NCBI GenBank assembly: GCA_025361065.1
Contig: JANYAY010000119.1
Span: forward strand, 1 to 33,439
DNA: 33,439 nucleotides
Reading direction: 5' to 3'
Source: Deltaproteobacteria bacterium
GTDB taxonomy: Bacteria > Desulfobacterota > Syntrophia > Syntrophales > Smithellaceae
The notes under the pieces: model-generated
Told to the model about the DNA's origin: nothing
Database searches by the model: none
Seen by the model: only the letters and a program-made list of their open reading frames with translations
Part shown: piece by piece, positions 1 to 33,439 of the stretch
How the letters are laid out: every line of letters begins with the position of its first letter
Numbering within the stretch: position 1 is the first letter of the stretch
Made by a program: the position numbers and the translations under genes

Positions 1-1
1 A

Positions 2-1024
2 ATCTCAACAAAATTCCATTATGAAGTCAGAATCATTGCTAAAGACGGCACCATAAAATGGATCGATCTCTCCAGTGATACTATATTCCTCAAAGGTAGT
101 CCTGCCGGGATAGTTTCGGCTGTGGATATTACCGAACGCAAACGGATGGAGAATGAGCTGCTGGAGAAGGAGGAGTTATTAAGAATAAACATGGATGAGG
201 CTCCGGATGCTGTTTACATGAACGATTGGGAAGGCAAGTTTATTTATGCCAACTCTTTATGCGAAAAGATAACCGGTTACAAGAAGGAGGAGTTTGTCGG
301 CAAAAAAATTAATGAAATAAATGGCCTTACGGCAAGCAGCCGGATTACAGCCTTCGAGATGGTCCGGCAAAGTGAAATGGGTAAAAAGACATCTATTGCT
401 GAGCTGGAGCTCATAATAAAAGACGGTCGCATTATACCTGTGGAGCTGAAGATCTGTGTGTTACTGCGCAATGGTAAAAAAGTGGTACTTGGTTTTTTCA
501 GAGACATTTCCACCCGGAAGAACACGGAAGAGGAATTGGAAAGGCACAGAGAGCATCTGGCGAACATGGTTAAGGAACGAACGGAGGAGTTGGAAACCAA
601 GAACATAACTCTTCAGGAACTCAATACGACGTTGAAAGTTCTCTTGAAGCAAAGGGAAAATGATAAGAAGGACCTGGAAGAAAGATTCGTTATGAATATA
701 CGAAATTTGGTTCTCCCCTATGTTGAACAGATGAAAAAAAGACTTCTCGATGTCGGGCAGCGATCCTATCTTGATATTATAGAAACACACCTCCATGATA
801 TTGCCACACCTCTGATGAAAAACCTGCGACAGTTCAACCTTACCCCCAAAGAAATCAAGGTAGCTGCCCTCGTAAGGCAGGGCAAGTCGACAAAGGAAAT
901 TGCAGGAATATTAGGATTAGCTGCCAGCTCAATAGACAGTCACAGGAAATCTATTAGAAATAAAATAGGCTTAAGTGATCGAAAAATTAATCTTCAAACG
1001 CATTTAGAACTCCTCGAGCATTAG
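2..1024 (+). CDS. PAS-PAS-LuxR type sensory transcriptional regulator (5'-truncated)
   Basis: The reading frame is open from base 2, so the gene begins outside the window. The first in-frame GTG (122) lies inside a PAS/PAC domain end (WIDLSSDTIFLKG, then VDITERKRM) and is not a plausible start. A second complete PAS domain follows (INMDEAPDAVYMND through FFRDISTRK). Next comes a charged coiled coil of roughly 70 residues, then a C-terminal LuxR-type helix-turn-helix (LTPKEIKVAALVRQGKSTKEI, then SSIDSHRKSIRNKIGL). No histidine kinase or receiver domain is visible in the part present. The protein is probably a cytoplasmic ligand- or redox-sensing transcription factor, a layout common in Desulfobacterota. 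Its targets are unknown. The CheY/CheX genes downstream are the nearest candidates, by position only. Confidence 0.85.
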   Translation: MSTKFHYEVRIIAKDGTIKWIDLSSDTIFLKGSPAGIVSAVDITERKRMENELLEKEELLRINMDEAPDAVYMNDWEGKFIYANSLCEKITGYKKEEFVGKKINEINGLTASSRITAFEMVRQSEMGKKTSIAELELIIKDGRIIPVELKICVLLRNGKKVVLGFFRDISTRKNTEEELERHREHLANMVKERTEELETKNITLQELNTTLKVLLKQRENDKKDLEERFVMNIRNLVLPYVEQMKKRLLDVGQRSYLDIIETHLHDIATPLMKNLRQFNLTPKEIKVAALVRQGKSTKEIAGILGLAASSIDSHRKSIRNKIGLSDRKINLQTHLELLEH

Positions 1025-1156
1025 GGAATTTTTCTCCCCATTATCCACCAGATTAAACGCCATTGACATTCCTGCCAACTTGTTTATTGTCACAAAGTTA
1101 ATTACTTCTGTCCGAAAACATACAAAGAGCTCTAAAATTAATGAGGAGGACAAAAT

Positions 1157-1351
1157 ATGAAAAACACGGAAATGAAGGTTGAAGACAATATACTGACTAT
1201 TAAAGTTGATCTATCCAAAGAATTTGGTCCTTCGTCATCAGGCAAGACCATTATCATTGCATCAACGGAAGGGAATATTCCTATTCCCGAGAAGGAAAAC
1301 ATTAAGATAGGATTTAATGTTTATAAGAAGAAGGATGTGCAAGAAGTTTAG
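1157..1351 (+). CDS. Small conserved protein of unknown function (64 aa)
   Basis: The ATG is preceded by a strong Shine-Dalgarno sequence (GAGGAGG, about 1143-1149). The protein begins with alternating hydrophobic residues suggesting beta strands, then a conserved-looking core FGPSSSGKTIIIASTEGN, and ends with GFNVYKKK. This pattern (PSxSGKTxxxASTxGN, then GxNxYxKK) resembles a family of about 60-residue hypothetical proteins that I recall from proteobacteria and phage-like regions. The GK[ST] string is not a Walker A motif, because it lacks the GxxxxGK context. No signal peptide or membrane segment is visible. It stands alone, 132 bp after the LuxR regulator and 75 bp before the CheY gene. 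The function is unknown. Confidence 0.7.
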   Translation: MKNTEMKVEDNILTIKVDLSKEFGPSSSGKTIIIASTEGNIPIPEKENIKIGFNVYKKKDVQEV

Positions 1352-1426
1352 AAATAGATTTTTCCGGAGAGATGGGAAAATATCTCCAGCTACATCCTTC
1401 TGCGCAAATAAAAGGTAGGCATAGTA

Positions 1427-1810
1427 GTGAATAAAGACATCTCCATAATGATCGTCGATGATAATGAACCCATGAGGCTTGTTATAAAAGCTATGCTGGA
1501 AGAAGAAGGCTATAAAAATTTTGTTGAAGCGGAAGACGGTGTCTCGGCCTTCATGATTTTGAAGAATCAGAAGACAGATTTAATTATATCCGACTGGAAT
1601 ATGCTGGAAATGACAGGGATTGAGCTTTTGAAAAAGGTCCGAGCTGATAAGGAAATCGCCCCAACTCCTTTTATTATAGTATCCGGGGAAGGTCTCGATA
1701 GTAGCAAGGATCAGGCCTGCAAATACGGCGCCAATGCTTTTATTACCAAACCATTCAGACAAGATGAACTGATCATCAGCATTACCCGGGTCATGGAACA
1801 AACGGCATAA
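1427..1810 (+). CDS. CheY-like single-domain response regulator
   Basis: This is a stand-alone receiver domain of 127 residues with no output domain. The key residues are in place: acidic pair D11-D12, phospho-acceptor D56 (IISDWNM), hydroxyl switch residue S86 (IVSGE), aromatic switch F105 and conserved lysine K108 (TKPF). The start is GTG at 1427, preceded by AAAGGTAGG at 1411-1419. The next gene, 24 bp downstream, encodes a CheX-like phosphatase, which would dephosphorylate a CheY-type protein. The two probably form a local phosphorelay unit. No kinase is present in the window, so the phosphate donor is not identified. SDWNM in place of the SDxxMP seen in classic CheY is also common in stand-alone receivers of environmental bacteria. 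Confidence 0.93.
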   Translation: MNKDISIMIVDDNEPMRLVIKAMLEEEGYKNFVEAEDGVSAFMILKNQKTDLIISDWNMLEMTGIELLKKVRADKEIAPTPFIIVSGEGLDSSKDQACKYGANAFITKPFRQDELIISITRVMEQTA

Positions 1811-1834
1811 ATCTCCTGGCAGGAGGTTTGGATT

Positions 1835-2344
1835 ATGAACGTCGATGTTATTAACGCCTTCTCGGACAGTTCTATCCATGTTTTTAAAATCATGGCTTTT
1901 ATGGATGTAACTTCAGAAAAACCCTTTTTAAAAAAAGACAAGTTGGCCATAGGTGACGTTTCCGGGGTCATCGACTTTTCTGGTTCCTTGACGGGATCGT
2001 TGGCCCTGAGTTTTTCCGAGGCTTGCCTCCTCAAGGTCTTATTCAACATGATGGGAGAAGAGATCACCGGCATCAACCAGCGGGTTCAGGACACCGCCGG
2101 AGAGCTCACAAATATGATTTCCGGCGACGCCAGAAAGAGGATGCAGAGCAAAGGCCTCATTGTAACCGCCGGCATCCCTTCCGTCGTGTCCGGTAAAGGC
2201 CATGAAATTCGACATGTCCTGGATGGGCCAAGCATCATCATTCCTTTTAATACCGCCTTCGGCTCATTTGTAGTGGATGTCAATATCCAGCAAAAAAAGA
2301 ATCTACACATCCCCATACAGGCAAATAACAGAGGAGATGATTAG
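1835..2344 (+). CDS. CheX-like CheY-P phosphatase
   Basis: This 169-residue protein matches the CheC/CheX/FliY phosphatase fold. The CheX-type catalytic motif ExxN is visible as E90-L-T-N93 within AGELTNMISG. An N-terminal segment (VINAFSDSSIHVFKIM) resembles the CheX start, and the central strand region is GVIDFSGSLTGSLALSFSE. In the family, the E and N residues position water to hydrolyse aspartyl phosphate on CheY-type receivers. A good ribosome binding site (GGCAGGAGG) precedes the ATG. The gene lies 24 bp after the CheY-like gene, so co-expression and direct action on that receiver are likely. No flagellar or chemotaxis operon is near, so its role may be in non-flagellar signalling. Confidence 0.85.
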   Translation: MNVDVINAFSDSSIHVFKIMAFMDVTSEKPFLKKDKLAIGDVSGVIDFSGSLTGSLALSFSEACLLKVLFNMMGEEITGINQRVQDTAGELTNMISGDARKRMQSKGLIVTAGIPSVVSGKGHEIRHVLDGPSIIIPFNTAFGSFVVDVNIQQKKNLHIPIQANNRGDD

Positions 2345-2655
2345 AATGCTCTCCGGATGGCGGCTTTGGATGCAACAACGCTTCAACGGAAACTGTATCT
2401 CCGTCCAAGATCAAATGGCATTGGTTTTAGGACCACTTTCAACAGTAATCGATGCTTTGCAAAGCAGAAGCCATGTACACCTGCGTAGGTAAAATAGTCA
2501 CCGAGATATGACTAAATTGGACACTGCCTGTCAAGCCAAATATAGGTCAGAACAAGATCGGCAAATCTTGGTGGTTGGACAAGGGCGAAGTAATGATGAG
2601 AATTACGGCTACGAAACCAAAGGTAAAGCCCGCGGGCTAACAAGCAGGGAGAAAA
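2345..2655 (+). other. 311-bp gap without a convincing gene
   Basis: This gap separates the CheX-like and HD-GYP genes. Short frames exist: one of about 48 codons starting at 2346, and one of about 57 codons starting near 2508 and running into the HD-GYP gene in another frame. They lack good ribosome binding sites and resemble no family I recognise. No tRNA, terminator with a T-tract, or c-di-GMP riboswitch core could be recognised. It may be a decayed gene or an untranslated leader. Confidence 0.4.
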
Positions 2656-3633
2656 GTGAAAAAAGCATTACCCGTAAATAAACTGAAAGTCGGCATGTAT
2701 GTCCTGATGCCCATGTCCTGGACAGACCATCCCTTTTTAAAAAGCCAGTTCCTGTTGACCTCCGGGTTCCAGATAACAAAGATGATCGGGGCTGGCATGA
2801 AGGAAGTGCTGGTGGATTTCAGCAAAAGCCAGGTTATGGACGAGGAGCAGGCACCAGTCGTGGTCGTACCTGAAAAACCAGGAAATGAGGTGGTCCTGGA
2901 TGAACTGCGGGAAACCATCTTCGACAAGACGCTTCCCCCTCTGACGAAGGCGAAACAGGTCCATCAGTACTCGGGGGAGATGATCAAGAATCTGCTGGAC
3001 AACCCGACGGCGGAAAACATCAGCGCCACGAAGCGGGCGGTGGCCGATGTGGTTGACCTGATCCTGGACGACGAGGAAACCAGTAATCACCTGATGTTGA
3101 TCACGGACCACGATTATTATACCTATACCCACTCTGTTCATGTCGGAGTCCTTTCCATTTGCCTGGCCAGGAATATCTTCCGGCGATCAAACGCCCACGA
3201 TTTCTATGAACTGGGGTCGGGGTTTTTTCTCCATGACCTGGGGAAGGTCCGCATCAATCAGGATATCATTAACAAGCCGGGAAAGTTGACGGACGAGGAA
3301 ATGGCGGATATGAAAAAACACCCGAATCTGGGATTCGGGATTCTGAATCAAACCAAGCAGATGACCAATGAGGCTAAGATCATCATCCTTCAGCATCATG
3401 AGAGGATTGACGGAACAGGTTACCCCAAGGGCATCCGGGGGGATGAGTTGCATGTTTATGGAAAAATCTGTGCCATTGCCGATGTCTACGACGCCCTGAC
3501 GACGGACCGCCCTTACCGTAAGAAAATGCAGCCTTTCGAAGGGTTAAAAATGATGAAAGAGCAGATGATGCACCATTTCCAGAAGGATATGTTCGAACAG
3601 TTTGTCCTCATGATCGCTGTAAAAAAGAATTAA
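2656..3633 (+). CDS. DUF3391 / HD-GYP domain c-di-GMP phosphodiesterase
   Basis: The 325-residue protein has an N-terminal DUF3391-like region (about 1-130; LPVNKLKVGMYVLMP, then VLVDFSKSQV) and a C-terminal HD-GYP domain (about 145-320). The metal-binding and signature residues are intact: H159 (YTHSVHVG), H193-D194 with K197 (HDLGK), H222 (KHP), H247-H248 and the GYP loop at 255-257 (HHERIDGTGYP). The sequence ends DVYDALTTDRPYRK and a short helix, as expected for the family. HD-GYP enzymes hydrolyse cyclic di-GMP to pGpG or GMP. The start is GTG at 2656, preceded by AGGGAGAAAA. The gene looks more GC-rich than the accessory DNA that follows. No input domain such as PAS or REC is fused, so control may come through the DUF3391 region or an adjacent signalling protein. 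Confidence 0.93.
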   Translation: MKKALPVNKLKVGMYVLMPMSWTDHPFLKSQFLLTSGFQITKMIGAGMKEVLVDFSKSQVMDEEQAPVVVVPEKPGNEVVLDELRETIFDKTLPPLTKAKQVHQYSGEMIKNLLDNPTAENISATKRAVADVVDLILDDEETSNHLMLITDHDYYTYTHSVHVGVLSICLARNIFRRSNAHDFYELGSGFFLHDLGKVRINQDIINKPGKLTDEEMADMKKHPNLGFGILNQTKQMTNEAKIIILQHHERIDGTGYPKGIRGDELHVYGKICAIADVYDALTTDRPYRKKMQPFEGLKMMKEQMMHHFQKDMFEQFVLMIAVKKN

Positions 3634-3830
3634 TTCCGCTTTACGTTCCCCTGCCGCAAGTTATATCCAAAGTCAGGAAGGTACGGTAAAAACCTCGGCA
3701 AGCTGCCTCTAACCGGAGAATCACCCGGATTCAGGACAGGCAAATCTAGAATTGGCTGCTCCTGCCCATTTTTTATCTGAGACCATACTTTAATTTCCGG
3801 GGTCACTTTATATTTGCATTACTGTCCTGC
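3634..3830. other. Non-coding junction between signalling genes and accessory island
   Basis: This stretch has no credible ORF. It changes from moderately GC-rich sequence after the HD-GYP stop to AT-rich sequence. No tRNA or complete insertion sequence is recognised. The text around 3790-3830 precedes the HsdM remnant in an open frame but does not resemble HsdM, suggesting a deletion junction there. Confidence 0.4.
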
Positions 3831-4072
3831 TAAAAGCCTTCGAAGACTTTCTGTATCGTTTGAATTTGCCAGAGAATAGCAAAGAAAAGATAAGCGAAAG
3901 AAGCTGGTTTTTAACACGTGAAGAGATAGAAGAGAGAAACTATGATTTAAAGGCAGTTAATAACAACGCACCGGATTTCACAGACAAGAGGACTCCGAAA
4001 GAATTGTATTCAGTAATACTTGAGGCCCAGAAAGAGATTCAAAAAGAACTCGCAGAACTGATGAAAGAATAA
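3831..4072 (+). pseudogene. C-terminal remnant of a type I restriction N6-adenine methyltransferase (HsdM)
   Basis: An open frame from 3794 to the stop at 4072 encodes about 80 recognisable residues. From FEDFLYRLN they match the extreme C-terminus of HsdM-type methyltransferases: SERSWFLTREEIEERNYDLK, then AVNNN, RTPKELYSVI and a terminal EIQKELAELMKE helix. Full HsdM proteins are about 480-550 residues, and the catalytic NPPF/NPPY and SAM-binding parts are absent. The only start candidates are TTG codons (for example 3860) without a ribosome binding site. It is best read as a relic of a deleted type I restriction-modification system. It could instead be expressed as a short protein, but nothing supports that. 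Confidence 0.6.
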
Positions 4073-4077
4073 TGAAT

Positions 4078-4128
4078 GTTCATATTTTAAATATGTTCAA
4101 TTTATATGAACACGCAAAAAAAATGAAC
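4078..4128. promoter_or_regulatory. Upstream operator copy O1 (four GTTCA/TGAAC boxes)
   Basis: Four boxes occur in the order GTTCA (4078), GTTCA (4095), TGAAC (4107), TGAAC (4124). Their starts are spaced 17, 12 and 17 bp, so the site is symmetric, with two direct half-sites in each arm. The outer arms extend to an 8-bp perfect match (ATGTTCAT at 4076 with ATGAACAT at 4123). It lies just after the HsdM remnant and 156 bp upstream of an identical arrangement at the AbiE promoter. It is probably a binding site of the AbiEi-like regulator. Confidence 0.6.
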
Positions 4129-4224
4129 ATGATTCTTGTTATATTACCGTATAATAGCATATAAGATATTGTAATATTATACTTTTCTAAATAACTTGCC
4201 CAAATCATTTATTTTCTAAATATC

Positions 4225-4253
4225 TTGACATTTGTTCATTTTTAGATTATGTT
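4225..4253 (+). promoter_or_regulatory. Promoter of the AbiE-like operon
   Basis: A perfect -35 TTGACA (4225-4230) lies 17 bp before a -10-like TATGTT (4248-4253). Transcription would start near 4260, about 30 bp before the ATG at 4290. The operator copy at 4234-4284 covers the spacer, the -10 and the start site, so a bound regulator would block RNA polymerase. Confidence 0.7.
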
Positions 4254-4284
4254 CATAATTAATGAACAAAGCGGAAAAGTGAAC
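4234..4284. promoter_or_regulatory. Promoter-proximal operator copy O2 (four GTTCA/TGAAC boxes)
   Basis: The boxes are GTTCA (4234), GTTCA (4251), TGAAC (4263) and TGAAC (4280), with the same order and the same 17-12-17 bp spacing as the upstream copy. The inner pair forms the palindrome TGTTCAT-AATTA-ATGAACA (4250-4268). AbiEi antitoxins of known type IV systems repress their own promoter by binding inverted repeats, and this site is placed to do that. Confidence 0.7.
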
Positions 4285-4289
4285 ATCCT

Positions 4290-5339
4290 ATGTATAATAC
4301 AAACAAAGATATTGAAAATGAAATCCTTAAACTTGCCGTCGAAGCATTTAGGAAGAATGTCCCTTTTCGGTTAAATGTCGAACCTTTGGTTAAACAACCT
4401 CTCTACAATTTCGATTTTCGACCGGATATGGAATTAGGTATGGAGATAAACGGTAAGGGAATCAGATATTGTGCTGAAATCAAGAATACCTTCACGAAGA
4501 CAAATATTATGTTATTGCTGATGCGCAAACAAAAAATGCCCTACCCACTTTTATTGATAGCGAAGTATGTCAACCCCCTTCTGGCAGAAGAGCTAAAGAA
4601 AGAACATATAGAATTCATCGATGCAGCTGGCAATGCGTTTATCAACCAGCCACCAATATACATTTTTTTAAAAGGTAATAGACCTCCAGAGCCCCCTGGC
4701 CAAAATCAAAACAGAACGTTTAAACCAACAGGTCTCAAAATAATTTATGCCTTTTTGTGTAATCCTAGGCTAGAGGATGCGCCATTTCGAGAAATTGCTG
4801 ATAAGGCAGATGTGGCTCTTGGAACAGTTGGCTGGTTCATGAGGGATTTAAGGGAATTAGGCTTTTTAATAGATATGGGTGGAAAAGGCTACAAACTTTT
4901 TCAGAAAAATACTTTATTCCAGCGATGGATAACTGAGTATCCAGAGCGGTTAAGACCTAAACAAATACTAGGACGTTATAAGGGTGAGTATAATGACTGG
5001 TGGAATAATAAAGAATTGCATAATTTCAAGGCAAAATGGGGTGGAGAGGTTGCTGCTGCAAAACTGACTAAATATCTTCATCCTGAAGTAATAACTATCT
5101 ATACAAAGACTGAATATCTCAATCAGCTATTACTTGAATGTAGACTTAGAAAAGATCCGGACGGTGAAGTTGAAATCCTCAAACAGTTTTGGGGCTATGA
5201 TGAAAATGCGGAACATAAGGATCTGGTTCACCCAATGCTGATTTATGCTGATCTTATGGCAACAGGAAACCAACGAAACATCGAAACTGCAAAAATGATC
5301 TATGAGGAATATATTGTTCAACTTATCAGGGAAGATTGA
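4290..5339 (+). CDS. AbiEi-like antitoxin/autorepressor with PD-(D/E)XK-like N-terminal domain
   Basis: The 349-residue protein resembles the AbiEi_2/COG4861-type family of putative type IV antitoxins. Its N-terminal domain (about 1-130) carries a PD-(D/E)XK-like signature: RPD46, then E63-I-K65 in CAEIKNTFT. The family-typical strand and turn HIEFIDAAGNAFI follows near residues 110-125. A winged helix-turn-helix lies at about 165-200 (FREIADKADVALGTVGWFMRDLRELGFLI). The rest is a helical C-terminal region. In characterised AbiE systems the antitoxin represses the operon and counters the nucleotidyltransferase toxin without stable complex formation. The partner gene overlaps its 3' end by 38 bp. 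The ribosome binding site is weak. Whether the nuclease-like fold is active cannot be judged from sequence alone. Confidence 0.8.
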   Translation: MYNTNKDIENEILKLAVEAFRKNVPFRLNVEPLVKQPLYNFDFRPDMELGMEINGKGIRYCAEIKNTFTKTNIMLLLMRKQKMPYPLLLIAKYVNPLLAEELKKEHIEFIDAAGNAFINQPPIYIFLKGNRPPEPPGQNQNRTFKPTGLKIIYAFLCNPRLEDAPFREIADKADVALGTVGWFMRDLRELGFLIDMGGKGYKLFQKNTLFQRWITEYPERLRPKQILGRYKGEYNDWWNNKELHNFKAKWGGEVAAAKLTKYLHPEVITIYTKTEYLNQLLLECRLRKDPDGEVEILKQFWGYDENAEHKDLVHPMLIYADLMATGNQRNIETAKMIYEEYIVQLIRED

Positions 5340-6171
5340 TCAGCAAACAGTAGAGGCCCTTCTCGCAATTAAGAAAGAAGCCGATATCTTAAATATCTCT
5401 TTTTTTGTGGTCGGCGCTTTTGCGAGAGATATAATATTGCAACATTGTTATGGCAGAAATCCTCGCAGAATGACCAGAGATATTGACGTAGGCATTAATG
5501 TTGCCAATTGGGAACAGTTTGACAAGTTGATTAGTGCGTTAATCTTAACGGGGAAATTTTCTCGCACAAAAGAACCTCAACGGTATTTATTCAGCAACTA
5601 TATCCCGATTGATATAGTTCCCTTTGGTGCGATTGCTGGCGAACAAGTAAAAATTGATTGGCCGCCAGAACATAAAATATTTATGAGCATATTTGGATTT
5701 AAAGAGGCGTTTGAAAATTCCATTATGATCAGATTACATTCTGATCCTGAACTCGATGTCAAAGTACCTACATTGCCAAGTTTAGCAATCATGAAACTCA
5801 TTTCATGGAAAGAAAAATATCCTGATCGTGCAAAAGATGCTGAGGATTTGCTGTTTATAATGCAGCAATACGAACATGCAGGAAATTTTGACAGGCTTTA
5901 CACGAACGAGCCTGACCTATTGAAGGAAGAAAGTTTCGACAACCAACTTGCGAGTATCAGATTACTCGGCAGAGATATGGCCATGATTGCAGGAAAAGAC
6001 ACAGCGAAGGAGATCAGAGCTATCTTAGATGCTGAAACGCAGTCTTCTCAGAATTTGATTATCAATATGATCCGGGAGAGGCAAATGTTTAAGAGAAACT
6101 TCGACACAATAAATCTTCAACTCGAAAAGCTAAAACAAGGATTTATCGAGGCCTCAGAGAGAAAGTTATAA
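5302..6171 (+). CDS. AbiEii-like nucleotidyltransferase toxin
   Basis: The 289-residue protein is a minimal nucleotidyltransferase of the AbiEii/COG2253-like group. Visible motifs are the nucleotide-binding GxxxR stretch VVGAFARD (G38-R42-D43), the metal pair D60-I-D62 (MTRDIDVGI), and a probable third carboxylate D104 (YIPIDIVPF). The family-typical helix SLAIMKLISWKEK near residue 150 is followed by KDAEDLL. AbiEii toxins transfer nucleotides, in some relatives to tRNA, and arrest growth. The ATG at 5302 overlaps the antitoxin gene by 38 bp and has no clear ribosome binding site, so expression is probably coupled to antitoxin translation. A TTG at 5314 is an alternative start. The substrate here is unknown. 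Confidence 0.82.
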   Translation: MRNILFNLSGKIDQQTVEALLAIKKEADILNISFFVVGAFARDIILQHCYGRNPRRMTRDIDVGINVANWEQFDKLISALILTGKFSRTKEPQRYLFSNYIPIDIVPFGAIAGEQVKIDWPPEHKIFMSIFGFKEAFENSIMIRLHSDPELDVKVPTLPSLAIMKLISWKEKYPDRAKDAEDLLFIMQQYEHAGNFDRLYTNEPDLLKEESFDNQLASIRLLGRDMAMIAGKDTAKEIRAILDAETQSSQNLIINMIRERQMFKRNFDTINLQLEKLKQGFIEASERKL

Positions 6172-6273
6172 GACCCCTCTGATTCGGCGATCTTCAACAT
6201 CAGGCCTTTTTGAAATAAAAAATTAATCGTGCTATGGAAATATTAAAATTATTGCGTAACTATTTGAAATTAT

Positions 6274-6350
6274 TGGTGCCCCTGGCGTGAGTCGAACACG
6301 CGGCACACGGATTAGGAATCCGTTGCTCTATCCTTCTGAGCTACAGAGGC
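6274..6350 (-). tRNA. tRNA-Arg (anticodon CCT)
   Basis: The minus strand folds into a full cloverleaf. The acceptor GCCTCTG pairs with CAGGGGC (one G-T pair). The anticodon stem ACGGA/TCCGT encloses the loop TTCCTAA, giving anticodon CCT, which reads AGG. The T arm is GCGTG-TTCGACT-CACGC, and the 3' CCA is encoded. The 3' end (6274) faces the AbiE/HsdM accessory segment. Confidence 0.96.
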
Positions 6351-6377
6351 GTTGTTGTCTAATGAGGAAGATTGTCG

Positions 6378-6406
6378 GCTTTATCATGCATTTTTCTGCC
6401 TGTCAA
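6378..6406 (-). promoter_or_regulatory. Promoter of tRNA-Arg
   Basis: On the minus strand, TTGACA (6406-6401) is followed after exactly 17 bp by TAAAGC (6383-6378). Transcription would start near 6371, about 20 bp before the mature tRNA 5' end at 6350. The same pair of hexamers with the same spacing occurs in front of greA. Confidence 0.65.
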
Positions 6407-6473
6407 TAATTACCATGTCGCGTGCTACTCTTGGCAAGGGCGGACAAATGATTTTAAAAATGTTTTACTAAGA

Positions 6474-7376
6474 CTACGGCAAGAAGCTTTTTATGTGTGT
6501 TTCCAGCAAACGGTTATTATCAAAATCTTTAAGTTGGAGATATTTGGGTTTTGTGCCGACAAAAGCTGCTTTGGGGATCAGACCAATCAATTCCGATTCC
6601 AGAATATCGACGCCCCGATCAGTTGCCAGCGACTTCACCAAATCATAAATTGGTTTCAGCGGGGTCTCTTTATAATTAGTCAGGTTCATCGACACTTGAG
6701 CAACACTGCGACTTTTCAAAATAACCCCAATGGCCCGTACATGTTTTAATCCGCCGCTTTTCTCGCGAATTTGCGATGCAATTTTTTGGGCCAGACGCAA
6801 ATCATCAGTGTCTAAATTGATATTGTAAGCGACCAGCGGCAGGCGCGCACCAACTGCTGTTGCACCGGAACGTTCATTAAATAACGGTTTGCCGATATCC
6901 GGAGCATCGTCGGGAATAGACATTTTCTTCTCCAGCGCTTCGTAGCCGCCGCGCCGGACTTTCGCCAATTCATTGCGCTCCGGGACAAGGGCCGCCTCGC
7001 CATAAAAATACACCGGCACACCGAACCGTTCGAATAATTGTTGTCCAAAGCGATGAGCAACGTCAATGGCATCTTTCATCCTGGCCGTAGATAACGGGAT
7101 AAAGGGCACAACATCAACAGCTCCTAAACGCGGATGGACTCCGGTCTGGTTGCGCATATCAATTATTTCCAGCGCACGACCTGCTGCCGCCAGCGCCGCT
7201 TCCAGCACATCATCAGCCTTGCCCATAAATGTATAGACGCTGCGATTATGGTCGCTATCGCCGCTGAAATCAACCAGACGGACTGCGGGAAAAGATTTAA
7301 ATACTTCAGCAATCGCTGCTATCTTCTTTTGATTGCAACCTTCACTGAAATTCGGCACACATTCAATAATCTTCAT
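6474..7376 (-). CDS. ftcD: Glutamate formimidoyltransferase
   Basis: The 300-residue protein matches the stand-alone formiminotransferase (FTCD N and C subdomains). It starts MKIIECVPNFSEGCNQKKI and contains DFSGDSDHNRSVYTFMG, NQTGVHPRLGAVDVVPFIP and VPVYFYGEAA. The enzyme moves a formimino group between formiminoglutamate and tetrahydrofolate, linking histidine or purine breakdown to the one-carbon pool. The cyclodeaminase domain found in the vertebrate fusion is absent, as usual in bacteria. Its ATG is 4 bp after the phosphatase stop, so the two are co-translated. No other histidine-utilisation gene is nearby. It is the last protein gene of the smc-ftsY operon. Confidence 0.93.
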   Translation of the reverse strand: MKIIECVPNFSEGCNQKKIAAIAEVFKSFPAVRLVDFSGDSDHNRSVYTFMGKADDVLEAALAAAGRALEIIDMRNQTGVHPRLGAVDVVPFIPLSTARMKDAIDVAHRFGQQLFERFGVPVYFYGEAALVPERNELAKVRRGGYEALEKKMSIPDDAPDIGKPLFNERSGATAVGARLPLVAYNINLDTDDLRLAQKIASQIREKSGGLKHVRAIGVILKSRSVAQVSMNLTNYKETPLKPIYDLVKSLATDRGVDILESELIGLIPKAAFVGTKPKYLQLKDFDNNRLLETHIKSFLP

Positions 7377-7380
7377 TTCT

Positions 7381-8025
7381 TTATACCTGATGGATTTTCA
7401 TCGCCGGCAGCTCCAAACAAGTGAGACTGCCGCCGGAAAACGCTCCTGTATCAATTCCTATCTTATTCGGTCTGATCAAAGGGGAGCGAGACGGAGTATG
7501 ACCGAAAATTACCAGCTTGCCGAAATCATAATCCGAATCGATGAACTCCTGCCTGACCCATAATAAATCGCGAAAGTTTTGTTCGCTCAAAGACAACCCG
7601 GGTATTAAACCGGCATGAACGAATATATAATCCTTTGTTTCATAATACGGCAAAAGCGACTGATAAAAAAGCAGATGACTTGGGGGAATTTTTACCTTCC
7701 TGGTCCGGGGCATTGAGAAACGGGAGATGCCATAAGACAACAAAGTTGCAGCTCCTCCGTTATCCAGATACATCTTTTCATCAATGCCTGCAAGGTAGTT
7801 GAGGAACATCTGCTCGTGATTTCCCATAAGGCAGATGATATTTTTAAATTCATTCCGCAGCCCAATCACATAATCAACAACTTCTTTAGCAGATTCTCCC
7901 CGGTCAATATAGTCACCTATGAACACCAAAGTATCACATTGTTGATCAATAGCAAGGTTTTTAATTAGCCTCCGGAGCTGATCAAAACAACCGTGAATGT
8001 CACCTATAGCAAAGATTTTATTCAT
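7381..8025 (-). CDS. Serine/threonine protein phosphatase (PPP-type metallophosphoesterase)
   Basis: About 214 residues with the ordered PPP motifs: GDIHGCFDQL at the N-terminus (metal ligands), GDYIDRG, MGNHEQMFL, the histidine of FVHAGLIPG, and FGHTPSRSPL. It resembles the small bacterial PrpA/PrpB and lambda-phosphatase group, which removes phosphate from serine, threonine or sometimes tyrosine residues of proteins. A TTG one codon earlier (8028) could also start translation. The ATG at 8025 is preferred, with AAGG four bases before it. The gene follows ftsY by about 25 bp and precedes ftcD by 4 bp. A diadenosine tetraphosphatase (ApaH-like) activity is an alternative that sequence alone cannot exclude. 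Confidence 0.9.
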   Translation of the reverse strand: MNKIFAIGDIHGCFDQLRRLIKNLAIDQQCDTLVFIGDYIDRGESAKEVVDYVIGLRNEFKNIICLMGNHEQMFLNYLAGIDEKMYLDNGGAATLLSYGISRFSMPRTRKVKIPPSHLLFYQSLLPYYETKDYIFVHAGLIPGLSLSEQNFRDLLWVRQEFIDSDYDFGKLVIFGHTPSRSPLIRPNKIGIDTGAFSGGSLTCLELPAMKIHQV

Positions 8026-8050
8026 CAAACCTTGCCTATTTTATAAAGGT

Positions 8051-8962
8051 TTAATCGAGAAGTGCCGAGACGAAATCGTTACTGTTAAAGGCGCGTAAAT
8101 CATCCAGGCCTTCGCCTACCCCTATATAACGGACGGGGAGCCTGAGTTCACTGGCAATGCGGACTATAACCCCACCCTTTGCCGTTCCATCAAGCTTGGT
8201 CAATACAATACCGGTGGCGCCAATTTCTTCTTGAAACATCTTGGCCTGGATGACGGCATTTTGGCCGGTCGTAGCATCAAGAACCAGTAATGTTTCGTGA
8301 GGAGCGCCGGCCATTTCTTTACTCATGACTCTCTTGACTTTTTTCAGTTCTTCCATCAAATTGACTCTAGTATGCAACCGGCCGGCTGTATCCACAATAA
8401 CTACACCGGAATAGCCGGATTTAATTTTACCCACTGCGTCGAAAACGACAGCTGCCGGATCGGCATTCATTTTTTGCTTTATGACCGGCACATTTACCCG
8501 GCTGCCCCAGATTTCCAACTGCTCAATAGCTGCTGCCCGGAAAGTATCAGCCGCTACCAGAATAACTTCATGGCCGTCATTACGCAGCGAATAGGCTAAT
8601 TTCCCGATTGTCGTCGTTTTCCCACTGCCATTCACCCCAACAGCCATGATCACAAAGGGTTGACCTTTGGGAATATGTAAAGGTTTGTCAATTTGTTGCA
8701 AGATGGCGATCATACGCTCACGCAAAATCTTTTTAATTTGGGCAGCATTCTGGAGCTCTTTGCGTTTCAGCCGATCCTGAACATCATTGATCATATCATG
8801 AGCAAACTGCGGCCCCATATCTGCCATGATGAGCAGCTCTTCCAGTTCATCAAATAACTTTTTGTCCAGATCCTTGGCCCCAAAAAGGAGATCATCAACG
8901 TCGGTTGTCAGAACAGCGCGGGTCTTTTTCAACCCTGATTTAAGTTTATCCAGAAATCCCAT
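8051..8962 (-). CDS. ftsY: Signal recognition particle receptor FtsY
   Basis: The 303-residue NG-domain GTPase contains the P-loop GVNGSGKTT (109-117), ADTFRAAAIEQL (138-149), DTAGR (191-195), LDATTGQNA (228-236) and TKLDGTAKGG (255-264). It lacks the long acidic A domain of E. coli FtsY and has only a short amphipathic start, MGFLDKLKSGLKK, as in many bacteria. It receives ribosome-nascent-chain-Ffh complexes at the inner membrane for delivery to SecYEG. The frame extends upstream to a GTG at 8980, but the family start and a partial ribosome site (GTGGG) favour the ATG at 8962. It lies 120 bp downstream of smc, an arrangement seen in many bacteria. Confidence 0.95.
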   Translation of the reverse strand: MGFLDKLKSGLKKTRAVLTTDVDDLLFGAKDLDKKLFDELEELLIMADMGPQFAHDMINDVQDRLKRKELQNAAQIKKILRERMIAILQQIDKPLHIPKGQPFVIMAVGVNGSGKTTTIGKLAYSLRNDGHEVILVAADTFRAAAIEQLEIWGSRVNVPVIKQKMNADPAAVVFDAVGKIKSGYSGVVIVDTAGRLHTRVNLMEELKKVKRVMSKEMAGAPHETLLVLDATTGQNAVIQAKMFQEEIGATGIVLTKLDGTAKGGVIVRIASELRLPVRYIGVGEGLDDLRAFNSNDFVSALLD

Positions 8963-9082
8963 TTTTACCCACAATAACACCTTTCACGTATTTGCTTCTT
9001 CATAGCTATTTTCCCCACAGAAGTAAAGCAAGGGATTAACTAAGATGAATTGTCCTGTTGTTGCAAAAATATTAAGAAATTG

Positions 9083-12000
9083 TCAATTTAGATTAACCGA
9101 GACTAAAGAGGAAATCCCCTGCTTTTGCATGGTCACGCCGAAGAGACTATCGGCGACTTCCATTGTACTCTTATTATGCGTAATCATAACAACTTGAGAT
9201 TTACCGGCAACATCTTTTATCAGGCGGTTAAAAAGGTTGGTATTAGCATCGTCGAGCGCGGCATCAACTTCATCTAAAACCAGGAATGGCGTGGGACGGT
9301 ACATTAAAATGGCAAAAATAAGCGCAATTGCCGCCAGCGATTTTTCGCCGCCGGAAAGCAAACTGACATTTTGTGCCCGCTTGCCGGGAATTTGAATGGC
9401 AATATCCACGCCCGTTTCCAGCAAATCATTCTCGTCAGTCAAGTGCAATTCGCCATGACCGCCCGGGAAAATATGGGTAAAAACTTCTTTGAAACATTCA
9501 TTAACGGCGGCAAATGTTTCGGCAAATCTTGACCGGGAAATTTTATTAATCCGTGTAATTGTTCGCTCCAGAGAGCTAAGCGATGCATTCAAATCGGAAA
9601 TTTGAGCAGCTAAGAATTGGTAACGTTTATCGAGTTCTTCATACTCATTTAGCGCCAGCAAATTAACTTCACCGAAATTATCCATTTTTTGCTTATCATT
9701 CTCCAGGATGGATCTTAACTGCGCTAATTTCTCCTCCTCGATTCTGGTAAATCCAGAAAGTTGATCCTCCAAAGCAACGTTGTGTTTTTCCGTCACGGCC
9801 GCTTTTAAATTATCGCCATGTAAAACCACCTCACGGCATTGAATCTCCAGCTCATTAATTTGATTGCGTAAGTCATCAAGATTCTTTTTAAATTCTCTTA
9901 TTTCATTTTCCTGCGTTTTTAGTTGTTCATCTTCGCGATTTTTACCGGCCTGTTTTTCAGTTAAAACAGCCTCGTGCAGGGCCAGATTCCGGTAGTATTC
10001 GCCTAGCGCCGCCTGTTCCGCTTCAATCGTTTGAGTAAGTAAGGCAAGTTGCTTGTCGCAAGAAACGATCTCCTCATTTTTAATCCCAACCTCATTTTCT
10101 ATAGAACTGATGTCATTTTGCAGGCGCGACATCGTCCGCAGATCGGCATCTTTCTTTTCTTCGAGTGAAGCAAGAAGAACTTTTTTCGATGTTATTTGGC
10201 GCTCCTGCTCATCAATTGCCGCCCGTGATTGCTGCCTTTCGACATTAAAAACAGAAATAACCTCATTGAGCGTTTTTTCCTCTTCTTCTTTGCTTTGGAC
10301 TGCAATGCTGGTGGTGCGCAACCTTTCTTCAGCCTCGGCTTCTTCGGCTTTTATGTTTTGGCGATTAAATTCGAGAGCGGCAATTGTCTGCTTTAACCTT
10401 CCCGCTTCATCATTAAACCGCTCGCAGTCTTTTTTTCTGCCATTAACATCAATTTCCAGTTTGTGGATTCTGTTTTTTATCTGGCTTAATTCTTCTTCCC
10501 ACTGAGCAATTAAAGAGACCAGCCTTTTTTTCTGATCCGACTGCACAGAAAGTTCGGGAGCAAGGATGGCAATATCTTTCTCCAGTTCCGCTATTTCCCG
10601 TTTGGTGGACAAAAGGCTTTTTTCCACGGCGGAACCGCTGCCGCCCGTGAGCACACCATTCGGGCTGATTGTATCACCGTCCGGTGTAACAAAGGTGCCC
10701 CGGAAACCATTTTGCTTCCACAAACTAATCCCGCTGGCGATGGTCGGTGTAATTAATACATCTCCCAGCAGACAATCGGCAATTTGCTGGAAATCTTCAT
10801 GACAATTAACTTTACGCAGCAAAGGCTCTGCTTCCTGCAGATGATCGGCGTTGTATGTCTCGGCGGCATGGTTGCGCAATTCCACCGGCACAAAACTACC
10901 CCGTCCCAACTGATAGCTTTTGAGATAATCAATTGCCTTTACGCCATCTTCCTGGCTTTTAACAACAACATACTGGAGTTTGTCACCTAACACCGCTTCC
11001 ACCGCAGCCTCATACTCGCGGGGAACATTTATATGATCAGCCACAACACCGTAAAATTTATCACGACTATCCTGCTTATCAATAATTTCCTTAATTCCTT
11101 CATTGGACCATTTGTAAGCTTCCTGAAATTCCTGCAGAGAGTTAAGACGGGACGTTTTGACGCTGATTTCTTCTTTGATTTCAGCAATCCGCTCTTCAAC
11201 TGATTGCAGATCAGCTTTTGTCTTCTCGCATTCATCTGCCGTTGACTCTTTTCTATCTTGCAGGTTGATGAATTCTTCTTCGTCCCGAGACAGAGCTTCA
11301 TTGATAGATTGCAACTTACTTAAAAGCTCAACGAGCCTTTTTTTATCTTCGTCGATTTCACGATTTTCTCTTTCTTCCCGTTTTCTTAAATCATCGATAC
11401 TTTTGGTCAGAGAAGAGATCATGTTTTTGAACTTAGCTTTTTCCGTTACCACATCGATGTAAAGAATTTTCTTTTCTTCCAGGCGGCAGTTGAGCTCTTT
11501 ATCCGCATCGAGAAGTTCTTGAATCTTTTGCCGGCCGTCATTGTGTTCCGCCTTTAATGAAACGATCCGTCCATCGGCCTGGGTCGCAGTTTCCCGCAAA
11601 TTTTCAATTTCCTGCAGCAAATCGGCTTTTCGAACCTGCGTCAGATCGATTTCAGCGGCATCTTTCTGTTTGCGATCGGAAACATCGGATATCTGGCGGC
11701 GGGAAAATTCGATATTCTTCTCTTTAATGTTAATGGCATTCTTAACTTCGTATAGTTCCTGTTGGCTTTTATTTATCAGTTCATCATTTTCCAGCAGCTT
11801 TGCTTTCATCTCTTCCAGAACTGATTCCCGGGCCGTAAGACTTGCGCGCATACCGGCATCACGATTCTGCATTTCATTACGTGCCGCCTGTAATGACGAT
11901 CCTTTCTCCACAAGATCAGTATAATTATGCAGGACAAGGGTGAGATCATTCTCCCTCATGCGCTGTTTTATTTCTTTGTATTGTTCAGCTCGTTTGGCTT

Positions 12001-12631
12001 GCCGGGAAATAGCATTAAGCTGGGATTTAACTTCCTTGATGATATCGTTGAGCCGCTGCACATTTACTTTAGTTGCTTCCATTTTGCGGCAGGCAGCATC
12101 CTTCCGGCTTTTATATTTGGAGACACCGGCAGCATCTTCAATGAACAATCTTCTGTCTTCGGGCTTGGCCTCAACCATGTTGGCCACGCTGCCCTGTTCG
12201 ACTAAAGAATAAGTCCTGGCACCCACTCCGGTACCCATAAAAAATTCTTTGATATCCAGCAGACGACAGGGAGCACGGTTGATATAGTACTCGCTGTCGC
12301 CGTCGCGGACAACTTTCCGGGTAATGGATACTTCCGACAATTCCGCGTAGGCACCGATAAAACTCTGGCCGTTGGCAGCCAGCGTCATGGTAACTTCCGC
12401 CATGCTGACGGGAGCGGCATCCTGGCTGCCGTTAAAGACTACATCGTCCATTTTTTTCCCGCGTAATGCCTTAACCCGCTGCTCACCCATAGCCCAGCGC
12501 AGGGCATCAACGACGTTCGATTTCCCGCATCCGTTCGGCCCGACAATAGCCGTAACGCCGCCGGCAAAATCAAGAATGACTTTATCGCGGAATGATTTGA
12601 AACCGGATATTTCCAGTCTTTTTAAATTCAT
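9083..12631 (-). CDS. smc: Chromosome segregation/condensation ATPase SMC
   Basis: The 1182-residue length is typical of bacterial SMC. The N-terminal head carries Walker A GPNGCGKSN (31-39). Long coiled coils flank a hinge domain near residues 510-640 (YGVVADHINVPREYEAAVEAV, then the glycine-rich PNGVLTGGSG). The C-terminal head has the ABC signature LSGGEKSLAA (about 1092) and Walker B FLVLDEVDAALDDAN (about 1116). SMC works with ScpA and ScpB to extrude DNA loops and organise newly replicated origins. scpA and scpB are not in the window. The ATG gives the canonical start MNLKRLEISGFKSF, although its ribosome binding site is weak. It is the first gene of the minus-strand operon with ftsY. 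Confidence 0.97.
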   Translation of the reverse strand: MNLKRLEISGFKSFRDKVILDFAGGVTAIVGPNGCGKSNVVDALRWAMGEQRVKALRGKKMDDVVFNGSQDAAPVSMAEVTMTLAANGQSFIGAYAELSEVSITRKVVRDGDSEYYINRAPCRLLDIKEFFMGTGVGARTYSLVEQGSVANMVEAKPEDRRLFIEDAAGVSKYKSRKDAACRKMEATKVNVQRLNDIIKEVKSQLNAISRQAKRAEQYKEIKQRMRENDLTLVLHNYTDLVEKGSSLQAARNEMQNRDAGMRASLTARESVLEEMKAKLLENDELINKSQQELYEVKNAINIKEKNIEFSRRQISDVSDRKQKDAAEIDLTQVRKADLLQEIENLRETATQADGRIVSLKAEHNDGRQKIQELLDADKELNCRLEEKKILYIDVVTEKAKFKNMISSLTKSIDDLRKREERENREIDEDKKRLVELLSKLQSINEALSRDEEEFINLQDRKESTADECEKTKADLQSVEERIAEIKEEISVKTSRLNSLQEFQEAYKWSNEGIKEIIDKQDSRDKFYGVVADHINVPREYEAAVEAVLGDKLQYVVVKSQEDGVKAIDYLKSYQLGRGSFVPVELRNHAAETYNADHLQEAEPLLRKVNCHEDFQQIADCLLGDVLITPTIASGISLWKQNGFRGTFVTPDGDTISPNGVLTGGSGSAVEKSLLSTKREIAELEKDIAILAPELSVQSDQKKRLVSLIAQWEEELSQIKNRIHKLEIDVNGRKKDCERFNDEAGRLKQTIAALEFNRQNIKAEEAEAEERLRTTSIAVQSKEEEEKTLNEVISVFNVERQQSRAAIDEQERQITSKKVLLASLEEKKDADLRTMSRLQNDISSIENEVGIKNEEIVSCDKQLALLTQTIEAEQAALGEYYRNLALHEAVLTEKQAGKNREDEQLKTQENEIREFKKNLDDLRNQINELEIQCREVVLHGDNLKAAVTEKHNVALEDQLSGFTRIEEEKLAQLRSILENDKQKMDNFGEVNLLALNEYEELDKRYQFLAAQISDLNASLSSLERTITRINKISRSRFAETFAAVNECFKEVFTHIFPGGHGELHLTDENDLLETGVDIAIQIPGKRAQNVSLLSGGEKSLAAIALIFAILMYRPTPFLVLDEVDAALDDANTNLFNRLIKDVAGKSQVVMITHNKSTMEVADSLFGVTMQKQGISSLVSVNLN

Positions 12632-12974
12632 AAGATGTCTTTAATGCTTCCATTAAAATTTTAAGAACTCTAACAAAAGATATTTCCTTTGTAAAGAAAA
12701 AATACAACAAAATGTATTAACGAAATATTCATACCACAATATATAGTGCTTTGATCTTTTTTGTGATTTTTCCCCCACTTGTCCAAAAACCCTTTTATAT
12801 TTATTGGAAAAAGTTTGTTGCTATAATAAAAATGATCAAAAATTCATTTTTCAGCGATGGTTTTTCTCATATTGTGGATATCTGAAGTCGAAGAATGATT
12901 ATCCAGAGGATATCTGGCCACCTTTCAGCCCATTCTCTTATTCACAAAACACAAAAGGAAGGGGTAAAGGGGGA
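12632..12974. other. 343-bp intergenic region between smc and the thioesterase gene
   Basis: This stretch is very AT-rich near smc and holds no convincing gene. A 115-codon plus-strand frame running from 12804 into the thioesterase gene is an antisense shadow with low-complexity translation. The smc promoter probably lies at 12667-12695. The thioesterase gene ends at the right edge of the gap, but no intrinsic terminator with a T-tract is visible. Confidence 0.5.
12667..12695 (-). promoter_or_regulatory. Possible smc promoter
   Basis: On the minus strand, TTTACA (12695-12690) is followed after 17 bp by TAGAGT (12672-12667), about 35 bp upstream of the smc ATG. The hexamers are moderate matches, so this is a tentative call. 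Confidence 0.4.
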
Positions 12975-13391
12975 TCACTCTTGACACCCGTTGATAACCG
13001 ATTCCAGCTCAACTCGGAGGTCTCCTTCGATGGATGCCTTTTTGCCCGTTTTTATATCGACAGCGACAAAAACAACATCCGCCTCCAATATGACCCGATT
13101 TGTACCTTTGATGGTTATGGTCTGGTGGATAGTGCCGCTTGCTTCACTTAAACCGGAGATCCGTGTCCGGATATCCAGAATGTCGTCCAGAAAGGAGGAT
13201 TTTTTATAATCGATGCTGATATGGGTGAGTGGGATGTAAAAGCCGGTTTTTTGCACCCGGGAAAAGAAACCGGGAAACTGATCAAAGAAATCGTAGCGGG
13301 CTTCTTCGAGCATTTCCGGGTATCGCACGTTGTTGACATGGCCAAACTGGTCGAGATGGAATCCTCGAACTTTGATTTCCTTGTTTTTCAT
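12975..13391 (-). CDS. Hotdog-fold acyl-CoA thioesterase (4HBT family)
   Basis: The 138-residue protein has the YbgC/FadM-type 4-hydroxybenzoyl-CoA thioesterase signature GFHLDQFGHVNNVRYPEMLEEARYDF, with the catalytic-type Asp14, His18 and Asn20-21 and the Glu29/30 helix. A later hotdog strand pattern (THISIDYKKSSFLDDILDIRTRI, then ILEADVVFVAVDIKTGK) fits the fold. Such enzymes hydrolyse short- to medium-chain acyl-CoA or aromatic thioesters. An excellent ribosome binding site (AAGGAGG) lies 8 bp before the ATG. The gene stands alone on its strand. The substrate cannot be predicted. The organism also carries an ADP-forming acyl-CoA synthetase in this window, consistent with active acyl-CoA metabolism. 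Confidence 0.88.
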   Translation of the reverse strand: MKNKEIKVRGFHLDQFGHVNNVRYPEMLEEARYDFFDQFPGFFSRVQKTGFYIPLTHISIDYKKSSFLDDILDIRTRISGLSEASGTIHQTITIKGTNRVILEADVVFVAVDIKTGKKASIEGDLRVELESVINGCQE

Positions 13392-13663
13392 AGTATGTTC
13401 CTCCTTGAATTGAGAGCCGGAATGAGACGATTCCTGACCAGCCGGGGTTTCTCTTTGTCAGAAGAAAGATGCGACGTCAAGAAAAAGGTAAGGTAGTAAA
13501 TTCTTGAAAGACAGCTTATCTTTTCTTTATCCATCATGCGCACTGAGGCAAAAGCCTTCTCAAACATTACCGGTCATGGTGAGAATGTGATATACTTGTT
13601 GCCAGACGGGAGACAGGCAGGTAAATGTTTTTTTATTTTTACCGGCATTCGAAGGATACTTTT

Positions 13664-14572
13664 ATGACTCAAGGAAGACAGCGCAGTAAAAAGAACCCCG
13701 TATATCTTGAAGATATCACCGATGTTCTTCCATTCGAAGGGTCTCCGATAGCGACGAATGCCTTTTTTTCAGCCAATCTTTTCATGGGTCTGTACGACGA
13801 GAAACAGATCATGGAAAAGCTGGAAAAAGTGGGCATAATCAAAAATCTCCATCAGAGGGGATTCCGTAAAATCCTGATAAGCATCGACAGGCAGGATGCT
13901 TATACATCCCGGCTCTTTGTCAATTTCGATACAATTGCTGAAAAAACCAGGCTCATCGAGGTTATTGTTCGCGAAGGCTTCTTCAAACCCAGACAAAGTT
14001 TTATCCCGGCATATGATTTCACCGGCGGCCTGCCCATGCTCCTCATTGAATGGCTCGCACTTCAGGACCCCACAGCCGGGTTTACTTCCGATAAACCCAG
14101 GCTGCCCGGACAACAATACCCAGGCCTGGGGGGATTAAAGAACATGCAGGAGTTCCTCTATAAACTGGGAAAGGCTTCGGGTAAAGCTGCTATTATCGAC
14201 ATTCCCGAATATTTTCATACCGCAGTAATCTATTCCAGTCTCTATTCAATGATCTATTCCGTAACCTATTCCTTCTTTTCGCCGGTTGATGCAGGGATCA
14301 TGCAGGCCATGAGAAGAGATCTCAACGAGAGGTCCCTGGCAGATATTTCCTTTGCCATTGCCTTCGACTGCCTGATTAACAGCAATACCGGCGAACCCGC
14401 CAAGTGGATATCATCCGAACAGGTTTACCCAATATCAGAAAAGCTGAAGAGCTATGTGGAAGATGACCACTATAAAGAGATTGCCCTCGCCACTATGAAT
14501 GATTCAGCGTTTTCCATCAATTGGGAAAAGTTCGATCGACTAAAAGAAAAAGGTCTGTTGAATGAATTATAG
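13664..14572 (+). CDS. Conserved hypothetical protein, about 302 aa
   Basis: I do not recognise a characterised family. The frame opens at an ATG at 13625, but the ATG at 13664 has AAGGA eight bases before it and begins the plausible sequence MTQGRQRSKKNPVYLEDI. The protein is soluble, without a signal peptide or clear membrane helices. It has conserved-looking motifs DFTGGLPMLLIEWLALQDP (about 120-140), RLPGQQYPGLGG (about 150-160), and IPEYFHTAVIYSSLYSMIYS (about 180-200). The first part (RGFRKILISIDRQDAYTSRL) is strand-rich. The RLPGQxYPGLG and EYFH segments could be an active or binding site, but that is a guess. It precedes the DUF2007-like gene by 41 bp on the same strand. Confidence 0.75.
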   Translation: MTQGRQRSKKNPVYLEDITDVLPFEGSPIATNAFFSANLFMGLYDEKQIMEKLEKVGIIKNLHQRGFRKILISIDRQDAYTSRLFVNFDTIAEKTRLIEVIVREGFFKPRQSFIPAYDFTGGLPMLLIEWLALQDPTAGFTSDKPRLPGQQYPGLGGLKNMQEFLYKLGKASGKAAIIDIPEYFHTAVIYSSLYSMIYSVTYSFFSPVDAGIMQAMRRDLNERSLADISFAIAFDCLINSNTGEPAKWISSEQVYPISEKLKSYVEDDHYKEIALATMNDSAFSINWEKFDRLKEKGLLNEL

Positions 14573-14613
14573 ATACAAAAAATTAACATCTATTTAATAA
14601 GGGGATTGTTCCA

Positions 14614-14868
14614 GTGACCGGAGAAAAATGGGTTATTGTATCTAGAGCCGCGGGTATGATTAATGCCCAGATAATTTTAGGCCGTCTGCAAACCGAAGGC
14701 ATACCGGCACGTCTGCAATACGAAACCATCGGCGTAATATCATATTCTCTGGATGTTGATGGACTGGGTGAAGTACGGATTTTTGTACCGGAATCATCAT
14801 TCAACCAGGCCAAAGAAATTTTAGCTCAGCATTTTGACGAAAAAGATCTGGATTGGGAAGAGAAGTAA
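14614..14868 (+). CDS. DUF2007-like putative signal transducing protein
   Basis: This small 84-residue protein has the DUF2007 layout: an N-terminal strand (KWVIVSRAAGMINAQIILGRL), then a helix and GIPARLQYETIG, and finally GEVRIFVPESSFNQAKEILA. The domain resembles a small alpha-beta sandwich distantly related to PII-type folds, and its ligand is unknown. The start is GTG at 14614, preceded by AAGGGGAT. It follows the unknown 302-aa gene on the same strand and is convergent with the amrS gene on the right. Confidence 0.8.
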   Translation: MTGEKWVIVSRAAGMINAQIILGRLQTEGIPARLQYETIGVISYSLDVDGLGEVRIFVPESSFNQAKEILAQHFDEKDLDWEEK

Positions 14869-14941
14869 ACGGTTTTCTTGATGATTAATTCAAAAATAAA
14901 CCAGCACAAAGCCGAATAATGGACAATTTCCGGATACTTAG

Positions 14942-15952
14942 TTAAAAGAGGCCTTCCAGCTCAGTATTGCATCGATTACATTTATTCCCATTAAGATTAA
15001 CATTTACAACCCGGAAACCGTAGCGTTCGATTAAGCGATCGCCGCACTGGAAGCAGTATGTGTTTTCTCCTTCATCACCCGGCACATTGCCGCTGTAAAC
15101 ATGTTTCAGACCAGCCAGAAGACCTATTTCGCGAGCGCGATGCAGTGAAGCAATGGGAGTAACCGGCATATTCATCATTTTAAATTGCGGGTGAAAACGG
15201 CTGATATGCCAGGGTATTTCTTTCCCCAAACCAGCGATAAAGCCGGCGATATCTTTAAGCTCTTCATCGCTGTCATTCAAACCGGGAATCAGTAAGGTCG
15301 TAATTTCCACCCAGATTCCCAATTCTTTCATTTTTTTCAGGCTCGTAAGAACAGGCTCCAGACGCGCTCCGCAGCGCTTTCGATAAAATTCATCCCGGAA
15401 AGATTTTAAATCCACATTGGCAGCAGCTAAATATGGGTTAATCGACTCCAGAGCTTCCCCGGTCATGAAACCATTGGTAACAAATACATTCTTTATGCCT
15501 TGCTCAACGGCAATCCGGGCTGTTTCCAAGGCCTGCTCAAAATAGACGGTTGGCTCGGTATAAGTATAAGCAATTGTTTTTGATTCGCTTGTAATGGCCC
15601 GCTCCACAATTTCCTTAGGTGAAATTTCTTCACCCGCAATCATGCGTGTGGAACGCGGCATTTGAGATATTTCGTGGTTCTGACAAAATTCACAATTAAA
15701 ATTGCATCCGGCGGCAGCAATGGAATAAGATTTTGATCCGGGATAAACATGAAAAAATGGTTTCTTTTCAATGGGATCAATATGCTCGGCAATTACTGTT
15801 CCATAAACCAGCGAGTAAAGAATACCGTCTCTATTTTCCCGGACACCGCAAACACCCCGCCTGTCCGGTTTAATGGTACATCTATGCGCGCATAAGTTGC
15901 AGTGTACAAGTTTATCCCCGAGCTTTTCATAAAGCATTGCTTCCCGGATCAT
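14942..15952 (-). CDS. amrS: AmmeMemoRadiSam-type radical SAM enzyme (AmrS family)
   Basis: The 336-residue protein has the radical SAM triad in CNFNCEFC (C83, C87, C90) right after the typical SKSYSIAAAGC. It also has family-specific upstream cysteines in CNLCAHRC and GVCGVREN (C18, C21, C25, C35), EKKPFFHVYPG, and a C-terminal zinc-ribbon-like pair (YCFQCGD, then CNRC). The triad binds a 4Fe-4S cluster that cleaves S-adenosylmethionine. It resembles pyruvate formate-lyase activating enzymes, but the extra cysteines and length mark the AmrS group. Its chemistry is not established to my knowledge. The usual partners (AMMECR1 and Memo domains) are not in the window. Instead its ATG overlaps the stop of a methyltransferase gene by 4 bp. 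Confidence 0.9.
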   Translation of the reverse strand: MIREAMLYEKLGDKLVHCNLCAHRCTIKPDRRGVCGVRENRDGILYSLVYGTVIAEHIDPIEKKPFFHVYPGSKSYSIAAAGCNFNCEFCQNHEISQMPRSTRMIAGEEISPKEIVERAITSESKTIAYTYTEPTVYFEQALETARIAVEQGIKNVFVTNGFMTGEALESINPYLAAANVDLKSFRDEFYRKRCGARLEPVLTSLKKMKELGIWVEITTLLIPGLNDSDEELKDIAGFIAGLGKEIPWHISRFHPQFKMMNMPVTPIASLHRAREIGLLAGLKHVYSGNVPGDEGENTYCFQCGDRLIERYGFRVVNVNLNGNKCNRCNTELEGLF

Positions 15953-16731
15953 TTGTCGGTCTCCCGCAACATACCGCGGACAGCTTCGGGAGCGGTAACT
16001 TGAGCATCAGCTTTGAGCTGATATGAGTCCACTATCGGGTTTTGTGCCGCACGGTAAGTGTATTTCACCGGAAAAGTAAGCCCGACAAATGCCCCCAGGG
16101 GATTTTTCATATGCGGGACTAATTCTTCCAACTCCGTGGACATATCATAAACAATAGTCGGGAAATAGATTACACTGCCCCACTTGATGGTTTGCGTACC
16201 AATTAGACTTCCGGCCATTTCTTTTATTTCCTCAATACTGAAGAACCGGATTTTTTCAGCAAGGGGAAAGCCGAAAATTTCCTTCAACCGCTGCCTTGTT
16301 CCGGCAAAAGAGTATTTGTTTAAAAAGCCGATAAAAACCCGGCCGCGGCAAACCCGAATTGCTTCAGCGACAGCTTTTTGAGGGCTCGAGGTGGTCTCCA
16401 GAGTATTAATGACAGTCACAATATCAAATTCATCATCGGAGAAAGGCAGGTCTTCGGCTTTCCCCAGCCACAGTTCAATACCCTCTCCCACTTGTTTTCG
16501 GGCATTATCCAGAATTTCCGCATTGGCAACAAGCCCGGTGACTGAGCACCATTTATCCCGGAATATCTGTAAGTAGTTGCCGGCACCGCTACCTATGCAC
16601 AGTGTCCTTTCGCCGGCGCGGGGCAAAACAAGCTCCAGAATCAATTCTTTTTGCCGGGAAAAAATATACTGGCCGTGGCGCGTTTTTTGTTGTTCATCAG
16701 GCCAATCAGCTTTTTTTTGATCTAAAGTCAT
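15949..16731 (-). CDS. Class I SAM-dependent methyltransferase (Methyltransf_11-like)
   Basis: About 260 residues. The SAM-binding motif I is LCIGSGAGNYL (44-54), followed by a motif II/acidic region and post-I strand, EDLPFSDDEFDIVTVINTLE, typical of Methyltransf_11 enzymes. The substrate is unknown. The frame is open up to a GTG at 16764. The ATG at 16731 is preferred because AAGGA lies eight bases before it. The stop overlaps the start of amrS (ATGA), implying translational coupling and a shared pathway, possibly both acting on one small molecule or protein. A perfect TATAAT lies about 100 bp upstream. Confidence 0.87.
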   Translation of the reverse strand: MTLDQKKADWPDEQQKTRHGQYIFSRQKELILELVLPRAGERTLCIGSGAGNYLQIFRDKWCSVTGLVANAEILDNARKQVGEGIELWLGKAEDLPFSDDEFDIVTVINTLETTSSPQKAVAEAIRVCRGRVFIGFLNKYSFAGTRQRLKEIFGFPLAEKIRFFSIEEIKEMAGSLIGTQTIKWGSVIYFPTIVYDMSTELEELVPHMKNPLGAFVGLTFPVKYTYRAAQNPIVDSYQLKADAQVTAPEAVRGMLRETDK

Positions 16732-16742
16732 GGAGCTAATCC

Positions 16743-16832
16743 TTACTCTAAGAAGGGACACCACTCTAGTATTGCTTTCTTGTATTGTGCGGTTTTACCC
16801 GCCGGCATTTCAATTTTTACAGTTGTCATCAT
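16743..16832 (-). CDS. Possible 29-codon small ORF upstream of the methyltransferase
   Basis: A short frame runs from ATG-ATG (16832 and 16829) to TAA at 16743, ending 11 bp before the methyltransferase start. The translation looks protein-like (MTTVKIEMPAGKTAQYKKAI followed by LEWCPFLE) rather than random. It has no Shine-Dalgarno sequence. A perfect -10 TATAAT ends only two bases before the first ATG, so transcription could start at the second ATG and give a leaderless message. It may be a real small protein or a leader peptide. Chance cannot be excluded at this length. Confidence 0.3.
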   Translation of the reverse strand: MMTTVKIEMPAGKTAQYKKAILEWCPFLE

Positions 16833-16834
16833 AA

Positions 16835-16840
16835 ATTATA
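16835..16840 (-). promoter_or_regulatory. Perfect -10 element (TATAAT) for the methyltransferase-amrS operon
   Basis: TATAAT is present on the minus strand in AT-rich intergenic DNA. The -35 position (17 bp upstream, GATACA) is a poor match. It is the best promoter candidate for the methyltransferase-amrS pair. Confidence 0.45.
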
Positions 16841-16985
16841 CCGCATTTTACAAAAAATGTATCGCTTTCATTGCAAAGTAAATAATTTATTTTAAGATTA
16901 TAATTATCGGCATATTTGATAAACACTGTTTGTTTTTACCGGATTTCAATGATACAGTCATTCCCGCGGAACCAATAAATGTTTC

Positions 16986-17014
16986 TTGACACTATTGCCG
17001 TTCTCGACTAAAGC
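16986..17014 (+). promoter_or_regulatory. Promoter of greA
   Basis: TTGACA (16986-16991) and TAAAGC (17009-17014) are separated by 17 bp. The predicted start is near 17021, giving a leader of about 70 nt before the greA ATG. The same hexamers and spacing precede tRNA-Arg in this window, which raises confidence in both. Confidence 0.6.
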
Positions 17015-17092
17015 AAAATCATAGTAAATTCCTCGCCTGTTTTTGAACAAGGTCGGCACATCAGAGCAAGGCAAACAAACCTGGAGATCTTT

Positions 17093-17566
17093 ATGGAAAA
17101 AATGCCCATTACCAAAGAGGGTTTTGAAAAGTTAAAGAAAGAGCTGGAAATAATAAAAAACAAATCTATTCCCGAAAACATTCGTGATATTGAAGTTGCC
17201 CGCGCCCACGGGGATCTTTCCGAAAACGCGGAATACTCGGCAGCTAAAGAGAGACAATCTTTTCTTTATGGCAAAGTGCAGGAGCTGGAAAATAATCTTG
17301 CCCTGTCCAATGTAATTATTCTCAAAGGTCAAGTGAGCGATAAAGTTGTCTTTGGTTGTTATGTGACAATTGCCGATAGTGACAATGGCGAAGAAATAAA
17401 ATATCAACTGGTCGGCCCTTTTGAATCCGACATCAATCAAAATAAAATTTCGGTGACATCACCTATCGGCAAAGCAATGATTGGTAAAGCCATCGGCAGT
17501 GAAATCGATGTCCAGACGCCGGGAGGCAGCAGGAGCTTTGAAATCACGGATATTTCAGCTGAGTGA
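17093..17566 (+). CDS. greA: Transcription elongation factor GreA
   Basis: The 157-residue protein has the standard GreA length. It carries the N-terminal coiled coil MPITKEGFEKLKKELE with the tip motif GDLSENAEYSAAKERQ, whose acidic residues (here D and E) reach the RNA polymerase active site. It ends with the FKBP-like C-terminal domain (TSPIGKAMIGKAIGSEIDV). GreA binds in the secondary channel of RNA polymerase and stimulates cleavage of backtracked transcripts. A GGAG site precedes the ATG. The gene is monocistronic, convergent with the acyl-CoA synthetase gene 53 bp away, and no T-tract terminator is visible between them. Confidence 0.97.
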   Translation: MEKMPITKEGFEKLKKELEIIKNKSIPENIRDIEVARAHGDLSENAEYSAAKERQSFLYGKVQELENNLALSNVIILKGQVSDKVVFGCYVTIADSDNGEEIKYQLVGPFESDINQNKISVTSPIGKAMIGKAIGSEIDVQTPGGSRSFEITDISAE

Positions 17567-17619
17567 AATTTTCCGGATAAATTTTATAAAAAATATTTTG
17601 CTGTTGAATGAATTTTTGC

Positions 17620-19710
17620 TCACCCCAGAACAATAGTGGCATCAACAGCTACTGCGCCTGCCGTTGTCATAATCAGTGGATTAATATCAATCTCCTTGAT
17701 ACGGGGATAGAGCATCCCGACATTCCCCAGCGCAATAAGCATGGCGGCAAGCGAGTCGCGATCCACTGGCGGAGCTCCGCGAAAACCGTTCAGCAGCTTT
17801 TGCCCGCGGAATCTAGCGATTAGATTTAAAGCATCTTCCCGGGACAGAGGGGCCATTGCAAAGATTGCTTCATCGAAAACTTCCGCCATAATGCCGCCGA
17901 TACCCAGCATAACGCAAGGCCCCAATTGGGGATCACGGATAAGACCGGCAATAAGCTCCACCTTCCCCTGTACTTGCTGCTGCAGCAACACTTTACCTTG
18001 ACCGTTCATCTTTTCCATTAATCCTGCAAAGATGCCCGTTGCGGCCTTCCCGTCAGGAACTCCCAACTGCACAAGCCCCATTTCGGTTTTGTGGACGCCA
18101 CCGGCAACAAGCCCTTTCATCACCAGAGGATAACCGAGGCTATCGGCAGCTTTTAAACATTCTTCGATATTATCTACGAGTTGTTCTTGAACTGCCGGGA
18201 TGCCATAACTTTGCAGGATCTGCTTGGAAACATATTCGTCTTGCGGCCCCAGGCCTGATTCCAGAAGCGGGACATGATCAGGGGATACGGATACACCGGA
18301 AAAGGCAGCTGGTTTGGGAACCAAAACATTAATTGATGGTCTGGAACGAAAAACAGTATCCAGACACTCGACCATCCTGTAAAGCTCCTGAAATACAGGA
18401 ACTCCCAAAGACATTGCTTCCTTCTGCAAGCGAAAGGCCTCATCGCGCAGCCCCATAAGCAAAACAAAAACAGGTTTGCGGGCCACTCCGGACTGCGCGG
18501 CAATATCGGCAAGATCAAGCGAAATAAGGGCATTACCGGGAAAAGTTATCAGCAACACGGCATCAACGCCGGAATCGGCAAGGACGGCTTTTAATGACTC
18601 GTGATAAACATCGACGTCCGTTCCTATATTCTTTTCCATGGCGGGCCAGATATCCACGGGATTAGTCGCCGGCATCCAGACGGGAAAAAGTTTTTGCAAA
18701 TCACTCTTGGTCTGAGAGGCGAGTTCGGCAACAGAAAGATCCATTTTATCCATAAAATCAGCGGCAACGATACCCGAGGCACCACTAAATGTCAAAAGCG
18801 CCACCCGCCCGGTTCCGGCAGGACGTTGCGGATAGGCGGCCAGTGAACGGCATAGATCCATCATCTGCTTGAAATCGTTGGCCTCAAAAACGCCGGCCTG
18901 AGCAAGAACCGAGGCCAGCACCCGATGATTCGAGGCCAGTGATGCCGTATGACTCATTGCGGCTTCGGCGCCTTTGGGGCTTTTGCCGCCTTTCAAAACA
19001 ACTATCGGCTTAGGACATTTGCGGCATAACTCCATAAACCGGCGGCCGGAAGAAATAGATTCCAGATAAAGACCGATAACTCCGGTATCCGGGTCATTGA
19101 TAAAATAATCCAAAAGATCACTTTCATTCACATCTATTTTATTCCCGATGGAGCAGACCTTGCTCACGCCCATGATGCCGTTACTCATTATATCAACGAG
19201 AAAACTGGCCGACAACATTCCGCTCTGGACTATCAGGGAAACGGAGCCGGCAGCAAATCCTTTTTTTACGGCCTCAGCGCTCATAAAAGAAAATACATTT
19301 TTGTTTACAGCATCCACCAACCCCATACAATTAGGACCCCATAAGCGGATTCCGGATTTTCGGACCATTGCGGCAAGCTTTTGCTGTAAAACCTGTCCCT
19401 CAGGGCCGGCTTCGGCAAATCCTCCTGATTCAATCATGACTCCGGGAATTTTTTTTACTATGCATTCTTCAATAGCAGACGGCACCTGACGGGCGGGAAC
19501 AAAGACGATAGCCAGATCCACGGATGCGGGAATGTCCGTAAGTGAAGAATAGCAGGTCAGCCCTTCGATCTCGCGATATTTTGGATTGACTGGATAGATT
19601 TTCCCTTTAAAACAGGTGATCAGATTTTTAATGATTGCATTGCCTCCTTTGATCGGGTTGGGTGTAGCTCCGATAACAGCAACCGATTGAGGCTTAAAGA
19701 AAAAATCCAT
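17620..19710 (-). CDS. NDP-forming acyl-CoA synthetase (acetate-CoA ligase, ADP-forming; fused alpha-beta)
   Basis: The 696-residue single-chain enzyme has a CoA-binding Rossmann domain (1-130; SVAVIGATPNPIKGGNAI), two succinyl-CoA-ligase-like domains (about 150-450), and a C-terminal ATP-grasp domain (about 480-690; YGIPAVQEQLVDNIEECLKA, GVHKTEMGLVQLGV). The phosphorylated catalytic histidine is H254 in AMSHTASLAS. The family converts acyl-CoA, ADP and phosphate into acid, CoA and ATP, giving substrate-level phosphorylation in anaerobes. It can run in reverse for acid activation. The acyl specificity is not evident. A GGAG site precedes the ATG, and the gene appears monocistronic. Protein lysine acetyltransferase fusions (Pat) share this core, but no GNAT domain is present here. 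Confidence 0.93.
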   Translation of the reverse strand: MDFFFKPQSVAVIGATPNPIKGGNAIIKNLITCFKGKIYPVNPKYREIEGLTCYSSLTDIPASVDLAIVFVPARQVPSAIEECIVKKIPGVMIESGGFAEAGPEGQVLQQKLAAMVRKSGIRLWGPNCMGLVDAVNKNVFSFMSAEAVKKGFAAGSVSLIVQSGMLSASFLVDIMSNGIMGVSKVCSIGNKIDVNESDLLDYFINDPDTGVIGLYLESISSGRRFMELCRKCPKPIVVLKGGKSPKGAEAAMSHTASLASNHRVLASVLAQAGVFEANDFKQMMDLCRSLAAYPQRPAGTGRVALLTFSGASGIVAADFMDKMDLSVAELASQTKSDLQKLFPVWMPATNPVDIWPAMEKNIGTDVDVYHESLKAVLADSGVDAVLLITFPGNALISLDLADIAAQSGVARKPVFVLLMGLRDEAFRLQKEAMSLGVPVFQELYRMVECLDTVFRSRPSINVLVPKPAAFSGVSVSPDHVPLLESGLGPQDEYVSKQILQSYGIPAVQEQLVDNIEECLKAADSLGYPLVMKGLVAGGVHKTEMGLVQLGVPDGKAATGIFAGLMEKMNGQGKVLLQQQVQGKVELIAGLIRDPQLGPCVMLGIGGIMAEVFDEAIFAMAPLSREDALNLIARFRGQKLLNGFRGAPPVDRDSLAAMLIALGNVGMLYPRIKEIDINPLIMTTAGAVAVDATIVLG

Positions 19711-19780
19711 AAATACTCCTAGGTAAACAAATAATAAATTTTATCAACAAAGATGAACTCGTAATAAGTGAAAAATACTA

Positions 19781-19861
19781 CGACCTCGTAAAATACCCTG
19801 ATAACCTTACCACCTGAAGGTGGCGCGAGGTCACGCCTACCGGGGACTTTTTGCGAGGTCG
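19781..19861 (-). repeat. Repeat-rich, foldable leader upstream of the acyl-CoA synthetase gene
   Basis: CGACCTCG at 19781-19788 is the exact inverted complement of CGAGGTCG at 19854-19861, and a second GCGAGGTC occurs at 19825-19832. A perfect hairpin CCACCT-GA-AGGTGG lies between them (19810-19823). On the minus strand this falls 70-150 bp upstream of the acyl-CoA synthetase ATG, immediately after the atp terminator. It matches no riboswitch I recognise. Confidence 0.45.
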
Positions 19862-19864
19862 CCA

Positions 19865-19902
19865 ATAAAAAGGGGCAGCACACGAAATAATGCGCTGCCC
19901 CT
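19865..19902 (-). terminator. Intrinsic terminator of the ATP synthase operon
   Basis: On the minus strand a 12-bp stem (AGGGGCAGCGCA with TGTGCTGCCCCT, one G-T pair) with an 8-nt loop is followed directly by a T-rich run (TTTTTATT). It sits 25 bp after the atpC stop and is the clearest terminator in the window. Confidence 0.92.
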
Positions 19903-19926
19903 GTGTCTAGCCAAATCTGATTTATC

Positions 19927-20331
19927 TTATTTTTCGGCGACGCGGATACGAGTAATTGCCCGGATTAACGCCAGACGATTTCTTTCAAACTCAAAATCAT
20001 CCTTGGCAACTTGAGCCAGACGAGCTTCGGCATTCTCTTTTGCTCTTTGTGCTCTGTCTTTATCAATACTATCGGATCTTTCGGCAGTTTCAATCAGAAC
20101 GGTTACTTTATGAGCCGTCACTTCCGCATAACCTGTATTGATGGCATAATAGGTTTTCTTCCCGTCTTTGGTGAAATTAAGTTCACCAATATCCACTGAA
20201 GTCAAAAATGCTTCATGGCCGCGCAGAACACCGAATTCACCTTCCGTACCGGGAATGGTAACTTCTTCTATGCCTCCGGTAAACGCCATTTTTTCCGGCG
20301 TTACAATTTCCAGTATTAATTCGTCCGACAT
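19927..20331 (-). CDS. atpC: F1 ATP synthase epsilon subunit
   Basis: The 134-residue protein has the epsilon beta-barrel ([45 protein letters not shown]) and a C-terminal two-helix part ([16 protein letters not shown], then [14 protein letters not shown]). Epsilon belongs to the rotor stalk and inhibits ATP hydrolysis. It is the last gene of the operon, 12 bp after atpD, and is followed by the intrinsic terminator. Confidence 0.96.
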
Positions 20332-20343
20332 CTACTTCCTCAC

Positions 20344-21813
<1,470 letters not shown>

Positions 21814-22689
21814 TTATCCCTTAGCCAAGGCCTCGGTTCCGCCGACAATATCCATCAACTCCGCCGTAATTGCTGCCTGTCGGGCCTTATTCATCTTCAG
21901 CGTAAGCGAGCTGATTAAGTCCTCACAATTTTTGGTAGCATTATCCATTGACGCCATACGCGCTCCGTTTTCGCCCGCCGATGTTTCCAGAAGTGCGCGA
22001 AAAACCAAAACGTGAACGTACATGGGCAGAAGTTTCTGTAATAATATTTCGTCCGACGGCTCATATTCATAATCCTGCCTGTTTTCGGAATCGACGTCAA
22101 CATTTTGTCCGATGGAAGGCAAGGGGAACAGCCGGACCACCGTCGGACGCTGTACCGAAACATTAACAAATTGATTATAAATCAAGTAGAGCTCGTCATA
22201 TTCCGCATCGATGAAGGGAGTGATCACATCATCGGAGATGGCAACCGCCAGAGTCATGTCAAACTTGCCGAAGATGTCAACCCGTTGAGTGATTACATTC
22301 GCTTTTTTCCGGAAATAGTCTCTTCCTTTCCGTCCGACATTGATCACCGCAACATCTTTTCCTTCAATTCGCTTATCGCGCATGAACCTTTCGGTTGCTT
22401 TGATCAAATTGGTATTGAAGCCGCCGCAAAGGCCGCGATCGGCAGTCATACAGATCACTCTGATTTTTTTAGGATCACGGACAGCCAACAGCGGATGGGC
22501 CATGCTATCCACGCGTAAGGCCACACTGTTGAGCACATCCATAAATTTACCGGCGTAAGGACGGAAATTTTCCATCCTCAATTGCGCTGCTTTAAACTTG
22601 GACGCAGCTACCATGTTCATAGCACGCGTAATTTGCTTTGTTTTTTGAACAGCGCCAACTTTTCTTTTTATGTCTTTCAGCGAGGCCAC
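21814..22689 (-). CDS. atpG: F1 ATP synthase gamma subunit
   Basis: The 291-residue protein starts MASLKDIKRKVGAVQKTKQITRAMNMVA and ends with the matching coiled-coil helix SLTLKMNKARQAAITAELMDIV, the two halves of the rotor shaft. Its middle part (ICMTADRGLCGGFNTNLIK) is the conserved gamma signature. The start is GTG with GAGGAG upstream. It lies between atpA and atpD, the usual order. Confidence 0.97.
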   Translation of the reverse strand: MASLKDIKRKVGAVQKTKQITRAMNMVAASKFKAAQLRMENFRPYAGKFMDVLNSVALRVDSMAHPLLAVRDPKKIRVICMTADRGLCGGFNTNLIKATERFMRDKRIEGKDVAVINVGRKGRDYFRKKANVITQRVDIFGKFDMTLAVAISDDVITPFIDAEYDELYLIYNQFVNVSVQRPTVVRLFPLPSIGQNVDVDSENRQDYEYEPSDEILLQKLLPMYVHVLVFRALLETSAGENGARMASMDNATKNCEDLISSLTLKMNKARQAAITAELMDIVGGTEALAKG

Positions 22690-22722
22690 TACAACATTCT
22701 CCTCAACTAATTAATTTTTAAC

Positions 22723-24237
22723 TTACTCAGCAACAAAGGCAGAATCAAATTCCGTCAACATATCTTTCATTTTCTTTTCCAGCTCCGGCGATATAATTTT
22801 CTTATCTTCAATTTCTTGCATGATTGCCGGATATTTAGCTTCCACGAAGTTCAACAGTTGATCTTCGTAGATACGTACTTTTTCCACTTCATATTTATCA
22901 ATAAAACCTCGAGTTCCCGCAAAAAGCACGACAATCTGTTTGGAAAGAGACATCGGCCGGAACTGCGGTTGCTTCAGTAATTCCACAAGACGCACACCGC
23001 GATCCAGTTGCGCTTGTGTGGACTTGTCCAGGTCGCTCCCGAACTGAGCAAAGGCTGCTAACTCGCGATATTGGGCCAGATCAAGCTTGAGTGTTCCGGC
23101 AACCTGCTTCATTGCCTTAACCTGGGCGGCACCACCGACGCGGGACACCGACAAACCGACGTTGATTGCCGGACGAACACCGGAGAAAAATGCGCTGGGC
23201 TCCAGATAAACCTGACCATCGGTAATGGAAATAACGTTGGTCGGAATATATGCGGAAACGTCGCCGGCCTGCGTTTCAATAACAGGCAGAGCAGTCAGAG
23301 AACCACCACCAAGTTCGGCACTGACTCGTGCTGCACGTTCCAGCAAACGGGAATGGTTATAAAAAATATCTCCCGGAAAAGCTTCACGTCCGGGAGGACG
23401 CCGCAGCAGAAGCGAGATCTGACGGTAGGCAACAGCTTGTTTGGAAAGATCGTCGTAAATAATTAATGCATCCTGGCTTTTGTCACGGAAATACTCGCCA
23501 ATCGAGCAACCGGCATAAGCCGCAATATATTGAAGGGTTGCCGGGTCGCTGGCGCAGCCGGCCACAACGCAGGTATAGGACATGGCATCATGCTTCTTCA
23601 AATTTTCCACAACCTGGGCAACGGTTGATTTTTTCTGTCCGATGGCAACATAGATACATTTAACACCAGTGTCTTTTTGGCGAATGATGGCATCAACACA
23701 AATTGCCGTTTTACCGATTTGACGGTCGCCGATAATCAATTCCCGCTGACCGCGCCCAATCGGCGTCATGGCATCAATTGCTTTTAAGCCCGTGTACATT
23801 GGTTGATTAACCGGTTGACGCTGAATAACGCCCGGGGCAACCATTTCAATACGTCTGTATTCATTGGTTTCAATCGGGCCTTTTCCGTCCAGAGGTTTTC
23901 CTGTTGCGTCAATAACGCGGCCGAGTAGTCCTTCACCGACCGGAACCTGGGCAATCTTACCGGTTCTTTTAACAATATCACCTTCTTTGATGTGGGTAAC
24001 TTCACCCAGAACGGCAACACCGACGTTATCTGCTTCGAGATTGAGAACCATACCCAGGATACCACCCGGGAATTCGAGAAGCTCCATGGCCATTGCGTTT
24101 TGCACGCCGTAGATTCTCGCAATACCGTCACCGACGGATAAGACAGTTCCGGTCTCGCTTATATCCAGCTTTTTTTCATAGCTTTTAATTTGCTCAGAAA
24201 TAATTTGACTGATTTCTTCCGCCTTGATTGTTTCCAT
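22723..24237 (-). CDS. atpA: F1 ATP synthase alpha subunit
   Basis: The 504-residue protein contains the non-catalytic P-loop GDRQIGKT (170-177), the strand [18 protein letters not shown], and [21 protein letters not shown] with the conserved arginine finger region. Its standard N-terminal crown begins [19 protein letters not shown]. Alpha alternates with beta in the F1 head. The ATG is 3 bp after the atpH stop. Confidence 0.98.
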
Positions 24238-24240
24238 GCC

Positions 24241-24783
24241 TTATCTTGCCTCCCCTAAGAGATTCCTCATGTTGTTCAATTGATTTTTGATGCTGCCATC
24301 GTAAAGTGTATCGCCAACCCCGATAACTATTCCTCCTAAAAGGGCGGGGTCTTTTTCCACAGTCATTTCCACCTGCCGACCAGTTAATTTTTCCAGACTG
24401 GAGCTGATATAAGCCTGCATTTCGGCAGAAAGAGGAAAAGCAGTCTTCAAATTGACACTTATTTTTTTCAATACTTCATCCATCATTTGCCGGTAACATG
24501 TCGTAATATCAGGCAATACTTCAATTCTCTTCTTATCGACCAGTAGTTTCAAAAAATTGATTGTCATAGCCGAAAGCTGAAGTTTGCCGATAATCTTTTC
24601 CACAACGTTTTTTTTGACTTCCTGTTCAAAAATGGGATTGGCTAAAAATTCACGCAAAGTTTTATCCTGAGTAATAAAGGTAGAAAATTGCGCCAGCTCA
24701 TTATAATAATTTTCGAGCTTGTTTTCTTCTGCCGCAATATCAAAAAAAGCGCGCGCATAACGTTTGGAAATATTGCTGATCAA
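24241..24783 (-). CDS. atpH: F1 ATP synthase delta subunit
   Basis: The 180-residue protein has the OSCP/delta pattern: an N-terminal helical domain (SKRYARAFFDIAAEENKLENYYNEL), LANPIFEQEVKKNVVEKI, and a C-terminal strand region ending DPALLGGIVIGVGDTLYDGSIKNQL. Delta joins the peripheral b/b' stalk to the top of F1. Translation starts at a TTG that overlaps the atpF stop (TTGA), so it is probably coupled to atpF translation. Confidence 0.95.
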   Translation of the reverse strand: MISNISKRYARAFFDIAAEENKLENYYNELAQFSTFITQDKTLREFLANPIFEQEVKKNVVEKIIGKLQLSAMTINFLKLLVDKKRIEVLPDITTCYRQMMDEVLKKISVNLKTAFPLSAEMQAYISSSLEKLTGRQVEMTVEKDPALLGGIVIGVGDTLYDGSIKNQLNNMRNLLGEAR

Positions 24784-25373
24784 TTTTTGTTCACCGCCTT
24801 TTCCATATATTCCCTGACCATAGTCTCATGATCCTGAACGGTAATGTTTCTTTTTAAAATTTCTTCCGCCATTTGGACGGAAAGCTTTACTGCCTCTGCA
24901 CGCAATTGGTCAGACGCTTTCTTCAATTCCTGCTCCGTTCGCATTTGGGAGTCTTCTTTAATTTTCCTGGCTATCTTTTCCGCATCTTCGATAATCTTTT
25001 GCTTTTCGGCAACACCCTGAGCTTTAATCATCTCAAAGATACCGTCGATCTCTGCTGAAGCTTTTTCTATTTTTTCCGAATATTCTCTAAACTTACTCTC
25101 GGCCTGGGTTTTTTGTTCGGCTGCTTTTGCCAGCGAATCTTTAATATCCTGACGGCGTCCCACAAAGAATTCTTTTATCTTTGCTGCCAGCAGCCAATAA
25201 AGAAAGCCGATGAGCACCACAAAATCAAGCGTCTTCCAGAAGAATTCAAACCATTTTTTGTTTCCCTCATTGCCGCCCTCTCCTCCGCCGGAAGCATAGG
25301 CAATTGAGACCTGAAGCAGAAACAGAGCCAGGAACAACAAAGGTAATCTTGCCGATTTAAATAAATTTTTCAT
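24780..25373 (-). CDS. atpF: F0 ATP synthase b subunit with an N-terminal signal-peptide-like extension
   Basis: The 197-residue protein has two hydrophobic stretches. The first (residues about 10-27, LPLLFLALFLLQVSIAYA) ends with AYASGGG, resembling a signal peptidase site. The second (about 49-65, LDFVVLIGFLYWLLAA) is the membrane anchor expected of subunit b. A long charged helix follows (DIKDSLAKAAEQKTQAESKF onward), forming the peripheral stalk. This extra N-terminus occurs in other Desulfobacterota b subunits that I recall. It overlaps the preceding b' gene by 4 bp (ATGA), and the delta gene overlaps its own stop. Confidence 0.93.
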   Translation of the reverse strand: MKNLFKSARLPLLFLALFLLQVSIAYASGGGEGGNEGNKKWFEFFWKTLDFVVLIGFLYWLLAAKIKEFFVGRRQDIKDSLAKAAEQKTQAESKFREYSEKIEKASAEIDGIFEMIKAQGVAEKQKIIEDAEKIARKIKEDSQMRTEQELKKASDQLRAEAVKLSVQMAEEILKRNITVQDHETMVREYMEKAVNKN

Positions 25374-25804
25374 TGAACAGCCCTCCCCATCACCTTCTGC
25401 GCAATCTCTAAAGATAACTTCCGGGATTGACTGTCCAGGGTCTGGCGAGCCGTCTGGATTTCTTTATCCATCTTTTGTTGAAATTCCTGCATCAAGAGAG
25501 GAATTTCATTGCGTACGGCATCGATAGTTTTCTTGGCTTGATCCGCCCCCTCTTTAATTATCTCTTTTTTTAACTCGGAAGCGTTTGCTTTGGCCAGCTT
25601 TAGTTTTTCCTCATATTCAGCGGCTCTTTTATCTACAGACTCATTAAAGAGTTTGATTTCGTTTTCCAACTCTTCGAGTTTTTTCTTGCGGCGTTCAATT
25701 ATGGCAAGGATGGGTTTATAAAGCAGAATATTGAGAATATAAATTAAAGCCAAAAAAGTAATCATCTGGATAAAAATCGTAACATCGGGGATAACACTAA
25801 CCAC
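25370..25804 (-). CDS. F0 ATP synthase b' subunit
   Basis: The 144-residue protein has one N-terminal membrane helix (VTIFIQMITFLALIYILNILLYKPI), the conserved b-type continuation LAIIERRKKKLEELENEIK, and a long coiled coil. It is the shorter of two b-type subunits, which form a heterodimeric peripheral stalk as in phototrophs and many Desulfobacterota. The start is GTG with GAGG six bases before it. It is the first gene of the operon. The a (atpB) and c (atpE) genes are not adjacent and must be elsewhere. Confidence 0.92.
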   Translation of the reverse strand: MVSVIPDVTIFIQMITFLALIYILNILLYKPILAIIERRKKKLEELENEIKLFNESVDKRAAEYEEKLKLAKANASELKKEIIKEGADQAKKTIDAVRNEIPLLMQEFQQKMDKEIQTARQTLDSQSRKLSLEIAQKVMGRAVQ

Positions 25805-25948
25805 GGCTTACCTCACGTCTTTTGCCAATACGTTAATTATTAATAATACATTACTCTCAAATGAATGGATTTTTTTGCGATGTGTTGCGAATATGTCTGC
25901 ATCATGAAGCATTGAGAAACGTTACTCCTGATCGTAAAAACCGCGCGT

Positions 25949-25977
25949 TATTAATCATAACCTTTTTTTCTTGTCAA
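25949..25977 (-). promoter_or_regulatory. Promoter of the ATP synthase operon
   Basis: On the minus strand a perfect TTGACA (25977-25972) is followed after 17 bp by TTAATA (25954-25949). Transcription would start near 25942, leaving a leader of about 138 nt before the b' GTG. It lies in the 267-bp AT-rich gap between bactofilin and atp genes, which holds no other gene. Confidence 0.6.
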
Positions 25978-26071
25978 GCTTTTTTCTGACCGGCAGTCTA
26001 CTTTTTTTAAATTATCAATATAACCAATACTAACGGCGAGTTGAAAGTAAATAGAAAGTGATTGAATTGGA

Positions 26072-26449
26072 TCAAACTGCTTCGGCAACTGCCATCTTCC
26101 CCTCTGTTGCTTCTTTCATATGCGATCTCCCGTCGAAAAAAGCTCCCTCTTCCATGATAAATACCGGTGTTCGGACATCACCGTAGAACTTGCCGGTAGA
26201 ATGGATGTTAATTTTTTCTTTGACATCAATGTTGCCGTGAACATCGCCGCCAATGTAAACACTATTAACAGCAATGTTAGCTTTCACCAGAGCACCTTCG
26301 CCGATTACCAGCGAACCCTGCCCGTAAACTTCACCCTGAAAATCACCGTCAATACGTACAGCGCCGTTAAAAATGAGTTTGCCGATAAACTCGGCGCCTT
26401 TGCCTAAAAACGCCCTCACTTCTTCAACTTCTTTTTTTTTCTCCCACAT
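26072..26449 (-). CDS. Bactofilin (polymerising cytoskeletal protein)
   Basis: The 125-residue protein is a single bactofilin beta-helix domain. Regularly spaced turns of glycine and hydrophobic residues are visible: FIGKLIFNGAVRIDGDFQGEVYGQGSLVIGEGALVKANI, AVNSVYIGGDVHGNIDVKEKI and GKFYGDVRTPVFIMEEGAFFDG. Bactofilins form non-polar filaments beneath the membrane and help place cell-wall enzymes. The ATG has AAGGAGAAGG upstream, and the gene follows rodA by 28 bp as the last gene of the elongasome cluster. This suggests a role in cell-shape control here. No membrane anchor is present. Confidence 0.92.
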   Translation of the reverse strand: MWEKKKEVEEVRAFLGKGAEFIGKLIFNGAVRIDGDFQGEVYGQGSLVIGEGALVKANIAVNSVYIGGDVHGNIDVKEKINIHSTGKFYGDVRTPVFIMEEGAFFDGRSHMKEATEGKMAVAEAV

Positions 26450-26477
26450 ATCCTTCTCCTTGCGGCTTTATAAATAT

Positions 26478-27611
26478 TTAACGTTGTAAAATAAATCTGC
26501 GCACACTGACATTCATTAATAATCCAATTGCCGTCATTAAAACAATCATCGCCGAGCCGCCGTAACTTAAAAAGGGCAGCGGGATACCGACGACCGGCAG
26601 TATTCCCAGAACCATACCGATGTTAATAAAAACTTCCCAGGAGATCAGGGCAGTTATTCCAAATGCGATTAATGTGCCCAATAAATCTCGGGAATGCAAG
26701 GCAATTTTCAGCCCCCAGAGAATCAGCGACATAAACAGAATAATCAAAACCAGAGCTCCGAAAAAGCCCCACTCTTCAGCAAAAACGGAGAAAACAAAAT
26801 CGGTCTGCTGTTCCGGCAAGAACTTCAACTGCGTCTGGGAACCTTTTAAAAAACCTTTCCCCAATAATCCCCCTGAGCCCACGGCAATCATTGATTGAAT
26901 GATATGATAACCCGCACCCAACGGATCGTTATCGGGATTAAGAAACATGATTAATCTATCCTTCTGGTAATCTTTCAGAAAGTGCCAAGCTATCGGCATT
27001 AACATCAGCCCGCCGGCTAAAACGATAGCAATAGATTTCCAGTTCACCCCGATAAAAAAAACAATGGATGCAAAAACGATGATTATGACCAGCGCCGTAC
27101 CCAGGTCCGGTTGCTTGAGGATCAATAGAAAAGGTACAATCACAATCAAGAAAGGAAGGAAAAGTTCTTTTAAAGTGTAAGGTTCATTGGATTTGTGATC
27201 ATCGAAATACCGCGATAATGCCAAGATTGTCGTCAGCTTCATTAATTCCGAAGGCTGGAAGGAGAAGCCGCCGAGTGCAATCCATCTTTGTGAACCATGA
27301 GTTGTATAACCAAAAAGAAAAACGACCACCAGAAGAGCAACGGAGATACCATAAATCACATAAGCGCCTTCACTGATTACGCGGTAATCAACCAGAAAAA
27401 CCATCATCATAAAAATTGATCCCAGCAAAACCCATTGGATCTGCTTTAGATAAAGGGGAATCTGCCTATCGCTTATACTGAAGACTGCCGAATAGATATT
27501 TATAATGCCAATCGCACAGATACCCAGCACCAGCGCCAGAAGTGTCCAGTCAAAATATTGAAAAATCCGCCGATCAAATTTAAAAAAAATCATAGATCTA
27601 TTGATGTTCAC
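26478..27611 (-). CDS. rodA: Peptidoglycan glycosyltransferase RodA (SEDS family)
   Basis: The 377-residue protein has about ten predicted membrane helices and SEDS signatures: GSQRWIALGGFSFQPSELMKL, LKQPDLGTALVI, DPLGAGYHIIQSMIAVGSGGLLGKGFLKGSQTQLKFLPEQQTDF, and the C-terminal GIPLPFLSYGGSAMI. RodA polymerises lipid II glycan strands in the elongasome together with the transpeptidase PBP2. The GTG start at 27611 overlaps the mrdA stop by 14 bp. An ATG at 27593 is an equally possible start, and neither has a strong ribosome site. Confidence 0.96.
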   Translation of the reverse strand: MNINRSMIFFKFDRRIFQYFDWTLLALVLGICAIGIINIYSAVFSISDRQIPLYLKQIQWVLLGSIFMMMVFLVDYRVISEGAYVIYGISVALLVVVFLFGYTTHGSQRWIALGGFSFQPSELMKLTTILALSRYFDDHKSNEPYTLKELFLPFLIVIVPFLLILKQPDLGTALVIIIVFASIVFFIGVNWKSIAIVLAGGLMLMPIAWHFLKDYQKDRLIMFLNPDNDPLGAGYHIIQSMIAVGSGGLLGKGFLKGSQTQLKFLPEQQTDFVFSVFAEEWGFFGALVLIILFMSLILWGLKIALHSRDLLGTLIAFGITALISWEVFINIGMVLGILPVVGIPLPFLSYGGSAMIVLMTAIGLLMNVSVRRFILQR

Positions 27612-29487
27612 TTTTTGCCGGTGGATTCAGCATTACAACTTCCGGCTGTTTTATTTTTTTCTTTCCTTCAAAATAAGCATCCAGAATTTTGCGGGCAATG
27701 GGAGCGGCAACGGAACCACCGTGACCGGCATTTTCGACAATTACGGCAACTGCAATTTCCGGATCTTTGAGCGGAGCGAAGCAGACGAATAAAGCGTGGT
27801 CCCTTTGCAATACGCCGAGCTTCTTCTCCCGGCGGGCCCTTTCATTCTCCGGCAAACCGACAACTTGCGAAGTTCCGGTCTTACCGCAGACGTCGGCATT
27901 AGGCCTGCGGGCAGCCTTCCCGGTACCGGTTGGTTCATTAACGACACCCCACAAGGCGTGACCGAGCAAATCAATTGTTTCTTTCTTCAGAGACAATTCT
28001 CCCTTTTTCGCCGGCAAAAACTCCTTATGAATCTTGCCGTCCATAGTTTCAATACTTCTCACTAACTGCGGCTGCCAAAGGATTCCACCATTGGACAAAG
28101 CACTGTAGGCGGAAGCCAGCTGCAGCGGAGTTACCAAATCAAATCCCTGGCCGATTGATATCGATATTGTTTCACCCGTTTGCCAGGGTTCTTTCATCTT
28201 CGCCAGTTTCCATTGTTTTGTCGGAATCAATCCGCTTTTTTCATTGGGCAGATCAATGCCGGTAACCCCACCCAGACCGAAGAGTTTGGCATAATGAGCT
28301 ATTTTATCTACCCCCAGCAACCTCCCGACATTGTAAAAATAGACATCGCACGATTCGACAATTGCCCTGTGCAGACTGATATGACCATGACCATTTTTTT
28401 GCCAGCAACGAAATGTCCTGTTACCGAAAGCATAAGTACCGTCACACAAAAATTTTGTATCCGGGGTGATTATCCCCTCTTCCAGTGCTGCTGCGGCAAC
28501 AATCATCTTGTAAGTTGATCCCGGAGGATATTGTCCGGAAATTGCTCTGTTGGATAGGGGATTCAAGGGATTATTAGCAATCTTCCCCCACTCTTCTCTG
28601 GAAAATCCGCTATTAAATAAATTGGGATCAAAGGAAGGTGAACTTACCATAGTGAGGACTGCACCGTTGCGGGGATCCAGAGCAACGGCCGCACCCGGCC
28701 GATTTTCAAATGCTTCCCAGGCAGTCTTCTGCAAATCGGCATCAATGTTCAACACGATATTGTAACCGGAAACAGGATCAATTCGTCCTAAATTTTTAAT
28801 CTCTTTGCCGTAAGCATTAACCTCAACCAACTCCGCTCCCCGGCTGCCCCGGATATAAGGATCCAGAAACTTTTCCACTCCATGCTTTCCCACAATATCA
28901 CCGGAAGCATATTCCTCTTCATCCTTTTCCAGCTCTTCTTTGCTGATTTCTCCGGTATAGCCGATAATGGGGGCTATTGTTTCGCCATCGAGATACAAGC
29001 GGACAGGAGAAACGTCAATATAAATACCGGGCAGATCCAAAGCATTGGTTTCGACCACGGCAACTTTTTCCATGCCCACATTCTTCTCCAGTTTTACCGG
29101 CAGATAGGGCTTCATTTGTCTGGGCAAAGATTGGTCGTAAGAAAGTTCCAGAGATCGGCGTTTATAAATAACTTTGAGCTTTTCAATTAAATGATCGGGA
29201 TACTTTCCTCTGCCGGGCATGTAGAGCACATCAAAAGAAGGGCGGTTATCCACTACGACATGTCTGTTCCGATCCATGATCAGACCGCGCAAAGGCATAA
29301 CATTACGGAAACGGATAGAATTATTCTCCGATCTCTGCTTTAAATCATCGCCTTTGATAACCTGCAAATACCAGAGCCTTGCTAAAAGAACGGTAAGGGC
29401 AGCCAGAATCACAACAATGATAATATTAAGTTTCTGCCGGAATTCGGCCGGTTCCGGTCCATTCAGCAGATTGTGCCGGTTTGCCAT
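27598..29487 (-). CDS. mrdA: Penicillin-binding protein 2 (elongation transpeptidase)
   Basis: The 629-residue class B PBP has one N-terminal membrane anchor (about 20-40), a pedestal region, and a transpeptidase domain. The active-site serine is S324 in the SxxK motif STYK (324-327), the second motif region is ESCDVYFYNVG, and the third is KTGT at 536-539. It cross-links peptides of new peptidoglycan during rod elongation with RodA. The ATG has AGAGG nine bases before it and starts 62 bp inside the mreD gene. The rodA start overlaps its end. Together they form one tightly packed operon. Confidence 0.96.
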   Translation of the reverse strand: MANRHNLLNGPEPAEFRQKLNIIIVVILAALTVLLARLWYLQVIKGDDLKQRSENNSIRFRNVMPLRGLIMDRNRHVVVDNRPSFDVLYMPGRGKYPDHLIEKLKVIYKRRSLELSYDQSLPRQMKPYLPVKLEKNVGMEKVAVVETNALDLPGIYIDVSPVRLYLDGETIAPIIGYTGEISKEELEKDEEEYASGDIVGKHGVEKFLDPYIRGSRGAELVEVNAYGKEIKNLGRIDPVSGYNIVLNIDADLQKTAWEAFENRPGAAVALDPRNGAVLTMVSSPSFDPNLFNSGFSREEWGKIANNPLNPLSNRAISGQYPPGSTYKMIVAAAALEEGIITPDTKFLCDGTYAFGNRTFRCWQKNGHGHISLHRAIVESCDVYFYNVGRLLGVDKIAHYAKLFGLGGVTGIDLPNEKSGLIPTKQWKLAKMKEPWQTGETISISIGQGFDLVTPLQLASAYSALSNGGILWQPQLVRSIETMDGKIHKEFLPAKKGELSLKKETIDLLGHALWGVVNEPTGTGKAARRPNADVCGKTGTSQVVGLPENERARREKKLGVLQRDHALFVCFAPLKDPEIAVAVIVENAGHGGSVAAPIARKILDAYFEGKKKIKQPEVVMLNPPAKSEHQ

Positions 29488-29965
29488 AGAAAAAAACCTC
29501 TACCCTACGCATCATGTAAAAGAATACCGGAGCAAGCAGGCCGACAATTAGCGCCTGCGGTAAAAAAACAGCTGGTGTGTTATTTAACATATCAAATCCA
29601 TAAGCTAAATTATAAAACAGGACGACTGTAAATTCTTCTAAAAAGGCACAAAATAAAGTAAAAAGGGCAATAAAAGGCATTCTTTCGGTAATCAATCGTG
29701 TGGAAACAAAAAATGAAAAAAGAAAAATAAGAACATAAATTAAAGTAAACAACCCCAAAACTGAACCGGAGATACAATCAAACATAAACCCCAGAACAAA
29801 TGCCGATATTGCCCCTTTAATTAAATTAACGCGAAATCCGGCATAAACTAATACGATAATCGATATTTCCAGAATCAAGCGGCCGGAAAATATTACATCC
29901 GCAATGGTATTCTGCAGCACAATTAATAATATGGAAAGAAAAGGCAATAACAAATAATAAATCAT
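29426..29965 (-). CDS. mreD: Rod-shape determining protein MreD
   Basis: The 179-residue inner-membrane protein has about five or six hydrophobic segments (YYLLLPFLSILLIVLQNTI, then LILEISIIVLVYAGF, FTLIYVLIFLFSFF and VFFYMM). MreD proteins are poorly conserved, so the call rests on the size, hydrophobicity and position between mreC and mrdA. The ATG follows the mreC stop by 2 bp with AAGGGGA before it. Its last 20 codons (ending AEWTGTGRIPAET) overlap the start of mrdA. Confidence 0.9.
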   Translation of the reverse strand: MIYYLLLPFLSILLIVLQNTIADVIFSGRLILEISIIVLVYAGFRVNLIKGAISAFVLGFMFDCISGSVLGLFTLIYVLIFLFSFFVSTRLITERMPFIALFTLFCAFLEEFTVVLFYNLAYGFDMLNNTPAVFLPQALIVGLLAPVFFYMMRRVEVFFYGKPAQSAEWTGTGRIPAET

Positions 29966-29967
29966 TA

Positions 29968-30801
29968 CTATTCCCCTTCGTTTTTATCGTCAGCGGAAGT
30001 TACCACCGATACCTCTTCCAGCTTGGAAAAATCAATAGACGGAGTTACATTAATTCTTAAAAAAAGTCCTGCTTCTTGTCTGTCCACATGGTTGACCTGG
30101 CCAATCATCATGCCCTTGGGAAATACTCCTCCTATCCCGGAAGAAATAATTATATCTCCTTCCTTCACATCCTGAATCTTAGAAATATATCTCAATACAC
30201 AGCCGCGGGAACCGGCACCGCGAATTATCCCTTGTGTACGGTTGCGCTGCACAATGGCGTCGATGTTACTGTTTTCGTCGATAAGGGGAAGCACCTTGGC
30301 TGCATGCCAGGATGCATCAATTACCCTGCCGACTAATCCCGGAGCCGCCATTACCGGCATGCCCGCCTTCAACCCGTCAGCGGTGCCTTTATTGATTAAA
30401 ATAGTTTTGGAAAGTGCAACCTGTTCCCGACCAATCACGCGGGCAGTAACGAAATTAAAATTGTAAGCATCATTCAGGGCGAGAAGGTTTCTCAGCCTTT
30501 GCGCCTCCAGGTAACCCTCTTGATATAAAATCAACTGTGATTTCATATCATCGATTTTCTTCTTTAGATTCCTGTTTTCTTCTTCCATGCCCACCAGAAA
30601 CAAATAGCGGTCCCAGGCATCGCCTACACTTTTGACGGAAGCATTCAAAACATTCTGAACAGGCGCTGCAACTTCCAAAACAACTTTTGTTATCAAACCG
30701 GCGGAAGATCTCTGCTTTAAATTGTAGGAAAGAACAATAAGAACTACAGCCATAATAATTACGACAAAAATGATAGTTTTATAATTCTTCAAGGAAAACA
30801 T
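29968..30801 (-). CDS. mreC: Rod-shape determining protein MreC
   Basis: The 277-residue protein has a short cytoplasmic start, one membrane helix (TIIFVVIIMAVVLIVLSYNL), a periplasmic coiled coil (EENRNLKKKIDDMKSQL), and the beta-sandwich domain with RVIGREQVALSKTILINKGTADGLKAGMPVM and VKEGDIIISSGIGGVFPKGMMIGQV. MreC links the MreB filaments inside the cell to PBP2 and RodA in the envelope. AGGT lies six bases before the ATG. A 198-bp gap separates it from mreB. Confidence 0.96.
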   Translation of the reverse strand: MFSLKNYKTIIFVVIIMAVVLIVLSYNLKQRSSAGLITKVVLEVAAPVQNVLNASVKSVGDAWDRYLFLVGMEEENRNLKKKIDDMKSQLILYQEGYLEAQRLRNLLALNDAYNFNFVTARVIGREQVALSKTILINKGTADGLKAGMPVMAAPGLVGRVIDASWHAAKVLPLIDENSNIDAIVQRNRTQGIIRGAGSRGCVLRYISKIQDVKEGDIIISSGIGGVFPKGMMIGQVNHVDRQEAGLFLRINVTPSIDFSKLEEVSVVTSADDKNEGE

Positions 30802-30999
30802 TTTTTACCTGTGAGGAAAATAATGGTCACGCCGGTCCGGACTCTGCCCCTATGTTGAGAACAGATGATTAACAGCAATTCATTGATCTACATTGAATTT
30901 GCCGTTTACCATCACATCGTCCCATTTTTACCGGCATATTAGGTAAGAGTCGAACTGTTATACTGCCGGCAAGGCCGGAAGACGCTGATGTAATAACAA

Positions 31000-32061
<1,062 letters not shown>

Positions 32062-32091
32062 TTAAAATAATTACTCTTCTACATATTTTTT

Positions 32092-32120
32092 CCTATACCG
32101 TATTTCCTTACCCTAATCAA
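32092..32120 (-). promoter_or_regulatory. Probable mreB promoter
   Basis: On the minus strand TTGATT (32120-32115) and TATAGG (32097-32092) are 17 bp apart, about 55 bp upstream of the mreB ATG. The match is moderate. Confidence 0.45.
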
Positions 32121-32138
32121 CGCCTTTTTAAATTGTAT

Positions 32139-32167
32139 TTGCATTTTGTAAATGACTGTAATACTAA
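32139..32167 (+). promoter_or_regulatory. Probable promoter of the ppiD-like gene
   Basis: TTGCAT (32139-32144) and TACTAA (32162-32167) are 17 bp apart, about 50 bp upstream of the ATG. It is divergent from the mreB promoter candidate, and the two sites nearly adjoin. Confidence 0.4.
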
Positions 32168-32219
32168 AGTAAAAGTTTTATTGCCGGAAGGCAGATATTT
32201 TTAAGTTTGAGGTGATTTT

Positions 32220-33439
32220 ATGCTTAGTTTTTTGCGACGCCATGCGCGCAGTTGGTTAATGTCCTTAATATTGGGAATAATCATTTTTGTTTTTGTACTT
32301 TATTTCGGCTCCAACAGGGACAGTCGGGCAACACAAGCCATCGCCACAGTTGACGGAAAAATAATCAGCGAAGGGGAATTCCATGACGAATACAGAAAAT
32401 TGATGGATATGGTCAGGCTTCGCTATGGCGCAAAACTTACACCGGAAGCACTAAAAGAAATGGATCTGAAGAAAATGGCCTATGACAGTTTGCTGGGCCG
32501 CCAGGTAATCATTTCCAAGGCTGCCGATTTGAAGGTTCTAGTCTCCGACGAGGAATTAAGGAATATGATAATGTCATTGCCTGCATTGCAGACAGACGGC
32601 GTATTTGATGATCGGAAATATCAGCAGCTTTTACGCTATAATAAAACCTCTGCGGAAGATTTTGAAAATACGCAAAAAATCAATTTAACGGCAAGTAAAA
32701 TTGAAGCTCTTATTCGTGACGGCATCAAGGTTTCCGATAAGGAAATCTTTGATATTTATACCCTGCAAAACAAGAAGATTAATGTCAATTTTGTGCAAAT
32801 TACGGGAAAAGATATTAAAAAGAAGATTGTCCCTACTGAAACCGAATTGGAAAGCTGCTTAAAGAACAACAGTAAGCTGTTCCGCAAGGCCGAACAGGTC
32901 AAAATTACTTATCTGTCCTTTGCAGGCCTTGATTTTGCTCCCGCCAACATCAGCGACTCTGATCTTCGTGATTATTATAATCGCAATATGGATAAATATA
33001 AAACGAAAGACGGCAAGCAATTACCATTCGCGGAAACACGAAACGCGGTCAATAAAGAGTTAATGCAGATGCGGGGAATGCAGATTGCCTATGGCGAAGC
33101 GAAAAAAGCGCATGATACCATTTACCAGGAAGACAATTTCACGGCCTATGCGGCGAAAAACAAGTTGGCAGTCAGCAGTTTGGACTTTTTCCCGCTGAAT
33201 AATTCTCCCCGGGAATTTGCTGCCGCCAAAGACCTGGCAGCAACACTTATGGATCTGCAGAAAAATGAAATCAGTAAAGTTATTAAGACCGATAACATCT
33301 ACTACATTTTACGGGTTGTTGACAAGAAGGCCGCTTACCTGCCGCAGCTGAAAGATATCCGGGATGAAGTGGAGAAATATTTTATCGAAAGTGAAAAGCA
33401 AAACATAGCCGAAAAAGAAGCTCTGGAAATTTTGGCGGG
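32220..33439 (+). CDS. ppiD: PpiD/SurA-like membrane-anchored periplasmic peptidyl-prolyl isomerase (3'-truncated)
   Basis: The frame runs off the window end after 406 residues. The protein starts MLSFLRRHARSWLMSLILGI with one membrane helix (about 12-30). A SurA/PpiD N-terminal chaperone segment follows (ATVDGKIISEGEFHDEYRKL, then GRQVIISKAADLKVLVSDEEL). A later stretch (FTAYAAKNKLAVSSLDFFPL, then LMDLQKNEISKVIKTDNIYYIL) resembles PpiC-like or SurA-like segments. PpiD proteins sit at the outer face of the inner membrane near SecYEG and help newly exported proteins fold. GAGGTG lies five bases before the ATG. It is divergent from mreB. Confidence 0.85.
   Translation, partial: MLSFLRRHARSWLMSLILGIIIFVFVLYFGSNRDSRATQAIATVDGKIISEGEFHDEYRKLMDMVRLRYGAKLTPEALKEMDLKKMAYDSLLGRQVIISKAADLKVLVSDEELRNMIMSLPALQTDGVFDDRKYQQLLRYNKTSAEDFENTQKINLTASKIEALIRDGIKVSDKEIFDIYTLQNKKINVNFVQITGKDIKKKIVPTETELESCLKNNSKLFRKAEQVKITYLSFAGLDFAPANISDSDLRDYYNRNMDKYKTKDGKQLPFAETRNAVNKELMQMRGMQIAYGEAKKAHDTIYQEDNFTAYAAKNKLAVSSLDFFPLNNSPREFAAAKDLAATLMDLQKNEISKVIKTDNIYYILRVVDKKAAYLPQLKDIRDEVEKYFIESEKQNIAEKEALEILA

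Follow-up and report, generated by a model that had tools for sequence, protein, structure and literature searches.

A conserved four-box candidate operator at AbiEi_2 toxin-antitoxin operons and its copies in phages

Results

Two four-box sites precede an abiE operon

We identified two 51-bp palindromic sites, each composed of four GTTCA/TGAAC boxes, upstream of an abiE toxin-antitoxin operon in the window (the whole 33,439-nucleotide stretch of deltaproteobacterial contig JANYAY010000119.1 that was analyzed). Both sites are very probably operators of the downstream AbiEi_2 protein, which would repress its own abiEi-abiEii operon. We infer binding, repression and a role for the second copy from features that were directly observed, i.e., the anatomy of the sites, their conservation, their position at the AbiEi start and the change of the operator with the AbiEi branch.

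All eight boxes reported in the initial annotation were recovered from the sequence with the same positions, orientations and 17-12-17 spacing in both groups (Table 1). Each group is a symmetric composite site, as had been described: within each 22-bp arm, GTTCA is repeated directly at a spacing of 17 bp, and 7 bp separate the two facing arms. The second group overlaps the TTGACA-N17-TATGTT promoter proposed for it, leaving 5 bp between its end and the abiEi start codon. The first had been described as lacking an obvious promoter, which is arguable: a good -35 element is indeed missing, but a perfect TATAAT is located 21 bp downstream of the site. GTTCA occurred 70 times on both strands of the window (shuffle mean 66.5), and this count corresponds to a chance expectation of approximately 0.4 in 207 bp. 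In the 3.95-Mb genome of the organism, the exact 20-base pattern was found at these two places only, each appearing on both strands because the pattern is palindromic. The pair is not a plain sequence duplication: when the two copies were compared, 15 of 31 spacer bases agreed.

Table 1. Positions of the operators, promoter elements and genes in the window
Feature	Positions	Strand	Remarks
Block common to the sister species, 84% identity	3968-6252	+	blastn of window 2501-8000 against the sister stretch (L007); spans the operators and both abiE genes
Upstream four-box operator	4078-4128	.	boxes 4078-4082, 4095-4099, 4107-4111, 4124-4128
Possible second -10 element, TATAAT	4150-4155	+	read from the sequence; weak, absent from the promoter-scan output
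Sigma-70-like promoter, TTGACA-N17-TATGTT	4225-4253	+	consensus match alone; overlapped by the proximal operator
Promoter-proximal four-box operator	4234-4284	.	boxes 4234-4238, 4251-4255, 4263-4267, 4280-4284
abiEi, AbiEi_2 antitoxin and presumed repressor, 349 aa	4290-5339	+	central winged helix; PF09952, 155 bits (cut-off 21)
abiEii, nucleotidyltransferase toxin, 289 aa	5302-6171	+	overlaps the abiEi end; PF08843, 34.6 bits (cut-off 22.5)

The AbiE-like toxin-antitoxin operon proposed at the outset was borne out, as AbiEi_2 (PF09952) and AbiEii (PF08843) were both detected above the Pfam cut-offs. The genes showed the order of type IV AbiE systems, with the antitoxin first and the two frames overlapping on the plus strand, and inverted repeats were present at the promoter. 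For the window AbiEi, NCBIfam gave no match at all and PADLOC no AbiEi match, and the PADLOC AbiEii match of its partner was weak (E 0.009). In an AlphaFold2 model of AbiEi (mean pLDDT 91), residues 138-216 matched winged-helix structures; Foldseek alone returned nothing for this model at E 0.001 or below, and a PDB sequence search gave weak matches only (E 0.06 or more). Residues 1-113 (window 4290-4628) may form a PD-(D/E)XK-like domain, with D...ExK present in many members. This part aligned with EndoMS (5gke) with a Z score of 7.0 over 102 residues, and a weak NucS_C match (E 0.006, below cut-off) was seen in the AbiEi relative L023. Residues 234-349 (window 4989-5336) aligned with the aminoglycoside nucleotidyltransferase ANT(2'')-Ia with a middling score (Z 7.9 over 116 residues). 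These matches are no more than suggestive of an N-terminal part resembling nucleases and a C-terminal part resembling nucleotidyltransferases.

A sister species (L004), whose AbiEi was 85% identical to that of the window, kept all eight boxes while its spacers had drifted: in the gap-free part, 35/35 box bases and 36/50 spacer bases were conserved, and in the proximal operator 20/20 and 24/31, respectively. The spacing of its upstream copy was 17-12-16, the TTGACA and TATGTT hexamers were the same, and TAAAAT was present in place of TATAAT. Outside the common block (Table 1), the rest of window 2501-8000 had no blastn match to the 7.5-kb stretch of the sister. With its flanks unmatched, the block of operators and abiE genes seems to travel as a cassette that moves as a unit.

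Two neighboring features were also noted. A 70-aa ORF at window 3860-4072, partly common to the sister, matched Pfam DUF4194 only below the cut-off and presumably corresponds to the end of an M subunit of type I restriction. A tRNA-Arg (CCT) gene is located on the minus strand about 100 bp past abiEii (window 6277-6350); no tRNA was found in the 7.5-kb stretch of the sister.

The operator changes with the AbiEi branch

Relatives at the order level were chosen by protein, not by site; 155 genomes were searched, and 20 had a match. The operator was present just upstream of AbiEi in all 8 other genomes (40-85% identity), a set that excludes the locus of the window itself, L018 (contig end) and L026, which is the same place as L014 (gene in two frames). 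Seven of the eight loci had 19-20 of the 20 box bases and L013 had 18. In Flavobacteriaceae, 14 of 149 genomes matched an AbiEi query, including the genome of the query. All 11 loci with long matches (E 1e-34 or better) contained the operator with 19-20/20 box bases (10/10 without L367, which is the query's own locus and was derived from the pattern scan); in L376, the spacing was 18-12-17. The genomes outside these 11 were represented by L380, a 29-residue AbiEi remnant whose site still scored 20/20, and by L378 (short match, three internal stops) and L379/L381 (weak match, 306-aa open frame), where no operator was found. The initial annotation had suggested that related loci be compared for the 17-12-17 pattern, and this pattern was kept in homologous operons both at the order level and in Flavobacteriaceae, the opposite of the missing boxes that would have refuted the annotation.

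A different operator was found at the genes of distant AbiEi_2 proteins (23-28% identity), and members of both branches passed the PF09952 cut-off. Here, TTTCA boxes were spaced 18-13-18 in 9 of 10 genomes, eight with the exact pattern and L020 with a near one, corresponding approximately to TTTCA-N13-TTTCAGC-N4-GCTGAAA-N13-TGAAA. Neither the GTTCA nor the TTTCA operator was recognized in the remaining genome, L022. The recognition-helix region of this branch was VSLGQVSNVK or nearly so in the members shown, versus an overall consensus of VALGxVxxV. Nothing points more strongly to AbiEi as the binder than this joint change of the operator and the adjacent protein. A protein-pattern scan of genome contigs with P0001 identified no relatives.

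Occurrence and doubling of the site in bacterial genomes

We further searched for the exact pattern in a collection of 84,980 species genomes. It was detected in at least 119 contigs from many phyla, versus approximately 0.2 expected at equal base frequencies. Among the matches listed there were 128 sites, 89 of which lay in a stretch with an AbiEi homolog, including 76 that had AbiEii too. In a set of 77 AbiEi loci bearing an exact site, the distance from the end of the site to the start codon was between -6 and 17 bp in 70; start codons were picked mechanically and overlapped the last box in 35 of the 77.

The other 39 of the 128 sites listed had no AbiEi homolog in the fetched stretch, and they could point to a general defense or toxin-antitoxin regulator encoded elsewhere, for which AbiEi would be one customer among others. 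HSDR_N (type I restriction; 3), Fic (4) and HipA-N (3) were detected among the 78 proteins scanned beside such orphan sites, which were flanked by defense families in a further scan as well, and two of the sites (L132:6615-6665 and L044:565-615) were at or upstream of XRE genes. We nevertheless consider this explanation improbable: only 4 of the 39 were at an ORF start, compared with 73 of 90 sites at AbiEi loci among the matches listed (greedy ORF calling; the 90 include one viral locus, L219), full-length AbiEi relatives chosen by protein carry the operator, and operator sequence and spacing shift together with the AbiEi branch. With AbiEi as the preferred binder, another protein could still share the site, given the 39 listed sites that lack it. 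Looping of DNA between the two copies at a fixed distance, about 15 helical turns as proposed initially, has a similarly small chance. The copies are 156 bp apart in the window and 154 bp in the sister, both near whole helical turns, but eight other close doubles, each with an AbiEi homolog, had distances of 65, 68, 68, 77, 84, 106, 117 and 131 bp, and TTTCA operators were doubled at 76 bp in six genomes and at 73 bp in L020. Divided by 10.5, these distances share no phase, and since the distance varies in this way the 15-turn argument fails. A single exact copy in 110 of 119 genome stretches among the matches listed also speaks against fixed-distance looping. Operator doubling itself is real and recurrent, with nine stretches containing two exact sites among these matches (eight pairs 65-131 bp apart); its distance is not constant.

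By analogy with AbiEi of S. agalactiae, one AbiEi protein probably occupies one arm. The proximal copy, which extends over the -10 element as well as the leader, would block RNA polymerase, and the upstream copy may add binding capacity or cover a second promoter, for which a fixed-phase loop would be unnecessary.

Several sites had additional features. One orphan bacterial site (L074:3602-3652) adjoins a Fic gene, and another (L065:2491-2541) adjoins what we read from the sequence as a restriction-like gene. Among the 51-bp sites in general, long near-perfect palindromes with fully paired arm spacers and no AbiEi in the stretch were observed at L048:2671-2721, L059:4082-4132, L105:4973-5023, L109:1073-1123 and L171:7123-7173.

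Copies of the site in phages

The exact 51-bp site was also present in at least 120 viral contigs of IMG/VR; controls with altered spacing and with reversed boxes in the same geometry both gave 0. A search with a sub-pattern identified 101 viral stretches, 28 of which were common to the first set, giving a rough total of about 430; 80 of the 101 were given as loci, and all 52 new ones were examined. The site-bearing contigs are phage-like: the largest ORFs of 90 dereplicated viral loci matched terminase, portal and DNA polymerase families, among others (the commonest in 7 of 90). Among isolated phages, one exact site was detected in each of Cellulophaga phage phi17:2 and Tenacibaculum phage pT24, and one site with 1 mismatch in each of the Polaribacter phages P12002L and P12002S; no site within 3 mismatches was found in phi19:1, Nekkels_1 and Panino. 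By eye, base preferences around the boxes were alike in the AbiEi (90), other-genome (39) and viral (119) sets among the matches listed. Searched for with 24 fixed bases, the TTTCA operator was detected in 12 viral contigs, with 0 in the shifted-spacing control and no AbiEi in the fetched stretches.

An AbiEi gene was found in one of 172 fetched viral stretches (L219) and AbiEii in none, these being stretches and not always whole contigs; the other 171 carry the site without its cognate gene. Viral sites are thus almost never beside an antitoxin gene, as far as examined, and viruses may carry the site as a decoy. Our tentative reading, to which as a whole we give a little less than an even chance, is that tailed phages carry free-standing AbiEi operators as position-independent decoys against host toxin-antitoxin defense, with two specificities matching the two AbiEi_2 branches, located among tRNA genes, within genes or where genes are sparse, and gained and lost as whole cassettes. 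Phage sites would titrate the antitoxin-repressor off the host promoter, which would switch on the antitoxin-first operon or upset the balance of AbiE before the system can act; derepression would raise the toxin as well as the antitoxin.

Other origins of the phage copies were also considered. They might serve phage genes as operators, with either a phage protein or the AbiEi of the host acting on them to regulate the phage. Among 93 dereplicated viral sites (120 contexts were reduced to 94, and L219 was moved to the AbiEi loci), 20 had an ORF start at a distance of -20 to +30 bp, and at least 4 of the 12 TTTCA-type sites (L275, L279, L282 and L284) had an ORF start in or beside them, so some of these may be ordinary operators; the 376-aa ORF of L279 had no Pfam match. 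We regard this explanation as unlikely for the phage copies generally because 73 of the 93 were away from ORF starts (25 had no ORF of at least 80 aa within 150 bp on either side, 11 were deep inside ORFs and 5 were between convergent genes), ORF clustering revealed no gene family regularly starting at the site, and 23 of the 172 viral sites (18 distinct sequences) were 1-10 bp from tRNA genes. An origin as relics of lost abiE operons is less probable still, and indeed very doubtful, even though defense cassettes do get taken up by phages, as the AbiEi gene of L219 illustrates, and three loci of one clade (L298, L304 and L321) retain the first two boxes only. It is at odds with the near absence of AbiEi and the complete absence of AbiEii from the fetched viral stretches, with the lack of AbiEi relatives in 50,697 phage records searched with two queries, and with the site scores in a clade of phages collected by terminase alone. 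In this clade (80 loci, 74 after six without 650 bp upstream were dropped), the site in the gap between TerS and TerL scored 20/20 in 6 loci and 11-13 in 68, including the three with two boxes; none scored 14-19, and the control spacing scored 10-14. Another host protein of AbiEi-like specificity may instead be the one that binds the phage copies. In favor of decoys for AbiEi, the presence of both AbiEi specificities in phages without a nearby gene would be difficult to account for if the target were neither AbiEi nor something that mirrors it.

GTTCA resembles the tRNA T-loop. Because of this resemblance and the tRNA genes adjoining 23 phage sites, an RNA hairpin was considered, but it was not supported. 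Arm spacers of viral sites paired in 34.8% versus 36.1% in shuffled sequences (138 sites, z -1.3), and no spacer pairing beyond chance was seen at tRNA arrays (18 sites, z 0.5), which favors a DNA site. Excess pairing was detected at AbiEi sites (89 sites, z 2.6) and other genome sites (39 sites, z 4.7, four fully paired). Within 300 bp of a tRNA gene there were 25 viral sites versus 10.9 expected, and in phi17:2 the site occupies the whole space separating tRNA-Leu from tRNA-His. Sites that fill gaps between neighboring phage tRNA genes, a few bp from each, were also observed in L154, L165, L202, L208, L221, L385, L417, L424, L267 (2501-2551) and others.

The TerS-TerL gap measured 76-984 bp across 76 loci and contained 0.89 palindromes per locus, versus 0.21 in letter shuffles. 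These gaps (L181:3982-4762, L166:1073-1891 and others) are hypervariable and non-coding, with differing palindromes, and the terminases are 89-100% identical; by our reading the clade consists of Bacteroidota phages. A palindrome excess was found beside the four-box sites as well, strongest for viral sites (2.9 versus 1.1 shuffled, 100 sites) and also present at AbiEi loci (1.7 versus 1.1, 81 sites) and other genome sites (1.6 versus 1.0, 30 sites). In some phages the four-box site lies packed among other operator-like palindromes in hypervariable arrays, and these palindromes might act as decoys for further host repressors. For one candidate, the phage-array palindrome TGCATGAAT-N10-ATTCATGCA, a role as a host operator found no support: a first set of 10 genomes gave 0 matches, and among 395 genomes from a class of Bacteroidota, 1 had a match with at most 1 mismatch.

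Discussion

An autoregulated AbiE operator with inverted repeats is already known, and so is its doubling in Rv2827c (PMC7319586). The AbiEi operator of S. agalactiae consists of two 23-bp inverted repeats 3 bp apart (PMC7319586). That system and the one in the window have in common a type IV toxin-antitoxin pair, an antitoxin that is the repressor in S. agalactiae and the presumed repressor in the window, and facing repeats at the promoter, with a gap of 3 bp in S. agalactiae and 7 bp here; the PF09952 branch, the two direct GTTCA boxes per arm and the doubled operator set the window apart. The closest doubled operator found is that of rv2827c of M. tuberculosis, where two tandem pairs of 23-bp inverted repeats are located upstream of the gene (Beck et al. 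2020, PMC7319586). There, tandem inverted-repeat sets likewise precede an AbiEi-type antitoxin, with one set over the transcription start. The remark in the initial annotation that such duplication had not been seen described was therefore too strong. Unlike in the window, the Rv2827c repeats are 13 bp apart within a pair, the pairs are 4 bp apart, and negative co-operativity was measured, as that text reports (PMC7319586).

In synthetic E. coli transcription-factor decoys, extra sites draw the regulator from its promoter (PMC7826281). These decoys share this principle with the proposed phage sites; they are synthetic and not natural phage sites for an antitoxin. In the open-licence papers searched, no description was found of an operator built from four such boxes, of how widely it is distributed or of its occurrence in phages.

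AbiEi_2 (PF09952) is nearly absent from the literature searched, where a single paper mentions PF09952, yet it was found here in many phyla. The conserved operator provides a sequence handle for finding members of this family, as well as a direct binding test. If the phage copies are decoys, some fifty bp of non-coding DNA would act in counter-defense and would be invisible to gene-based anti-defense searches, and the idea can be tested with phages already in isolation, Cellulophaga phage phi17:2 among them.
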